Of a stretch of 64,000 nt of DNA, positions 1 through 64,000 are shown one piece after another. Each line of letters starts with the position of its first letter. Within the stretch, counting starts at the first letter, position 1. Under the pieces are notes generated by a model. That model was not told the origin of the DNA and did not search any database. It saw only the letters and a program-made list of their open reading frames with translations. Source of the stretch: Sporichthya polymorpha DSM 43042 (lineage in GTDB: Bacteria; Actinomycetota; Actinomycetes; Sporichthyales; Sporichthyaceae); NCBI RefSeq assembly GCF_000384115.1, contig NZ_KB913029.1:2951057-3015056 (forward strand), read 5' to 3'. A program made the translations under genes and the position numbers.

Positions 1-1
1 C

Positions 2-454
<453 letters not shown>

Positions 455-457
455 ACA

Positions 458-478
458 GTGGGGGGCTGCGCCCCCCAC
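458..478. terminator. GC-rich hairpin directly after tuf
   Basis: Arms GTGGGGGGC (458-466) and GCCCCCCAC (470-478) pair perfectly around the loop TGC. A run of C follows but no T tract, so it would be a U-less, actinobacterial-type terminator or an mRNA 3' end stabiliser. It starts 3 bases after the tuf stop. The same architecture recurs at several other places in the window. Confidence 0.7.
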
Positions 479-520
479 ACCCCCCGCAAGAGAACTAAGG
501 ACAAGAGCAAGAGCTTGTTC

Positions 521-541
521 CGCCGAGACTTCGTCTCGGCG
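521..541. repeat. Perfect hairpin in the tuf-rpsJ gap
   Basis: Arms CGCCGAGAC (521-529) and GTCTCGGCG (533-541) pair perfectly around a TTC loop. It is immediately followed by a second, longer hairpin at 543-587. It could be a terminator, an RNA processing site or part of a structured S10 leader. Confidence 0.6.
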
Positions 542-542
542 G

Positions 543-587
543 CGAGTCGGAGAGACCGACGAAGTGCGTGTCGGTCTCTCCGACTCG
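543..587. repeat. 18-bp perfect inverted repeat in the tuf-rpsJ gap
   Basis: The arm at 543-560 (CGAGTCGGAGAGACCGAC) is the exact reverse complement of the arm at 570-587, with a 9-base loop. It lies between tuf and the proposed rpsJ promoter, so a strong terminator that isolates the S10 operon from tuf read-through is the simplest reading. An operator or leader structure is possible. Confidence 0.65.
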
Positions 588-609
588 GGCCCGCTCGACA
601 CGCGCCGAT

Positions 610-638
610 TTGGCGCATCGGTGAGGCTGGGGCAGACT
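610..638 (+). promoter_or_regulatory. Candidate promoter of the S10 operon
   Basis: A TTGGCG hexamer (610-615) and a CAGACT hexamer (633-638) are separated by 17 bases. This resembles the vegetative actinobacterial pattern TTGACn-17/18-TAnnnT with a C in the first -10 position. It lies beyond the tuf hairpins and about 95 bases before rpsJ, which leaves room for a leader. The assignment rests on sequence resemblance only. Confidence 0.4.
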
Positions 639-732
639 ACGCAGGTTGCCCAGACGGCCGACACACCCGACCTCGGGGGTCGGTGACCATGATTTTTCGA
701 ACGCAAGCAGATTGAAGGACGGCGACCCTGCC

Positions 733-1041
733 ATGGCGGGACAGAAGATCCGCATCCGGCTCAAGGCCTATGACCATGAGGTCATCGATTCCTCGGCGCG
801 CAAGATCGTCGACACGGTGACGCGTACTGGTGCTCACGTGGCCGGCCCGGTGCCGTTGCCGACCGAGAAGAACGTGTTCTGCGTGATTCGGTCGCCGCAC
901 AAGTACAAGGACTCGCGCGAGCACTTCGAGATGCGCACGCACAAGCGCCTCATCGACATCCTCGACCCGACGCCGAAGACCGTCGACTCGCTCATGCGTC
1001 TCGACCTGCCGGCCGGCGTCGACATCGAGATCAAGCTTTAG
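733..1041 (+). CDS. rpsJ: 30S ribosomal protein S10
   Basis: S10 (102 residues, the normal length) is a head protein of the 30S subunit and, in many bacteria, also a partner of NusB in antitermination. The ATG at 733 gives the expected N-terminus [16 protein letters not shown]. The reading frame stays open to 646 but that extension has no family match. A GAAGGA Shine-Dalgarno-like stretch lies about 13 bases upstream. It is the first gene of the S10 operon, 21 bases before rplC. Confidence 0.98.
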
Positions 1042-1062
1042 ACCCGGAGGGGAGGCATCACC

Positions 1063-1722
1063 ATGAACGTTCGCGGACTGCTGGGCGAGAAGCTGGGCAT
1101 GACCCAGGTCTTCGACGCCCGCGGGCGGGTCGTCCCCGTCACCGTGGTCAAGGCGGGCCCGTGCGTGGTCACCGCCGTCCGTTCCCCGGAGGGTGACGGC
1201 TACTCCGCGGTCCAGCTGGGCTTCGGGGAGATCGACCCGCGCAAGGTGAACAAGCCGGAGGGTGGCCACTTCCGCAAGGCCGGGGTCACCCCGCGCCGGC
1301 ACGTGGCCGAGATCCGCACCGACGACGCGGGCAGCTTCGAGGTCGGCCAGGAGCTGACCGTCGACGTCTTCGAAGAGGGCGGGCTGGTCGACATCGTCGG
1401 CACCAGCAAGGGCAAGGGCACCGCCGGTGTCATGAAGCGTCACGGCTTCAAGGGCCTCGGCGCGGCGCACGGCACCCAGCGCAAGCACCGCTCGCCGGGT
1501 TCGATCGGCGCCTGCGCCACCCCGGCGCGCGTGTTCAAGGGCCTGCGGATGGCCGGCCGGATGGGCAACGTCCGGACCACCACCCAGAACCTGACCGTCC
1601 ACGCGGTGGACCCCGAGAACAACCTGATCCTCGTCAAGGGCGCGGTCCCCGGTCCGGCCGGCGGCCTCGTGCTCGTCAAGACGCCCGCCAAGGGCAACCC
1701 CTCGAAGGGTGAGCTGAAGTGA
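1063..1722 (+). CDS. rplC: 50S ribosomal protein L3
   Basis: L3 (219 residues) is an early assembly protein of the large subunit whose central loop reaches toward the peptidyl transferase centre. The start ATG at 1063 has a GGAGGGG ribosome-binding site. The N-terminus reads [13 protein letters not shown] and the conserved core includes [19 protein letters not shown] and [11 protein letters not shown]. Its TGA overlaps the GTG of rplD (GTGA), which points to translational coupling. Confidence 0.98.
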
Positions 1723-2387
1723 GCTCCGGCACCCAGTCCGTTGATGTCGTCTCGCCGGACGGCAGCAAGTCCGGCAGCGTCGAACTCCCTGCGGAGATCT
1801 TCGACGTCACCGTGAACATCCCGCTGATCCACCAGGTCGTGGTGGCGCAGCAGGCCGCCGCGCGTCAGGGCACGCACAAGACCAAGAACCGCGGCGAGGT
1901 CTCCGGTGGTGGCAAGAAGCCGTACCGCCAGAAGGGCACCGGTCGCGCCCGTCAGGGTTCGACCCGCGCGCCGCAGTTCACCGGCGGTGGCGTCGTGCAC
2001 GGTCCCGTGCCGCGGGACTACTCGCAGCGGACCCCGAAGAAGATGAAGGCCGCCGCCCTGCGTGGTGCCCTCACCGACCGGGCCCGGGGCGGCAAGGTGC
2101 ACGTGCTCGCGTCGCTCGTCGCGGGGGAGACCCCGTCGACCCGCGCCGCGGTCGAGGCCCTCTCCCACGTGGGCGACGCCGGCAAGGCGCTGGTGGTCGT
2201 CGAGCGCACCGACCTGGTCGGGTGGAAGAGCGTCCGCAACGTCCCCGGCGTCCACGTCATCGCCCCGGACCAGCTGAACACCTACGACGTCCTCTGCGCC
2301 GACGACATCGTCTTCACGCAGGGCGCGCTCGAGGCGTTCCTCTCGGGCGGGAAGAAGGCTGCGGCCGCTGAAGGAGTGTCGGCATGA
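1719..2387 (+). CDS. rplD: 50S ribosomal protein L4
   Basis: L4 (222 residues) lines the peptide exit tunnel and in enterobacteria also represses its own operon. The conserved extended loop is visible as [20 protein letters not shown] and [13 protein letters not shown]. The first 20 residues are a variable hydrophilic tail. Translation starts at a GTG that overlaps the rplC stop, and the gene ends in an ATGA overlap with rplW. No leader resembling the E. coli L4 target was recognised upstream of rpsJ. Confidence 0.98.
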
Positions 2388-2689
2388 GCTCGACCTACAA
2401 GGACCCGCGCGACATCCTGCTCGCGCCCGTGATCTCCGAGAAGAGCTACGGCCTTCTCGACGAGAACAAGTACACGTTCCTGGTGCACCCGGACGCCAAC
2501 AAGACCGAGATCAAGATCTCGGTCGAGAAGGTCTTCGGCGTCAAGGTCACCGGCGTCAACACCATCAACCGGCAGGGCAAGCGCAAGCGCACCCGCTTCG
2601 GCTACGGCCAGCGCAACGCCACCCGCCGCGCGATCGTGACGGTTGCCGAGGGCGACCGGATCGACATCTTCGGAGGGCCGGTCAGCTAG
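2384..2689 (+). CDS. rplW: 50S ribosomal protein L23
   Basis: L23 (101 residues) sits at the tunnel exit, where trigger factor and the signal recognition particle dock. The sequence shows the family signatures [24 protein letters not shown] near the N-terminus (residues 8-31, described in two parts: [13 protein letters not shown] and LLDENKYTF) and [11 protein letters not shown]. The ATG overlaps the rplD stop by ATGA, and rplB follows after two bases. Confidence 0.97.
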
Positions 2690-2691
2690 CC

Positions 2692-3530
<839 letters not shown>

Positions 3531-3531
<1 letters not shown>

Positions 3532-3812
3532 TGCCCCGCAGCCTGAAGAAGGGTCCCTTCGTCGACGACCACCTCGCCAAGAAGGTCGAGGTGCAGAACG
3601 AGAAGGGCACCAAGAACGTCATCAAGACCTGGTCGCGCCGGTCGATGATCGTGCCCGAGATGCTCGGTCACACGATCGCCGTGCACGACGGCCGGAAGCA
3701 CGTGCCGGTCTTCGTCACCGAGTCGATGGTCGGTCACAAGCTCGGCGAGTTCGCGCCGACCCGGACGTTCCGCGGTCACGAGAAGGACGACCGCAAGTCC
3801 CGCCGCCGCTAA
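3531..3812 (+). CDS. rpsS: 30S ribosomal protein S19
   Basis: S19 (93 residues) is a head protein that contacts the A-site finger and S13. The family core [14 protein letters not shown] and [19 protein letters not shown] is intact, followed by [13 protein letters not shown]. The start overlaps the rplB stop. A 40-base gap to rplV follows, the longest interval between these S10-operon genes, without an obvious terminator. Confidence 0.98.
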
Positions 3813-3852
3813 GAGCCGCCGAGAGCTGAGTAGAGAGAACTGAGGGATAGCG

Positions 3853-4263
3853 ATGGCATCCACATTGAGTGGGGGCAGGCCCGACAGCGCCGTTGCGCGC
3901 GTCCGGCACCTGCGAATCGCGCCGATGAAGACCCGTCGTGTCGTCGACATGATCCGCGGGCTGCCGGCCGCCGAGGCGCAGGCACTGCTCGCGTTCTCGC
4001 CGCAGGCCGCGAGCGAGCCGGTCGGCAAGGTGCTCGCCAGCGCCATCGCCAACGCGCAGAACAACTTCAACCTCGACCCGCGCACGCTGGTGATCAGCGA
4101 GGCGTACGTGGACGAGGGCCCGACGATGAAGCGGTTCCGTCCGCGCGCCCAGGGCCGCGCCTACCGCATCCGCAAGCGCAGCTCGCACGTGACGATCGTC
4201 GTGACGTCCACTGCGTCGAATGGCGGCTCCAAAGTCGCCGCTGGCAAGGGAGGGACCCGATAG
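3853..4263 (+). CDS. rplV: 50S ribosomal protein L22
   Basis: L22 (136 residues) binds all domains of 23S rRNA and its hairpin narrows the exit tunnel. The sequence shows [20 protein letters not shown] and the conserved [20 protein letters not shown], which forms the tunnel hairpin. A short disordered tail ends the protein. The last base of the TAG stop is the first base of the GTG of rpsC. Confidence 0.97.
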
Positions 4264-5087
4264 TGGGCCAGAAGGTCAATCCGCACGGGTTCCGGCTCGG
4301 CATCACCAGCGAGTTCAAGAGCCGCTGGTACGCCGACAAGCTCTACGCGGACTACGTGAAGGAAGACGTCGCGATCCGTCGCATGCTCACCAAGGGCATG
4401 GAGCGGGCCGGGATCTCCAAGGTCGAGATCGAGCGCACCCGCGACCGGGTCCGCGTCGACATCCACACCGCGCGTCCGGGCATCGTCATCGGCCGCAAGG
4501 GCGCGGAGGCGGACAACATCCGCACCCGCCTGGAGAACCTCACCTCGAAGCAGGTTCAGCTCAACATCCTCGAGGTGAAGAACCCGGAGGTCGACGCGCA
4601 GCTCGTCGCGCAGGGCGTGGCGGAGCAGCTGGCCTCCCGTGTCGCGTTCCGCCGTGCGATGCGCAAGGCGCTGCAGTCGGCCACCAAGGCCGGCGCCAAG
4701 GGCATCCGGGTCCAGTGCTCGGGCCGCCTCGGTGGCGCCGAGATGTCGCGCTCGGAGTTCTACCGCGAGGGTCGCGTCCCGCTGCACACGCTGCGCGCGG
4801 ACATCGACTACGGCTTCTTCGAGGCGCGCACGACCTTCGGCCGCATCGGCGTGAAGGTGTGGATCTACAAGGGTGACGTCACCGGCACCCGCGCCGAGCG
4901 CGAGGCCCAGCAGCGCGCTGCGGCCGCCGCCGGCGCCCGCAGCCGTCCGGACCGTCGTCCGCGGCGCGGCGAGCGCCCGGGTCGTGGCCCGGCCGTCGAG
5001 TCGGCGCCCGCCACCGAGCCCACTGCCACCACCACGGCTCCGGCCGAGGCTGCGTCCGCGCCCGAGGGCGCGGGAGGGGAGAGCTGA
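4263..5087 (+). CDS. rpsC: 30S ribosomal protein S3 with long C-terminal tail
   Basis: S3 lies at the mRNA entry tunnel. The KH domain motif [15 protein letters not shown] is clear, and the C-terminal S3 domain runs to VKVWIYKGD at about residue 207. The remaining 65 residues are an Arg-, Ala-, Pro- and Glu-rich tail that makes the protein 274 residues long, against about 233 in E. coli. Longer S3 tails are known in actinobacteria. The GTG start overlaps the rplV stop by one base. Confidence 0.97.
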
Positions 5088-5090
5088 ACC

Positions 5091-5510
5091 GTGCTGATCC
5101 CACGTCGCGTCAAGCACCGTAAGCAGCACCACCCGGACCGCCACGGCGCGTCCAAGGGCGGCAACACGGTCGCGTTCGGTGACTTCGGCATCCAGGCTCT
5201 CGAGCCGGCCTACGTGACCAACCGTCAGATCGAGTCGGCCCGTATCGCGATGACCCGCCACATCAAGCGTGGCGGCAAGGTCTGGATCAACATCTACCCG
5301 GACCGCCCGCTGACCAAGAAGCCTGCCGAGACCCGCATGGGTTCCGGCAAGGGTTCGCCGGAGTGGTGGGTCGCGAACATCAAGCCGGGTCGTGTGATGT
5401 TCGAACTGTCCGGCGTTCCGGAGCCCATCGCTCGCGAGGCCATGCGCCGCGCGATCCACAAGCTGCCGATGAAGTGCCGGTTCGTCACCCGCGAGGGGGT
5501 GCAGGGCTGA
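5091..5510 (+). CDS. rplP: 50S ribosomal protein L16
   Basis: L16 (139 residues) helps to organise the A-site region of the large subunit. The sequence begins [19 protein letters not shown] and contains the conserved [19 protein letters not shown] and [19 protein letters not shown]. The start is GTG, 3 bases after rpsC. The stop TGA shares its last base with the ATG of rpmC (TGATG). Confidence 0.98.
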
Positions 5511-5767
5511 TGGCTGAGGAGACGACGCCGGCGACCACCTCGCCGACCAACAAGGCCGCCGCTGCGCTGCGTGAGCTCGACGACGCCGAGCTGCTCAGCA
5601 AGCTCAAGGAGGCCAAGGAGGAGCTGTTCAACCTCCGCTTCCAGGCCGCCACCGGTCAGCTGGAGAGCCACGGCCGGCTGCGTGCGATCAAGAAGGAGAT
5701 CGCACGGATCTACACGACGATGCGTGAGCGCGAGCTCGGCATCACGACGTTCGAGGGCGTTGCCTGA
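5510..5767 (+). CDS. rpmC: 50S ribosomal protein L29
   Basis: L29 (85 residues) is a helical protein near the tunnel exit. The typical two-helix core is visible as [20 protein letters not shown] and [17 protein letters not shown]. The first 16 residues form a Thr/Pro-rich extension. The ATG at 5510 overlaps the rplP stop. The frame is open further upstream (to 5363), but that part lies inside rplP and does not match the family. Confidence 0.96.
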
Positions 5768-6033
5768 TGAGTGAGTCCACCCAGCGCGGCTTCCGCAAGG
5801 TCCGTGAGGGCCTCGTGGTCAGCGACAAGATGCAGAAGACGGTCGTCGTGGCTGTCGAGGACCGGGTCAAGCACCCGCTCTACGGCAAGGTCATCCGCCG
5901 CACCAACAAGCTGAAGGCCCACAACGAGAACGACGAGGCCGGCGTCGGCGACCGCGTTCTCCTCGCCGAGACCCGGCCGCTGTCCGCCACCAAGCGGTGG
6001 CGCGTGGTCGAGATCCTCGAAAAGGCCAAGTGA
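5767..6033 (+). CDS. rpsQ: 30S ribosomal protein S17
   Basis: S17 (88 residues) is a primary binder of the 5' domain of 16S rRNA. The sequence shows [20 protein letters not shown] and the conserved [22 protein letters not shown] in its OB-fold (quoted in part). The start overlaps the rpmC stop by one base (TGATG). An 86-base gap separates it from rplN, the point where many bacteria pass from the S10 to the spc group. Confidence 0.97.
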
Positions 6034-6119
6034 CCGAGAACGTCCGGAGCTACACAGTTCGGCCAGGCTCAGCCGCCACCGGCGCCCCTGAGAACCGGCA
6101 CGACAACCAGGAGTAGGCA

Positions 6120-6488
6120 GTGATCCAGCAGGAGTCGCGACTGCGCGTCGCCGACAACACGGGTGCGAAGGAACTTCTCTGCATCCGCGTTCTCGGCGGC
6201 TCCGGTCGGCGCTACGCGGGCATCGGCGACATCATCGTCGCCACCGTCAAGGACGCGATCCCGGGCGGCGGGGTGAAGAAGGGCGAGGTCGTCAAGGCGG
6301 TCATCGTCCGGACCACCAAGGAGCGTCGCCGCGGCGACGGCTCCTACATCCGCTTCGACGAGAACGCGGCCGTGATCATCAAGGACGGCGGGGACCCGCG
6401 CGGCACGCGCATCTTCGGCCCGGTCGGCCGCGAGCTGCGGGACAAGCGCTTCATGCGCATCATCTCGCTCGCTCCGGAGGTGCTCTGA
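6120..6488 (+). CDS. rplN: 50S ribosomal protein L14
   Basis: L14 (122 residues, exactly the usual length) bridges to 16S rRNA helix 14. The N-terminus [18 protein letters not shown] and the core [17 protein letters not shown] are diagnostic. Translation starts at GTG with a CAGGAGTAGG ribosome-binding site. It opens the spc-type group, followed after 3 bases by rplX. No convincing promoter was found in the 86-base gap upstream. Confidence 0.98.
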
Positions 6489-6491
6489 CCT

Positions 6492-6809
6492 ATGAAGATC
6501 AAGAAGGGCGACACCGTCCAGGTGATCTCCGGCAAGGACCGCGGCGTCCGCGGCCGGGTCATCCAGGCCTACCCCGAGGCTGACAAGGTCCTCGTCGAGG
6601 GCGTCAACCGGATCAAGAAGCACACCAAGGTGACCACCGGCCTCCGCGGCGCTCAGAGCGGCGGCATCGTCACCCAGGAGGCGCCGATCCACGTCTCCAA
6701 CGTGATGCTCGTCGACCCCGAGGACCACCTGCCCACCCGCGTCGGCTATCGCCGCGACGAGGAGGGCCGCAAGGTCCGGGTCTCCAAGCGCACGGGGAAG
6801 GACATCTGA
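6492..6809 (+). CDS. rplX: 50S ribosomal protein L24
   Basis: L24 (105 residues) is an assembly-initiator protein. It carries a KOW motif at the N-terminus ([19 protein letters not shown], then [19 protein letters not shown]) and the conserved [12 protein letters not shown] segment. The TGA overlaps the start of rplE (last A of TGATG), so translation is likely coupled. Confidence 0.97.
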
Positions 6810-7387
6810 TGACGGCCACCGAAGAGCGCGTCGAGAAGATTCCGGCCCGCCTCAAGCTGCGGTACCGCGAGGAGATCGTCCCCGCGCTGCAGAACGACTT
6901 CAACTACGCGAACGTCATGCAGATCCCGCGCCTGGTGAAGGTCGTGGTGAACATGGGCGTGGGCGAGGCGGCCCGCGACTCCAAGTTGATCGACGGCGCC
7001 GTCCGCGACCTGGAGGCCATCACCGGCCAGAAGCCGCAGGTCACCAAGGCCCGCAAGTCGATCGCGCAGTTCAAGCTCCGCGAGGGCATGCCGATCGGCG
7101 CGCACGTCACGCTGCGCGGCGACCGCATGTGGGAGTTCACCGACCGTCTGCTGTCGGTCGCGCTGCCCCGCATCCGCGACTTCCGTGGTCTCTCGCCGAA
7201 GCAGTTCGACGGCCGCGGCAACTACACGTTCGGCCTGAACGAGCAGTCGATGTTCCACGAGATCGACCAGGACAAGACCGACCGCGTTCGCGGCATGGAC
7301 ATCACGGTGGTCACGACGGCCACCAACGACGACGAGGGTCGCGCGCTGCTGCGTCACCTCGGCTTCCCGTTCGCCGAGACGCGGTAA
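6809..7387 (+). CDS. rplE: 50S ribosomal protein L5
   Basis: L5 (192 residues) binds 5S rRNA and contacts P-site tRNA in the central protuberance. Conserved segments include [37 protein letters not shown] and [17 protein letters not shown]. The ATG overlaps the rplX stop and rpsN follows after 14 bases with a GGAG site. Confidence 0.98.
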
Positions 7388-7401
7388 GGAGACCCGACCT
7401 C

Positions 7402-7587
7402 ATGGCCAAGAAGTCTTTGATCGCCAAGGCGGCGCGCAAGCCGAAGTTCGCCGTGCGCGCCTACACCCGGTGCCAGCGGTGCGGTCGTCCGCACTCGGTG
7501 TACCGCAAGTTCGGCCTCTGCCGCGTGTGCCTGCGCACCATGGCCCACCGCGGCGAGCTGCCCGGTGTCACGAAGAGCAGCTGGTAA
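7402..7587 (+). CDS. rpsN: 30S ribosomal protein S14, zinc-binding type Z
   Basis: This is the short, zinc-ribbon form of S14 (61 residues). Four cysteines in two CxxC pairs (C24/C27 and C40/C43) make the metal site, as in [21 protein letters not shown] (seen in the middle of the protein, shown here in fragments RCQRCGRP and GLCRVC). Actinobacteria often also keep a zinc-free paralogue for zinc starvation. None is in this window. The ATG at 7402 has a GGAGACC site 10 bases upstream. Earlier in-frame starts lie inside rplE. Confidence 0.97.
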
Positions 7588-7599
7588 GGGGGAGCCGAC

Positions 7600-8004
7600 A
7601 TGACGATGACCGATCCGATCGCGGACATGCTCGCGCGCCTGCGCAACGCGAACACCGCGTACCACGACACCGTGTCGATGCCCTACAGCAAGATCAAGTC
7701 GCACATCGCGGAGATCCTGCAGCAGCAGGGCTACATCGCCGGCTGGACCGTCGACGAGGTCGAGGGTGTCCCCGGCAAGCGCCTCACGCTCGAGCTGAAG
7801 TACGGCCCGAGCCGGGAGCGTGCCATCGCCGGCCTGCGCCGCATCTCGAAGCCGGGTCTGCGCGTTTACGCCAAGTCGACGGGCATGCCCAAGGTCCTCG
7901 GTGGCCTCGGCGTGGCCATCATTTCGACGTCGTCCGGCCTGCTGACCGACAAGCAGGCCGTCAAGCAGGGTGTGGGCGGGGAAGTCCTCGCCTACGTCTG
8001 GTAA
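7600..8004 (+). CDS. rpsH: 30S ribosomal protein S8
   Basis: S8 (134 residues) organises the central domain of 16S rRNA and represses spc translation in E. coli. The N-terminus [18 protein letters not shown] and the C-terminal [20 protein letters not shown] are diagnostic. Two in-frame ATGs (7600 and 7606) are possible. The first has the better GGGGGAG site. Confidence 0.97.
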
Positions 8005-8022
8005 CGGGAGGAGGAGCACCAC

Positions 8023-8562
8023 ATGTCGCGAATCGGCAGGCTTCCGATCCCGATCCCGTCCGGCGTCGAGGTGACCATCGCGGGCTCGGAGATCACCGTG
8101 AAGGGCCCCAAGGGCACCCTCACGCACACCGTGGTCTCGCCCATCACGGTCGAGAAGGGTGAGGACAACGTCCTCACCGTCACGCGTCCGGACGACGACC
8201 GCGACTCGCGGTCGCGCCACGGCCTGACTCGCACGCTGATCAACAACATGGTGATCGGCGTGACCCAGGGCTACGAGAAGAAGATGGAGATCGCGGGCGT
8301 CGGCTACCGCGTCCAGCCGAAGGGCTCCGGTCTGGAGTTCGCACTGGGCTTCAGCCACCCGGTCCCCGTCGAGGCGCCTCCTGGCATCACCTTCGCCGTC
8401 GAGTCCCCGACCAGGTTCTCGGTCGCCGGGATCGACAAGCAGCTCGTCGGTGAGGTCGCCGCGAACATCCGCAAGCTGCGCAAGCCCGACCCGTACAAGG
8501 GCAAGGGTGTGCGCTACGCCGGCGAGGTCATTCGCCGCAAGGTCGGAAAGGCTGGCAAGTAG
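8023..8562 (+). CDS. rplF: 50S ribosomal protein L6
   Basis: L6 (179 residues) lies near the factor-binding site. It has two similar domains. The N-terminus [17 protein letters not shown] and the C-terminal signature [20 protein letters not shown] are standard. The start has a GGGAGGAGG site. rplR begins 2 bases after the stop. Confidence 0.98.
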
Positions 8563-8564
8563 CC

Positions 8565-8948
8565 ATGGCTGTCAGCGTCAAGATCGGCAAGGGCATCTCC
8601 CGCAAGGGGGTGGCCCGCAAGCGCCGTCACCTTCGGGTCCGCAAGAAGGTCTCCGGCACGGCGACGCGTCCGCGTCTCGTCGTGAACCGGTCCAGCCGCC
8701 ACATGGTGGCGCAGGTGGTGGACGACACCGCCGGCGTGACCCTGGCGTCGGCCTCGACCATGGACGCCTCGCTGCGGACCGCAGCGGGCGACAAGACGGA
8801 AAAGGCGCGCAAGGTCGGCGAGCTCGTCGCCGAGCGTGCGAAGGCCGCGGGAGTCTCTGCGGTGGTCTTCGACCGGGGTGGCAACCGCTACCACGGCCGG
8901 ATCGCCGCGCTCGCCGACGGCGCCCGCGAGTCTGGATTGGAGTTCTGA
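8565..8948 (+). CDS. rplR: 50S ribosomal protein L18
   Basis: L18 (127 residues) binds 5S rRNA together with L5. The basic N-terminus [19 protein letters not shown] and the C-terminal [19 protein letters not shown] are typical. It ends in a one-base overlap (TGATG) with the start of rpsE. Confidence 0.97.
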
Positions 8949-9577
8949 TGCCCGGTCAACAGCGTCGAGGCCCCGGTGGCGGGGCCGGCGGCGGCCAGGG
9001 CGGTGGCGGCGACCGTCGCGATCGTCGCGACGACCGTCGCGGCGGCGGCTCGCAGGAGAAGAGCGCGTTCGTCGAGCGCGTCGTCGACATCAACCGCGTC
9101 GCCAAGGTCGTGAAGGGTGGCCGGCGCTTCAGCTTCACCGCGCTGGTCGTCGTCGGCGACGGTGACGGCACCGTGGGCGTCGGCTACGGCAAGGCCAAGG
9201 AGGTGCCCGCGGCGATCGCCAAGGGTGTCGAGGAGGCCAAGAAGAACTTCTTCAAGGTCCCGCGGATCCAGGGCACCATCCCGCACCCCGTCCAGGGTGA
9301 GAAGGCCGCCGGCGTGGTCATGCTGCGCCCGGCCAGCCCGGGTACCGGCGTCATCGCCGGCGGTGCGGTCCGCGCCGTCCTGGAGTGCGCCGGCGTCCAC
9401 GACATCCTGAGCAAGTCGCTGGGCTCGGACAACTCGATCAACATCGTTCACGCCACGGTCGACGCGCTGCGCCGGCTGGAGAAGCCGGAGGCGGTGGCAG
9501 CCCGTCGTGGCCTGCCCCTGGAGGACGTCGCTCCGCCGGCGATGCTCCGCGCCCGGGCGGCGGGAACGGGGGCCTGA
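8948..9577 (+). CDS. rpsE: 30S ribosomal protein S5 with Gly/Arg-rich N-terminus
   Basis: S5 (209 residues) contributes to decoding accuracy and mRNA unwinding. The S5 RNA-binding domain ([20 protein letters not shown]) begins at about residue 40, and the C-terminal domain includes [19 protein letters not shown]. The first 37 residues are a low-complexity Gly/Arg/Asp tail with [14 protein letters not shown]. The ATG at 8948 overlaps the rplR stop. Confidence 0.97.
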
Positions 9578-9578
9578 G

Positions 9579-9758
9579 ATGGCTCAGCTGAAGATCACCC
9601 AGGTCCGCTCCGTCATCGGCGGCAAGCAGAACCAGCGCGACACCCTGCGCTCGCTCGGCCTCCGCAAGATCTCCCAGGAGGTCATCCGCGAGGACGATCC
9701 CGTCACGCTCGGCATGATCAACGCCGTGCGGCACCTCGTCACGGTAGAGAAGGTCTAG
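9579..9758 (+). CDS. rpmD: 50S ribosomal protein L30
   Basis: L30 (59 residues) is a small large-subunit protein found in many but not all bacteria. The whole family pattern is present: [30 protein letters not shown] and [16 protein letters not shown]. The start ATG is one base after the rpsE stop and rplO follows 4 bases after its end. Confidence 0.97.
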
Positions 9759-9762
9759 GTCC

Positions 9763-10206
9763 ATGACGCTCAAGGTTCACCACCTGCGCCCGGCCCCGGG
9801 TGCCCACAAGCCGAAGACCCGCGTGGGTCGCGGTGAGGGCTCCAAGGGCAAGACGGCCGGCCGCGGTACCAAGGGCACGAAGGCCCGCTACCAGGTCCCG
9901 GCCCGGTTCGAGGGTGGGCAGATGCCGCTGCACATGCGGCTGCCCAAGCTGCGCGGCTTCACCAACCCGTTCCGGACCGAGTACCAGGTTGTCAATCTCG
10001 ACAAGCTGGCGGCGCTCTACCCGTCCGGCGGCGAGGTCACGGTCGACGACCTGATCGCGAAGGGCGCGGTGCGGAAGAACTCCCCGGTCAAGATCCTGGG
10101 AACAGGGGAGCTCTCCGTGGCGCTGCAGGTGACGGTGCACGCGGTCTCGGGTTCGGCTCGGGAGAAGATCACGGGCGCCGGCGGCACGGTCACGCCGCTC
10201 GCCTGA
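9763..10206 (+). CDS. rplO: 50S ribosomal protein L15
   Basis: L15 (147 residues) is a late assembly protein. Its long basic N-terminal arm ([35 protein letters not shown]) and the segment [20 protein letters not shown] are characteristic. It is the last ribosomal gene before secY, from which it is separated by 81 bases. Confidence 0.97.
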
Positions 10207-10287
10207 GCGGTCCGTGAGTTAGCCTCCGTACGAGTCCCGACCCCGCCAGGCCGCACACCCGCCCCGTAAGTCCGCGCAGGAGGAAAC

Positions 10288-11598
10288 GTGCTCACCGCGT
10301 TCGCCCAGGCGTTTCGTACGCCTGACCTGCGCAAGAAGCTGTTGTTCACCCTCGGCATCATCCTGCTTTTCCGTCTGGGCTCGCAGGTGCCGACGCCGGG
10401 GGTGGACACCCAGGCCATCAACACCTGCCTGGAACCGGCGCTGGACGAGGGTGGGATCTACGGCCTGATCAACCTGTTCTCGGGCGGGGCGCTGCTCCAG
10501 CTGGCGATCTTCGCGCTCGGGATCATGCCGTACATCACGGCGAGCATCATCATTCAGCTGCTCGTCGTGGTCATTCCACGCCTGGAGACCCTCAAGAAGG
10601 AGGGCCAGGCCGGCACGGCGAAGCTGACGCAGTACACCCGGTACCTGACGATCGCGCTCGCGATCCTGCAGTCGACCGCCCTGATCGCGATCGCGCGTCA
10701 GCCCGGACGACTGCTCCAGGGCTGTGACCTGCCGCTGATCCACGAGGACATCGGCTGGTTCGGGATCGTCACGATGGTCGCCATCATGACCGCCGGCACC
10801 GGCGTGATCATGTGGATGGGCGAGATGATCACGGACAAGGGCGTCGGCAACGGCATGTCCGTCCTGATCTTCACGCAGATCGCCGCGACCTTCCCGCAGC
10901 AGCTGTGGCAGATCAAGGTCGTCGAGGGCTGGTTCGTCTTCATCTGCGTCTGCGCCGCCGGTCTCGTGCTCGTCGCCGCGGTCGTGTTCGTCGAGCAGGC
11001 GCAACGCCGCATCCCGGTGCAGTACGCCAAGCGGATGATCGGCCGCCGCATGTACGGCGGGACCAGCACCTACATCCCGCTGAAGGTCAATCAGGCCGGC
11101 ATCATCCCGGTCATCTTCGCCTCGTCGCTGCTCTACCTGCCGGCGCTGGCGACCCAGATCTCGGACGACAAGAACAGTGGCTGGGCCCTCTGGATCCAGA
11201 AGTACTTCACGACCGGGGACCACCCGATCTACATGGCCTCGTTCTTCGTCCTGATCGTCTTCTTCGCCTTCTTCTACGTCGCGATCACCTTCAACCCGAA
11301 GGAGCTCGCGGACAACATGAAGAAGTACGGCGGCTTCATCCCGGGCATCCGGGCGGGCCGGCCGACCGAGGAGTACCTCGACTACGTGCTCAACCGGATC
11401 ACCACCGCGGGTGCGCTCTACCTGGGCGTCATCGCGCTCATTCCGATGGTGGCGATCGGCATTCTCGGCAGCAGCGCGACGCAGCAGTTCCCGTTCGGTG
11501 GTGCGAGCATCCTCATCATCGTCGGGGTCGGCCTGGACACCGTGAAGCAGATCCAGAGCCAGCTGCAGCAGCGCAATTACGAGGGATTCCTGCGGTAG
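10288..11598 (+). CDS. secY: Protein translocase channel subunit SecY
   Basis: SecY (436 residues) is the pore of the Sec translocase in the cytoplasmic membrane and works with SecE, SecG and SecA. About ten hydrophobic segments are visible. Signatures include LGSQVPTPGVD near TM1, IMPYITASIIIQLL in TM2, GNGMSVLIFTQIAA, and the cytoplasmic loop GGFIPGIRAGRPTEEYL before the last helices. The GTG start has a strong CAGGAGGAAA site 4 bases upstream. adk begins directly after the stop. Confidence 0.98.
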   Translation: MLTAFAQAFRTPDLRKKLLFTLGIILLFRLGSQVPTPGVDTQAINTCLEPALDEGGIYGLINLFSGGALLQLAIFALGIMPYITASIIIQLLVVVIPRLETLKKEGQAGTAKLTQYTRYLTIALAILQSTALIAIARQPGRLLQGCDLPLIHEDIGWFGIVTMVAIMTAGTGVIMWMGEMITDKGVGNGMSVLIFTQIAATFPQQLWQIKVVEGWFVFICVCAAGLVLVAAVVFVEQAQRRIPVQYAKRMIGRRMYGGTSTYIPLKVNQAGIIPVIFASSLLYLPALATQISDDKNSGWALWIQKYFTTGDHPIYMASFFVLIVFFAFFYVAITFNPKELADNMKKYGGFIPGIRAGRPTEEYLDYVLNRITTAGALYLGVIALIPMVAIGILGSSATQQFPFGGASILIIVGVGLDTVKQIQSQLQQRNYEGFLR

Positions 11599-12252
11599 AT
11601 GCGCATCGTCCTTGTGGGTCCCCCGGGCGCGGGGAAAGGTACCCAGGCGGAGTTCATCGCGGCGCACCTGTCGATCCCGAAGATCTCGACCGGTGACATC
11701 TTCCGCAAGAACGTCAGCCAGGGAACGCCGCTCGGCGCTGAGGCCAAGAAGTACATGGACGCCGGCGACCTCGTCCCGGACGAGATCACCATCGCCATGG
11801 TGAAGGACCGCATCAGCGAGCCCGACGCGGAGAACGGGTACCTGCTCGACGGGTTCCCCCGGAACGTGGCCCAGGCCAAGGTCCTCGACGCGATGCTCGA
11901 CGAGATGGGCAGTGGCCTCGACATGGTCATGGAGCTCGTCGTCGACGACGAGGAGGTCGTCCGGCGTCTCGCCGGCCGGCGCACCTGCCGGGACTGCGGC
12001 CAGATCTGGCACGTCGAGTTCGACCCGACCACGGTCGAGGACGTCTGCGACCGGTGCTCGGGTGCGCTGTTCCAGCGCGACGACGACAAGGAATCGACCA
12101 TCCGGCACCGGCTGGAGGTCTACAACGAGCAGACCGCGCCGATCGTCGACTACTACGCCGACCGCTCGATCCTCGTCGGGGTCGACGCGACCGGCACGGT
12201 CGAGGACGTCACCGAGCGGGCGATCGCCGCGCTGCACCGCATGGAGAGCTGA
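11599..12252 (+). CDS. adk: Adenylate kinase, long form with zinc-type LID
   Basis: The enzyme interconverts ATP+AMP and 2 ADP. The P-loop GPPGAGKGT is at residues 7-15, and the NMP-binding and DGFPRN segments follow. The LID domain is the long form and carries four cysteines (C130, C133, C150, C153) in two CxxC pairs, so it probably binds zinc. The ATG lies directly after the secY stop codon. The secY-adk-map order is standard for actinobacteria. Confidence 0.97.
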
Positions 12253-12261
12253 GGGGCCGAC

Positions 12262-13095
12262 GTGTTCCGACGGCGGCGCGGGATCGAGTACAAGACGCCC
12301 GAGCAGATCGAGAAGATGCGGGTGGCCGGCCTGCTCGTGGGGGAGACCCTCGAGCTGCTGCGCACCAGCGTCGAGCCGGGCATGACCACCAAGGACCTCG
12401 ACGCGATCGCGGAGAAGAACATCCGCGCCGCGGGCGGCATCCCGTCGTTCATCGGCGTCCCGGGTGGTCCGGGGGTCCAGGACTTCCCGGCGACGCTGTG
12501 CACGTCGGTCAACGACGAGGTCGTCCACGGCATCCCCGGGCCGCGGGTGATCCGGGACGGCGACGTCGTCTCGATCGACTGCGGCGCGATCGTCGACGGC
12601 TGGCACGGTGACGCGGCGCTCACGATCCCGGTCGGGAACGTGGCGCCCGAGCACCTCGAGCTGCTGCGCGTGTGCGAGGAGTCGCTGTGGCGGGGGATGG
12701 CGGCGGCCACCCTCACCGGCCGGATCAACGACATCGGTGACGCGATTCAGGCCTACGTCGAGAGCCAGGGCGACTACGGGATCGTCGAGGAGTACGTCGG
12801 GCACGGCATCGGCAGCGAGATGCACATGCCGCCGCAGGTGCCGAACTACTCGGTGGCCGACCGGCTGGAGAAGATCCGCCCGGGTCTCGTCCTCGCGGTG
12901 GAGCCCATGATCAACCTCGGGGACCGTCGGACGCGGACGCTCGCGGACGGCTGGACCGTCAGCACCGTCGACGGGAAGTTCTCCGCCCATTTCGAACACA
13001 CGTTCACCGTCACCGAGGACGGGCCGTGGGTGTTGACCGCCCTCGACGGGGGGAAGGAACGAATCGGCGCAATTCGGGCAGCCGCACCGGCTTGA
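12262..13095 (+). CDS. map: Methionine aminopeptidase, type I
   Basis: This metalloenzyme removes the initiator methionine from nascent proteins. The five metal ligands of the family are visible: D106 in SIDCG, D117 in GWHGDAA, H181 in GHGIGSEMH, E214 in AVEPMINLG and E245 in FEHTFTV. The length (277 residues) is normal. The protein starts at GTG, 9 bases after adk. It is followed by a 128-base promoter-sized gap before infA. Confidence 0.97.
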   Translation: MFRRRRGIEYKTPEQIEKMRVAGLLVGETLELLRTSVEPGMTTKDLDAIAEKNIRAAGGIPSFIGVPGGPGVQDFPATLCTSVNDEVVHGIPGPRVIRDGDVVSIDCGAIVDGWHGDAALTIPVGNVAPEHLELLRVCEESLWRGMAAATLTGRINDIGDAIQAYVESQGDYGIVEEYVGHGIGSEMHMPPQVPNYSVADRLEKIRPGLVLAVEPMINLGDRRTRTLADGWTVSTVDGKFSAHFEHTFTVTEDGPWVLTALDGGKERIGAIRAAAPA

Positions 13096-13137
13096 CCCGC
13101 GGACCGGCCCGATTTCGCCCTGCCGACTCGCGTGACG

Positions 13138-13143
13138 TAGACT
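13138..13143 (+). promoter_or_regulatory. Possible -10 element upstream of infA
   Basis: TAGACT matches the actinobacterial -10 pattern TAnnnT and lies 80 bases before infA in the only promoter-sized gap of this part of the cluster. No good -35 hexamer is visible 17-19 bases upstream, so the call is tentative. Confidence 0.3.
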
Positions 13144-13223
13144 CGCCCGTCGGCCCCCGGAACGATCACTGCCGTGGGCTGTTCCATGCGTGACGCACAG
13201 TACGAGACCGAAACGCGGAGGCT

Positions 13224-13445
13224 ATGCCGAAGAAGGATGGTGCCATCGAGATCGAGGGCACGGTTGTCGAATCGCTCCCGAACGCCATGTTCCGGGTCGA
13301 GCTGGACAACGGCCACAAGGTCCTGGCGCACATCAGCGGCAAGATGCGGATGCACTACATCCGGATCCTGCCGGACGACCGGGTTGTCGTGGAGCTCTCG
13401 CCCTACGACCTGACTCGCGGTCGGATCGTCTACCGCTACAAGTAA
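13224..13445 (+). CDS. infA: Translation initiation factor IF-1
   Basis: IF-1 (73 residues) is a single OB-fold protein that occupies the 30S A site during initiation. The sequence shows [40 protein letters not shown] and [12 protein letters not shown], complete at both ends. It is preceded by a GCGGAGGC ribosome-binding site and followed after 29 bases by rpmJ. Confidence 0.98.
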
Positions 13446-13474
13446 GCCAGCCCCGCGGCCCCAAGAGAGAAGCC

Positions 13475-13588
13475 ATGAAGGTCAACCCGAGCGTGAAGAA
13501 GATCTGCGACAAGTGCAAGGTGATCCGCCGGCACGGTCGCGTCATGGTCATCTGCGAGAACCTGCGCCACAAGCAGCGCCAGGGCTAA
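13475..13588 (+). CDS. rpmJ: 50S ribosomal protein L36, zinc-binding form
   Basis: L36 is the smallest ribosomal protein (37 residues). The C-x2-C-x12-C-x4-H zinc site is intact at C11, C14, C27 and H32. The ATG at 13475 is preceded by AAGAGAGAAG. The open frame upstream runs inside infA and is not coding. It lies in the normal infA-rpmJ-rpsM order. Confidence 0.97.
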
Positions 13589-13605
13589 TGAATTTGCGCA
13601 TCGAC

Positions 13606-13645
13606 AGCGGCGCTCGCCGCTGAACCCCCGGCACGGAGGCCGGGG
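13606..13645. repeat. Two small hairpins between rpmJ and rpsM
   Basis: AGCGGCG (13606-13612) pairs with CGCCGCT (13615-13621), and CCCCGGC (13626-13632) pairs with GCCGGGG (13639-13645). They fill a 117-base gap inside a transcription unit, so partial termination or RNA processing is more likely than full termination. Confidence 0.5.
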
Positions 13646-13705
13646 CCGGGACTTCTTCCCGGACCGATGTGCTCAGACCTCCGTCGAAGTTGAAGGAAGT
13701 ACCTA

Positions 13706-14086
13706 GTGGCACGCCTCGTCGGCGTCGACCTCCCACGCGAGAAGCGTCTGGAGATCGCGCTCACCTACATCTACGGCATCGGCCGCACCCGCGCGCAGGC
13801 CACCTGCGCCGGCACGGGCATCGACCCGAACATGCGCGCCAAGGACCTCGGCGACGAGGAGCTGGTGAAGCTCCGCGACTGGATCGAGGCCAACTACAAG
13901 ACCGAGGGTGACCTCCGCCGCGAGGTCGCCGCCGACATCCGTCGCAAGGTCGAGATCGGCTGCTACCAGGGGCTCCGGCACCGCCGCGGCCTGCCCGTGC
14001 ACGGCCAGCGCACGCACACCAACGCCCGTACCCGTAAGGGCCCGCGCCGCGCCATCGCCGGCAAGAAGAAGCCCGGAAAGAAGTAA
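13706..14086 (+). CDS. rpsM: 30S ribosomal protein S13
   Basis: S13 (126 residues) forms bridges from the 30S head to the large subunit and touches P-site tRNA. The helix-two-turn-helix part ([20 protein letters not shown]) and the C-terminal signature [20 protein letters not shown] are intact, with a lysine-rich end. Translation starts at GTG ([14 protein letters not shown]). It is the first gene of the alpha-type group here. Confidence 0.97.
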
Positions 14087-14088
14087 CA

Positions 14089-14109
14089 GTGGGGGGCTCC
14101 GCCCCCCAC
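14089..14109. terminator. GC-rich triloop hairpin between rpsM and rpsK
   Basis: GTGGGGGGC (14089-14097) and GCCCCCCAC (14101-14109) pair perfectly around TCC and are followed by a C-rich tail. It begins 3 bases after the rpsM stop, like the element after tuf. Because rpsK is expected to be co-transcribed, it may act as an attenuator or mRNA stabiliser. Confidence 0.6.
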
Positions 14110-14158
14110 GCCCCCCGGCTTCTTCAGCCTCGATTCCCAGTCCTCGTAGGAGCAGTCA

Positions 14159-14563
14159 GTGCCACCACAGTCACGCAAGCAGGGCGCCAAGAAGGTCCGG
14201 CGCAAGGAGAAGAAGAACGTCGCTCACGGGCATGCCCACATCAAGAGCACGTTCAACAACACGATCGTCTCGATCACCGACCCGAACGGGAACGTGATCT
14301 CGTGGGCCAGCGCCGGCCACGTGGGCTTCAAGGGCTCGCGCAAGTCGACGCCGTTCGCCGCGCAGATGGCCGCCGAGTCGGCTGCCCGTCGTGCGCAGGA
14401 GCACGGCATGCGCAAGGTCGACGTGTTCGTGAAGGGCCCGGGCTCGGGCCGCGAGACCGCGATCCGCTCCCTCCAGGCCACCGGCCTCGAGGTCGGTTCG
14501 ATCCAGGACGTCACGCCGTCGCCCCACAACGGCTGCCGTCCCCCCAAGCGTCGCCGCGTCTGA
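14159..14563 (+). CDS. rpsK: 30S ribosomal protein S11
   Basis: S11 (134 residues) lies on the platform next to the mRNA exit. The core segments [40 protein letters not shown] and [12 protein letters not shown] are diagnostic. The start is GTG ([20 protein letters not shown]) with GTAGGAGCA upstream. The gene normally next in line, rpsD, is not here. A 177-base hairpin-filled gap leads to rpoA. Confidence 0.97.
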
Positions 14564-14565
14564 CA

Positions 14566-14584
14566 GTGGGGGCTCCGCCCCCAC
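14566..14584. terminator. GC-rich triloop hairpin after rpsK (first of three)
   Basis: GTGGGGGC (14566-14573) pairs with GCCCCCAC (14577-14584) around TCC. It starts 2 bases after the rpsK stop and is followed by ACCCCCAAAAG. It is the shortest member of the hairpin family in this window. Confidence 0.6.
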
Positions 14585-14614
14585 ACCCCCAAAAGATCAA
14601 CAGCGAAAAGCACA

Positions 14615-14637
14615 GTCGGGGGGCTCCGCCCCCCGAC
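14615..14637. terminator. GC-rich triloop hairpin in the rpsK-rpoA gap (second of three)
   Basis: GTCGGGGGGC (14615-14624) pairs with GCCCCCCGAC (14628-14637) around TCC and is followed by a C-run. It lies 30 bases after the first hairpin in the same gap. Confidence 0.6.
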
Positions 14638-14672
14638 GACCCCCAAGAAATCAATCGAGCAACACACCCATT

Positions 14673-14695
14673 CCGACCGAACTCCGTTCGGTCGG
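14673..14695. repeat. Triloop hairpin upstream of rpoA (third of three)
   Basis: CCGACCGAAC (14673-14682) pairs perfectly with GTTCGGTCGG (14686-14695) around TCC. The stem sequence differs from the G-run hairpins but the loop and stem length are the same. It ends 45 bases before the rpoA start and could shape the rpoA leader. Confidence 0.55.
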
Positions 14696-14740
14696 TGAAT
14701 CTGCAGCTTCATATAGCGGTCGCTGCGGAAAGGAATTCCC

Positions 14741-15760
14741 GTGCTGATTGCACAGCGCCCCACCCTGTCCGAAGAGGTCGTCTCCGAACACCGGTCCCGG
14801 TTCGTCATCGAGCCGCTGGAGCCGGGGTTCGGCTACACCCTCGGCAACTCCCTGCGCCGCACGTTGCTGTCCTCCATCCCGGGGGCGGCCGTGACGAGCA
14901 TCCGCATCGACGGTGTGCTCCACGAGTTCACGACCGTGCCGGGCGTCAAGGAGGACGTCACCGACCTGATCCTGAACATCAAGGAACTGGTCGTCTCCTC
15001 CGAGCACGACGAGCCCGTCGTCATGTACCTGCGCAAGCAGGGCCCGGGTGACGTCACCGCCGGTGACATCCAGCCGCCGGCCGGCGTCGAGGTCCACAAC
15101 CCCGAGCTCGCGCTCGCCACGCTGAACGGCAAGGGCAAGCTCGACATGGAGCTGACCGTCGAGCGCGGCCGTGGCTACATCTCGGCGCAGCAGAACAAGC
15201 AGGCGGGCCAGGAGATCGGCCGGATCCCGGTCGACTCGATCTACTCGCCGGTCCTCAAGGTCACCTACAAGGTCGAGGCGACCCGTGTCGAGCAGCGCAC
15301 GGACTTCGACCGGCTGATCGTCGACGTCGAGACCAAGCCGTCGATGATGCCCCGCGACGCGATGGCGTCCGCCGGCAAGACCCTCGTCGAGCTGTTCGGC
15401 CTCGCCCGCGAGCTGAACGTCGACGCCGAGGGCATCGACATGGGCCCGTCCCCGACGGACGCCGCCCTGGCCGCCGACCTCGCGCTCCCGATCGAGGAGC
15501 TCGAGCTGACGGTCCGTTCGTACAACTGCCTCAAGCGCGAGGGCATCCACTCGGTCGGCGAGCTCGTCTCCCGCTCCGAGGCGGACCTCCTCGACATCCG
15601 CAACTTCGGCGCCAAGTCCATCGACGAGGTCAAGGCCAAGCTCCACGGCATGGGTCTTGCTCTCAAGGACAGTCCGCCCGGGTTCGACCCGAGCACCGTC
15701 GTCACCGACTTCTCGCTCGACGACGACGACCAGGGCTATGCGGAAACCGAGCAGTATTAG
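14741..15760 (+). CDS. rpoA: RNA polymerase alpha subunit
   Basis: The alpha subunit (339 residues) dimerises to start RNA polymerase assembly and contacts promoters and activators through its C-terminal domain. The N-terminal domain includes [20 protein letters not shown] and the C-terminal domain (about 245-310) includes [20 protein letters not shown] and [16 protein letters not shown]. The start is GTG with a GAAAGGAA site. The acidic end is normal for actinobacteria. Confidence 0.98.
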
Positions 15761-15855
15761 TTCGTGAAACCGGCGGGGGCCATTCGGCCCCCGCCACCCC
15801 CACGGCCCGTGGAGCGGCGTGGGGTGAACCTTCCTCCGAGTGAAAGCAGACGAAG

Positions 15856-16488
15856 ATGCCTCAGCCCACCAAGGGTCCCCGCTTCGGCGGCAGCGCGTCG
15901 CACGAGAAGGCGCTCCTCGCGAACCTCGCGACCGCGCTGTTCGAGCACGGCCGGATCACCACCACCGAGGCGAAGGCGCGTCGGCTGCGCCCGGTCGCGG
16001 AGCGCCTGATCACCAAGGCGAAGCGCGGCGACCTGCACAACCGCCGCATCGTCATGCGCACCATCCGCGACAAGTCCGTCGCGCACGTGCTGCTCACCGA
16101 GATCGGCCCGCGCTACGAGAACCGCCCGGGTGGCTACACGCGCATCACCAAGCTCGGCCCGCGCAAGGGCGACAACGCCCCCATGGCGGTCATCGAGCTG
16201 GTCGAGCCGCTGACGGTGGCTCAGACCGCGGTCGGCGAGGCCGAGGGCGCCACCAAGCGCGCGGTCAAGGAGAAGGCGGCCCCGGCGGCCGCGTCCGCGG
16301 CGGCTCCCACGGCGGCCGACGTCGTCGAGACCTCGAGCGCCGAGCCGGTCGACGAGGCCGAGGGCACCCCCGTGGTCGAGGCCGGCGACACCCCGGCCGA
16401 GGGCGAGACCTCGGACCAGGTCGAGGCCGCGGCGCAGACGTCTCAGGCCGAGGGCGACGACGACGCCACCGCCGAGGACAAGTCCTGA
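15856..16488 (+). CDS. rplQ: 50S ribosomal protein L17 with long acidic tail
   Basis: The L17 core ([60 protein letters not shown]) ends at about residue 118. It is followed by about 90 residues rich in Ala, Glu, Thr and Asp with no predicted fold. The full length is 210 residues, against about 125 in E. coli. Tails of this kind occur in actinobacteria. The end of the gene overlaps the proposed CTG start of truA. Confidence 0.96.
16474..16478 (+). promoter_or_regulatory. Ribosome-binding site that supports a CTG start for truA
   Basis: GAGGA at 16474-16478 lies 6 bases before the CTG at 16485, inside the last codons of rplQ. It is the only well-spaced Shine-Dalgarno sequence near the truA N-terminus. 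Confidence 0.5.
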
Positions 16489-17375
16489 CCCAGACGAACG
16501 ACGCCGACGCCCCCGCCCTCTCCGAGGGTGGGGGCGTTCGCGTTCGGCTCGCGATCGCCTACGACGGCACGGCCTTCGCCGGGTGGGCGGTGCAGGACGG
16601 CCAGCGCACGGTGGCGGGCGTGCTCGCCGCGGCGCTGACGACCGTGCTGCGGCTGCCGGCCGCGCCGCTGCTGACGGTCGCCGGCCGCACGGACGCGGGG
16701 GTGCATGCCCGGGGACAGGTCGCCCACGTGGACGTGCCGGTCGTGAACTGGGAGGCCGTCCCGGGCCGGATGCGCGCCACACCCGGGGAAGCCCTGGTCC
16801 GGCGCCTGGCGGGGCTCCTGCCGCGTGACGTGCGCGTCTTCGCGGCCGCGCCGGCCCCGCCCGGGTTCGACGCCCGCTTCGGCGCGCTCTCCCGCCGCTA
16901 CGCCTACCGCGTCGGGGACGCCCCCGGCGGCGTCGACCCGCTGCGCCGGCTTGATGTGCTCTGGCATCCGCGCGTGCTCGACGTCGCGGCGATGGACGCT
17001 GCTGCGCGGCACCTGACGGGGGAGCACGACTTCGCCGCGTTCTGCAAGCTGCGCGAGGGCCAGTCGACGGTGCGGCGCCTGATCCGGTTCGGCTGGTCCC
17101 GGGTGACCGAGGGCCCGGAGGCGGGGCTGCTCGTCGCCGACGTCGAGGCGGACGCGTTCTGTCACCACATGGTCCGCGCGCTCGTGGGGGCCAGCTTCGC
17201 CGTGGGGGAGGGGCGCCGCCCCGTCGAGTGGCCGGCCGCGGTGCTCTCGTCGCGGGAGAAGGACTCCGCGGTCCAGGTCGTCCCGCCGCACGGGCTGACG
17301 TTGGAGGAGGTCCGCTATCCCCCCGACGCCGACCTCACCGCCCGCGTCGCAGAAACCCGTCGCCCGCGGGGCTGA
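16485..17375 (+). CDS. truA: tRNA pseudouridine(38-40) synthase TruA, probable CTG start
   Basis: TruA makes pseudouridine in the anticodon arm at positions 38-40 of tRNAs. The conserved part begins at [18 protein letters not shown] and the catalytic aspartate lies in [19 protein letters not shown] (D70 with this start). The [11 protein letters not shown] motif is present near the C-terminus. No ATG, GTG or TTG exists in frame between the rplQ tail and the conserved core. The CTG at 16485 overlaps the rplQ stop as CTGA and has GAGGA upstream, giving 296 residues. An alternative non-standard start such as ATC is possible. Confidence 0.93.
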
Positions 17376-17383
17376 CGGTCCGC

Positions 17384-17389
17384 CAGACT
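17384..17389 (+). promoter_or_regulatory. -10 element of a probable leaderless transcript (ABC-F gene)
   Basis: CAGACT lies exactly 7 bases before the GTG at 17397, the distance expected when transcription starts at the first base of the start codon. No clear -35 hexamer is visible and there is no ribosome-binding site. Confidence 0.45.
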
Positions 17390-17396
17390 GCGCGCT

Positions 17397-19043
17397 GTGG
17401 GCCACGTCGACGTCAGCCGCCTCCAGCACCGCCTGCCCGACGGCCGGCTGCTGCTCGACGAGGTCTCCTTCCGCGTCGGGGACGGCGCGAAGGTGGCACT
17501 GGTCGGGGCGAACGGCTCCGGCAAGACGACGCTGATGAACCTGATCGCCGGTGACCTCGACCCCCAGGCCGGGACGGTCACCCGCAGCGGCGGGCTCGGC
17601 GTGATGCGCCAGTTCATCGGCCACCGCGACAGCTCCGAGAACGGCACGGAGAACAGCTCCCAGGCCACGGTCCGGGACCTGCTGGTGTCGGTGTCCTCAC
17701 CCCGGGTGCGGACGGCTGCCGGCGAGCTCGACGCCGCCGAGCTGCTGATGATGGAGCGCGACGACGAGCGGACCCAGCTCCGCTACGCCCAGGCCCTCGC
17801 GGACTGGGCCGACGCGGGCGGTTACGAGGCTGAGGTGCTCTGGGACGTCTGCACCCAGGCCGCGCTCGGGACGCCCTACGAGCGCGCGCAGTGGCGGGAC
17901 CTGGTGTCCCTGTCCGGTGGGGAGCAGAAGCGCCTCGCCCTGGAGGCCCTGCTGCGCGGGCCGGACGAGGTCCTCCTGCTCGACGAGCCGGACAACTACC
18001 TCGACGTCCCCGGGAAACGCTGGCTGGAGGAACAGCTGGCCGCGACGGGAAAGACCGTCCTGTTCGTCAGCCACGACCGCGAGCTGCTGGCGCGGACGGC
18101 GAACCGGATCGTCACGGTCGAGGGTGGCTCCGCGTGGGTGCATGGCGGCGGATTCGACAGCTACCACCAGGCCCGGCTGGACCGGCATTCCCGGCTCGAC
18201 GAGCTCCGTCGCCGCTGGGACGAGCAGCGCGAGCGGCTGCGGCAGCAGATGCTCTTCTACAAGAACAAGGCGGCCTACAACTCCGACATGGCCAGCCGGT
18301 ACCAGGCCGCGATCAAGCGACTGGAGCGCTTCGACGCGGCCGGCCCGCCGGAGGAGCGCCCCCGCGAGCAGAACGTCACGATGCGCCTGCGCGGCGGCCG
18401 GACCGGCGTCCGCGCGGTGACGTGCGAGCGCCTCGAGCTGACCGGGCTGATGAAGCCGTTCGACGTCGAGTTCTGCTACGGCGAGCGGATCGCGGTGCTC
18501 GGGTCCAACGGGTCCGGCAAGTCGCACTTCCTGCGGCTGCTCGGCGCGTTGCCCGACGGGGACGGCGGCGTCGCGCACACCGGGGTCGCCCGGCTGGGGG
18601 CGCGGGTCGTGCCCGGCCACTTCTCACAGACGTCCGACCATCCGGAGTTCGCGGCCCGCACGCTGGTCGAGATCCTCGCCGGGCACGCCCTGCCCCGCGG
18701 CGAGGCGATGGGGGCGCTGCGCCGTTACGAGCTGCATCAGGCCGGCGACCAGCTGTTCCGGACGCTCTCCGGCGGCCAGAAGGCCCGTTTCCAGATCCTG
18801 CTGCTGGAGCTCGCCGGGGCCACCCTCCTGCTGCTCGACGAACCCACGGACAACCTGGACGTGGACTCCGCGGAGGCCCTGGAGGAGGGGCTCGCGAGCT
18901 ACTCGGGCACCGTGGTGTCGGTCACGCACGACCGCTGGTTCGCCCGCTCGTTCGACCGTTTTCTGGTCTTCGGGTCGGACGGCGTCGTCTACGAGTCGGC
19001 GGAGCCGGTCTGGGACGAGACCCGGGTGGTTCGTCCCCGCTGA
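17397..19043 (+). CDS. ABC-F family ATPase (tandem ATP-binding cassettes)
   Basis: The protein (548 residues) has two ATP-binding cassettes and no membrane segments, which defines the ABC-F group of ribosome-associated ATPases, some of which relieve stalled or antibiotic-bound ribosomes. Walker A motifs are GANGSGKTT (37-45) and GSNGSGKSH. Signatures are [12 protein letters not shown] and LSGGQKARF, and Walker B motifs are [12 protein letters not shown] and [12 protein letters not shown]. The linker between them is charged, as expected. The exact subfamily and any resistance role cannot be told from sequence alone. It lies between truA and rplM. Confidence 0.92.
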
Positions 19044-19063
19044 GCGCGGACCGATCCCCGGTT

Positions 19064-19092
19064 TTGCCCGGGGGGCAGGCGCCGGGTAGGCT
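19064..19092 (+). promoter_or_regulatory. Promoter of rplM-rpsI
   Basis: TTGCCC (19064-19069) and TAGGCT (19087-19092) are separated by 17 bases, a good vegetative promoter for an actinobacterium. The -35 region also lies within a CCCCGG/CCGGGG hairpin that could end transcription of the ABC-F gene. A leader of roughly 95 bases follows. Confidence 0.65.
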
Positions 19093-19143
19093 GGCCCGTC
19101 GTTGCGGAGCGCCTGTAGTTCTCTGTGGCGCCGCACCACCGGT

Positions 19144-19159
19144 GGGTCCGGTAGGACCC
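19144..19159 (+). repeat. Small hairpin in the rplM leader
   Basis: GGGTCC (19144-19149) pairs with GGACCC (19154-19159) around GGTA, 33 bases before the rplM start. L13 operons are autoregulated in E. coli, but this hairpin has not been linked to a known element. Confidence 0.35.
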
Positions 19160-19192
19160 GATTCCGAACCCCGCGAACCGAAGGCTTTTCAC

Positions 19193-19636
19193 GTGCGCAC
19201 GTACAGCCCTAAGCCCGGCGAGATCCAGCGCCAGTGGCACGTCATCGACGCCACGGACGTCGTGCTCGGCCGGCTGGCCAGCCAGACCGCCCAGCTGCTG
19301 CGCGGGAAGCACAAGCCGACCTTCGCGCCGCACGTCGACACCGGTGACTTCGTCGTGATCATCAACGCGGCGAAGGTCTCGCTGTCCGGCGACAAGCTCA
19401 ACCAGAAGAAGGCGTGGCGCCACTCCGGGTACCCGGGCGGTATCCGCGGTGTCGCCTACTCCGAGCTCCTGGAGACCAGCCCCCGCAAGGCCGTTGAGAA
19501 GGCCGTCAAGGGGATGCTCCCGCACAACTCGCTGGGCCGCGCCCAGCTCCGCAAGCTGAAGGTCTACGCCGGGCCGGAGCACCCGCACCAGGCGCAGCAG
19601 CCCGTTCCGTTCGAGATCACGCAGGTGAGCCAGTGA
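19193..19636 (+). CDS. rplM: 50S ribosomal protein L13
   Basis: L13 (147 residues) is an early assembly protein of the large subunit. The GTG at 19193 gives the typical actinobacterial N-terminus [20 protein letters not shown]. The motifs [30 protein letters not shown] and [19 protein letters not shown] follow. The last stop base overlaps the GTG of rpsI (GTGA). It forms a two-gene operon with its own promoter. Confidence 0.98.
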
Positions 19637-20127
19637 GCACCGAAGCCGCCGAGACCCCTGAGGTCGCCGACCTCGAGGAGAACGCGCCCGAGTCCTACAC
19701 GACCGAGTCCGCGCCCACGATCACCCCGGTCTCGAACATCGAGCCCGGCGCGGCGACCGGTCGTCGCAAGGAGGCGGTCGCCCGCGTCCGCATCGTGCCC
19801 GGCACCGGCAAGTGGAAGATCAACGGCCGCGAGCTCGAGAACTACTTCCCGAACAAGGTCCACCAGCAGATCGTCAAGGAGCCGCTGGTCAGCCTCGGGC
19901 TGGAGAACAGCTACGACGTCTTCGTCCGGCTGCACGGCGGCGGCGTCTCCGGCCAGGCCGGCGCGCTGCGCCTCGGCATCGCCCGGTCGCTCAACGAGGC
20001 CGACGCCGAGCACAACCGCCCGACGCTGAAGAAGGCCGGCTTCCTCACCCGTGACCCTCGCGCCACCGAGCGCAAGAAGTACGGTCTGAAGAAGGCCCGC
20101 AAGGCTCCGCAGTACTCGAAGCGGTAA
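19633..20127 (+). CDS. rpsI: 30S ribosomal protein S9 with acidic N-terminal extension
   Basis: S9 reaches the P-site tRNA anticodon with its C-terminal tail, which ends correctly in APQYSKR. The S9 domain starts at [16 protein letters not shown] (about residue 41) and includes [19 protein letters not shown]. The first 40 residues are an acidic Glu/Thr/Pro extension, which gives 164 residues against about 130 in E. coli. Translation is coupled to rplM. A strong terminator follows. Confidence 0.97.
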
Positions 20128-20144
20128 TTCAGCGCTTTCGTTCC

Positions 20145-20171
20145 GACCCGCGTCCCGTTGGGGCGCGGGTC
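20145..20171 (+). terminator. Terminator of the rplM-rpsI operon
   Basis: GACCCGCG (20145-20152) pairs with CGCGGGTC (20164-20171), extended by CCC/GGG on the loop side with one bulged T. GTGTGCGTTTTC follows, so a short T tract is present. It begins 17 bases after the rpsI stop. Confidence 0.75.
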
Positions 20172-20257
20172 GTGTGCGTTTTCGGCCCCCTGCGCCATCG
20201 TGTAGGCGATCATGGCCGGGTTCGGCACCAGGCACGCGCGCGATCAAGGGGTTCGAC

Positions 20258-21604
20258 ATGGGTCGGTTGTTCGGCACGGACGGCGTCCGCGGGGTCGCGA
20301 ACGTCGACCTGACGGCGGAGCTGGCCCTCGACCTGTCCGCCGCGGCGGCCCGGGTGCTCTCGGCGCAGCGGACGGCGGGTGGGCGGCCCCTGGCGGTCGT
20401 CGGCCGTGACCCCCGCGCGTCGGGGGAGTTCTTGGAGGCCGCGGTCGTCGCCGGCCTCGCGAGCGCCGGGGCGGACGTCGTCCGGGTCGGCGTGCTGCCG
20501 ACGCCCGGCGTCGCGCACCTGACCGCGGCGCTGGCGGCGGACCTCGGCGTCATGCTGTCCGCCTCGCACAACCCGGCGCCGGACAACGGCATCAAGTTCT
20601 TCGCGCGCGGTGGCCACAAGCTCCCCGACGCGACCGAGGACGAGATCGCCGCGCTGCTCGACGCCGACTGGACGCGGCCGACGGGCGGGGACGTCGGCCG
20701 GGTGCGTGACGAGGCGGACGCGCTGCGCCGCTACCTCGACTTCCTGCTGACCACCGCGCCGAACCGGCTCGACGGCATGACGGTCGTTCTCGACTGCGCG
20801 AACGGCGCGGCCTCCGAGGTCGCCCCGGCGCTGCTGCGCGCCGCCGGCGCCGAGGTCGTGACGCTGCACAGCGAGCCGGACGGCCTGAACATCAACGAGG
20901 CGTGCGGGTCGACCCACCCGGAGGACCTGCAGGCGGCGGTCGTCGCCCACGGCGCCGCGGCCGGGCTCGCCTTCGACGGCGACGCCGACCGGTGCCTGGC
21001 GGTCGATGCCGCGGGCAACCTCGTCGACGGCGACCAGATCCTCGCGATCCTGAGCCTGGCGATGAAGGAGGCGGGGCGCCTCGCCGACGACACCGTCGTC
21101 GTCACCGTCATGAGCAACCTCGGGTTCCGGCTGGCGATGTCCGACGCCGGGATCAAGGTCGTCGACACCGCCGTGGGGGACCGGTACGTCCTGGAGGCCA
21201 TGCGCGCGGCCAACTTCACCCTCGGCGGCGAGCAGTCCGGCCACGTCGTGATGCTCGAGCACGCGACCACCGGCGACGGCGTCCTCACCGGGCTGCACCT
21301 GCTCGCCCGGGTCGCGGCCACCGGCCGGAGTCTCGCGGAGCTCGCCGCGGTGATGACCCGGCTCCCGCAGGTGCTCGTCAACGTGAAGGGCGTGAACCGG
21401 GGCGGGATCGCGGGCAGCACGGGGCTCGCCGAGGCCGTCGCGGCCGCGGAGGCCGAGCTCGGCACCAGCGGGCGCGTCCTGCTGCGCCCGAGCGGGACCG
21501 AGCCCGTCGTCCGCGTCATGGTCGAGGCCGCCTCCGCCGAGCAGGCGCAGAGCGTCGCGGACCGCCTCGCGGACGCGGTCCGGCTGCACCTGCCGCTGTC
21601 CTGA
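20258..21604 (+). CDS. glmM: Phosphoglucosamine mutase
   Basis: GlmM converts glucosamine-6-phosphate to glucosamine-1-phosphate on the way to UDP-GlcNAc for the cell wall. The active-site phosphoserine is S103 in SASHNP, the metal-binding loop is DGDADR, and the phosphate-binding end is [15 protein letters not shown]. The ATG at 20258 gives the standard [19 protein letters not shown] and 448 residues. The next gene but for 153 bases is glmS, which makes its substrate, so the two form a pathway pair. Confidence 0.97.
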
Positions 21605-21744
21605 CCTCAATCACTCCGACCGGTCCCCCGCCGGTCCCCCGGGCGGGCGGGACGAGTCGGGCATCCCGGACCCGAGGGGCCGCCGCGGACGGGTCGGGGA
21701 CCCCGGCTGGAGTCGTTCGGCCCGTCCGGCGCGGCGTCTGCCTC

Positions 21745-21750
21745 TACGCT
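21745..21750 (+). promoter_or_regulatory. -10 element of a probable leaderless transcript (glmS)
   Basis: TACGCT ends 7 bases before the glmS ATG. No ribosome-binding site is present between them, so the mRNA probably begins at or next to the start codon. A clear -35 box is not visible. Confidence 0.5.
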
Positions 21751-21757
21751 GATCATC

Positions 21758-23620
21758 ATGTGCGGGATCGTGGGGTATGTCGGCGGCGAGACCGTCGGTC
21801 GGGATGCGCTCGACGTGGTGCTCGCCGGGCTCAAACGCCTGGAGTACCGGGGCTACGACTCGGCCGGCGTGGCCCTGGTCGCCAACGGTGAGCTGAGCGT
21901 CGCGCGCAAAGCGGGCAAGCTCGGCAATCTGGTCGGGTTGCTCGCGGAGGAGCCGCTGCCCGCGTCGCAGACCGCGATGGGTCACACCCGCTGGGCGACC
22001 CACGGCGGCCCGACGGACCGCAACGCCCACCCGCACCGCGACTGCACCGGCAGGGTCGCGGTGATCCACAACGGGATCATCGAGAACTTCGCCCAGCTCC
22101 GGGACGAGCTGGAGTCCGCCGGCTGCGAGCTCAGCTCGGACACCGACACCGAGACCGTCGCGCACCTGCTCTCGCAGGAGTTCGAGGGCGCGGGCCGCGA
22201 CCTCGCCGAGGCGATGCGCCGCGTGTGCCAGCGTCTGGAGGGCGCGTTCACGCTCGTCGCCGTCCACGCGGACCTGCCGGACGTCGTCGTCGGCGCCCGC
22301 CGCAACTCCCCGCTCGTCGTCGGCCTGGGGGAAGGCGAGAACTTCCTCGCCTCCGACGTCGCCGCGTTCATCGCCTACACGCGTGAGGCGCTCGAGCTGG
22401 GCCAGGACCAGGTCGTCGAGCTGCGCCGCGAGGGCGTCTCCGTCACCAACTTCGACGGGACGCCGGCCGCCGTCCGTCAGTTCCACGTCGACTGGGACGC
22501 CGCCGCCGCCGAGAAGGGCGGCTACGACTACTTCATGCTCAAGGAGATCGCCGAGCAGCCGAAGGCGATCGCCGACACCCTGCTCGGCCGCGTCGGTCTC
22601 GACGGGCAGCTCGTCCTCGACGAGATGCGCCTGTCGGACGAGGAGCTCCGCGAGGTCGACAAGGTCGTCATCGTCTCCTGCGGGACGTCCTTCCACGCCG
22701 GCCTGATCGCCAAGTACGCGATCGAGCACTGGACGCGCATCCCCTGCGAGGTCGAGCTCGCGAGCGAGTTCCGCTACCGCGACCCGATCCTGTCCCGCTC
22801 GACGCTGGTCATCGCGATCTCGCAGTCCGGCGAGACCGCGGACACCCTGATGGCCGTGCGGCACGCCCGCGAGCAGCGCTCGCGCGTCCTCGCGATCTGC
22901 AACACCAACGGCTCGACGATCCCGCGCGAGTCCGACGCGGTCGTCTACACCCACGCCGGTCCGGAGATCGCCGTCGCCTCGACGAAGGCGTTCCTCGCGC
23001 AGATCGTCGCCTGCTACGTCGTCGGGCTCTACCTCGCGCAGGTCCGCGGTACGAAGTTCGGCGACGAGATCGCCACCGTCATGGACCAGATCAACGAGAT
23101 GCCCGCCGCGGTCGAGAAGGTCCTCGAGACCATCGAGCCGGTGCGCGCCCTCGCCCGCACGCTCAAGGACAAGAAGTCCGTGCTGTTCCTCGGCCGCCAC
23201 GTGGGGTACCCGGTGGCGCTCGAGGGAGCGCTCAAGCTCAAGGAGCTCGCGTACATGCACGCCGAGGGCTTCGCGGCCGGCGAGCTCAAGCACGGCCCGA
23301 TCGCGCTGATCGAGGAGGGCGTGCCGGTGGTCGTCACCGTCCCGTCCCCGTCGGCGCGGCACCGCCTCCACGACAAGATCGTGTCCTCGATCCAGGAGGT
23401 CCGCGCGCGCGGCGCCCACACGATCGTCATCGCGGAGGAGGGCGACGAGGCCGTCGTCCCGTACGCGAACACCCTGATCCGGATCCCGCAGGTCCCGACG
23501 CTGCTGCAGCCGCTGGTCTCCACGGTCCCGCTGCAGGTCTTCGCCTGCGAGATGGCGACGGTCAAGGGCTACGACGTCGACCAGCCCCGCAACCTCGCGA
23601 AGTCGGTCACCGTCGAGTAG
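21758..23620 (+). CDS. glmS: Glucosamine-6-phosphate synthase (isomerizing)
   Basis: GlmS makes glucosamine-6-phosphate from fructose-6-phosphate and glutamine. The N-terminus [10 protein letters not shown] carries the catalytic cysteine directly after Met. The class II glutaminase domain includes [19 protein letters not shown]. Two SIS sugar domains follow ([17 protein letters not shown] and [13 protein letters not shown]), and the C-terminus [13 protein letters not shown] is standard. No upstream ribozyme of the Gram-positive glmS type is possible here because the -10 element touches the start codon. Confidence 0.98.
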
Positions 23621-23648
23621 CCCGCGCCATCCCGCAGGAGCACGCCAC

Positions 23649-23654
23649 TAGGGT
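23649..23654 (+). promoter_or_regulatory. -10 element of a probable leaderless transcript (acpS)
   Basis: TAGGGT ends 7 bases before the GTG at 23662. The spacing matches that seen at glmS, tsaB, pcrA and the ABC-F gene. Confidence 0.45.
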
Positions 23655-23661
23655 TCGCGTT

Positions 23662-24111
23662 GTGATCGTGGGAGTCGGCATCGATGTCTGCGACATCGGC
23701 CGGTTCGCGACCGCGATGGCGCGGACGCCGGGGCTCGGGCCCCGGCTGTTCACCCCGGCCGAGCTGACGCGGGGGACCGCGTCCCTCGCGGCCCGGTTCG
23801 CCGCCAAGGAGGCGATCGCGAAGGCCCTCGGCGCCCCGAGCGGGCTCCTGTGGCACGACGCGGAGATCCTGTCCGACCGCAGCGGCCGGCCGACGCTGAC
23901 GGTCCGCGGGACGGTCGCCGAGCGGGCACGGCTGCTCGGGGTCTCCGCCTGGCACATCTCGCTGTCCCACGACGCCGGGGTCGCCTCGGCGATGGTGGTC
24001 GCCGAGGGGTGGGGGACCCCGCCGATCGGCGCCGCCGCCTCCAGCGGGCTCGGGCCGCCGTTCGCGCCGCCCGCGGCCACCCCCGAGCACCAACCCCCGT
24101 CCCAGGAGTAG
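23662..24111 (+). CDS. acpS: Holo-[acyl-carrier-protein] synthase
   Basis: AcpS transfers 4'-phosphopantetheine from CoA to a serine of acyl carrier protein. The family signatures are [14 protein letters not shown] with the metal-binding D8, and [13 protein letters not shown] with E50. The C-terminal [14 protein letters not shown] is also typical. A Pro/Ala-rich tail of about 30 residues extends the usual 120-residue enzyme. It forms a unit with the NAD(P)H-hydrate repair gene that begins 2 bases after its stop. Confidence 0.95.
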
Positions 24112-24113
24112 TC

Positions 24114-25613
24114 ATGCGGACCGCGCACTCCGTCGCCGACGTCCGGGCCGCCGAGGCGGCCCTGATCGCCGAGCTGCGCAGGACCGGGCAGGGCGGGGAC
24201 GTCCTGATGAACCGGGCCGCGACCGGCCTTGCCACCGCGTGCGCGGGCCTGCTGGGGCGGGTCTACGCCTCCCGCGTCGTCCTGCTGGTCGGCAGCGGCG
24301 ACAACGGCGGGGACGCCCTCTACGCCGGCGCCCAGCTCGCCCGCCGGGGCGCGCGCGTCGACGCGCTGCTGCTTCACCCGGACCGCGCCCATGCCCGCGG
24401 GCTCGCGGCGTTCCGTGGCGCGGGCGGGCGGGTGGCTCCCGACGCGGCCGTGCTCGACCACGCCGACCTCGTCCTCGACGGGATCGTCGGCATCGGCGGG
24501 TCCGGCGGTCTGCGGCCGGGCGCGGCCGAGCTGGTTTCCCGGGCCGAGCTCGGCGGCGGGCTGATCGTGGCCGTCGACCTGCCCAGCGGCGTCGACGCGG
24601 ACACCGGCGAGGTCCCCGGCGTCGCGGTGCACGCCGACGTCACCGTCACGTTCGGGACCTGGAAGCCCGGGCTGCTGATCGAACCGGGCGCGAGCCACGC
24701 CGGGGCGACGACGCTCGTCGACATCGGCCTCGGCGACCACCTGCCGGACCCGGCCGCCTGCGCGCTGCAGGACGCCGACGTCCTCGTGCCGTTCGGCTGG
24801 CTGCTCCCCACCGCCGACAAGTACCGCCGCGGTGTCGTCGGCGTCGTGGCGGGCTCGAAGACCTATCCGGGCGCCGCGGTGCTCGCGGTCGGCGGCGCCC
24901 TGCGGGCCGGCGCGGGCATGGTGCGGTTCGCCGGGCCGGGTCGCGTGGCCGACGCCGTCCGGGCGGCCTGGCCGGAGGCGGTCGTGACCGAGGGCCTGGC
25001 GAGCGACGCCGGCCGCGTCCAGGCGTGGGTCGTGGGACCCGGACTGGGCACCGGCGCGAAGGCGCGCCGCCGCCTCGACGCCGTCCTGGGCAGCGACGTC
25101 CCCGTGCTCGTCGACGCCGACGGCCTGACGCTGCTCGCCGAAGCCGGCGGCCTGGAGCGATCGGCTCCGACGCTGCTGACGCCGCACGCGGGCGAGCTCG
25201 GGCGCCTGCTGACGGCCGAGGGCGTCGCGGTCGAGGGGCCGGCGGTCGAGGCCGCCCGGCTGGCGCACGCCCGGCGCGCGGCCGAGCAGTACGGGGCGAC
25301 GGTCCTGCTCAAGGGCTCGACGACCGTCGTCGTCCCGCCGGACGGTCCGGTCCGGGTCAACCCGACCGGCACCCCGCGGCTGGCGACCGCCGGGAGCGGT
25401 GACGTGCTGGCCGGCCTGGCCGGCACCTTGCTCGCGGCCGGACGGGATCCGGCCGACGCGGCGGCGACGGCCGCCTACCTGCACGGACTGGCGGCCCGCC
25501 TCGCGGCGGAGCCGGACGAGGCGGAGGCCGAGATCTCGGCCCCAGGCCCGGTCACGGCGACGGACATCGCGGCGGCCCTGCCGGCCGCCTGGCGGCACGT
25601 GGCCGGGGCCTGA
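24114..25613 (+). CDS. nnr: Bifunctional NAD(P)H-hydrate epimerase / dehydratase
   Basis: The enzyme repairs damaged hydrated NADH and NADPH. Residues 1-210 form the epimerase (YjeF N) domain with the motif GSGDNGGDALYAG and VDLPSGVDADTG. Residues 225-499 form the ADP/ATP-dependent dehydratase (YjeF C, ribokinase-like) domain with GSKTYPGAAVLAVGGALRAG, LLTPHAGELGRL and the catalytic NPTGTPRLATAGSGDVLAG. The ATG at 24114 follows a CAGGAG site. The gene is adjacent to acpS, as in many actinobacteria. Confidence 0.95.
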   Translation: MRTAHSVADVRAAEAALIAELRRTGQGGDVLMNRAATGLATACAGLLGRVYASRVVLLVGSGDNGGDALYAGAQLARRGARVDALLLHPDRAHARGLAAFRGAGGRVAPDAAVLDHADLVLDGIVGIGGSGGLRPGAAELVSRAELGGGLIVAVDLPSGVDADTGEVPGVAVHADVTVTFGTWKPGLLIEPGASHAGATTLVDIGLGDHLPDPAACALQDADVLVPFGWLLPTADKYRRGVVGVVAGSKTYPGAAVLAVGGALRAGAGMVRFAGPGRVADAVRAAWPEAVVTEGLASDAGRVQAWVVGPGLGTGAKARRRLDAVLGSDVPVLVDADGLTLLAEAGGLERSAPTLLTPHAGELGRLLTAEGVAVEGPAVEAARLAHARRAAEQYGATVLLKGSTTVVVPPDGPVRVNPTGTPRLATAGSGDVLAGLAGTLLAAGRDPADAAATAAYLHGLAARLAAEPDEAEAEISAPGPVTATDIAAALPAAWRHVAGA

Positions 25614-25640
25614 ACGACCCCGGCGGTGCCCGGAAGCGTT

Positions 25641-25775
25641 CTAGTACGGGAGCTTGCGCCCGGACGGGCTGCGGAGATCGAGCGAGCTCGGGTCGCGGCG
25701 CGACTGCTGGGCGCTGGTCCCCTTGCCCTTCTTGGCCAGGGTCTTGCGCTCGATGCGGATCTGGTTCTGCGCCAT
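25641..25775 (-). CDS. Small basic protein of unknown function (44 residues)
   Basis: I do not recognise a family. The protein is MAQNQIRIERKTLAKKGKGT followed by a Ser/Arg-rich part and ends RSPSGRKLPY. It is strongly basic and has no membrane segment. The ATG at 25775 is preceded by a very strong GGGAGGGGGTT ribosome-binding site at a good distance, which supports a real gene. It lies alone on the minus strand between nnr and alr. A nucleic-acid- or ribosome-binding role would fit the charge but is only a guess. An in-frame GTG at 25829 would add 18 residues. Confidence 0.65.
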   Translation of the reverse strand: MAQNQIRIERKTLAKKGKGTSAQQSRRDPSSLDLRSPSGRKLPY

Positions 25776-25907
25776 GGCCGAACCCCCTCCCCAAGGGGGC
25801 GGACGGTTACCGTCCGCTCTGTGCACCATGAGACGACATGACCTGGGTCACGGTTGCTCGGCGTTCGGATGATTTGGACATCCTTCAAACGGACGAGGGC
25901 CTCCCGT

Positions 25908-25940
25908 GACAGAAACGTGATGTGTTCTCGCGTTTCTGTC
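25908..25940. repeat. 10-bp inverted repeat upstream of alr
   Basis: GACAGAAACG (25908-25917) is the exact reverse complement of CGTTTCTGTC (25931-25940), with a 13-base spacer. It lies in the 266-base gap between the small minus-strand gene and alr. An operator or a terminator-like stem are both possible. Confidence 0.5.
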
Positions 25941-26041
25941 CGGGGATGCGGCCCGGTGTCCCGTTCGTCCCCGGCGCGTTTGTCCGGTGCGTACGCCCGG
26001 TGCGCGGCACCCGGCGTGTCGCGGTGCAAGGATGGGGAGCG

Positions 26042-27196
26042 ATGAGCGATTCCAGCCCGCCCCTGGGGAACGCGCAGGCGCGCGTCGACCTGGCCGCCGT
26101 GCGCTCGAACGTCGTCGCGCTCCGTGGTCACGCGGGCGCGGCCGAGGTCATGGTCGTGGTCAAGGCTGACGGCTACGGCCACGGCATGGTCCCCGTCGCC
26201 CGGGCGGCGATCGCCGGCGGCGCGACCTGGCTCGGGGCGGCGGTGCTGGAGGAGGCCGTCGGTCTGCGGGCGGCCGGGATCGGCCCCGACGACGCCCGGG
26301 TGCTGTGCTGGCTGATCGCGCCGGGCGCTGACCTGGCGCCCGCGGTTGCCGCCGACGTCGACCTGTCCGCGAACGCGGTCTGGGCCGTCGAGCAGGTCGC
26401 CGCCGCCGCCGAGGCCGCGGGGCGCACGGCCCGACTCCACCTGAAGATCGACAGCGGCCTCGGCCGCGGGGGCGCCACGGCGGCCGACTGGGACGACGTC
26501 GTCGGCGCCGCCCTCAAGGAGCAGGCGGCCGGCCGTGTGCAGGTCGTCGGCATCTGGTCCCACCTCGCGTGCGCCGACGAGCCCGGGCACCCGAGCATCG
26601 CGGCTCAGGTCGAGGCGTTCACCGCGGCCGTCGCCGCGGCCGAGCGGGCGGGCGTCCGGCCGGAGGTGCGCCACCTCGCGAACTCCGCCGGTGTCGTGAA
26701 CGTGCCCGAGGCCCACTTCGACCTGGTCCGCCCCGGCATCGCGGCCTACGGGTTCTCACCGATCCCGGAACTCGGCGACTCCGCGCACTACGGCCTCCGG
26801 CCGGCGATGACGCTCGCCGCGCGCCTGCTGCTCACCAAGGCGGTCCCGGCGGGCCAGGGCGTCTCCTACGGCCACACCTACGTCACCGACCGGCCGACCC
26901 GACTCGGCATCGTGCCGATCGGCTACGCCGACGGCATCCCGCGGACGGCGAGCAGCCGTGGCCCGATGCTGGTCGGCGGACGGCGCGTCACGATCGCCGG
27001 TCGCGTCTGCATGGACCAGGTCGTGCTCGACCTCGGGGACCTCGACGTGACCGCCGGCGACGAGGTGCTCGTGTTCGGCCCCGGCGACGGCGGTGAACCC
27101 ACGGTGCAGGAATGGGCCGACACGATCGGCACCATCACCTACGAGGTCGTCACCGGCATCGGGGCGCGAATTCCGCGGGTGTACACCGGCGCATGA
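26042..27196 (+). CDS. alr: Alanine racemase
   Basis: Alr interconverts L- and D-alanine with PLP and supplies D-Ala for peptidoglycan. The PLP lysine is K41 in VVKADGYGHG and the second catalytic base is Y276 in GVSYGHTY. RLGIVPIGYADGIPR and AGRVCMDQVVLDL are also typical. The ATG at 26042 follows a GGGGAGC site and gives 384 residues. The frame is open further upstream but without family match. The stop overlaps the hydrolase start (ATGA). Confidence 0.97.
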   Translation: MSDSSPPLGNAQARVDLAAVRSNVVALRGHAGAAEVMVVVKADGYGHGMVPVARAAIAGGATWLGAAVLEEAVGLRAAGIGPDDARVLCWLIAPGADLAPAVAADVDLSANAVWAVEQVAAAAEAAGRTARLHLKIDSGLGRGGATAADWDDVVGAALKEQAAGRVQVVGIWSHLACADEPGHPSIAAQVEAFTAAVAAAERAGVRPEVRHLANSAGVVNVPEAHFDLVRPGIAAYGFSPIPELGDSAHYGLRPAMTLAARLLLTKAVPAGQGVSYGHTYVTDRPTRLGIVPIGYADGIPRTASSRGPMLVGGRRVTIAGRVCMDQVVLDLGDLDVTAGDEVLVFGPGDGGEPTVQEWADTIGTITYEVVTGIGARIPRVYTGA

Positions 27197-28335
27197 GTTC
27201 GGCCGAACCGTTCGGAGTCACCGAAGCAGCAGCTGACGCGGGGTCAGGTGCCTTGCGCTGGGCGGTCAGTGCGGGTCTGATGGCCGGCGGCGCTCTCGCC
27301 ACGGCCGGGGCCCGGCGCTACGCCCGGGCGCGCGCCGCCGCCCGCCCGGACCCGTTGCGCAAGGAGCCGTTCGGCGCGCTGCACACCGACCCGATTCTCG
27401 TGACCGCGAACGACGGGGTCGAACTCGTCGTCGAGGTCGAGGAGCCGGACGGCGCTCCCGTCGGCGCCCCGACGATCGTCTTCCTCCCTGGCTTCTGCCT
27501 GCCGATGGACTGCTGGCACTTCCAACGTCGCGACCTGCGCGACCTGGGCCGGCTGGTCTTCTACGACCAGCGCGCGCACGGCCGGTCCGGGCGCGGGGCT
27601 CCCGAGCACGCCACGATCGAGCAACTTGCCGACGACCTCCACGCGGTCCTGCAGGCTGTGGCCCCGCAGGGTCCTGTGGTCCTCGTCGGGCACTCGCTCG
27701 GCGGGATGGTCGTCATGGGCTACGCCGACGCTCACCCGAAGCTCTTCGGTGACCGGATCGTCGGCGTCGCGCTGCTCACCACCTCGCCGGGCCGGCTCGC
27801 GGAGATGACCCTCGGCCTGCCCGCCGCGCTCGTGCAGCGGATGTGGCCGGTCGCGCCGACCGTCGTCAACCGCGTCGCCACCCACCCGCTCGCCGTGCGC
27901 CGCGGGATGAAGGCCGACCGCGGGATCGGGCTGATGATCACGCGCCGGCTGTCGTTCGGGCGCGCCGACGTCCCCACGTCGCTGGTGCGGTTCGCCGGTC
28001 GGCTGCTGTCGTCCACGCCGCTGGACGTCTTCGCCGAGTTCTTCGCCGAGTTCGACCGGCACGACAAGGAGGCCGCGCTCCCGGTGCTGCAGACGTGCCC
28101 CACGCTGATCGTCGCGGCCGAGCGGGACATGCTCACGCCCGCGGACCACAGCCGGGCCATGGCACGGATCCTCCCGGAGGCGGAGCTGCTGGTGCTGCCG
28201 CACTCCGGTCACCTCGTCCAGCTCGAGGATCCCGAGGAGGTCAACGCCGCGCTGCGCCGGTTGCTGGAGCGCGTGCGCCTGACCGCCGCCCCGACGGGCA
28301 AGCGGCGCAAGCCTGCGTCAGGATCGTCGTCATGA
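27193..28335 (+). CDS. Alpha/beta-hydrolase family protein
   Basis: The protein (380 residues) has an alpha/beta-hydrolase fold. The nucleophile elbow is GHSLGG with S168. The oxyanion region is FLPGFCLPMDCWHFQ, and the catalytic histidine probably lies in LPHSGHLVQLEDPEEV. A hydrophobic stretch at about residues 20-40 could be a membrane anchor or signal. The substrate is unknown. It sits between alr and tsaE in an unbroken run of overlapping genes, a position often occupied by such a hydrolase in actinobacteria. Confidence 0.85.
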   Translation: MSSAEPFGVTEAAADAGSGALRWAVSAGLMAGGALATAGARRYARARAAARPDPLRKEPFGALHTDPILVTANDGVELVVEVEEPDGAPVGAPTIVFLPGFCLPMDCWHFQRRDLRDLGRLVFYDQRAHGRSGRGAPEHATIEQLADDLHAVLQAVAPQGPVVLVGHSLGGMVVMGYADAHPKLFGDRIVGVALLTTSPGRLAEMTLGLPAALVQRMWPVAPTVVNRVATHPLAVRRGMKADRGIGLMITRRLSFGRADVPTSLVRFAGRLLSSTPLDVFAEFFAEFDRHDKEAALPVLQTCPTLIVAAERDMLTPADHSRAMARILPEAELLVLPHSGHLVQLEDPEEVNAALRRLLERVRLTAAPTGKRRKPASGSSS

Positions 28336-28856
28336 CCTCCCCCTTGGTGCTGGAGATCCCGACCGCCGCCGACATGCAGGCGCTCGGCGCGCGGCTGGCG
28401 TCCGTGCTGCGCGCGGGGGATCTCCTCGTTCTCACCGGCGACCTCGGCGCGGGCAAGACGACGCTGACGCAGGGCCTCGGTGCCGCGCTCGGTGTCCGGG
28501 GTCGGGTGGCGTCGCCGACGTTCGTCATCTCCCGGGTGCACCCGGCCGACGGGGCCGGCCCCGCGCTCGTCCACGTCGACACGTACCGGATGGCCGACGC
28601 CCTCGAAGTCGCGGACCTCGACCTGGAGTACTCGCTGGCGGACTCGGTCACGGTCGTCGAGTGGGGTGCGGGGCTGGTCGAGGACCTCTCCGCCGACCGG
28701 CTGGAGATCGTGCTCACGCGGCAGGCCGAGCCGCCGCCCGGGGCGGACCCTGACGACCCGAGCGCCGCAATCCGCACGGTGACCGTCACCGCGGTGGGCG
28801 ACCGGTGGGCCGGGACCGACCTCGCGGCGGCGCTGTGCGTGCCCTCCGGAGCCTGA
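28332..28856 (+). CDS. tsaE: tRNA threonylcarbamoyladenosine ATPase subunit TsaE
   Basis: TsaE is the ATPase that works with TsaB and TsaD to make t6A37 in ANN-decoding tRNAs. The P-loop GDLGAGKTT lies at residues 36-44, followed by GVRGRVASPTFVISRVH and the conserved HVDTYRM and VVEWGAG motifs. The length is 174 residues with a somewhat longer C-terminal end. The ATG overlaps the stop of the upstream hydrolase. tsaB follows after 15 bases. Confidence 0.95.
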   Translation: MTSPLVLEIPTAADMQALGARLASVLRAGDLLVLTGDLGAGKTTLTQGLGAALGVRGRVASPTFVISRVHPADGAGPALVHVDTYRMADALEVADLDLEYSLADSVTVVEWGAGLVEDLSADRLEIVLTRQAEPPPGADPDDPSAAIRTVTVTAVGDRWAGTDLAAALCVPSGA

Positions 28857-28858
28857 CC

Positions 28859-28864
28859 TACGCT
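28859..28864 (+). promoter_or_regulatory. -10 element of a probable leaderless transcript (tsaB)
   Basis: TACGCT ends 7 bases before the tsaB GTG and starts 2 bases after the tsaE stop. It suggests that tsaB-rimI can be transcribed on their own in addition to the upstream operon. Confidence 0.4.
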
Positions 28865-28871
28865 TGCGCGC

Positions 28872-29516
28872 GTGCTGCTGCTGGCTCTGGACACCTCGAC
28901 CCCCGCGGTCTCGGTCGCGCTCTGGCGGGACGGGGAGACCCTCGCGGCGGAATCCGTCGTCGACGCCCGGCGGCACAACGAGCTGCTCGCCGTCCACGTC
29001 GAGGCCGTCCTGACCCGGGCTGGTGTGAAGCCCCGTCAGCTCGACGGGGTCGCTGCGGGCGTCGGCCCCGGGCCGTACACGGGGCTACGCGTCGGTCTGA
29101 TGACGGCCCGCGCCCTCTCGCACGCGCTCGGCGTCCCGGCGTACGGGATCTGCTCGCTCGACGTCCTCGCCCGTGCGGCCGCCCGCATCGTCGACGGCGA
29201 GTTCGTCGTCGCCACGGACGCCCGGCGCAAGGAGGTCTACTGGGCCGGCTACGCCGACGGGCAGCGGGTCTCCGGCCCGGCGGTCGACAAGCCGGGTGAG
29301 GTGCCCTACTCCGGCCCGGTGGTGGGCGAGGGCGGCGTGCTCTACCCGGAGGCGTTCCCCGGCGCGCGCCCGCCGCTGTACCCCGACCCGGCCGACCTGG
29401 CCGCGATCGTCGCCGAGCACCTCGCCGCCGGTCGCGAGACGCTCCCGCTGGAGCCGCTGTACCTGCGCAAGCCGGACGCCGTCGAACCCGGGGCCCGCAA
29501 GCGCGTCGGGGGCTGA
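28872..29516 (+). CDS. tsaB: tRNA threonylcarbamoyladenosine complex subunit TsaB
   Basis: TsaB (214 residues) is the non-catalytic partner of TsaD in t6A synthesis. The ASKHA-type N-terminus LLALDTSTPAVSVALWRDG and the motif GVGPGPYTGLRVGLMTARAL are diagnostic, as is VVATDARRKEVYWAGY. It is followed after 7 bases by rimI. tsaD, which often comes next in actinobacteria, is not present in this window. Confidence 0.94.
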   Translation: MLLLALDTSTPAVSVALWRDGETLAAESVVDARRHNELLAVHVEAVLTRAGVKPRQLDGVAAGVGPGPYTGLRVGLMTARALSHALGVPAYGICSLDVLARAAARIVDGEFVVATDARRKEVYWAGYADGQRVSGPAVDKPGEVPYSGPVVGEGGVLYPEAFPGARPPLYPDPADLAAIVAEHLAAGRETLPLEPLYLRKPDAVEPGARKRVGG

Positions 29517-29523
29517 GGTCCCC

Positions 29524-29985
29524 GTGGCGGACCTGGGGCCGATCCGCTGGTGGGACGTGGAGACGCTCACCGCGATCGAGGCCGACCTGTTCGGGGTCGA
29601 CGCCTGGTCGGCGGAGACGTTCTGGGGTGAGCTCGCCGGCATCCCCGAGACCCGTTGGTACCGGGCGGCGGTGGAGGGCGAGGAGATCGTCGGCTACGTC
29701 GGGTTGGCCGCGATCGACGGCACCGGTGACGTCCAGACCGTGGCAGTCCGCCGGGACCAGCAGGGCAGCGGACTCGGAGCCCTCCTGCTCGACGCTCTGC
29801 TGGCGGAGGCTCAGAACCGCGGCTGCTCCGAGGTCCTGCTCGAGGTGCGCGCCGACAACCCGGCCGCGATCCGGTTGTACTCCAAGCGCGCCTTCGAGCG
29901 CATCGCCGAACGGCCGCGCTACTACGCCGACGGCGTCGCGGCGCTGATCATGCGCCGGGTGCTGGATCCGATAGCGGCGGACTGA
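29524..29985 (+). CDS. rimI: Ribosomal-protein-alanine N-acetyltransferase RimI
   Basis: RimI acetylates the N-terminus of S18 in E. coli. In actinobacteria it is encoded next to the t6A genes. This GNAT protein (153 residues) shows the acetyl-CoA loop VRRDQQGSGLGALLLDALL and the C-terminal VRADNPAAIRLYSKRAFERI and RPRYYADGVAALIM. The GTG at 29524 gives MADLGPIRWWDVETLTAIEA. Its 3' end overlaps the convergent methyltransferase gene by 38 bases. Confidence 0.93.
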   Translation: MADLGPIRWWDVETLTAIEADLFGVDAWSAETFWGELAGIPETRWYRAAVEGEEIVGYVGLAAIDGTGDVQTVAVRRDQQGSGLGALLLDALLAEAQNRGCSEVLLEVRADNPAAIRLYSKRAFERIAERPRYYADGVAALIMRRVLDPIAAD

Positions 29986-31204
29986 CCGGGCGCACCAGCA
30001 GGGCGATCCGGCCCCTGCCGTGCCGGGTGACCACCACGGTCGCCTCGGCGGAGCCGCGCGCGCCCCGCAGCAGGTCGCGGCGCAACTGCTCGGGCAGGAC
30101 GTCCACCCCGCGCTTCTTCACGACCACGACACCCACCCCGCGCTCGCGCAGCACCGCGCGCAGCCGGGACACCGAGAACGGCAGGACGTCGGTGACCTCG
30201 TACGCGGTCGCGAACGGCGTGGGCACGTGGGTGTCCGCGGTGACGTAGGCGATCGTCGGGTCCAGCAGCCGGCCGTCGACCGCCTCGACGACGGCGCCGA
30301 CCAGGTGGGCGCGGATCACCGCCCCGTCGGGTTCGTACAGGAACCGACCGGGGTCGCCGACCGGCGGTGGCTCCTCCTCGCTGTCGGGCCCGGCCGCGCT
30401 CAGCGTCTGCCCTCCCGGCAGGAGCGTCGCGCGCCGCCGCGCGCCGTCGGCCAGGCCGGCCGCGAGGCCCGGGGAGTACAGCGCGGCCTCCTTCACCTCG
30501 CCGCGCAGGGACACCCACTCGATCGCGACGCCCGGCTCGGGCAGGTTGTGGGGGATGCCGGGGGCCACCTTCGCCACCGTCGCCGGCCGCCGCAGCAGCT
30601 CCCGCACGAACGACCACGGTGGCGAGTACGCGTCCGGATCGAACACGCGGCCCCGCGCCGCGCGCCGGGCCGGATCCACGAACACCGCCGCGCCCCCGAG
30701 GTCGACCTCCCGGACGTCTCCCACCACGACCCCGGCAGTGGAGATGTCATCTCCAGTGCCGGGGGAGCCGAGGGTGAGGTTGGCCGCCGCCACCGCGGCG
30801 GTGAGGGTGTCGGCGTCGACGGCGGTGACGGTCAGCCCGGCGGCGCGCAGAGCGAGCGAGTCGGTCCCGATCCCGCAGCAGAGGTCGAACACCGGCGCCC
30901 CGGGGCCGAGCGCGGCGGCGACGCGGGCCGCACGGTGTGCGGCGACGACCGGGTGGGTGGCCTGCTCCAGCCCGGCGGGGGTGAACCACATCCGCGCCGC
31001 GGCCGGCCCGAACTTCGCGACGGCCCGCTCGCGCAGCCGCGCCTGGGTCAGCGCCGCCGCGACGAACTCGGCCGGATGCTCCCGCCGCAGCCGGGTCCCG
31101 AGCCGCAGCGCCGCGGCGTCGTCGAGCGGCCCCGCCCCCGCCAGCTCCGCGAGCACCGTCGCCCCGTCCGAGCCCTGCAGCGCCCGGAACACCGCTAGGT
31201 CCAC
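29948..31204 (-). CDS. Class I SAM-dependent methyltransferase with THUMP-like C-terminal domain
   Basis: The protein (418 residues) has the SAM-binding motif VFDLCCGIGTDSLALR at residues 105-120, an acidic loop TAVDAD, and VDPARRAARGRVFDP at 177-190. The C-terminal 80 residues resemble the small THUMP-like domain found on actinobacterial methyltransferases. The target is unknown. The GTG at 31204 has GGAGG just upstream. A longer frame to 31330 would only translate two GC-rich hairpin repeats. Residues about 147-156 are encoded by a 20-bp repeat shared with position 49459. It overlaps the 3' end of rimI. Confidence 0.82.
   Translation of the reverse strand: MDLAVFRALQGSDGATVLAELAGAGPLDDAAALRLGTRLRREHPAEFVAAALTQARLRERAVAKFGPAAARMWFTPAGLEQATHPVVAAHRAARVAAALGPGAPVFDLCCGIGTDSLALRAAGLTVTAVDADTLTAAVAAANLTLGSPGTGDDISTAGVVVGDVREVDLGGAAVFVDPARRAARGRVFDPDAYSPPWSFVRELLRRPATVAKVAPGIPHNLPEPGVAIEWVSLRGEVKEAALYSPGLAAGLADGARRRATLLPGGQTLSAAGPDSEEEPPPVGDPGRFLYEPDGAVIRAHLVGAVVEAVDGRLLDPTIAYVTADTHVPTPFATAYEVTDVLPFSVSRLRAVLRERGVGVVVVKKRGVDVLPEQLRRDLLRGARGSAEATVVVTRHGRGRIALLVRPVSPPLSDPAPGA
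30730..30764. repeat. Palindromic repeat inside the methyltransferase gene
   Basis: The 20 bases GGAGATGTCATCTCCAGTGC at 30740-30759 also occur at 49459-49478. Here they sit in a longer near-palindrome with arms 30730-30746 and 30748-30764, which pair with one mismatch. The insertion is in frame and encodes the GTGDDIST stretch between two conserved blocks of the enzyme. Confidence 0.8.
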
Positions 31205-31230
31205 AGAACCTCCGTCGTCCGCGAGGGGGT

Positions 31231-31251
31231 GCGGGGGGCGAAGCCCCCCGC
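31231..31251. repeat. GC-rich triloop hairpin upstream of the methyltransferase gene
   Basis: GCGGGGGGC (31231-31239) pairs with GCCCCCCGC (31243-31251) around GAA. Read on the minus strand it is the same G-run hairpin with a TTC loop and C-rich tail as seen in the ribosomal region. Confidence 0.65.
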
Positions 31252-31298
31252 CAGCCTTTCGCGCCTGGGCGAGCAGCCGCGATGCTTTTCGGGGGGCC

Positions 31299-31321
31299 GT
31301 CGGGGGGCGAAGCCCCCCGAC
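31299..31321. repeat. GC-rich triloop hairpin next to the groES promoter
   Basis: GTCGGGGGGC (31299-31308) pairs with GCCCCCCGAC (31312-31321) around GAA. Its stem is identical to the one at 14615-14637. It ends 2 bases before the CIRCE operator and so separates the groES control region from the minus-strand gene. Confidence 0.65.
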
Positions 31322-31323
31322 TG

Positions 31324-31350
31324 TTGGCACTCAAGTTGACTGAGTGCTAA
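31324..31350. promoter_or_regulatory. CIRCE operator (HrcA-binding site)
   Basis: TTGGCACTC (31324-31332), a 9-base spacer and GAGTGCTAA (31342-31350) match the CIRCE inverted repeat TTAGCACTC-N9-GAGTGCTAA with one difference. HrcA binds CIRCE to repress groE operons until heat or unfolded protein inactivates it. The element overlaps the promoter -35 box. Confidence 0.94.
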
Positions 31351-31364
31351 CGCTTGCATAGGGT
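31336..31364 (+). promoter_or_regulatory. groES-groEL promoter
   Basis: TTGACT (31336-31341) lies inside the CIRCE spacer, and TAGGGT (31359-31364) follows after 17 bases that contain the right CIRCE arm. This is a strong vegetative promoter that HrcA would block directly. The leader to groES is about 135 bases long. Confidence 0.8.
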
Positions 31365-31369
31365 CTGCG

Positions 31370-31396
31370 TTGGCACTCTCCCCTGGAGTCTGCCAA
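31370..31396. promoter_or_regulatory. Second, imperfect CIRCE-like element
   Basis: TTGGCACTC (31370-31378) repeats the left arm of the upstream CIRCE exactly. The facing arm GAGTCTGCCAA (31386-31396) carries a two-base insertion relative to GAGTGCCAA. It lies 46 bases after the first element, just beyond the expected transcription start. Confidence 0.55.
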
Positions 31397-31507
31397 CACA
31401 CTCGCACCCCGGCCTGACCCCCGCGACGGCAGTCCGGAACGCGTCCACTGGACACCCATTCGCATTCAGGTGACCCCACGTTCGTAAGAAGGGGAAGGTC
31501 AGCAGGA

Positions 31508-31801
31508 ATGACCACCAAGATCACTCCGCTCGAGGACCGCGTCGTCGTCAAGCCGCTCGAGGCTGAGACCACGACCGCTTCGGGTCTCGTCATCCCGGAC
31601 ACCGCCAAGGAGAAGCCCCAGGAGGGCGAGGTCATCGCGGTCGGCCCGGGTCGTTTCGAGGAGGGCCAGCGCCTTCCGCTCGATGTCGCGGTCGGCGACG
31701 TCGTGCTCTACAGCAAGTACGGCGGCACCGAGGTCAAGTACGGCGGCGAGGAGTACCTGATCCTCTCCGCGCGCGACCTGCTCGCGAAGATCAGCAAGTA
31801 G
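31508..31801 (+). CDS. groES: Co-chaperonin GroES
   Basis: GroES (97 residues) is the heptameric lid of the GroEL chamber. The sequence starts [20 protein letters not shown] and has the mobile-loop region [20 protein letters not shown], ending [17 protein letters not shown]. The ATG is preceded by GGTCAGCAGGA. It is the first gene of a CIRCE-controlled operon with groEL. Confidence 0.98.
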
Positions 31802-31830
31802 TCGCAGCAAGCAGTCCGCCGAACACCCGT

Positions 31831-31868
31831 CCGCCCCGGTCGGCCCGTCACACCGGGCCCCGGGGCGG
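31831..31868 (+). repeat. Intercistronic hairpin between groES and groEL
   Basis: CCGCCCCGG (31831-31839) pairs with CCGGGGCGG (31860-31868), and an inner stem GGCCCG/CGGGCC (31842-31847 and 31854-31859) extends it with a small bulge. Such a stem in a 133-base gap could tune the groES:groEL mRNA ratio by partial termination or processing. Confidence 0.6.
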
Positions 31869-31913
31869 TCGTGTCGGACGGTCGGTCCGTTCGATCACCA
31901 GAGCCAGACGTAG

Positions 31914-33548
<1,635 letters not shown>

Positions 33549-33585
33549 TCGACGCACCGTCAGGCACCACCCACGCACCAGCCAC

Positions 33586-33613
33586 GACCCGGTCCCCGCA
33601 CGGGGGCCGGGTC
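33586..33613 (+). terminator. Terminator of the groES-groEL operon
   Basis: GACCCGG-T-CCCC (33586-33597) pairs with GGGGG-CCGGGTC (33602-33613) around GCAC. It starts 38 bases after the groEL stop. No T tract follows. Confidence 0.7.
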
Positions 33614-33779
33614 GCCTGCGTTAAGTCCGGACTCTCCCGATTCCAGACGCGAGTTTGTCCGGATTCACCCGGAGTTGTCCCGATCCTCGATGGCGGAGCG
33701 CGAAACACCCCTTAACCGGAATGGCGCAATAGCCCGTGTCCCGGGGGAAGCGGGCGATACGTTCCGCCGAGGAGGTGCC

Positions 33780-34391
33780 ATGTCGACGGTCCTGGTGTGT
33801 GACGGTTCCCCGCTGATCCGCGAGCAGCTGCGGCGCGCGGTGAACGGGGTTCAGGGTGTGGAGAAGGTGGTCATGGCGGCCACCGAGGACGAGGCGATCG
33901 AGCACGTCCGGGCGCAGCCGCCGGACCTCGTCCTCGTGGACGCGGCGCTGACACAGCGCGGGGGAGCGGGTGCGGTGCGCCGGATCCGCGCGGCCGATCC
34001 CTCCGCGCGCGTGCTGCTGCTGACGCGGCCCGAGGACCCGGACGCCACGGTCGTCGCGGCGGTGGCCGCGGGGGCCCGCGGCTATCTGCGGAAGGACGCC
34101 ACGCGGGCCGAGGTGCGGGTCGCGGTCGGCCAGGCATTGACCGAGCCGCACAGCAACGGCAGCGGGACGGACAGCGACGGTGATCACAGTCCGCCACCGG
34201 CGTTGACGGAACGTGAGCTGGAGGTCCTCGCCGGGATGTGCGAGGGGCAGTCCAACGCGGAGATCGGCCGCGGACTTTATTTGTCCGAGGACACCGTGAA
34301 GACGCACGCCAGAAGGCTTTTCCGCAAGCTCGGGGCCGCGGATCGGGCCCACGCTGTGGCCATCGCGCTGCGCCGAGGGCTCGTGAGGTAG
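33780..34391 (+). CDS. bldM: BldM-type orphan response regulator
   Basis: The protein has the same length (203 residues) as Streptomyces BldM and the same C-terminal part: LTERELEVLAGM, SNAEIGRGLYLSEDTVKTHA and LGAADRAHAVAIALRRGLVR, a LuxR-type helix-turn-helix. The receiver domain keeps D54 in LVLVDAAL but has DG in place of the usual acidic pair near residue 8, and the canonical lysine position is R83. Phosphorylation is therefore doubtful, as for known BldM. In Streptomyces BldM controls aerial hyphae and spores, with or without WhiI. It has a GAGGAGG site and precedes shbA, the known synteny. Confidence 0.9.
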   Translation: MSTVLVCDGSPLIREQLRRAVNGVQGVEKVVMAATEDEAIEHVRAQPPDLVLVDAALTQRGGAGAVRRIRAADPSARVLLLTRPEDPDATVVAAVAAGARGYLRKDATRAEVRVAVGQALTEPHSNGSGTDSDGDHSPPPALTERELEVLAGMCEGQSNAEIGRGLYLSEDTVKTHARRLFRKLGAADRAHAVAIALRRGLVR

Positions 34392-34403
34392 CAAAATGGT
34401 CAC

Positions 34404-35039
34404 ATGGCGGTCGCCGGCGTAACGCCGTCCGATCCGGATCCGATGGGAAGTCGGACGGATCGGATCGATCTGCGCGACCTGGCAGCGGCCGCCATTGCGG
34501 GAGACCGCGGCGCCATGGACGCGCTGCTCGCGACGATCCGCCCGATGGTGCTCCGGTACTGCAGGGGACGACTCGGTCGCCTGCCCGGCGCCGAGTACGC
34601 CGCGGACGACGCGGCACAGGAGGCTTGCATCGCCGTGCTGACCGCACTGCCGCGCTACCGGGACGAGGGCCGCCCGTTCGAGGCCTTCGTCTTCGGCATC
34701 GCCGCACGCAAGGTCGCCGACGTCCAGCGGGCCGCGATGCGTGCCGCCACCCCCACGGCCGACGTTCCCGAGCGCACCGACACCGCGCTCGGGCCCGAGG
34801 AGGCGGCGCTGGCGGCCGCCGACGCCGCCCACGCCCGCGACCTGCTCTCGCGCCTGCCCGAGAACCTCCAGGAACTGCTCGTGCTGCGCGTCGCGGTGGG
34901 ACTCTCCGCCGAGGAGACCGGCCGTGCGCTCGGGATGACGCCCGGCGCCGTCCGGGTCGCTCAGCACCGCGCCCTCAACCGACTGCGCGCCCTGGCGGCC
35001 GAGGAAGCCGCCAACGCCGCTGAGGAGGCCACGGCCTGA
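34404..35039 (+). CDS. shbA: ECF sigma factor of the SigD/ShbA family
   Basis: This 211-residue sigma-70 family protein has region 2 at about 30-100 ([51 protein letters not shown]) and region 4 at about 150-205 ([37 protein letters not shown]). ShbA drives transcription of the principal sigma gene hrdB in Streptomyces. The mycobacterial relative is SigD. The call rests on the family resemblance and on the bldM-sigma-RsdA order. The stop overlaps the next gene by one base. Confidence 0.85.
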
Positions 35040-35962
35040 TGTCCGAGGAACTGAAGTTCGCGGCTCTGCACGCCGACGACCTGTTGCTCGACGCCCTGGG
35101 TGCCCGGCAGCGCGTCGACACTGCGGACGACCCCATCGCGGGGCTTCTCGCGGCCTACGTCAGCGAGATCGACGCCCGCCCCGGCCCGCTCACGACTCTG
35201 CTCGAGGAGACCCCGGCGTACGCCGAGGAGATCTTCGCCGCCGGACCTGCCCTCGTGCCGGCGCCCCCGATCGCCGAGCCGCTCGTCCTGCCGCGCCGGA
35301 GTGCGGGCCGCGCGAGGTTCCTCGTCGCTCACCGGGCGGCCGCGGTCGTCACCGTCGGTTCGCTCGTCCTCGGGCTCGGCGGGGTGTCCGCCGCGGTCAC
35401 CGGCGACGGTGGCCCGCTGGAGAACATCCGCCGTGTCGTCGGCTCGGTGACCGAGCAGGTCACGCCGCAGCGCTCGGACTCCGAGCGGATCTCGCGCATG
35501 CTCACCGACGCCGACAAGGCGCTGGCCGACCACGACCTGCGCGAGGCCCGTGAGCTGTTGGAGAAGGCCCGGACGGGCATCGAGGGCGCCGGGGACCCGC
35601 AGAAGTTCTCGTCGCTGCGCGCCAACCTGATCGAGCTGCGCGACCGCTGGCACCAGGCATTTTCCGACGAGTCCGACGAGGCCGTCGCGGCGCCGGAGTC
35701 CGAGGGCGGCGACCGCGTCGACGTCGTTCCGGGCGAGGGCATGTTCACGCCGGACAAGAAGCCGAGCGAGGTCCTCGATCCGCGGGTGAACCCGACCGAC
35801 AAGCTGCCGACGTCCCCGAAGGACGACCTGAAGCAGGCCAAGGACAAGGTCGCCGACCGCGCCGAGCAGAAGCTCGAGCCGCTGCCGGACCTCCCGATCG
35901 AGGAGATGCGCGCGCCGACGTGGGCGCCGATCCTCGACGAGATCCTCGGCGGGGACAAGTAA
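35039..35962 (+). CDS. rsdA: RsdA-type membrane anti-sigma factor
   Basis: The N-terminus (LHADDLLLDALGARQ and DDPIAGLLAAYVSEID) matches the sigma-D-binding region of mycobacterial RsdA. A single membrane helix lies at about residues 99-121. The 185-residue outer part is charged and low in complexity (LEKARTGIEGAG, KPSEVLDPRVNPTDKLP). In mycobacteria the anti-sigma is removed by ClpP-dependent degradation. The start overlaps the shbA stop, so the pair is co-translated. The C-terminal part has no recognised fold. Confidence 0.85.
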   Translation: MSEELKFAALHADDLLLDALGARQRVDTADDPIAGLLAAYVSEIDARPGPLTTLLEETPAYAEEIFAAGPALVPAPPIAEPLVLPRRSAGRARFLVAHRAAAVVTVGSLVLGLGGVSAAVTGDGGPLENIRRVVGSVTEQVTPQRSDSERISRMLTDADKALADHDLREARELLEKARTGIEGAGDPQKFSSLRANLIELRDRWHQAFSDESDEAVAAPESEGGDRVDVVPGEGMFTPDKKPSEVLDPRVNPTDKLPTSPKDDLKQAKDKVADRAEQKLEPLPDLPIEEMRAPTWAPILDEILGGDK

Positions 35963-36048
35963 GTAGCCCGTAAGGCAGGGCACACCGCGCGCGGCCGGGC
36001 GGACAAATCCGCGCGGGTAGCATGAAGGGCACTCCCCGCTGCGAGTGA

Positions 36049-37590
<1,542 letters not shown>

Positions 37591-37593
37591 CCT

Positions 37594-38703
37594 GTGACTG
37601 AGATTGAGATCGGCCGCGGGAAGCGCGGCCGGGTGGCCTACGGCCTGGACCAGGTCGCGATCGTGCCGAGCCGGCGTACCCGTGATCCGGAAGAGGTCTC
37701 GGTCGCCTGGCAGATCGACGCGTACCACTTCGACCTGCCGATCATGGTCGCGCCGATGGACTCGGTGGTCTCCCCGGAGACCGCGATCGGGATCGGCAAC
37801 CTCGGCGGCCTCGCCGTGCTCGACCTCGAAGGTCTGTGGACGCGGTACGACGACCCGGCCGCGCTGCTGGCCGAGATCGTCTCGCTGCCCGACCACGCGG
37901 CGACCGCGCGGTTGCAGCAGATCTACGCGGAGCCGATCAAGGAGGAGCTGATCGGCGCCCGCATCAAGACGATGCGCGACGCGGGCATCACTACCGCGGC
38001 CGCGCTCTCGCCGCAACGCACCGCGCAGTACTGGCGCGCGGTCGTCGACGCCGGGGTCGACCTGTTCGTCATCCGCGGCACGACGGTCTCGGCCGAGCAC
38101 GTCTCGCACCGGGCCGAGCCGCTGAACCTCAAGCAGTTCATCTACGAGCTCGACGTGCCCGTCATCGTCGGTGGCTGCGCGACCTACCAGGCCGCGCTGC
38201 ACCTGATGCGGACCGGCGCCGCCGGTGTGCTCGTCGGCTTCGGGGGCGGGTCCGCGCACACGACCGCGGAGGTGCTCGGCATCTCGGTGCCGATGGCGTC
38301 CGCGATCGCCGACGTCGCCGCCGCCCGCCGCGACTACCTCGACGAGTCCGGCGGCCGCTACGTCCACGTCATCGCGGACGGCGGCATGACGAGCTCGGGC
38401 GAGATCACCAAGGCGCTCGCGCTCGGCGCGGACGCGGTGATGATCGGCTCTCCGCTCGCCCGCGCCGTCGAGGCCCCGGGGCAGGGCTGGCACTGGGGCG
38501 CCGAGGCCCACCACGCCGCTCTCCCGCGCGGCACCCGCATGCACGTCGGCACCATCGGGACCTTCGAGGAGATCCTCCAGGGCCCCGCCCGTCAGCCCGA
38601 CGGTTCGATGAACCTCGTCGGCGCTCTCCGCCGCGCCATGGCCACCACCGGCTACTCCGAGCTCAAGGAGTTTCAGCGCGTCGAGGTCGTCGTCACTTCC
38701 TGA
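37594..38703 (+). CDS. GuaB3 family IMP dehydrogenase-related protein
   Basis: The protein (369 residues) shares the IMPDH/GMPR barrel but lacks CBS domains. The start is RGKRGRVAYGLDQVAIVPSR, followed by PIMVAPMDSVVSPETAIGIG. At the site where GuaB has GPGSICTT, this protein has GGGSAHTT, so the catalytic cysteine is replaced by H222. Mycobacterial and Streptomyces GuaB3 proteins occur in the same position after guaB. Their activity in actinobacteria is not settled, and the cyanobacterial relatives have been linked to GMP reductase activity. Confidence 0.88.
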   Translation: MTEIEIGRGKRGRVAYGLDQVAIVPSRRTRDPEEVSVAWQIDAYHFDLPIMVAPMDSVVSPETAIGIGNLGGLAVLDLEGLWTRYDDPAALLAEIVSLPDHAATARLQQIYAEPIKEELIGARIKTMRDAGITTAAALSPQRTAQYWRAVVDAGVDLFVIRGTTVSAEHVSHRAEPLNLKQFIYELDVPVIVGGCATYQAALHLMRTGAAGVLVGFGGGSAHTTAEVLGISVPMASAIADVAAARRDYLDESGGRYVHVIADGGMTSSGEITKALALGADAVMIGSPLARAVEAPGQGWHWGAEAHHAALPRGTRMHVGTIGTFEEILQGPARQPDGSMNLVGALRRAMATTGYSELKEFQRVEVVVTS

Positions 38704-38733
38704 CGACGGGTCAGGTCCGCGTCGGTCTCGGCA

Positions 38734-39498
38734 TCAGTTCGGCAAGCGGCCGAGGCGGAGCTCCCCGAGCTGCTCGCGGAGCCAGAGCCGCTGGGCCCGC
38801 CACAGGCCGGTACCGAGGGAGATCCGGGCCGCGCCGGCGGCGCGGGCGGCGTCCGGCGGGAACGTCATGGGGTGCGCGAGCAGGTTCACCGGGGCGCCGA
38901 CGGCGCTGACGAACTGCGCCGCCAGGTCGGCGGACCGGACGAGGATCGGGTACACGCAGTCCGCGCCGGCGTCGAGGTAGGCCGCCGCGCGGTCGAGCGC
39001 CTCGTCGAGGAACTCGGCCTGGTCCGCACCGGGGTCCGGGAAGCTCGCGACGAAGACGTCGATTCGGGCGTTGAGCACGAGCGCCCGGCCGGCGGTCCGG
39101 CGGACGGCGCGCAGGAACGCCGCCTGCTCGGTGATCGGGCGCAGCGTGCCGGTCTTGTGGTCGGTGTCCTCGAGGTTGCACCCGGCGGCGCCGAGGGTGA
39201 GCAGGCGGTCGGCGAGGACGTCCGGCTCCAGCCCGTACCCGGCCTCGGCGTCCACGGTGACCGGGACGTCGACCGCGGCCGTGATCCGGCCGGCGGCGTC
39301 GAGCATGGCGTCGGCGGGGGCCGCCTCGTGGTCGGAGCACCCGAGGGCGGCCGCGACGGCCCCGGAGCTCGTCGCGACCGCGGGGTAGCCCGCCTCGACG
39401 ACCAGTCGGGCCGTGTCCGCGTCCCAGGCGTTCGGGAGCAGGAGCGGGTCGCCGGGACGGTGCAGCGCGCGCAGCGTCCGGGCGTGCTCGGGGGTCAT
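38734..39498 (-). CDS. Isocitrate lyase / PEP mutase family protein
   Basis: The protein (254 residues) is a small member of the PEP mutase/isocitrate lyase superfamily. It begins RTLRALHRPGDPLLLPNAWD, has the metal-binding PVTVDAEAGYG with D83, and NLEDTDHKTG where true isocitrate lyases have the catalytic KKCGH. The barrel end is LGTGLWRAQRLWLREQL. A lyase or hydrolase acting on 2-methylisocitrate- or oxaloacetate-like compounds is possible. The precise substrate cannot be read. It is divergent from glpD and has a leaderless-type promoter. Confidence 0.85.
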   Translation of the reverse strand: MTPEHARTLRALHRPGDPLLLPNAWDADTARLVVEAGYPAVATSSGAVAAALGCSDHEAAPADAMLDAAGRITAAVDVPVTVDAEAGYGLEPDVLADRLLTLGAAGCNLEDTDHKTGTLRPITEQAAFLRAVRRTAGRALVLNARIDVFVASFPDPGADQAEFLDEALDRAAAYLDAGADCVYPILVRSADLAAQFVSAVGAPVNLLAHPMTFPPDAARAAGAARISLGTGLWRAQRLWLREQLGELRLGRLPN

Positions 39499-39506
39499 GG
39501 GCGTCC

Positions 39507-39512
39507 ACGCTA
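39507..39512 (-). promoter_or_regulatory. -10 element of a probable leaderless transcript (PEP mutase-like gene)
   Basis: On the minus strand TAGCGT ends 8 bases before the ATG at 39498. It mirrors the leaderless promoter of glpD on the other side of the 82-base intergenic region. Confidence 0.45.
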
Positions 39513-39568
39513 GATCCTTCGGCTGGGAACGTCGGAGTGCTCCTCCGCGGTGGCGGCCGTCCACCGCC

Positions 39569-39574
39569 TACGCT
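39569..39574 (+). promoter_or_regulatory. -10 element of a probable leaderless transcript (glpD)
   Basis: TACGCT ends 6 bases before the GTG at 39581, with no ribosome-binding site in between. No distinct -35 box is seen. Confidence 0.45.
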
Positions 39575-39580
39575 GAGCGG

Positions 39581-41287
39581 GTGGGGACTCCGACTTTCGG
39601 GCCGGCCGAGCGCGCGGCGGCCTGCTCGGCGCTGGCCGGACGGGAACTGGACCTGCTCGTCGTCGGGGCCGGCATCGTCGGCGCGGGGACGGCGCTGGAC
39701 GCGGTCACGCGCGGGCTCGACGTCGGGCTCGTCGACGTGCGCGACTTCGGTGCCGGGACGTCGAGCCGTTCGAGCAAGCTGATCCACGGCGGGCTGCGCT
39801 ACCTGGAGATGCTCGACTTCCGCCTGGTGCGCGAGGCGCTGCTGGAGCGGTCGCTGCTGCTCACCGAGATCGCGCCGCACCTCGTGCGCCCGGTGCCGTT
39901 CCTGTACCCGCTGACGAAGCACTGGGAGCGGCCGTACGTCGGCGCGGGCATCGCGTTGTACGACACGCTGGCGGCCGTCGCCCCGGGGGAGACCGGCGTC
40001 CCGCGGCACCGTCACCTGACGCGGCGTCAGGCTCTGCGCGCGGCTCCGTCACTGCGGTCCGACGCGCTGGTCGGTGCCATCCAGTACTGGGACGCCCAGG
40101 TCGACGACGCCCGGTACGTCGTGAACCTCGTCCGGACCGCGGCCGCCTACGGCGCGCACTGCGCGTCACGGGTGCGGGTCGTCGGCTTCCTGCGCGAGGG
40201 GGAGCGGGTCGTCGGGGCCCGGGTGCGCGACACCGAGTCCGGGTTGGAGTGGAAGGTCCGCGCCAAGCAGGTCGTCAACGCCACCGGGGTCTGGACCGAC
40301 GAGACCCAGGCGATGGTCGGAGAGCGCGGGCAGTTCCACGTCCGCGCGTCCAAGGGCGTTCACCTCGTGGTGCCGCGGGACCGCATCCACTCCTCGACCG
40401 GGATCATCGCCCGCACCGCGAACAGCGTCCTGTTCATCATTCCGTGGAAGCGGCACTGGATCATCGGGACGACCGACACCGACTGGGCCCTCGACAAGGC
40501 CCACCCGGCCGCCAGTCGCGGCGACATCGACTACCTGCTCGCCGAGGCCAACAAGTGGCTGACGACGCCCTTGCAGCGCGCCGACGTCCAGGGTGTCTAC
40601 GCCGGGCTGCGGCCGCTGCTGTCGGGGGAGTCGGAGAACACCTCCGCGCTGTCGCGGGAGCACGTCGTCGCGCACCCGGTGCCGGGCCTGGTCGTCGTCG
40701 CCGGCGGCAAGTACACGACCTACCGGGTGATGGCCCGCGACGCCGTCGACGCCGCGGTGCACGCCCTCGACGAGCGCGTGCCGCCGTCGTGCACCGAGCG
40801 GATCCCGCTGCTCGGGGCCGCGGGCTACCAGGCGGCGTGGAACTCCCGCGAGCGCATCGCGACCGCGGCGGGCCTGCACGTGGCCCGCGTCGAGCACCTG
40901 CTGCGCCGCTACGGCTCCGACGTTCTGTCGGTCCTCGCGCTCGCCGACGCCGATCCGTCGCTGGCTGAACCGATCGGCGGTGCCGACGAGCACCTGCGCG
41001 CCGAGGTCGTCCACGCCGTCCGCTACGAGGGGGCGCGTCACCTCGACGACGTCCTCACCCGGCGGACGCGGATCTCCGTCGAGACCTTCGACCGCGGCCT
41101 GAGCGCCGCCGAGGAGTGTGCCGCCCTGATGGCGCCGGACCTCGGTTGGACCCCGGAACAGACCGCGGTCGAGGTCGCGTACTACGCCGCTCGGGTGGCC
41201 GCCGAGCGCGAGTCCCAGGACCAACCCGACGATCACACCGCCGACGCCGCCCGCATGGGTGCCCCGGACATCGTCCCGGTGCGCTGA
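39581..41287 (+). CDS. glpD: Glycerol-3-phosphate dehydrogenase (FAD, aerobic)
   Basis: GlpD oxidises glycerol-3-phosphate to dihydroxyacetone phosphate and passes electrons to quinone at the membrane. The FAD-binding motif LLVVGAGIVGAGTALDA lies at residues 25-41, followed by GTSSRSSKLIHGGLRYLE, VVNATGVWTDETQAM and the C-terminal domain with GGKYTTYRVMARDAVDAA. The GTG at 39581 gives 568 residues and fits the -10 element in front of it. The frame remains open upstream to 39413 but that part would overlap the divergent gene. Confidence 0.95.
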   Translation: MGTPTFGPAERAAACSALAGRELDLLVVGAGIVGAGTALDAVTRGLDVGLVDVRDFGAGTSSRSSKLIHGGLRYLEMLDFRLVREALLERSLLLTEIAPHLVRPVPFLYPLTKHWERPYVGAGIALYDTLAAVAPGETGVPRHRHLTRRQALRAAPSLRSDALVGAIQYWDAQVDDARYVVNLVRTAAAYGAHCASRVRVVGFLREGERVVGARVRDTESGLEWKVRAKQVVNATGVWTDETQAMVGERGQFHVRASKGVHLVVPRDRIHSSTGIIARTANSVLFIIPWKRHWIIGTTDTDWALDKAHPAASRGDIDYLLAEANKWLTTPLQRADVQGVYAGLRPLLSGESENTSALSREHVVAHPVPGLVVVAGGKYTTYRVMARDAVDAAVHALDERVPPSCTERIPLLGAAGYQAAWNSRERIATAAGLHVARVEHLLRRYGSDVLSVLALADADPSLAEPIGGADEHLRAEVVHAVRYEGARHLDDVLTRRTRISVETFDRGLSAAEECAALMAPDLGWTPEQTAVEVAYYAARVAAERESQDQPDDHTADAARMGAPDIVPVR

Positions 41288-41297
41288 CCCCGGACGC

Positions 41298-41357
41298 ACT
41301 TCTGCGGCGCGGCGCGCCCATCCGGAGGACGGGAAGGGCGCGCCACGCCGCAGAAGT
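41298..41357. terminator. Bidirectional terminator between glpD and the SRPBCC gene
   Basis: Arms 41298-41319 (starting ACTTCTGCGGCG) and 41336-41357 (ending CGCCGCAGAAGT) pair at 21 of 22 positions, with a 16-base loop. It sits 10 bases after glpD and just before the end of the convergent gene, so it can serve both transcripts. Confidence 0.85.
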
Positions 41358-41363
41358 TGGGCC

Positions 41364-41876
41364 TCACATGCGGGAGCCGGTCTCCAGCAGCGACTTGAGG
41401 TCGGAGAGGACCCAGGGCCAGCCGCCGCCGCCCTGGTCCGGCGGGGCCTCGTTCAGGCCGCTCACCATGCGCAGCGTGGCCGGGTGGGCCGGGCACTCGT
41501 GGATCAGCGTGAGCGAGCAGTACCCCGCCGAGAGCTGCTCGATCTCGTAGGTGAGGGTCGTGAAGCCCTCGTCGAGGGTCGTGGAGTCCATGATCATGCG
41601 CCAGCTCTGCTTGAGCAGCGTGTACGGGTTGGCCTCGATCACCTCGCCGTCGACGATGACGTCGGGGATCGCGAAGCCCATCTCCTTGCCGGCGGCGAGC
41701 ATCTCCTCGTCGGGCCGGACGGAGTAGGCGCCGCCGGGCTGAAGGTCGTAGCTGACGTAACCCCCGTAGCCGTACTTGACGCTCCACTCGGGGTCGGTGA
41801 TCGCGGTCCAGATCGCTTCCGGGGTCGCGCGGATGTAGACCTTGAAGACGCCGGTCGTCTCGGTCGCAGTGGTCAT
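41364..41876 (-). CDS. SRPBCC-domain protein (AHSA1-like)
   Basis: The protein (170 residues) has the START/AHSA1-like fold: FKVYIRATPEAIWTAITDPE at the N-terminus, LQPGGAYSVRPDEEM, and a C-terminal helix with GGWPWVLSDLKSLLETG. Members bind small hydrophobic ligands. Many are encoded directly behind an ArsR regulator with unknown ligand. Here the ATG overlaps the arsR stop (ATGA), so the two are co-translated. Function beyond ligand binding cannot be stated. Confidence 0.88.
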   Translation of the reverse strand: MTTATETTGVFKVYIRATPEAIWTAITDPEWSVKYGYGGYVSYDLQPGGAYSVRPDEEMLAAGKEMGFAIPDVIVDGEVIEANPYTLLKQSWRMIMDSTTLDEGFTTLTYEIEQLSAGYCSLTLIHECPAHPATLRMVSGLNEAPPDQGGGGWPWVLSDLKSLLETGSRM

Positions 41877-42199
41877 GTGGGTCGCTCCAGTGAGGTCTTG
41901 AGGTCGAGGAGCGCGGTCACGCTCTGCTTGGTGAACTTGTCGATCCAGCGGTCGTGGATCTGACGGATCGGCACCGGGTTGAGGAAGTGCAGCTTTTCCC
42001 GGCCGGAGCGCCGCGTCACCACGAGGTTGGCGTCCTCGAGCACCTTGAGGTGCTTCATGACGCCGAAGCGCGTCATCTCCAACTCGGACTCCAGCTCCGT
42101 GAGCGTGCGGCCGTCGCGCGCGAAGAGGAGGTCGAGCAGGAATCGCCGGGTCGGGTCGGCCAGCGCCTTGAAGACGCTGCCCAACTCGTCGTCGGCCAT
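41873..42199 (-). CDS. ArsR family transcriptional regulator
   Basis: The protein (108 residues) is a winged helix-turn-helix regulator: ELGSVFKALADPTRRFLLDL, LTELESELEMTRFGVMKHLK, then the wing LVVTRRSGREKLHFLNPVPI. It has no cysteine pair for metal sensing, so it belongs to the ArsR group that pairs with SRPBCC proteins and may respond to an organic ligand. The ATG at 42199 follows a -10 element with no leader. It is divergent from the encapsulin operon. Confidence 0.9.
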   Translation of the reverse strand: MADDELGSVFKALADPTRRFLLDLLFARDGRTLTELESELEMTRFGVMKHLKVLEDANLVVTRRSGREKLHFLNPVPIRQIHDRWIDKFTKQSVTALLDLKTSLERPT

Positions 42200-42205
42200 G
42201 GCTCG

Positions 42206-42211
42206 AAGATA
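42206..42211 (-). promoter_or_regulatory. -10 element of a probable leaderless arsR transcript
   Basis: On the minus strand TATCTT ends 6 bases before the arsR ATG. It lies directly beside the inverted repeat at 42213-42228, a layout expected for autorepression. Confidence 0.45.
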
Positions 42212-42212
42212 G

Positions 42213-42228
42213 GTAACCAAAAGGTCAC
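42213..42228. promoter_or_regulatory. Candidate ArsR operator
   Basis: GTAACC (42213-42218), AAAA and GGTCAC (42223-42228) form an inverted repeat with one mismatch, in an AT-richer patch of an otherwise GC-rich region. It is upstream of the arsR -10 element and faces the encapsulin operon about 125 bases away. Confidence 0.5.
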
Positions 42229-42282
42229 ATGTCAACGGGATCGCGGCGGCGGAGTTCACGCAGTCGTTTCCGTGCGGCTCTT

Positions 42283-42312
42283 TTGTCCGGACCTGATGCG
42301 GGTGAATGATCT
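42283..42312 (+). promoter_or_regulatory. Candidate promoter of the encapsulin operon
   Basis: TTGTCC (42283-42288) and TGATCT (42307-42312) are 18 bases apart. They lie about 40 bases before the encapsulin start, which has a clear AGGAG site at 42341-42345. The -10 match is modest. Confidence 0.35.
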
Positions 42313-42352
42313 TGGGGCGCACCGAACCCGAGTCGAGATCAGGAGCCTGCCG

Positions 42353-43291
42353 ATGACCGCGGTGTCCGAACCCCGCGCCCTTTCCGACTCCGCCGCTCGG
42401 CAGCTCGCGAATGCGACCAAGACGCCGGCGCAGATGGACCTCATCACGCCGCGGTGGCTCGTCCACCTGCTGCAGTGGGTCCCGGTCGAGGCGGGCATCT
42501 ACCGACTCAACCGCGTCCGGAACACCGACGAGACCGTCAACGTCGCCTGCCCCGGACGTGACGAGTCGGAGCTTCCGCAGTCGTTCGTCGACTACGACGA
42601 GAACGCGCGGGAGTACTTCCTCAACTCGGTCGCGACCGTGCTGGACGTCCACACGCGCGTCTCCGACCTGTACTCGAGCCCGTACGACCAGATCGCCGAG
42701 CAGCTCCGCCTCACCATCGAGGCCATCAAGGAGCGCCAGGAGGGCGAGCTGATCAACAACCCGGACTACGGGTTGCTCACCAACTGTGCGCCGCACCAGC
42801 GGATCACCTCGCGGAACGGGACGCCGACCCCCGACGACCTCGACGAGCTGCTCGTCAAGGTCTGGAAGGAGCCGTCGTTCTTCCTCGCGCATCCGCGGAC
42901 GATCGCGGCCTTCGGGCGTGAGTGCACCCGGCGCGGGACGAACTCGCCGACGATCTCGATGTTCGGCTCGCAGTTCCTGACGTGGCGCGGCCTGCCGCTC
43001 GTGCCGTCGGACAAGGTGCCGATCGCGGCCGACGGCACGAGCTCGATCCTGCTGCTCCGAGTGGGTGAGCGGCGCCAGGGCGTCGTCGGGCTGTATCAGC
43101 CAGGCCTCACCGGCGAACAGAGCCCGGGCCTGTCGGTGCGATTCATGGGCATCACCCGTGACGCGATCGCCTCGTACCTGATCTCGCTGTACTGCTCGCT
43201 CGCGGTTCTGACCGAGAGCGCGCTCGGCGTGCTCGACGGCGTCGCGGTCGACAAGTACCACGCGTACGACGACAAGTACGCCAAGAAGTGA
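42353..43291 (+). CDS. Family 2A encapsulin nanocompartment shell protein
   Basis: The protein (312 residues) matches the shell proteins of family 2 encapsulins, HK97-fold proteins that self-assemble into hollow shells; older names are SrpI and major membrane protein I. Recognisable segments are DSAARQLANATKTPAQMDLI, TPRWLVHLLQWVPVEAGIYR, HTRVSDLYSSPYDQIAEQL, LTIEAIKERQEGELINNPDY, GSQFLTWRGLPLVPSDKVPI and GLSVRFMGITRDAIASYL. There is no inserted cyclic-nucleotide-binding domain, which places it in type 2A and not 2B. The ATG at 42353 has AGGAG 7 bases upstream. Its stop overlaps the cysteine desulfurase start (GTGA), the typical cargo gene. Confidence 0.95.
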   Translation: MTAVSEPRALSDSAARQLANATKTPAQMDLITPRWLVHLLQWVPVEAGIYRLNRVRNTDETVNVACPGRDESELPQSFVDYDENAREYFLNSVATVLDVHTRVSDLYSSPYDQIAEQLRLTIEAIKERQEGELINNPDYGLLTNCAPHQRITSRNGTPTPDDLDELLVKVWKEPSFFLAHPRTIAAFGRECTRRGTNSPTISMFGSQFLTWRGLPLVPSDKVPIAADGTSSILLLRVGERRQGVVGLYQPGLTGEQSPGLSVRFMGITRDAIASYLISLYCSLAVLTESALGVLDGVAVDKYHAYDDKYAKK

Positions 43292-45456
43292 CCGCCGGTC
43301 TGGGGGATCTCCCCGGTCCCGTGCCGGCCGGCCTGCCCGACGAGGCGACGCTGACCCGGATGGCCGCCGAGTTCTTTGGTGCACTCGGCGGCACCGCCGG
43401 AGCGCCCGGTGCGCCGGACGGCCTCCTGGCTGAGGCTCCGTCAGAAGTCAACGCCCTCGGGCCGACCCCGGCCGCGTTGGACACCCCGAGCGCGGCCGGG
43501 CTGCCCAGCCCGCCGCGCCTGGACCCGCCGGGTGCGGGTGGTGCCTCGACGACCGGCGCCGCGCAGTACGCGTCGGTCCCGCTCGCGCACGGGGAGTACA
43601 CCCCGCCGTGGCTGTCGCCGGTCCCGCCGCCCGTCGAGGCGGTCCCCGTCGGTGGTCCGGCGTTACCGGGCAGTGCGATGGCGTCCGTCCCGCCGGCGGC
43701 GACGAAGCCCGGCACCACGGGCGGTTCGACGACCGGTGGGACGCAGTACGCCGACTCCGCGGTGCACCGCCAGGGCAACCCGTTCGGGGACACCGACGTG
43801 GAGGTCCCAGGCCTGCCGGACGTCCCGAGCCTCGCGGCCCTCGCCGCTCGGGCGCTCGGGCAGCCGGCCCCGGCCCCGGCGTCGGAAGCCCAGCCGCAGA
43901 CCCCGGCCGCGCCGGGCTCGGCGGACTTCCCGGCCCCCGAGCTCTCCGACGGGCGCGCCCCGAACTCGCGCGCCGGGGACGGGCGTCCGCACGCCCTCGA
44001 GCCGGCTCCCGAGTTCGCCTCGCCGTTCGGCGCGACGAACGTCGTCGTGCCTTCCTTGCCGGAGATTCCCGCGCCGTCGACGCCGTACTCGTTCCTGGGC
44101 GAGGCCTCGGGTTATCCGTCGGCAGCCGGTGCGCCGCTCGCGTACACCGCGCCCCGGGCCGAGGGTGGTCGGCCGGTCCCGCACCCCGGCCACGGCGAGT
44201 TCGACGTCGAGGCGGTCCGGCGGGACTTCCCGATCCTGTCCGAGACCGTGAACGGCCGGCCGTTGGTCTGGTTCGACAACGCGGCGACGACGCAGAAGCC
44301 GCAGGCGGTCATCGACCGGCTCGCGTACTTCTACGCGCACGAGAACTCGAACATCCACCGGGCGGCGCACGAGCTCGCGGCGCGGTCGACCGATGCGTAC
44401 GAGGGCGCGCGCGACAAGGTGGCCCGGTTCCTCGGGGCCTCCTCGAGCGACGAGATCGTGTTCGTCCGCGGGGCGACCGAGGCCATCAACCTGGTCGCGG
44501 CGGCCTGGGGCCGCAGGCACGTCGGCGCCGGGGACGAGATCGTGATCTCCCACCTGGAGCACCACGCGAACATCGTCCCGTGGCAGGAGCTGGTCAAGCA
44601 GACCGGCGCCGTGCTGAAGGTGATCCCGGTCGACTCCGCCGGCCAGATTCTGATGGACCGTTACACCGATCTGCTCTCGGACCGGACCAAGCTCGTCGCG
44701 ATCACGCAGGTCTCGAACGCGCTGGGCACCGTGGTCCCCGTCAAGGAGGTCGCGGAACTCGCCCACCGCGCGGGAGCCAAGGTGCTCGTCGACGGTGCGC
44801 AGTCGGTGCCGCATCTGCGGGTGAACGTTCAGGACCTCGGCGCGGACTTCTTCGCGTTCTCGGGCCACAAGATCTTCGCCCCGACCGGCGTCGGCGCGCT
44901 CTACGTCCGTGACGACGTCGCGGAGGAGATGGGTGCGTACCAGACCGGCGGCAACATGATCCGCGACGTCACGCTCGAGCGGTCGCTGTTCCACCACGCC
45001 CCGATGAAGTTCGAGGCCGGCACCGGCACGATCGCCGACGCGGTCGGGCTCGGTGCGGCGCTGGACTACCTGGAGCGCATCGGGTTCGAGAACGCCGCGT
45101 CCTACGAGCACTCGCTGCTCGAGTACGGCCTGCGGCTGCTCAAGGACGTCCCCGGGCTGACTCTGATCGGGACGGCGCCGCACAAGGCGAGCGTGATGTC
45201 GTTCGTACTCGACGGTTACACCCCGGAGCAGGTCGGTTCCGCCCTGAACGCCGAGGGCATCGCGGTGCGGTCGGGCCACCACTGCGCGCAGCCGATCCTG
45301 CGTCGGTACGGCCTGGAGGCGACGGTCCGGCCGTCGCTCGCGTTCTACAACACGTGCGCCGAGATCGATCACCTGGTGACGGTCCTGCACCGGCTCGCCG
45401 CCGACGGCGGCGGCGCGTCCCGCCGCGGTCAGGCGACGACCGACCCGGCGCCCTGA
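43288..45456 (+). CDS. SufS-type cysteine desulfurase with disordered encapsulin-targeting N-terminus
   Basis: The enzyme takes sulfur from cysteine as a persulfide and releases alanine. The catalytic domain starts at about residue 304 (FDVEAVRRDFPILSETVNGR) and is complete: PLP lysine K528 in FSGHKIFAPTG, active cysteine C666 in RSGHHCAQPILRRYG. Residues 1-300 are rich in Pro, Gly and Ala. They include a short helix (LPDEATLTRMAAEFFGAL, 16-33), the repeats STTGAAQYA (87-95) / STTGGTQYA (147-155), and PFGDTDVEVPGLPDVP (165-180) / PFGATNVVVPSLPEIP (246-261). In known family 2A systems this extension directs the enzyme into the shell. Start GTG overlaps the shell gene stop. Confidence 0.95.
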   Translation: MTAGLGDLPGPVPAGLPDEATLTRMAAEFFGALGGTAGAPGAPDGLLAEAPSEVNALGPTPAALDTPSAAGLPSPPRLDPPGAGGASTTGAAQYASVPLAHGEYTPPWLSPVPPPVEAVPVGGPALPGSAMASVPPAATKPGTTGGSTTGGTQYADSAVHRQGNPFGDTDVEVPGLPDVPSLAALAARALGQPAPAPASEAQPQTPAAPGSADFPAPELSDGRAPNSRAGDGRPHALEPAPEFASPFGATNVVVPSLPEIPAPSTPYSFLGEASGYPSAAGAPLAYTAPRAEGGRPVPHPGHGEFDVEAVRRDFPILSETVNGRPLVWFDNAATTQKPQAVIDRLAYFYAHENSNIHRAAHELAARSTDAYEGARDKVARFLGASSSDEIVFVRGATEAINLVAAAWGRRHVGAGDEIVISHLEHHANIVPWQELVKQTGAVLKVIPVDSAGQILMDRYTDLLSDRTKLVAITQVSNALGTVVPVKEVAELAHRAGAKVLVDGAQSVPHLRVNVQDLGADFFAFSGHKIFAPTGVGALYVRDDVAEEMGAYQTGGNMIRDVTLERSLFHHAPMKFEAGTGTIADAVGLGAALDYLERIGFENAASYEHSLLEYGLRLLKDVPGLTLIGTAPHKASVMSFVLDGYTPEQVGSALNAEGIAVRSGHHCAQPILRRYGLEATVRPSLAFYNTCAEIDHLVTVLHRLAADGGGASRRGQATTDPAP

Positions 45457-45484
45457 GCCGGCCGTCGCCCGGACCGCAAAGCAC

Positions 45485-45523
45485 GAGGTGCCCGCCCCCG
45501 GTTTGGACGGGGTCGGGCACCTC
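45485..45523 (+). terminator. Terminator of the encapsulin operon
   Basis: GAGGTGCCCG (45485-45494) pairs exactly with CGGGCACCTC (45514-45523), and CCCC/GGGG extends the stem inward. It begins 28 bases after the desulfurase stop. The following 220 bases up to the lipoprotein gene are GC-rich with several short stems. A TAGGCT hexamer at 45714-45719 may be the -10 box of the next operon. Confidence 0.75.
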
Positions 45524-45744
45524 CTTGCGGCGGCGGGCGCTCACCGAAGCGCCTGCGCGCGCGGAGCGCGCGGCGCGCGAGCTGCTCTCGCCGCCGGTCG
45601 CCGGGCGTCACCGTGAGGTGTCGCTGCCGGCGATCGTGATCAGTGCAACGAGCCAGGCGCGAAAAGGTCACGCCGGGCGATCTCCCGCGCGTGTCGCGCT
45701 CAGCTCGCCGACGTAGGCTCGGCCGCAGCCGAGAGGAGTGAGCG

Positions 45745-46350
45745 ATGGCCGGCAGGACGCGCACGGTGCGGTGGGCCGCACCGGCGATCGCGACGGCGCT
45801 GCTGCTGGCCGCGTGCGGGGACGACGCCGACGAGGCCAGCGACCGTACGTCCGGCATGCCCACGGCCGCGGCCATCGTCGACCCGGCGACCGGGCCGATG
45901 ACGACCGCGCCGGAAGCCGAGACCGGTTCCCGGACGAACACGGCGCTGCCTGCGGTCGACGTCGTGCGCGTGGCGCGCAACGAGAAGGTCGCACTGCGCA
46001 GCCTCGCCCCGGCCGGAAAGCCGATGCTGCTGTGGTTCTGGGCCCCGCACTGCACGTTCTGTCGCGGTGAGGCACCGGACCTGATCGCGTTCGAGCAGGA
46101 GTACGGCGACCGCATCACGGTGCTCGGCCTCGGGGCCCAGGACGACGTCGACCAGGCACGGGGCTTCCTCGCCGACACCGGCACCGAAGGCCTCGAGATG
46201 GTGTGGGACGCGAGCGGCAAGACCTGGCTGCACTACAAGGTGACGAACCAGCCGACCGTCCTCGTCGTCGACGCGCAGGGCAAGGTCAGCCGGAAGTGGT
46301 TCCGGGACTTCGACGCCGACGCCATTCTGCGCGCCGCCCGGCTCACCTGA
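45745..46350 (+). CDS. TlpA/ResA-like thioredoxin lipoprotein
   Basis: The protein (201 residues) starts with a lipoprotein signal peptide that ends in LLAAC (C24). After a 45-residue linker comes a thioredoxin fold with FWAPHCTFCRGEAPDL, whose C103-x2-C106 is the redox pair, and a cis-proline in NQPTVLVVDAQG. It would act as an extracytoplasmic thiol reductase, probably reduced by the CcdA-like membrane protein encoded 13 bases downstream. This pair often serves cytochrome c or other extracellular thiol maturation. Confidence 0.9.
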   Translation: MAGRTRTVRWAAPAIATALLLAACGDDADEASDRTSGMPTAAAIVDPATGPMTTAPEAETGSRTNTALPAVDVVRVARNEKVALRSLAPAGKPMLLWFWAPHCTFCRGEAPDLIAFEQEYGDRITVLGLGAQDDVDQARGFLADTGTEGLEMVWDASGKTWLHYKVTNQPTVLVVDAQGKVSRKWFRDFDADAILRAARLT

Positions 46351-46363
46351 GGGCCGGTCGGAC

Positions 46364-47245
46364 GTGCTCGACGCCCCGGTCGGGTTCGCCTTCAGCGCCG
46401 GTACCGTCGCGGCGTTCAACCCCTGCGGCTTCGCCCTGCTGCCGGCGTACCTGTCGGTGTTCCTCGCGGGGCCGGGTGACGCCGAGAACGCCGACGGGGC
46501 AAGGGAATCCGGCCGGCCCACGCTCGCCCGCGCGGCCGTCGTCGCGGCGGTGGTGGCGGCGGGTTTCGCGCTGGTGTTCGGGATCGCGGGACTGCTGATC
46601 TCGCAGACCGCGGTCACCGTCCAGCGGTGGACGCCGTGGCTGAGCGTCGGGATCGGGTTCGCGCTCGTGCCGGCCGGAATCGCGATGATGCGCGGCTGGA
46701 GCCCCAAGCTTCGCCTGCCCGCCGTGCGGGGCGTGCGCGCGGACGGCGGGATCCCCGCGATGTTCGCCTTCGGCGTCTCCTACGCCGTCGTCTCGCTCTC
46801 GTGCACGATCCCGGCGTTCCTGGTCTCGGTCGTCGGCACGTTCTCCGACGACGACCTCGTCGGCGGACTCGTCGTGTTCGGCGCCTACACGGCGGGTATG
46901 GCGTCGGTGCTCGTCGTGCTGACCGTCGTCGTCGCGCTCGCGCGACAGACGATGCTGGCGCGGATCCGCCGCGTCCTGCCGTACGTGAACCTCGCCGCCG
47001 GGGCGCTGGCGGTGCTCGCGGGGGCGTACGTCGCGTACTACGGCTGGTACGAGATCCGCATCGAGCAGGGTGCGGACCCGCCCGAGGGGCCCATCGCGCT
47101 GGTGGGGGACTGGTCGGGCTCGGTCACCACCTGGGTGTCCGACGCGGGGAACGCGGCGGTCCTGGCGGGCGCGGGTGTGGCGCTGGTCGCGGTGGTGGCC
47201 GTCGCGGTCCGCTCCCGGCGCGCTGTGGAAGGATCGCGTCAGTAG
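46364..47245 (+). CDS. CcdA-like thiol-disulfide electron transfer membrane protein
   Basis: The protein (293 residues) has six or more hydrophobic segments and two conserved cysteines, C21 in FNPCGFALLPAYLSVF and C147 in SLSCTIPAFLVSV, the redox pair by which CcdA/DsbD proteins pass electrons from cytoplasmic thioredoxin across the membrane. It is longer than minimal CcdA because of the C-terminal part with an extra hydrophobic segment. The GTG start follows the TlpA-like gene after 13 bases. No other cytochrome c maturation genes are in the window. Confidence 0.9.
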   Translation: MLDAPVGFAFSAGTVAAFNPCGFALLPAYLSVFLAGPGDAENADGARESGRPTLARAAVVAAVVAAGFALVFGIAGLLISQTAVTVQRWTPWLSVGIGFALVPAGIAMMRGWSPKLRLPAVRGVRADGGIPAMFAFGVSYAVVSLSCTIPAFLVSVVGTFSDDDLVGGLVVFGAYTAGMASVLVVLTVVVALARQTMLARIRRVLPYVNLAAGALAVLAGAYVAYYGWYEIRIEQGADPPEGPIALVGDWSGSVTTWVSDAGNAAVLAGAGVALVAVVAVAVRSRRAVEGSRQ

Positions 47246-47266
47246 TTTCGTGGGAGGACCGGGGTT

Positions 47267-48847
47267 TTGGACTCATCGATCGGTGTCGCGGAAAGTCCGG
47301 TCCTGGTGGTCGACTACGGCGCGCAGTACGCCCAGTTGATCGCGCGCCGGGTGCGCGAGGCGCGCGTCTACTCCGAGATCGTGCCCCACTCCATGCCGGT
47401 CGAGCAGATGCTCGCGAAGAAGCCGGCCGCGATCGTGCTCTCCGGAGGTCCGTCGTCGGTCTACGCCGAGGGCGCGCCCGGGGTGGACCCGGCGCTGTTC
47501 GACGCCGGCGTCCCCGTCTTCGGCATCTGCTACGGCTTCCAGGCGATGGCCCAAGCCCTCGGTGGCACCGTCGCGCGGACCGGCCTGTCGGAGTTCGGTG
47601 GGACGCCGCTGCGCGTCACCGCCCCCGGCGACCTGCTCGTGGGCCAGCCCGAGGAGCAGACCGTCTGGATGAGCCACGGCGACGCCGTTCACGAGGCCCC
47701 GGCCGGGTTCGAGGTGCTCGCGACCTCCGCCGGGGCGCCGGTCGCGGCGTTCGAGGACCGGGCCCGGCGCCTCGCCGGCGTCCAGTACCACCCCGAGGTC
47801 GTCCACACCGCCCACGGGCAGGGAGTGCTCGAGCGGTTCCTGCACGACGTCGCCGGCATCCGCCCGACGTGGACGATGGTGAACATCGTCGACGAGACCG
47901 TCGCCGCGATCCGCGAGAAGGTCGGGTCCGGGCGTCTCGTCTGCGGCCTGTCCGGCGGAGTCGACTCCGCCGTCGCCGCCGCGCTCGTGCAGCGCGCGGT
48001 GGGGGACCAGCTCACGTGCGTCTTCGTCGACCACGGGCTGTTGCGCAAGGGCGAGGCCGAGCAGGTCGAGCGCGACTTCGTCGCCGCCACCGGGGTTTCG
48101 CTGAAGGTCGTCGACGCGCAGAAGCGGTTCCTCGACGCCCTCGCCGGGGTTCACGACCCCGAGGAGAAGCGCAAGATCATCGGGCGCGAGTTCATCCGCG
48201 TCTTCGAGCAGGCCGCGCGGGAGGTCGTCGCCGACGCCGGTGCGCACGGCGAGACCGTCGAGTTCCTCGTGCAGGGGACGCTCTACCCCGACGTCGTCGA
48301 GTCCGGCGGCGGCGAGGGCGCGGCGAACATCAAGAGCCACCACAACGTCGGCGGGCTTCCGGACGACCTGCAGTTCCAGCTCGTCGAGCCCCTGCGCGCG
48401 CTGTTCAAGGACGAGGTGCGCCGGGTCGGCGAGGAGCTCGGCCTGCCGGCGGAGATCGTGTGGCGTCAGCCGTTCCCCGGCCCGGGCCTCGGGATCCGGA
48501 TCATCGGCGAGGTCACGGCGGAGCGGCTCGACATCCTCCGCGAGGCCGACGCGATCGCCCGCGAGGAGCTCACCCTCGCCGGCCTGGACCGCGACATCTG
48601 GCAGTGCCCGGTCGTGCTGCTCGCGGACGTCCGCTCCGTCGGCGTCCAGGGCGACGGCCGGACCTACGGCCACCCCGTCGTCCTGCGGCCGGTCAGCTCC
48701 GAGGACGCCATGACGGCGGACTGGTCGAGGGTGCCCTACGACGTCCTGGCGAAGATCTCGACGCGCATCACCAACGAGGTGCGGGAGATCAACCGCGTCG
48801 TCCTCGACGTGACCAGCAAGCCGCCGGGCACGATCGAGTGGGAGTGA
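47267..48847 (+). CDS. guaA: GMP synthase (glutamine-hydrolysing)
   Basis: GuaA converts XMP to GMP using ATP and glutamine. The class I amidotransferase domain has the catalytic cysteine C88 in [11 protein letters not shown] and the HxE part [11 protein letters not shown]. The ATP pyrophosphatase P-loop is [13 protein letters not shown], and the C-terminal dimerisation domain ends [13 protein letters not shown]. Translation starts at TTG ([20 protein letters not shown]) with GGGAGGA 8 bases upstream. It shares the pathway with guaB at 36 kb, from which about ten genes separate it. Confidence 0.96.
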
Positions 48848-48871
48848 GCCGCTGAGCGGCTGAGCCACTTA

Positions 48872-48894
48872 CCGTTCGGCCATCGTACGAACGG
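48872..48894. repeat. Small inverted repeat after guaA
   Basis: CCGTTCG (48872-48878) pairs with CGAACGG (48888-48894) around 9 bases. It lies 25 bases after the guaA stop and may be a weak terminator or an operator of the next gene. A second short stem GCCGAC/GTCGGC (48976-48981 and 48987-48992) precedes that gene. Confidence 0.4.
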
Positions 48895-49010
48895 ATGAGG
48901 GCAAAGTCGGACATACCGACGGTTCGCGGACGATCACGGAACCGGCCCGCTTCCGGCCCCGTCACAGTGCCATTCGCCGACAGGAAGTCGGCAGTGGGAC
49001 AGGGGCAGTC

Positions 49011-49355
49011 ATGGGCACGATCACCAGCATCGTCGCGGGGTGGAACGACTTCGCCACGGAGAACGGCACCGTGCACGACAACAGCACGCTGGTGCTGCAG
49101 GGTGGCGCGATCCTCATTCTGGTGCTGAGCCTCTACGCGGCCTACAACGTCGCCGCCGTGATGGTGAACGCCGCCAAGCGCGCCGTCCGCGGCACCGTCT
49201 CCGGCGTCACGAGCGTCGGCCGGACGGTCGCCCGCACCGCCGGCCGCAAGCCCGAGGTCGCGGTCCCGACCGTCGCCGTCCCGGTCCCGCGCATCGCGGT
49301 CGACCTCGGCACCGGCCGCCCGATCGTCCACCGCGAGGTCGCGAAGGTCGGCTGA
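49011..49355 (+). CDS. Small membrane protein of unknown function
   Basis: I do not recognise a family. The 114-residue protein has one membrane helix at about residues 27-51 (LVLQGGAILILVLSLYAAYN) followed by a basic cytoplasmic-type stretch (VNAAKRAVRGTVSGVTSVGR) and a Val/Pro-rich end. The GGGACAGGGG site before the ATG and the codon pattern support it. It stands alone between guaA and the convergent ABC exporter. Confidence 0.75.
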   Translation: MGTITSIVAGWNDFATENGTVHDNSTLVLQGGAILILVLSLYAAYNVAAVMVNAAKRAVRGTVSGVTSVGRTVARTAGRKPEVAVPTVAVPVPRIAVDLGTGRPIVHREVAKVG

Positions 49356-49401
49356 GCCCGCAGGGTTCGCAGCAGAGGGTTCGCAGCAAGAATTTCGCCG
49401 G

Positions 49402-49430
49402 AGGGGTCACCGTGGGGGGCGGTGGCCCCT
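49402..49430. terminator. Hairpin between the convergent genes at 49.4 kb
   Basis: GGGGTCACCG (49403-49412) pairs with CGGTGGCCCC (49420-49429) with one G-U pair, extended by A/T on the outside, around a G-rich 7-base loop. It can end the small membrane protein transcript. Confidence 0.6.
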
Positions 49431-49458
49431 TCGGCGTTAAAGCCGAAACCCCTTTCTT

Positions 49459-49515
49459 GGAGATGTCATCTCCAGTGCAGATGTCATCTCCAGTGCAGAT
49501 GTCATCTTCACGTGC
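49459..49515. repeat. Tandem 18-bp repeat, three copies
   Basis: The unit AGATGTCATCTCCAGTGC occurs at 49461-49478 and again at 49479-49496, and a degenerate third copy spans 49497-49515. Each unit contains the palindrome ATG-T-CAT with GGAG/CTCC flanks. The first 20 bases (49459-49478) are identical to 30740-30759. The array ends 5 bases before the stop codon of the ABC exporter gene. Confidence 0.9.
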
Positions 49516-49520
49516 AGGGG

Positions 49521-51392
49521 TCAGGCGGCCTGGTCGGCGAACTGGGTGCGGTAGAGCTCGGCGTAGCGGCCGCCGGCGGCGAGGAGGCGGGCGTGGGGGC
49601 CGCGTTCGACGACGCGGCCCTCCTCGACGACGAGGATCTCGTCGGCGGCGCGGATCGTGGAGAGCCGGTGGGCGATGATGATCGCGGTCCGGCCGGCGAG
49701 GGCCTCGCCGAGGGCGGCCTGGACCGCGGCCTCGGAGGTCGAGTCGAGGTGGGCCGTCGCCTCGTCGAGGATCACGATGCGGGGCTGGGCGAGCAGGAGC
49801 CGCGCGATCGTCAGGCGCTGGCGCTCACCGCCGGAGAGGCGGTAGCCGCGCTCGCCGACGACGGTGTCGAGGCCGTCGGGCAGGGCGCGGACCAGGTCGG
49901 AAAGGCGAGCGCGGTCGAGGGCCGCCCACAACTCGTCCTCGGTCGCCTCCGGGCGGGCGAGGAGCAGGTTCGCGCGGATGCTGTCGTGGAACAGGTGCCC
50001 GTCCTGGGTGACCATGCCGAGAGCGCCGCGCAGGTCGGCGGCGGCGACGTCCCGGACGTCGACGCCACCGATGCGCACCGACCCCGCGTCGACGTCGTAC
50101 AGCCGCGGGATCAGGCTCGCGATCGTCGACTTGCCGGCGCCCGAGGAGCCGACGAGCGCGACCATCGCGCCGGGCTCGACGGAGAACGAGACGCCGTGGA
50201 GTACCTCGACGCCGCCGCGGGTGTCGAGGACCGCGACCTCCTCCAACGAGGCGAGTGAGACCTTGTCGGCGGCCGGGTAGGCGAAGTGGACGTCGGACAG
50301 CTCCACCGACAGGGGACCGTCCGGCAGGGGCTTCGGGTCGTCCGGTTCGGCGATCAGCGGCGGGAGGTCGAGAACCTCGAAGACGCGCTCGAAGCTCACG
50401 AGCGCGCTCATGATGTCCACGCGGGCCGAGGCCAGGGCGGTCAACGGCGCGTAGAGCCGGGTGAGCAGCAGCGCGAGGGTGACGACGGCGCCGGCCTCCA
50501 GATCACCCCGGAGCGCGAACCAGCCCCCGAGGCCGTAGACCAGGGCCAGGGCCAGGGCCGAGACCAGCGTCAGCGCGCTGACGAAGATCCACTGCGCCAT
50601 CGCTGACTTCACACCGATGTCGCGCACCCGACCGGCGCGGGCGGCGAACTCCGCGGACTCCACGTGCGGACGCCCGAACAGCTTCACGAGCGTCGCGCCC
50701 GGGGCGGAGAAACGCTCGGTCATCTGAGTGGTCATCGCGGCGTTGTGCGCGGCGGCCTCGCGCTGCATGGCCGCGAGCCGGCGCCCGACGTGCCGTGCGG
50801 GCAGGACGAACGCGGGCAGCAGCACCAGCGCCAGCACCGTCACCTGCCACGACAACCGGGCCATGACGACGACGGTCAGCAGCAGCGTCACGGTGTTGGC
50901 GACGACACCGGACAGCACGGTGGAGAAGGCGCGCTGCGCGCCGATGACGTCGTTGTTCAGGCGGCTGACCAGCGCCCCGGTGCGGGTGCGGGTGAAGAAC
51001 GCGACCGGCATGCGTTGCACGTGGTCGAAGACCGCGGTGCGCAGGTGGAAGATCAGGCCCTCGCCGATCCGAGCCGACAGCAGGCGGTTCACGACGCCCA
51101 GTACGGCCTCGGCGACCGCGATGCCCGCGATCACGGCCGCCAGGCCGACGACGACGCCGGTCGAGCGCTTCTCGATGATCGCGTCGACGACGTAGCCGGC
51201 GAGCAGTGGCGTCGCGACCGTCAACAGGGCGAGCACCACCGACAGCGCGAGAAAGCCCATCAGGGCCCGCCGGTGCGGGCGCGCGAAGCCGAGGATGCGC
51301 CGCGCGGTGGCCCGCGAGAACGTCCGCGGCTGCTGACCGTCCGTGTTCGCCGCGCGCCAGGCCGAGGTCCAGGCGGCCATCTCCATGCTCAT
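49521..51392 (-). CDS. ABC transporter with fused membrane and ATPase domains
   Basis: The 623-residue half-transporter has six hydrophobic segments in residues 35-320 (LMGFLALSVVLALLTVATPL is the first) and a C-terminal ATPase. Walker A is GSSGAGKST with K421, the signature is LSGGERQRLTIARLL, Walker B is IVILDEATAHLD and the H-loop is IIAHRLSTI. It is an MsbA/LmrA-type exporter that should work as a dimer. The substrate is unknown. The ATG at 51392 has GGAG upstream. The longer frame to 51464 lacks such a site. Confidence 0.93.
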   Translation of the reverse strand: MSMEMAAWTSAWRAANTDGQQPRTFSRATARRILGFARPHRRALMGFLALSVVLALLTVATPLLAGYVVDAIIEKRSTGVVVGLAAVIAGIAVAEAVLGVVNRLLSARIGEGLIFHLRTAVFDHVQRMPVAFFTRTRTGALVSRLNNDVIGAQRAFSTVLSGVVANTVTLLLTVVVMARLSWQVTVLALVLLPAFVLPARHVGRRLAAMQREAAAHNAAMTTQMTERFSAPGATLVKLFGRPHVESAEFAARAGRVRDIGVKSAMAQWIFVSALTLVSALALALVYGLGGWFALRGDLEAGAVVTLALLLTRLYAPLTALASARVDIMSALVSFERVFEVLDLPPLIAEPDDPKPLPDGPLSVELSDVHFAYPAADKVSLASLEEVAVLDTRGGVEVLHGVSFSVEPGAMVALVGSSGAGKSTIASLIPRLYDVDAGSVRIGGVDVRDVAAADLRGALGMVTQDGHLFHDSIRANLLLARPEATEDELWAALDRARLSDLVRALPDGLDTVVGERGYRLSGGERQRLTIARLLLAQPRIVILDEATAHLDSTSEAAVQAALGEALAGRTAIIIAHRLSTIRAADEILVVEEGRVVERGPHARLLAAGGRYAELYRTQFADQAA

Positions 51393-51479
51393 GCCGAGCT
51401 CCCTGCGTCTCCGACCCCGGGCGGGGGGTCCTGGGCAACGTAACGCCGGGAAGCGGCCTGACACTCCCGAATTACGGCG

Positions 51480-52217
51480 TCAGCGCAGGCGGAGCTGCTC
51501 GTAGACGACCGCGGCGCGGGCGAGCTCGTGAAAGTACTTGATCAACGTGACGCAGAACCCGACGCCCCCGGCCCCGACGACCAGGACCCCGGCGGAGGCC
51601 CACAGCGTCGCGATCGAGCGCACGGGCGGGAGGGGACGGGTCGCGAGCCGGGTGCCGCCGGCACCGTCGGACACGTCGACCGGCGCGGTGCCCTCGGGGA
51701 GGACCTCCTCGTCGAGCCAGTCCGCCTCGTCGGACTCGGCGCCCTCGACCGGGCCCCCGGCCGCCTCGGAGAGCTGCGCCGCGCGACTGCCCTCCAGCGC
51801 GAGGATCAGCGAGGCGCCGCCCATCAGCAGGAAGAGCGCGATCTTGCCGTAGAGCGCGTAGTAGTACGGCAGTCCGTACGGCTGCGCCTCCAGGCCGTTG
51901 AAGTCGCCGCCGGAGAACGGCGGGTCGTAGATCGCGTGCTGGAAGAGCAGGTAGGTGCCGGTCCCCAGCGTGAGGACGAACGTCGCCCACAGGACGCCGA
52001 ACACGAGCTCCCGGCGGACCTGGAGCTCGTGCAGGAACGACGCGGACGGGACCTTGCGCAGCGCCGGGACGGCCAGGAAGGCGACCAGCACGCAACTGAT
52101 CAGCCAGAACACCGCCGTGAGAACGTGGGCCTGGAGCAGAAGGACGTCGAGGACGTTGCCGTCGGCCTGCGGAATTAGGTCGGACGGACCGGTCGCCGCC
52201 GCGATTCGGGCGTGCAC
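51480..52217 (-). CDS. Membrane protein with four transmembrane segments
   Basis: I do not assign a family with confidence. The protein (245 residues) has three membrane helices in the first 140 residues (LTAVFWLISCVLVAFLAVPA, LWATFVLTLGTGTYLLF, KIALFLLMGGASLILALEG), an acidic 60-residue loop, and a fourth helix near the C-terminus. The arrangement recalls CopD/DUF2269-like proteins. The GTG at 52217 has CAGGAG upstream. It lies upstream of the ABC exporter on the same strand. Confidence 0.78.
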   Translation of the reverse strand: MHARIAAATGPSDLIPQADGNVLDVLLLQAHVLTAVFWLISCVLVAFLAVPALRKVPSASFLHELQVRRELVFGVLWATFVLTLGTGTYLLFQHAIYDPPFSGGDFNGLEAQPYGLPYYYALYGKIALFLLMGGASLILALEGSRAAQLSEAAGGPVEGAESDEADWLDEEVLPEGTAPVDVSDGAGGTRLATRPLPPVRSIATLWASAGVLVVGAGGVGFCVTLIKYFHELARAAVVYEQLRLR

Positions 52218-52274
52218 AGGTGGAACTCCTGCCGCAAGGAGGCCGCCCCGGGACGGCGGCCGCTCCCCAGCAAC

Positions 52275-52538
52275 CTACGACTGTGCCTCGGGGCTGTCCA
52301 CGACGCTCACGTCCGCATCAGGCTCCGGCGCGAGGTCCGCCGGGACGGTCCGGGCGCGGTCGCGGAGGAGAGAGATCGCGGTGCCCGCGGCACCGGCGAT
52401 CAGCAGCAGGCCGGTGTAGAACCAGCGCAGGTCCTCCACCTCGATCGCGTCGCTCCGGACGGCCAGCCACCCGGCGGCGACGCCGACGAACAACAGCCCG
52501 AAGGTCAGCGAGACCGGGTCCAGGTCATGCCGCCGCAC
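52275..52538 (-). CDS. Small two-helix membrane protein
   Basis: The 87-residue protein has two hydrophobic helices (LTFGLLFVGVAAGWLAV and FYTGLLLIAGAAGTAISLL) and an acidic tail with DADVSVVDSPEAQS. Its first codons overlap the end of the PspC-domain gene by 14 bases, so the two are co-expressed. No function can be assigned beyond a likely link with the envelope-stress module next to it. Confidence 0.75.
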   Translation of the reverse strand: MRRHDLDPVSLTFGLLFVGVAAGWLAVRSDAIEVEDLRWFYTGLLLIAGAAGTAISLLRDRARTVPADLAPEPDADVSVVDSPEAQS

Positions 52539-53757
52539 GGTGCACCTCCACGTGTCCGATGCCCTGCTCGATCTCGACGGTCAGCAGACCGCCGCCGGGG
52601 CCGTCCGGGCCGTCGTCGCGGCCGGAGCGCGAGACGCCGAACCCGCTGTTCTCGGAGTCGAAGATCTCGGCCGACCCGATGCCCAGCTCCACGTCGGTCA
52701 CGACGTCGACGTTCGGCGGGAGGATCAGTTCGACGTCGCCCACGCCCACCTCGATGTGCGTGGACACGTTCTGGCCGGCGAAGTCGACCTGCGTGAAGTC
52801 GAACCGCACGCGGCCGCCGCGGTACTCGTACTCGGGGGCGATCTCGCTCGCCGACAGCGGCACGATCGCGCGCTCGTCCTGGTCGACCCAGCCGCCGCGG
52901 TAGGCGTCGACGAAGACCGCCGGCGGCAGCGCGAGGGCGCCCACGACGCCGAGCGCGATCAGCCAGCGGCCGCGGCCGTAGCGGGTGCCGATCAGCAGAC
53001 CGGCGCCGGCGCCGGCGAGCACGAGGGCCGGATAGGCGGCCGCGGGCACGTCGGCCCCCGCGAGGTCCGCGATCCCCAGCGCGCCGAGGGCGACCAGCAC
53101 CAGGCAGAACGTCAGCCGGCCGAGGATCGACCGTTCCCGGGGAGCGCTCGGCGGGGCCGGGGGCGCCGGTGCGAGCGGGGGCAGCGGTGCGGTCGGCGCC
53201 CAGCCGGTGGCCGGGGCGGCGTACGCGGGACCCCACCCGGTGGGGGAGGACGGCTCGGGGTCGGGCGTCGGACCGGCCGGTGCCGAAGCGGCGGGCGGGG
53301 CGGCCGCGGCGGGCGGGGTCTCGCGGCGGGCGAGGACGACCGCGGTGATCACGAACAGCGCGATCAGCAGGAGCCCCCGGTCGTCGACGACCCAGCCGAG
53401 GCTGAGCACCGCGGCCAGGCCGAGCACCGCGGCGAGCAGGAGCACCGGCCACGGGTTGTTGCCGCCGCGGGCGAGAACGCGCTCGGCGAGGGAGGTCTCG
53501 CGGTCGTCCTCCGGCATCAGCAGCCAGCAGGCGAGGTAGACGATCAGTCCCGCGCCGCCGAAGAAGGTCAGCACGACCATCAGGACGCGGACGATGACCG
53601 GGTCCAGCGCGAGCGACTCGGCGAGGCCGCCGCAGACGCCGGCGAGCACGCGGTCGGACCGGCTGCGGCGGAACCGGCGCGGGCCCGACGGCGGAGGTGG
53701 CGCCGACGCGGTCGGCGGAGGCAGCGGGGAGGCCGTGGGGCCCAGGTGTTCGGTCAT
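52525..53757 (-). CDS. PspC-domain membrane protein
   Basis: The N-terminus after a Pro-rich leader holds a PspC domain (RSRSDRVLAGVCGGLAESLA, then VLMVVLTFFGGAGLIVYLAC) typical of phage-shock/envelope-stress proteins. Several further membrane segments and a Pro/Ala-rich loop follow. The last 130 residues form a soluble beta-rich region with VGVGDVELILPPNVDV and SAEIFDSENSG, as in LiaF-like proteins. The start could also be the ATG at 53769 (4 more residues), which has GGGAG close by. It is divergent from a PspC-containing histidine kinase. Confidence 0.85.
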   Translation of the reverse strand: MTEHLGPTASPLPPPTASAPPPPSGPRRFRRSRSDRVLAGVCGGLAESLALDPVIVRVLMVVLTFFGGAGLIVYLACWLLMPEDDRETSLAERVLARGGNNPWPVLLLAAVLGLAAVLSLGWVVDDRGLLLIALFVITAVVLARRETPPAAAAPPAASAPAGPTPDPEPSSPTGWGPAYAAPATGWAPTAPLPPLAPAPPAPPSAPRERSILGRLTFCLVLVALGALGIADLAGADVPAAAYPALVLAGAGAGLLIGTRYGRGRWLIALGVVGALALPPAVFVDAYRGGWVDQDERAIVPLSASEIAPEYEYRGGRVRFDFTQVDFAGQNVSTHIEVGVGDVELILPPNVDVVTDVELGIGSAEIFDSENSGFGVSRSGRDDGPDGPGGGLLTVEIEQGIGHVEVHRAAA

Positions 53758-53787
53758 GACATCGAGCATGTTCTCCCGGCTCGCGTG

Positions 53788-53881
53788 CGGGTATCCGGAA
53801 CTGCCCGGACCCGACCCGGAGTTTCGCCCGGGTGACGGGCCCGCGGGTCCGTGGGCGACCCGGGTGCGTCCCGGATACCCG
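53788..53881. promoter_or_regulatory. Mirrored 11-bp sites between the divergent PspC and kinase genes
   Basis: CGGGTATCCGG (53788-53798) and CCGGATACCCG (53871-53881) are exact reverse complements, so each divergent gene has the same element at nearly the same distance from its start. They could be paired -10-type promoter elements or binding sites of the response regulator encoded by this module. Confidence 0.55.
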
Positions 53882-53896
53882 GACCCGCCCGCGCGT

Positions 53897-55222
53897 GTGA
53901 CGATCATCGACGTGGACACGAGCACCCTCGGCCTGGACACCAGCTCCCCGCTGGGTCCGGCGGCCGACGGCTCGCCCCGCACGCGCTACCGCCGCCGCCG
54001 GGAGAACCGACTCGTCGCGGGGGTCGCCGGCGGGATGGCCGACCACCTCAGCCTGGATCCGCTGCACGTCCGCGTCGCCTTCGCGGTCCTGAGCGGCATC
54101 GCCGGGTTCGGGGTCGTGCTCTACGGCGCGTTCTGGCTCGTCGTGCCGCTGGCCGAGCCGTCCGGGGCGGCGCAGCCGCCCGGCCTGGCCGCCGCGTCCC
54201 GGCGCGGGCTGCGGCGGCTGCCGGTCCGGGGTCCGGAACCGGAGTCGATCGGCCAGCTGGTCGCGCTCCTGGCCGTCGCGCTCGGTGCCGTGCTCGCGCT
54301 GCAGCAGACCGGGCTGGGCGTCGACGAGATGGTGCTCTGGCCGGCGCTGGCCGTCGTCGCCGGCCTCGCCGTCGTGTGGTGGCAGGTCGACGAGGCGGAC
54401 CGGTCCGCGCGAACCGCCGACCCGGAGGCGCCGTCGTCGTGGCGGCGGCGGGTGCTCGTCGGGGTCCGGTTCGTGGCCGGGGCCGTGCTGGTCACGCTGG
54501 GTCTGGCCACCTACGTGGTGCTGGCCGGGGGTCCCGGGGGCGTCCGCCGCGGCGTGCTCGGGGCCGCGGTCCTGCTCGGCGGTGCGGCACTGCTCGTCGG
54601 GCCCTGGGTGCTGCGGACCTGGCGGTCCCTGGCCGACGAGCGCGCGGAGCGCATCCGGACCCAGATGCACGCCGACCTCGCCGCGCACCTGCACGACTCG
54701 GTCCTGCAGACCCTCGCCCTGATCCAGCGTCAGGCTCACGACCCACGCGAGGTGATCCGACTCGCGCGCGGTCAGGAGCGCGACCTCCGGGAGTTCCTCT
54801 ACGGCGACCGCGACGCGGACGCGGAGGTCTCCACCCTCGCCGCCGCGCTCCGGCGGACGGCGGCGGAGGTCGAGGAGGCGCACCGGGTTCCGGTCGAGGT
54901 CGTGACCGTCGGCGACGCCGACCTCGACGGCCCGGCCGCCGAGGCGCGCCGGGCCCTGCTCGCCGCGGCCCGGGAGGCGATGGTGAACGCGGCCGTCCAC
55001 GCCGGCACGACCGTCGACGTCTACGCCGAGGTCGACGGCGACACCGTTCTCGCCTACGTGCGCGACCGTGGCCCGGGCTTCGATCCGGACGCGGTCCCCG
55101 AGGACCGCGCGGGCGTCCGGCACTCGATCGTCGGGCGCATGCAGCGCCACGGCGGGCGAGCCGTCGTCCGCAGCCGGGCCGGCGAGGGGACCGAGGTCGA
55201 ACTGCGGTTGGGGGAGAGCTGA
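53897..55222 (+). CDS. Histidine kinase with N-terminal PspC domain
   Basis: The protein (441 residues) combines a PspC domain at about 30-85 (RRENRLVAGVAGGMADHLSL), several membrane helices, and a HisKA_3-type kinase. The phosphorylated histidine lies in AHLHDSVLQTLALIQRQ (H266 with this start). The ATP-binding part has AAREAMVNAAVHAG and DRGPGFDPDAVPEDRAGVRH, ending GGRAVVRSRAGEGTEVEL. The start is uncertain between the GTGs at 53897 and 53912; neither has a ribosome-binding site. It is co-transcribed with a response regulator 2 bases downstream. Confidence 0.9.
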   Translation: MTIIDVDTSTLGLDTSSPLGPAADGSPRTRYRRRRENRLVAGVAGGMADHLSLDPLHVRVAFAVLSGIAGFGVVLYGAFWLVVPLAEPSGAAQPPGLAAASRRGLRRLPVRGPEPESIGQLVALLAVALGAVLALQQTGLGVDEMVLWPALAVVAGLAVVWWQVDEADRSARTADPEAPSSWRRRVLVGVRFVAGAVLVTLGLATYVVLAGGPGGVRRGVLGAAVLLGGAALLVGPWVLRTWRSLADERAERIRTQMHADLAAHLHDSVLQTLALIQRQAHDPREVIRLARGQERDLREFLYGDRDADAEVSTLAAALRRTAAEVEEAHRVPVEVVTVGDADLDGPAAEARRALLAAAREAMVNAAVHAGTTVDVYAEVDGDTVLAYVRDRGPGFDPDAVPEDRAGVRHSIVGRMQRHGGRAVVRSRAGEGTEVELRLGES

Positions 55223-55224
55223 GC

Positions 55225-55908
55225 ATGAGCGGGTCGCTGCGCGTCGTGGTGGTCGACGACCACCGCATGTTCCGGACCGGGGTCCGGGCCGAGCTCGACG
55301 CCGAACGGGACGGGGCGGCCGGGGGGCCGGGGGACATCACCGTCGTCGCGGAGGCCGAGGACGTCCCCACCGCCGTCGCGGCGACGCTGGAGCACCGCCC
55401 CGACGTCGTCCTGCTCGACGTCCACCTCCCCGGCGGCGGCGGGGCCACCGTGCTGCGCGAGGTCCTCGCGCAGGCGCCGGAGATCCGCTTCCTCGCCCTC
55501 TCGGTGTCGGACGCGGCGGAGGACGTCATCGGCGTGATCCGGGCCGGGGCGCGCGGCTACGTCACGAAGTCGATCACCGGGCCCGAACTCGCGGACGCGA
55601 TCCGCCGCGTGGCCGCCGGCGACGCCGTGTTCTCGCCCCGGCTCGCCGGGTTCGTCCTCGACGCGTTCGCCGGACCCGGCGCCCCCGGGCCCGCCCCGGC
55701 CGTCGACCCCGAACTCGACCTGCTCACGTCCCGCGAGCGGGAGGTGCTCCGGCTGATCGCGCGCGGATACACCTACCGCGAGATTGCCAAGGACCTGTTC
55801 ATCTCCGACCGGACCGTCGAGTCCCACGTCTCCGCCGTCCTCCGCAAGCTCCAGCTCTCCAACCGCCACGAGCTCTCCCGCTGGGCGACCGACCGCCGGC
55901 TGATCTGA
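55225..55908 (+). CDS. LuxR-type response regulator of the PspC kinase
   Basis: The protein (227 residues) has a receiver domain (VVVVDDHRMFRTGVRAELDA) with phosphorylation site D65 in VVLLDVHLPGGGG and a lysine in GYVTKSITG. The C-terminal NarL/LuxR helix-turn-helix is LLTSREREVLRLIARGYTYR and DRTVESHVSAVLRKLQLSN. It starts 2 bases after the kinase gene and so is its cognate partner. The PspC context suggests an envelope-stress response resembling LiaRS/VraRS-type systems. Confidence 0.93.
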   Translation: MSGSLRVVVVDDHRMFRTGVRAELDAERDGAAGGPGDITVVAEAEDVPTAVAATLEHRPDVVLLDVHLPGGGGATVLREVLAQAPEIRFLALSVSDAAEDVIGVIRAGARGYVTKSITGPELADAIRRVAAGDAVFSPRLAGFVLDAFAGPGAPGPAPAVDPELDLLTSREREVLRLIARGYTYREIAKDLFISDRTVESHVSAVLRKLQLSNRHELSRWATDRRLI

Positions 55909-55983
55909 GGGACCGAGCTGCCTGACCGCGGTGTCGGAGCGACCGCATAGGGTCGATCGACTGCCGAGGAAGGGATTTTCGAG

Positions 55984-56328
55984 GTGGACGCGCTGCGGGC
56001 GATCCTCTTGGTGCTGCACGTGGGTGGCATGGCCGTGCTGCTCGCCGGCTTCCTGCTCGAGGTGATGAGCGGGAACCGCCGGTTCTCGCCGGTGATCTTC
56101 CACACCGCCGGGATCCAGTTCCTCACCGGCCTGGCGCTGGTCGGGGTCAACGAGGCTGACGACCGCGACCTGAACCACACCAAGGTCGCCGTGAAACTGC
56201 TGGTCGCGCTGACCGTCGTCGGCCTGACGCACGCGCTGCGCAAGCGGGATCCGCTCCCGCCGCCGGCGTTCTTCGCCGCGTTCGGGCTGGCCGCGGCCAA
56301 CGCGATCATCGCCTACTCCTGGACCTGA
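55984..56328 (+). CDS. Small membrane protein with four predicted helices
   Basis: The protein (114 residues) is almost all membrane helices: AILLVLHVGGMAVLLAGFLL, then segments around HTAGIQFLTGLALVGV, AVKLLVALTVVGLTHAL and FFAAFGLAAANAIIAYS. The family is not recognised with certainty. The GTG at 55984 follows GAGGAAGGG, and a TAGGGT -10-like hexamer lies at 55948-55953. It stands alone between the two-component system and pcrA. Confidence 0.78.
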   Translation: MDALRAILLVLHVGGMAVLLAGFLLEVMSGNRRFSPVIFHTAGIQFLTGLALVGVNEADDRDLNHTKVAVKLLVALTVVGLTHALRKRDPLPPPAFFAAFGLAAANAIIAYSWT

Positions 56329-56372
56329 TCCCGCGGCCCGGTGCGGGCCCCGCCGCACCGCGCACCGCGACC

Positions 56373-56378
56373 TAGAGT
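56373..56378 (+). promoter_or_regulatory. -10 element of a probable leaderless transcript (pcrA)
   Basis: TAGAGT ends 7 bases before the pcrA ATG at 56386, with no ribosome-binding site between them. A -35 box is not evident. Confidence 0.45.
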
Positions 56379-56385
56379 GAGGGCA

Positions 56386-58785
56386 ATGGACACGCTCTTC
56401 GACGACCTCCCGATGCCCGGCTCGGGAACCCCGGCCAAGCGTGTCCGGGTCGCGGCGGCGACCCCGTCGGCGGCCGACCGGAGCGAACCGGCGTCGGGTT
56501 CGGACGGGCCGGCCGCGCGCCCCGCGCCCACCGCGGAGGACCTGCTCGCCGGGCTGAACCCCGAGCAGCGCGCGGCGGTGGAGCACTCCGGCGGACCGCT
56601 GCTCATCGTCGCCGGGGCCGGGTCGGGCAAGACCCGCGTGCTCACGCGCCGGATCGCGTACCTGATCACGGTGCGGAAGGTCCGGCCGTCGCAGATCCTC
56701 GCGATCACCTTCACCAACAAGGCCGCGGGCGAGATGAAGCAGCGCGTGGCCGAGGCGGTCGGGTCGGCCGCGCCGAACTGGGTGTCGACGTTCCACTCGG
56801 CGTGCCTACGGATCCTGCGCTTCGAGGCGAAGCGGCTGGGGTTCACCTCCGGGTTCTCCGTCTACGACGACACCGACCAGCAGCGCCTGCTGCGCATGAT
56901 CGTGCGCGACCTCAACCTCGACCCGAAGCGCTTCACGCCGCGGGCGATCGGCAACGCGATCAGCGGTCTGAAGAACGAACTGATCGACCCGGACACCTAC
57001 AGCTCCACCGCGACCGGCCCGGTCGAGACCACGTACGCCGAGTGCTACCGGATGTACCAGGAGCGCCTGCGCGCCGCGAACGCGCTGGACTTCGACGACC
57101 TGATCATGACGACGGTCAACCTGCTGCAGGCGTTCCCCGACGTCGCGGAGCACTACCGGCGCCGGTTCCGCCACGTGCTGGTCGACGAGTACCAGGACAC
57201 CAACCACGCGCAGTACGTCCTCGTCCGCGAACTCGTCGGCGGGACCGAGGCGCTGGACGGACATGACGTCCCGTCAGAACTTCCCCCGGCCGAGCTCTGC
57301 GTCGTCGGCGACGCGGACCAGTCGATCTACGCCTTCCGCGGCGCGACGATCCGGAACATCCACGAGTTCGAGCGGGACTACCCGAACGCGCGCGTGATCC
57401 TGCTGGAGCAGAACTACCGCTCCACGCAGACGATCCTGTCCGCGGCGAACGCCGTCATCGCGCGCAACCCGGACCGCAAGCCGAAGAACCTGTGGACCGA
57501 CGCCGGTGACGGGGAGAAGATCGTCGGCTGGGTCGCCGAGGACGAGCACGCGGAGGCGTCCTTCGTCGCGGCCGAGGTCGATCGGCTCGCCGACGCGGGG
57601 CTCGCGAAGCCCAAGGACGTCGCGGTGTTCTACCGGACGAATGCGGCCTCCCGCGTGTTCGAGGAGGTCTTCATCCGGGTCGGCCTGCCGTACCGGGTCG
57701 TCGGGGGTGTGCGCTTCTACGAGCGCAAGGAGGTTCGGGACGCCCTCGCGTACCTGCGGGTGCTGGCCAATCCCGAGGACGTCGTCAGCCTGCGCCGGAT
57801 CCTCAACGTCCCGAAGCGGGGGATCGGGGACCGCGCCGAGGCCTGCATCGACGCCCTGTCGAGCCGGGAGCGCATCACGTTCCCGGCGGCGCTGCGCCGG
57901 TGCGAGGAGGCCTACGGCATCGCGACCCGGTCGCTGACCCAGGTGAAGGCGTTCAACGAGCTGATGGACCAGCTCGCGACGCTGGTGGAGGCCGGGACGG
58001 GGCCGTCCACGGTGCTGGAGGCGATCCTCGAGCAGACCGGCTACCTGCACGAGCTGGAGACCTCGACCGACCCGCAGGACGAGACCCGCATCGAGAACCT
58101 CGGCGAGCTCATCGCGGTCGCGCGCGAGTACGAAGAGGCGAACCCGGACGGCTCGGTCGCCGGCTTCCTCGAGCGGGTCGCCCTGGTCGCGGACTCCGAC
58201 CAGCTGCCGGACGCCGACGCCGAGGGTGAGGGCGAGGACGGTGGCCAGGTCACGCTGATGACGCTGCACACCGCCAAGGGCCTGGAGTTCCCGGTCGTGT
58301 TCCTGACCGGGTGCGAGGACGGGATCTTCCCCCACATGCGCTCGCTCGGGGACCCGGTCGAACTGGCCGAGGAGCGCCGGCTCGCCTACGTCGGCCTGAC
58401 CCGCGCGCAGGAGCGGCTCTACGTCACCCGGGCCGAGGTCCGCAGTGCCTGGGGCGCCCCGCAGTGGTACCCGCCGTCGCGGTTCCTGGAGGAGATCCCG
58501 CCGAACCTGGTCGACTGGCGGCGCACCGCGAACCGCAGCCCGCTGCAGGCCCTGGCGTCGGGCTCGCCGCGGCCGGCCACCCGGCCCGCCGGGCGCGCCC
58601 AGGCGGGCCCGAGCAAGCCGATCGTCGCGCTGTCGGTGGGGGACCGGGTCACCCACGACACGTTCGGGCTGGGCACGGTGGTCGCCACCGCCGGCGTCGC
58701 CGACAAGGCCGAGGCGACCATCGATTTCGGCGACGGGGCGCCCAAGCGTCTGCTGCTCCGCTACGCCCCGGTCGAGAAGCTCTGA
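56386..58785 (+). CDS. pcrA: ATP-dependent DNA helicase PcrA (UvrD family)
   Basis: This SF1 helicase (799 residues) works in nucleotide excision repair and clears proteins and stalled forks. After a 55-residue disordered start come LNPEQRAAVEHSGGPLLIVA, the Walker A GAGSGKTRVLTRRIAY, FTNKAAGEMKQRV, the Walker B VDEYQDTNHAQYVLVREL, VGDADQSIYAFRGA, LEQNYRST, and VTLMTLHTAKGLEFPVVFLT and LAYVGLTRAQERLYV. The C-terminal tudor-like RNA-polymerase-binding segment (VGDRVTHDTFGLGTVV) is present. The ATG fits the -10 element before it. Confidence 0.96.
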   Translation: MDTLFDDLPMPGSGTPAKRVRVAAATPSAADRSEPASGSDGPAARPAPTAEDLLAGLNPEQRAAVEHSGGPLLIVAGAGSGKTRVLTRRIAYLITVRKVRPSQILAITFTNKAAGEMKQRVAEAVGSAAPNWVSTFHSACLRILRFEAKRLGFTSGFSVYDDTDQQRLLRMIVRDLNLDPKRFTPRAIGNAISGLKNELIDPDTYSSTATGPVETTYAECYRMYQERLRAANALDFDDLIMTTVNLLQAFPDVAEHYRRRFRHVLVDEYQDTNHAQYVLVRELVGGTEALDGHDVPSELPPAELCVVGDADQSIYAFRGATIRNIHEFERDYPNARVILLEQNYRSTQTILSAANAVIARNPDRKPKNLWTDAGDGEKIVGWVAEDEHAEASFVAAEVDRLADAGLAKPKDVAVFYRTNAASRVFEEVFIRVGLPYRVVGGVRFYERKEVRDALAYLRVLANPEDVVSLRRILNVPKRGIGDRAEACIDALSSRERITFPAALRRCEEAYGIATRSLTQVKAFNELMDQLATLVEAGTGPSTVLEAILEQTGYLHELETSTDPQDETRIENLGELIAVAREYEEANPDGSVAGFLERVALVADSDQLPDADAEGEGEDGGQVTLMTLHTAKGLEFPVVFLTGCEDGIFPHMRSLGDPVELAEERRLAYVGLTRAQERLYVTRAEVRSAWGAPQWYPPSRFLEEIPPNLVDWRRTANRSPLQALASGSPRPATRPAGRAQAGPSKPIVALSVGDRVTHDTFGLGTVVATAGVADKAEATIDFGDGAPKRLLLRYAPVEKL

Positions 58786-58818
58786 GCTCCCGCCGCGTCA
58801 GTCGTTGAGAGTCTGAGC

Positions 58819-59811
58819 TCAGTCGCGGCCGCAGTCGCCCTCGGCGAGCTTGGCCTCGAGGTCGTCGAGGATCGCCGTCGCGCCGATCAGGCCGATGCCG
58901 ACCATCCAGGTGTCGTCGTCGACGTCGAACTGGCAGCCGTTCTGCACGGCCTGCAGCTGGTCCCACAGCGGCGTGACCTCGCCGCGGGTGGTCTCGTCCT
59001 CGGCCCCGTAGGTGGTGGTGAAGAGGATGTCCGCGTCGGCGCTCGTGAGCTCCTCGGTGCTGAGCCGGGCGATCGCGAACTGGTCGTAGGCCAGGTCCGG
59101 CGCCCCGAGGCCGATGGCCCGCAGGACACTGCCGGAGAAGCTCTCCGGCCCGTACACCCGGGTCTCGCCGGGCAGGAACCGCATGATCGTCGCGTCGGCG
59201 TCCGTCAGCCCCAACCGCTCGCCGAGCTCGGACGCGCGCCGATCGAAGTCGGCCAGCGCGTCCCGGGCCTCCGAACCGCGGTTCAGGGCCTCGCCGACGA
59301 GCAGGAAGTCCTCCCGCCACTCGGTACCGGGACCGTTCGTGAAGACGGTCGGGGCGATCGCGGAGAGCTTGTCGTAGAGGGCGTCGTCGCGCAGCGTCGA
59401 GGACAGGATCAGGTCGGGCTGCAGCGCCGCGATCGCCTCCAGGTTCGGCTTCGCGATCTCCCCGACGATCTCGACGCCCTCGGTCCGGTCGGCGAGGTAC
59501 TCGGGCAGGCCGGTGTCGACGCTCGTGCGCACCGCGCCGACCGGCTTGAGGCCGAGGAAGATCGTGGCGTCGAGGATCGGCGAGTCGAGGGTGACGATCC
59601 GCTGCGGGGCGGCCGGGACCTCGGTGGACCCCTTCGCGTGCGAGACGGTGCGGGTTCCCGAGGTCTGCGAGGTGGCCGCGGGGGAGGCGGACTCCGCCGG
59701 GGCCTCGACGCTGCCCCGCGGGCCGTCGAGCAGCGTGTTGCTCTCGTCCGAGCAGGCGGCGAGCGGAAGGGCGAGCAGAGCGAGGGTGGCGACGAGCGTG
59801 CGGGCGCGCAC
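58819..59811 (-). CDS. Iron-siderophore-type ABC substrate-binding lipoprotein
   Basis: The protein (330 residues) starts with the lipoprotein signal RARTLVATLALLALPLAACS and continues with a FepB/FecB-type periplasmic-binding fold: PQRIVTLDSPILDATIFLGL, IGEIAKPNLEAIAALQPDLI-like segment VGEIAKPNLEAIAALQPDLI, and LSSTLRDDALYDKLSAIAPT. It should capture a ferric siderophore or haem-like ligand for a permease that is not in this window. The GTG at 59811 is chosen because GGGAG lies 6 bases upstream. An in-frame ATG at 59862 has no such site. Confidence 0.88.
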   Translation of the reverse strand: MRARTLVATLALLALPLAACSDESNTLLDGPRGSVEAPAESASPAATSQTSGTRTVSHAKGSTEVPAAPQRIVTLDSPILDATIFLGLKPVGAVRTSVDTGLPEYLADRTEGVEIVGEIAKPNLEAIAALQPDLILSSTLRDDALYDKLSAIAPTVFTNGPGTEWREDFLLVGEALNRGSEARDALADFDRRASELGERLGLTDADATIMRFLPGETRVYGPESFSGSVLRAIGLGAPDLAYDQFAIARLSTEELTSADADILFTTTYGAEDETTRGEVTPLWDQLQAVQNGCQFDVDDDTWMVGIGLIGATAILDDLEAKLAEGDCGRD

Positions 59812-59840
59812 AGAGAACTCCCGGTGACGAAGGCGGACGG

Positions 59841-59870
59841 ATCGGTCGACGTCGGTCGACATCGGTTGAC
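59841..59870. repeat. Three 10-bp direct repeats upstream of the binding-protein gene
   Basis: ATCGGTCGAC, GTCGGTCGAC and ATCGGTTGAC follow each other without gap (59841-59870), with a partial fourth copy (ATTGACCG). They lie 30-59 bases before the chosen GTG. The helical-turn spacing suggests stacked regulator binding, although a coding role would apply if translation started at 59862. Confidence 0.5.
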
Positions 59871-59884
59871 ATTGACCGTTTCTC

Positions 59885-59900
59885 AGGTTCCCCTTAGCCT
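59885..59900. promoter_or_regulatory. Weak DtxR/IdeR-like iron box
   Basis: On the minus strand AGGCTAAGGGGAACCT resembles the DtxR/IdeR core AGGTTAGSCTAACCT with an extra base in the centre. It lies 74 bases before the binding-protein GTG and 54 bases before the divergent hydrolase gene. Iron control would make sense for the gene, but the match is imperfect. Confidence 0.3.
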
Positions 59901-59953
59901 CCGAGTTCACCGCTCCCCTGCCGAGCGAGCGGCTGCTCCCGAGTGAGGCCCCC

Positions 59954-61114
59954 ATGAATTCTCGCTGGTCCCGTCGTGGCCTGCTCACCGGGCTGGTCGC
60001 CGCCCTGCTCGCCGCCGGTCTGCCGACGACCGCTGCCGACGCCGCAGACGGTGCTGCCGCCGCCGAGGACATCGCCGAACGCGTCTGTCGCACCAGCCGC
60101 GTCCCGCTCAGCTTCACCTCCGTGCCGTACGTGCCGGGGGCGTCCGAGCCGGCCGTCACGACGCTGGAGAACCAGCAGATCTTCGTGCGGTTCTGTCAGC
60201 CGAAGGACTCCCCGTCCCGGACCGTCCAGGTCCTCGTGCACGGCATCACCTACGACCACCGCTACTGGAACCTGCCCGACCCCGACGGCTCCGAGCGGTA
60301 CTCGTGGGAGGCCGCCGCGGTGAAGGCCGGCTACGCGACGCTCGCGATCGACCGGCTCGGGGCGGGGGAGAGCTCGCACCCGCCGAGCTTCCAGGTCGAC
60401 GTCAACTCCAACGCCGCGGCCGTCCGCGCCCTGATCTCGGCGCTCCGGGCCGGCAAGGTGCAGGCGCCGGTGAAGAACGTGCCGGTCGAGAAGGTCGTGC
60501 TCGTCGGCCATTCGTACGGTTCGATCACGAGCTGGTTCGCCGCCTCGGCCAACCCCGAGGTCGACGCCGTCGTGCTGACCGGAGCGACCCACAGCATCCG
60601 CGAGTTCCACACGCCGCTGATCGTGTCGGCGCCGCTCTACCCGTCGTTCCTCGACCCGGCATACGCCCAGAAGGGTTACGACCCCGGCTATCTGACGGAC
60701 CGTCCGGGAACCCGGTACGACACCTACTACGCGCCGGACACGAATGTCGACGACCGCATGCTGGCCGCCGACGAGGCCACCAAAGGCACCGTCACTTTCT
60801 CCGAGCTGAACAACTACCCGCTGTTCTTCCGGGCCCCGCTCGACATCCGCGTGCCGGTGTTCCTGCTGATCGGCACCAACGACGCGCTGTTCTGCTCCCT
60901 GGAGTCCGGGGACCTCGGGGCGCCGTGCGACACGGCGGAGAACCTCGTCGCGAGCGAGGCCCCGAAGCTGGGTCCGAACGTGCCGTCGGTCGACGCCTAC
61001 GTCGTCAAGGGCGCCGGCCACGCGCTCAACGCCGTCCGGTCCTCGCAGGAGTCGTTCGCCGCCGCGCAGCGCTGGATCCACACCACCGTGAGCGGCGGGC
61101 AGCACCGGCACTGA
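59954..61114 (+). CDS. Secreted alpha/beta hydrolase with Tat-like signal
   Basis: The protein (386 residues) begins RWSRRGLLTGLVAALLAAGL, a twin-arginine-type signal peptide with cleavage probable near ADA at about residue 30. The mature part is an alpha/beta hydrolase: VLVHGITYDHRYWNLP for the oxyanion region, GHSYGS as nucleophile elbow, LLIGTNDALFC for the acid, and KGAGHALNAV for the histidine. Four cysteines could form disulfides. The substrate (an ester or lipid) is not known. It is divergent from the binding-protein gene. Confidence 0.88.
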   Translation: MNSRWSRRGLLTGLVAALLAAGLPTTAADAADGAAAAEDIAERVCRTSRVPLSFTSVPYVPGASEPAVTTLENQQIFVRFCQPKDSPSRTVQVLVHGITYDHRYWNLPDPDGSERYSWEAAAVKAGYATLAIDRLGAGESSHPPSFQVDVNSNAAAVRALISALRAGKVQAPVKNVPVEKVVLVGHSYGSITSWFAASANPEVDAVVLTGATHSIREFHTPLIVSAPLYPSFLDPAYAQKGYDPGYLTDRPGTRYDTYYAPDTNVDDRMLAADEATKGTVTFSELNNYPLFFRAPLDIRVPVFLLIGTNDALFCSLESGDLGAPCDTAENLVASEAPKLGPNVPSVDAYVVKGAGHALNAVRSSQESFAAAQRWIHTTVSGGQHRH

Positions 61115-61132
61115 GTGCCGGCGCGGGGTGCG

Positions 61133-62530
61133 CTACGGGCGCAGACCCTTCGAGCGGAGCCAGTTGTAGGGGTTGACCGGCCGGTCGTTGACCCGGATCT
61201 CCAGGTGCAGGTGCGGCCCGGAGGTGTTGCCGGTCATCCCGACGCGGCCGATAACCTGGCCGGCGACGACCTGGCCGCGGCGGACCAGGATCTGCGACTG
61301 GTGGGCGTACCAGCTCTCGGTGCCGTCGAGGTGCCGGATCACGGTCTTGTAGCCGTAGGCACCGTCGTAGCCGGCGAAGATCACGGTCCCGGCCGCGACG
61401 GCGCGGATCGGGCTGCCGTAGCCGCAGGCGAAGTCGAGGCCGGTGTGCCCGGCGGCCCAGCGGTAACCGCCGGCGCCGAAGGTCGCGGTGAGGTGGTAGC
61501 CCCGGACCGGCAGGCTGTAGTTCTTCGCCATCAGCGCGAGCTGCTGGGCGCGAGCCTTCGCGGCGGCCAGGGCGCGGGCCGCCGCCTCCTGCTTCTGCTT
61601 CAGCTCCTCGGCGGCGCGGATGCGGTCGGCGAGGGCGTCGCGGGCGCGCTCGCGGCTGGCGCGGGCCTGCTCGCGGTTCACCGAGGCGGACTCGACCAGC
61701 GAGCCGCTCTCGGTCACCCCGAGGGCCGAGGCGCCGGTCATCGTGGCGCTGGTGTCGGCGTCGCCGCCGCCGGCCTTCACCGCGCCGACCACGCCGGCCG
61801 CGGCGACCGCGACCGCGGCGGCGCCGGCGATCAGCGACGTCCCGCTCGGCGTACCGGCCGGGAGGACGACGACCTTGCGGCGGCTGGACGCGTGGGTCCG
61901 GGCGCTGCGCTTGGCGTGCTTACGGGCCGCCTCGCGACGCTCGGCGCGGGTGGCCAGTTCGACGACCGGCTCGAGGATCTGCTCGGCGGGAATCTGCCCG
62001 GCGGGGATCTCCAGCGCGAGCTCAAGGACCGGCGGCGCGACGACGACCGGGGCGGGGGCCGCGGTGAAGATCGTGGGCTCGACCACCGGAGCCGGCGCGG
62101 CCGTGGTCCGGCGGCGGCGGCCCGTGCCGGGCGCGACGGCGACCTCGGGGACCGGCAGCGCGGCGACGGCGGGAATCTCGGCAAGGCTCTCGACCGGGGC
62201 CGCGGCCTTGCGGCGGCGGCCGGTGGGGGCCGGCAGCGGCTGGGCGGCCAGAGCCTCCGGGAGCGCCTCGGAGCGGGCCGCAGTGGCGGGCACGGTCTCC
62301 GGCGCCGGGGGAACGCGCCGGCGACGGCCGGATCCGGCCGGGACGATGTCTTCAACTGCCCCGGAACGGGGTACCTCGGTAACGAGAGCGGCCGGCTCCG
62401 CGATCTCCTTGCGGCGCCGCCCGGTCGGAACCGGCATTTCGGGCGCCGGCACCGAGAGCGGAGCCGAGGCGTCTAGGTCGAGCTGCGCGTCGAGGTGCTC
62501 AGCACCACGCGCATGTCGGCCGTTGGCCAC
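61133..62530 (-). CDS. M23 family peptidoglycan endopeptidase with repetitive N-terminus
   Basis: The LytM/M23 zinc peptidase domain is at the C-terminus: AGHTGLDFACGYGSPIRAVA with the first zinc histidine and aspartate, then GNTSGPHLHLEIRVNDRPVN with HxH. Before it lie a coiled-coil-like Ala/Glu/Arg helix and one membrane segment (LIAGAAAVAVAAAGVVGAV). The first 150 residues contain four similar motifs: PTGRRRKE, GSGRRRRV, PTGRRRKA and GTGRRRRT. The protein (465 residues, GTG start) should be anchored with the peptidase outside. The basic N-terminal part would then be cytoplasmic. Confidence 0.92.
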   Translation of the reverse strand: MANGRHARGAEHLDAQLDLDASAPLSVPAPEMPVPTGRRRKEIAEPAALVTEVPRSGAVEDIVPAGSGRRRRVPPAPETVPATAARSEALPEALAAQPLPAPTGRRRKAAAPVESLAEIPAVAALPVPEVAVAPGTGRRRRTTAAPAPVVEPTIFTAAPAPVVVAPPVLELALEIPAGQIPAEQILEPVVELATRAERREAARKHAKRSARTHASSRRKVVVLPAGTPSGTSLIAGAAAVAVAAAGVVGAVKAGGGDADTSATMTGASALGVTESGSLVESASVNREQARASRERARDALADRIRAAEELKQKQEAAARALAAAKARAQQLALMAKNYSLPVRGYHLTATFGAGGYRWAAGHTGLDFACGYGSPIRAVAAGTVIFAGYDGAYGYKTVIRHLDGTESWYAHQSQILVRRGQVVAGQVIGRVGMTGNTSGPHLHLEIRVNDRPVNPYNWLRSKGLRP

Positions 62531-63282
62531 GGAGGCATCTCCCGGTCACTCGGTGTTGGTACTCGTGCCGCTGAAGCGCAGTGCTGCGACTCCAGCAGTC
62601 CCGAACGGTAACGGTCACGCGGTCATGCACCCACGGCCACCCGGCAAAGAACGCTCAAAGTGACCAGGGGCCGGTGCTGAAGTTACCCGATGTGACTACC
62701 GGGGCCCCAGTCATGACCGTGTGGTGTGGACATGACGTGCAGAAGAGCAAAATCCACCCGTTCCGACACGCCGAGCTACCGTGAAATCTACCCACGTTCC
62801 GTAGCCGGCGACGGTCACTCTCTGCTTTCCGTGCCGATCCGAATCCGATCTGTGACCACCGTCCGCGGCCGGCGTCAACGCCGCTCCAACTCGCCCCGCG
62901 CGTCCTCTTGACTTCGCGTCCGGGTACGTCCCGGAGCGCCGGTTTCCTGTGGAAAGACCGTGGAGATCGCTCAGAGCCTTGACCCCGCCCCCGCGCCGGA
63001 CGAACCTGCTGGCGCGGGGAGGCTCAGCCCGCCAGCGACCTTCGCTCGTGGCGCCGTTCACCGGCCGTCAAGGGCACAGGGACTCCTCCCCGCCCAAACA
63101 CCTTCTGCGCGGCCGCCGGCCGCGGAGCGCTCGCAGCCGCGCGGCTCGCGCTCACGTCGCGACACCGCCGTTGTGCGGCGGTGATTCGGGTCTCTCCGCG
63201 GAACCCTGTGCGCGTCGGGTTCGTTAGGGGCGGCTAGTCTCGCGGCGGATTTGCCCCGAATACGTGAAGGAAGGGCCCCGCC
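62531..63282. other. 752-base intergenic region between the M23 gene and sucC
   Basis: I find no supported gene here. Open frames on both strands (such as 62949-63227 plus and 62711-63061 minus) have shadow-like composition and no ribosome-binding sites. Visible elements are GTCATG/CATGAC (62710-62715 and 62731-62736), the hairpin CACCGCCG/CGGCGGTG (63163-63170 and 63176-63183), and a TAGTCT -10-like hexamer at 63235-63240 that may serve sucC. M23 peptidase genes in actinobacteria can carry c-di-AMP riboswitches, but I could not recognise one. Confidence 0.6.
63163..63183. repeat. Hairpin upstream of the sucC promoter
   Basis: CACCGCCG (63163-63170) pairs with CGGCGGTG (63176-63183) around TTGTG. 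It is 52 bases before the candidate -10 box TAGTCT of sucC and could insulate that promoter. Confidence 0.5.
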
Positions 63283-64000
63283 GTGGACCTGTTCGAGTAC
63301 CAGGCGCGCGACCTGTTCGCCAAGCACGGAGTACCGGTGCTGGGCGGCTTGGTCGCCGAGACCCCCGCGGAGGCCCGCGCCGCGGCCGAGAAGCTGGGCG
63401 GCCGCGTGGTCGTCAAGGCCCAGGTGAAGGTCGGTGGCCGCGGCAAGGCCGGCGGCGTCAAGCTCGCGGAGACCGCGGAGGAGGCCGAGCAGCTCGCCGA
63501 GCAGATCCTCGGCATGGACATCAAGGGCCACACCGTGCGCCGCGTGATGCTCGCCCAGACCGCGGACATCGAGACGGAGTTCTACTGCTCCTTCCTCCTC
63601 GACCGCACCAACCGCACCTTCCTGGCGATGGCCACGACGCAGGGCGGCATGGACGTCGAGCAGGTCGCCGCCGAGACCCCCCACCTGCTGGCCAAGATCC
63701 CGGTCGACGCGAACGTCGGCTGCGACGCGGCCAAGGCCGCCGAGATCGTCCAGGCCGCCGGCTTCCCGGCCGAGGTCGCGCCGGACGTCGAGGCCGTGCT
63801 GCAGAAGCTCTGGACCGTCTTCCGCTCCGAGGACGCGACGCTGGTCGAGGTCAACCCGCTCGTGAAGACCACCGAGGGCGTCATCATGGCGCTCGACGGC
63901 AAGGTCTCCCTCGACGAGAACGCCGGCTTCCGCCACGCCGACCACGAGGCGCTCGAGGACAAGAGCGCGGTCGACCCGCTGGAGCAGAAGGCCAAGGAGA
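63283..64000 (+). CDS. sucC: Succinyl-CoA synthetase (ADP-forming) beta subunit, N-terminal part
   Basis: The gene runs off the right edge; 239 codons are visible. The beta subunit binds nucleotide and works with SucD in the TCA cycle. The sequence begins [19 protein letters not shown] and shows the ATP-grasp segments [40 protein letters not shown] and [20 protein letters not shown]. The start is GTG with a GAAGGAAG site. sucD is expected beyond the window. Confidence 0.96.

Follow-up and report, generated by a model that had tools for sequence, protein, structure and literature searches.

A predicted family 2A encapsulin operon with a cysteine desulfurase cargo in a non-mycobacterial actinomycete

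The family 2A encapsulin system of A. baumannii reportedly stores elemental sulfur. In the S. elongatus counterpart, the N-terminal region of the cargo is both necessary and sufficient for loading, and the loading motifs published for 2A cargos are LARLANEFFS and AASPYYFLDG (PMC8049743). A total of 1,281 family 2A desulfurase operons have been counted, 193 of them in Actinobacteria, and among their accessory genes the strongest enrichment is that of rhodaneses and serine acetyltransferases (PMC8346489); such accessory cysteine and sulfur genes are common with 2A systems rather than defining for them. The operon described here, which lies in a window of 64,000 nucleotides (the whole stretch of DNA that was analyzed), is an additional example of this family of virus-derived protein shells, members of which have previously been investigated in cyanobacteria, Acinetobacter and mycobacteria.

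The shell and cargo genes

The shell gene (Table 1) is preceded by AGGAG, and its stop codon overlaps the GTG start of the cargo gene by 4 nt (GTGA). A comparable overlap between shell and cargo genes is found in 79 of 90 2A loci, as judged with a longest-start heuristic. The two genes very probably constitute a single translationally coupled operon for a family 2A encapsulin nanocompartment, a degree of confidence that applies jointly to this identity and to the explanation as a whole that is developed below.

Table 1. Positions of the genes, predicted domains and motifs in the window
Feature	Position	Strand	Details
Shell gene	42353..43291	+	312 codons; ATG at 42353, stop TGA 43289-43291; SrpI / MMP-I type
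Cargo desulfurase gene	43288..45456	+	722 codons; GTG 43288, stop 45454-45456
Predicted disordered N-terminal cargo-loading region	43288..44187	+	residues 1-300; pLDDT, dN/dS
Putative cargo-loading motif 1, predicted helix (residues 19-34)	43342..43389	+	core LTRMAAEFF, residues 22-30
Putative cargo-loading motif 2, PSTPYSFLGE	44074..44103	+	about residues 263-272
SufS-type catalytic domain of cargo	about residues 301-705	+	NF041166; K528, C666
Hairpin after cargo gene	45485..45523	+	16-bp arms; likely transcript end

The shell protein scores 517.6 bits (E 7.5e-156) against the NCBIfam model of family 2A shells (NF041162; cut-off 380 bits). In a Pfam search, the SrpI-like family, covering residues 56-300, is the sole match of the 312-residue protein, and no cyclic-nucleotide (cNMP-binding) domain was detected. 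The family 2B model is also passed, with 423.6 bits against a cut-off of 400, the best stretch on the 2B profile being confined to positions 208-449, which is to say its shell part. When the sequence is searched against the PDB, five distinct solved 2A shell sequences come out best, followed by family 2B shells, and the relatives include 8t6r, 6x8m, 9ksl and 8wol. An AlphaFold2 model built from 46 relatives has a mean pLDDT of 68.6, corresponding to moderate confidence, and its fold comparison places 8t6r, 8wol and 6x8m at the top with a TM of about 0.77. Behind the 2A shells of A. baumannii, M. smegmatis and S. elongatus, this ranking continues with 2B shells and then with T5 and HK97-type capsids. 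By homology, HK97-fold subunits of this kind would assemble into a closed icosahedral shell.

The cargo scores 833 bits against the NCBIfam model of 2A cargo cysteine desulfurases (NF041166; cut-off 800 bits), and its best PDB match is 8kg1. The catalytic residues, K528 (within SGHK) and C666 (within GHHC), stand exactly at the positions given in the first-pass annotation and are invariant in 26 aligned cargo enzymes. Since the curated models for both proteins, the five solved 2A shell sequences and the fold comparison agree, the identification of the locus as a family 2A encapsulin with a cysteine desulfurase cargo is supported by sequence and predicted structure alike, and a chance match is dismissed as the source of either assignment. 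The first-pass annotation had already read the locus as a family 2 encapsulin without a cyclic-nucleotide insert, coupled through GTGA to a complete SufS-type desulfurase, and the results above bear out each of these points. It had also named the HK97 fold beforehand as the check that might refute this reading; that check was run, and the reading withstood it, as the shell model most resembles 2A shells, then 2B shells and then HK97-type capsids.

The cargo N-terminus and the proposed mechanism

Preceding the enzyme domain is a segment that had been described as a disordered N-terminus of 300 residues, and structure prediction concurs: residues 35-301 are predicted to be disordered, with a pLDDT of about 30, and a helix at residues 19-34 is the sole confident N-terminal element of the cargo (mean pLDDT 81 for residues 21-30). 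The core of this helix, LTRMAAEFF, is the counterpart of the published LARLANEFFS, and PSTPYSFLGE is the counterpart of AASPYYFLDG. By analogy with S. elongatus, the cargo may be loaded by the same N-terminal mechanism, in which desulfurase dimers would be drawn into the shell by the disordered region, mainly through the LTRMAAEFF helix and the PYSFL motif. L-cysteine would enter through the shell pores, whereupon the pyridoxal phosphate (PLP) enzyme (K528) would remove its sulfur and generate a persulfide on C666, an activity that the conserved catalytic residues suggest. The sulfur would then either stay in the lumen or go on to an acceptor, so that surplus cysteine is buffered. For shell assembly, cargo loading, desulfurase activity and sulfur storage alike, this proposal draws on what is described for relatives, as does the first-pass view that the organism may store or traffic sulfur in a shell.

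Two short motifs, GGSTTGxxQYA and PFGxTxVxVPxLP, each occur twice in the cargo tail, which has a self-similarity of 93, against at most 91 in 200 shuffles. As stronger tail repeats are present in many relatives, with several mycobacteria-type tails and others being far more repetitive, those seen here are regarded as nothing special. It could be, speculatively, that tail repetition aids multivalent binding to the shell. The cargo N-termini at three other loci (L158, L159 and L163) contain very strong internal repeats (e.g. PPQTVPVAPRGSVPDATAATSAGQ), with z values of 19 to 26 over shuffles.

Outside the window, the genome encodes a canonical SufS (G000:C1 4635797-4636924) within a sufB-sufC-sufS-sufU operon. 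This enzyme, like the encapsulin cargo, is a SufS-family desulfurase, but it has no N-terminal extension and falls short of the cargo model NF041166 (522.7 bits versus the cut-off of 800). Given this separate SUF operon, which has a SufS and a SufU of its own, the cargo desulfurase is not considered to be the housekeeping Fe-S enzyme.

Comparison of this genome with one congener (G002) gives a dN/dS of 0.11 for the shell and, within the cargo, of 0.065 in the enzyme domain and 0.33 in the N-terminal region. The shell and enzyme domain are thus under purifying selection between the two genomes, and the low values argue that function has been maintained in both genes. A third congener (G001; L164 9845-11270) has broken copies of both shell and cargo within intact flanking synteny. 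The region has two large internal deletions: the shell gene is reduced to its ends, with a changed start codon, and the cargo is missing about residues 179-565, the catalytic lysine included, and contains frame shifts. This assembly is a 380-contig draft in which assembly error is possible, and the presence of several lesions within a syntenic block suggests that the decay is real. Since both genes are broken, the 2A system seems to be dispensable in that congener, which agrees with the finding that S. elongatus knockouts have no growth defect (PMC8049743).

It is scarcely credible that the enzyme is a second SufS for Fe-S assembly and the shell a decaying, functionless capsid remnant. The SufS-type catalytic domain and the breakage of both genes in one congener would fit such a scheme, but the SUF operon elsewhere in the genome, the strong purifying selection on the shell between two congeners and the retention of the loading motifs all speak against it.

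Flanking genes and sulfur metabolism

The first-pass annotation had further supposed that the neighborhood might hold clues to function, an expectation that comparison with other genomes does not sustain. In the window and in two congeners, the gene order is guaB, a guaB-like gene, glpD, SRPBCC and ArsR genes on the opposite strand, shell, cargo, TlpA, CcdA and guaA. In these flanks the gene caller is crude, with some starts and genes mis-set, and the assignments therefore rest on tblastn or curated models. In both sister-genus genomes, glpD adjoins guaA at a distance of a few hundred bases, and the block genes are all absent. This empty site indicates that the glpD-guaA block is genus-specific, and the 2A system of the sister genus (G004) resides at another site with other neighbors. 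Among about 90 2A loci outside the genus, neither TlpA, CcdA nor SRPBCC was found near the shell, and ArsR gave one weak match. A functional link to TlpA/CcdA, SRPBCC/ArsR, glpD or guaA is therefore rejected on two grounds, the gene order at about 95 loci and the site that is empty in the sister genus.

Following the cargo gene is a stable hairpin that is conserved in two congeners; the 71-nt stretch containing it has a predicted folding energy of -45.2 kcal/mol (z -3.5). A standard terminator scan does not call this hairpin, because it lacks a T-run. It likely terminates the two-gene transcript, and its conserved position after the cargo gene makes it probable that TlpA and CcdA are transcribed apart from the operon. 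This bears on the idea that the operon belongs to an envelope redox system along with two proteins encoded downstream, the lipoprotein TlpA and the membrane protein CcdA. The TlpA/CcdA pair does follow the operon after 288 bp in the same orientation, a position kept in the congeners, yet it is set apart by the hairpin, is missing near the other 2A loci outside the genus and occurs in other actinomycetes as TlpA/CcdA pairs with no adjacent 2A shell. Furthermore, the lipobox of TlpA (LLAAC) would place this protein outside the membrane, whereas the shell is inside. Such an envelope role is accordingly very improbable.

Two further features of the flanks may be recorded. A palindrome, GGTAACCAAAAGGTCAC, at 42206-42235 lies just upstream of the ArsR start, where it overlaps a minus-strand promoter-like site, and both congeners retain it as GGTGACCAAAAGGTCAC. 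It is a possible candidate for an ArsR operator, with 0.49 chance occurrences of the pattern, at one mismatch, expected in the window. In G001 (L164 11992-13400), two tandem TlpA copies, with 59% and 47% identity to the TlpA of the window, are situated upstream of CcdA.

The partners typical of 2A operons are likewise missing: no CysK, serine acetyltransferase, rhodanese or sulfur carrier is present among the identified neighbors of the operon. No serine acetyltransferase exceeds the cut-off anywhere in the genome, where the nearest hit, itself weak, is a maltose-type acetyltransferase. The same absence applies to 15 of the 21 genomes searched, and being common among relatives, it is no peculiarity of this system. 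The genome does encode a cystathionine beta-synthase, a CysM-like enzyme and the SUF operon (SufB, SufC, SufS, SufU), as well as twelve rhodanese matches at scattered loci. Elsewhere, the shell gene is flanked by CysK and serine acetyltransferase genes, as seen in mycobacteria-type loci and also in a further genome (G189), and in another (G010) a serine acetyltransferase lies about 1.1 kb from the shell on the same contig. At all seven mycobacteria-type loci inspected (L154, L155 and L157-L161), relatives of a TQXA-domain protein identified in L154 are encoded next to the shell and divergently from it, mostly preceding CysK and serine acetyltransferase.

Rather than storing sulfur, the shell could enclose the desulfurase in order to regulate or speed sulfur transfer to a specific acceptor, such as a rhodanese or a sulfur carrier. 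The enrichment of rhodaneses and serine acetyltransferases in 2A operons (PMC8346489), the increased activity of the S. elongatus desulfurase upon encapsulation (PMC8049743), the rhodanese that ends the S. elongatus operon and the dispersed rhodanese matches of the present genome all favor such a role. Against this stands the lack of a rhodanese or sulfur carrier in or beside the operon, with none of the twelve rhodanese matches falling in the window, and dedicated transfer to an acceptor is here considered a real, if somewhat doubtful, possibility.

A scenario particular to this lineage can also be drawn. The compartment would be uncoupled from serine-acetyltransferase-dependent cysteine synthesis, would draw its cysteine from the cystathionine beta-synthase/CysM-like route or from outside, and would act as a dispensable buffer for cysteine or sulfur, encoded on a block restricted to the genus; the doubled GGSTTGxxQYA and PFGxTxVxVPxLP motifs would give the cargo a multivalent loading tail peculiar to the lineage. 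This scenario is improbable.

Kinship, distribution and comparison with known systems

In a tree that includes reference shells, the shell falls in a clade with support of 100/99, together with those of A. baumannii, Burkholderia, S. elongatus (SrpI), Streptosporangiaceae MAGs and the mycobacterial MMP-I type. A clade restricted to actinomycetes, which had appeared in a first tree, was refuted once A. baumannii, Burkholderia, SrpI and Azospirillum were added; as the first three of these fell inside it, that clade was a sampling effect. Shells above the 2A cut-off occur in 15 of 395 sampled genomes of the class, about half of these 15 belonging to one genus (f4/g5), probably mycobacterial since its shells match MMP-I. 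A search for shell relatives on viral contigs found none. In a Lentisphaerae MAG (L054 8001-11631), two tandem family 2A shell genes reside ahead of the desulfurase, possibly representing a two-component 2A shell.

The discovery repeats known biology. It adds a clean non-mycobacterial actinomycete example of 2A, in a complete genome and without the usual partner genes. Because the genus includes both intact and broken copies, it also offers a natural comparison, in that sulfur and cysteine physiology can be set side by side for congeners that have a working compartment and those that lack one, which makes 2A function testable.

Three described systems provide the closest points of reference. 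In A. baumannii (PDB 8t6r), the shell is about 75% identical and the cargo desulfurase domain 69% identical to those described here, and the cargo N-terminus displays LARLANEFF and PYYFL motifs that correspond to the ones in this cargo, although host and setting differ. The S. elongatus SrpI shell (PDB 6x8m) is 69% identical, and shell and cargo are adjacent in both cases. Its cargo, CyD, is loaded by a disordered N-terminal region, as is predicted for the present cargo; the S. elongatus locus is arranged as cysK-epsC-srpI-cyd-rhodanese on a plasmid, in contrast to the chromosomal, overlapping pair of shell and cargo genes seen here. Mycobacterial MMP-I / Mmp1 (PDB 9ksl, 8wol, 8won) shares the actinomycete host setting, a 2A shell of about 64% identity and a coupled desulfurase. 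Unlike the present operon, which has neither partner, mycobacteria-type loci carry divergent CysK and serine acetyltransferase genes upstream, and several of their cargo N-termini are strongly repetitive where the repeats found here are weaker.
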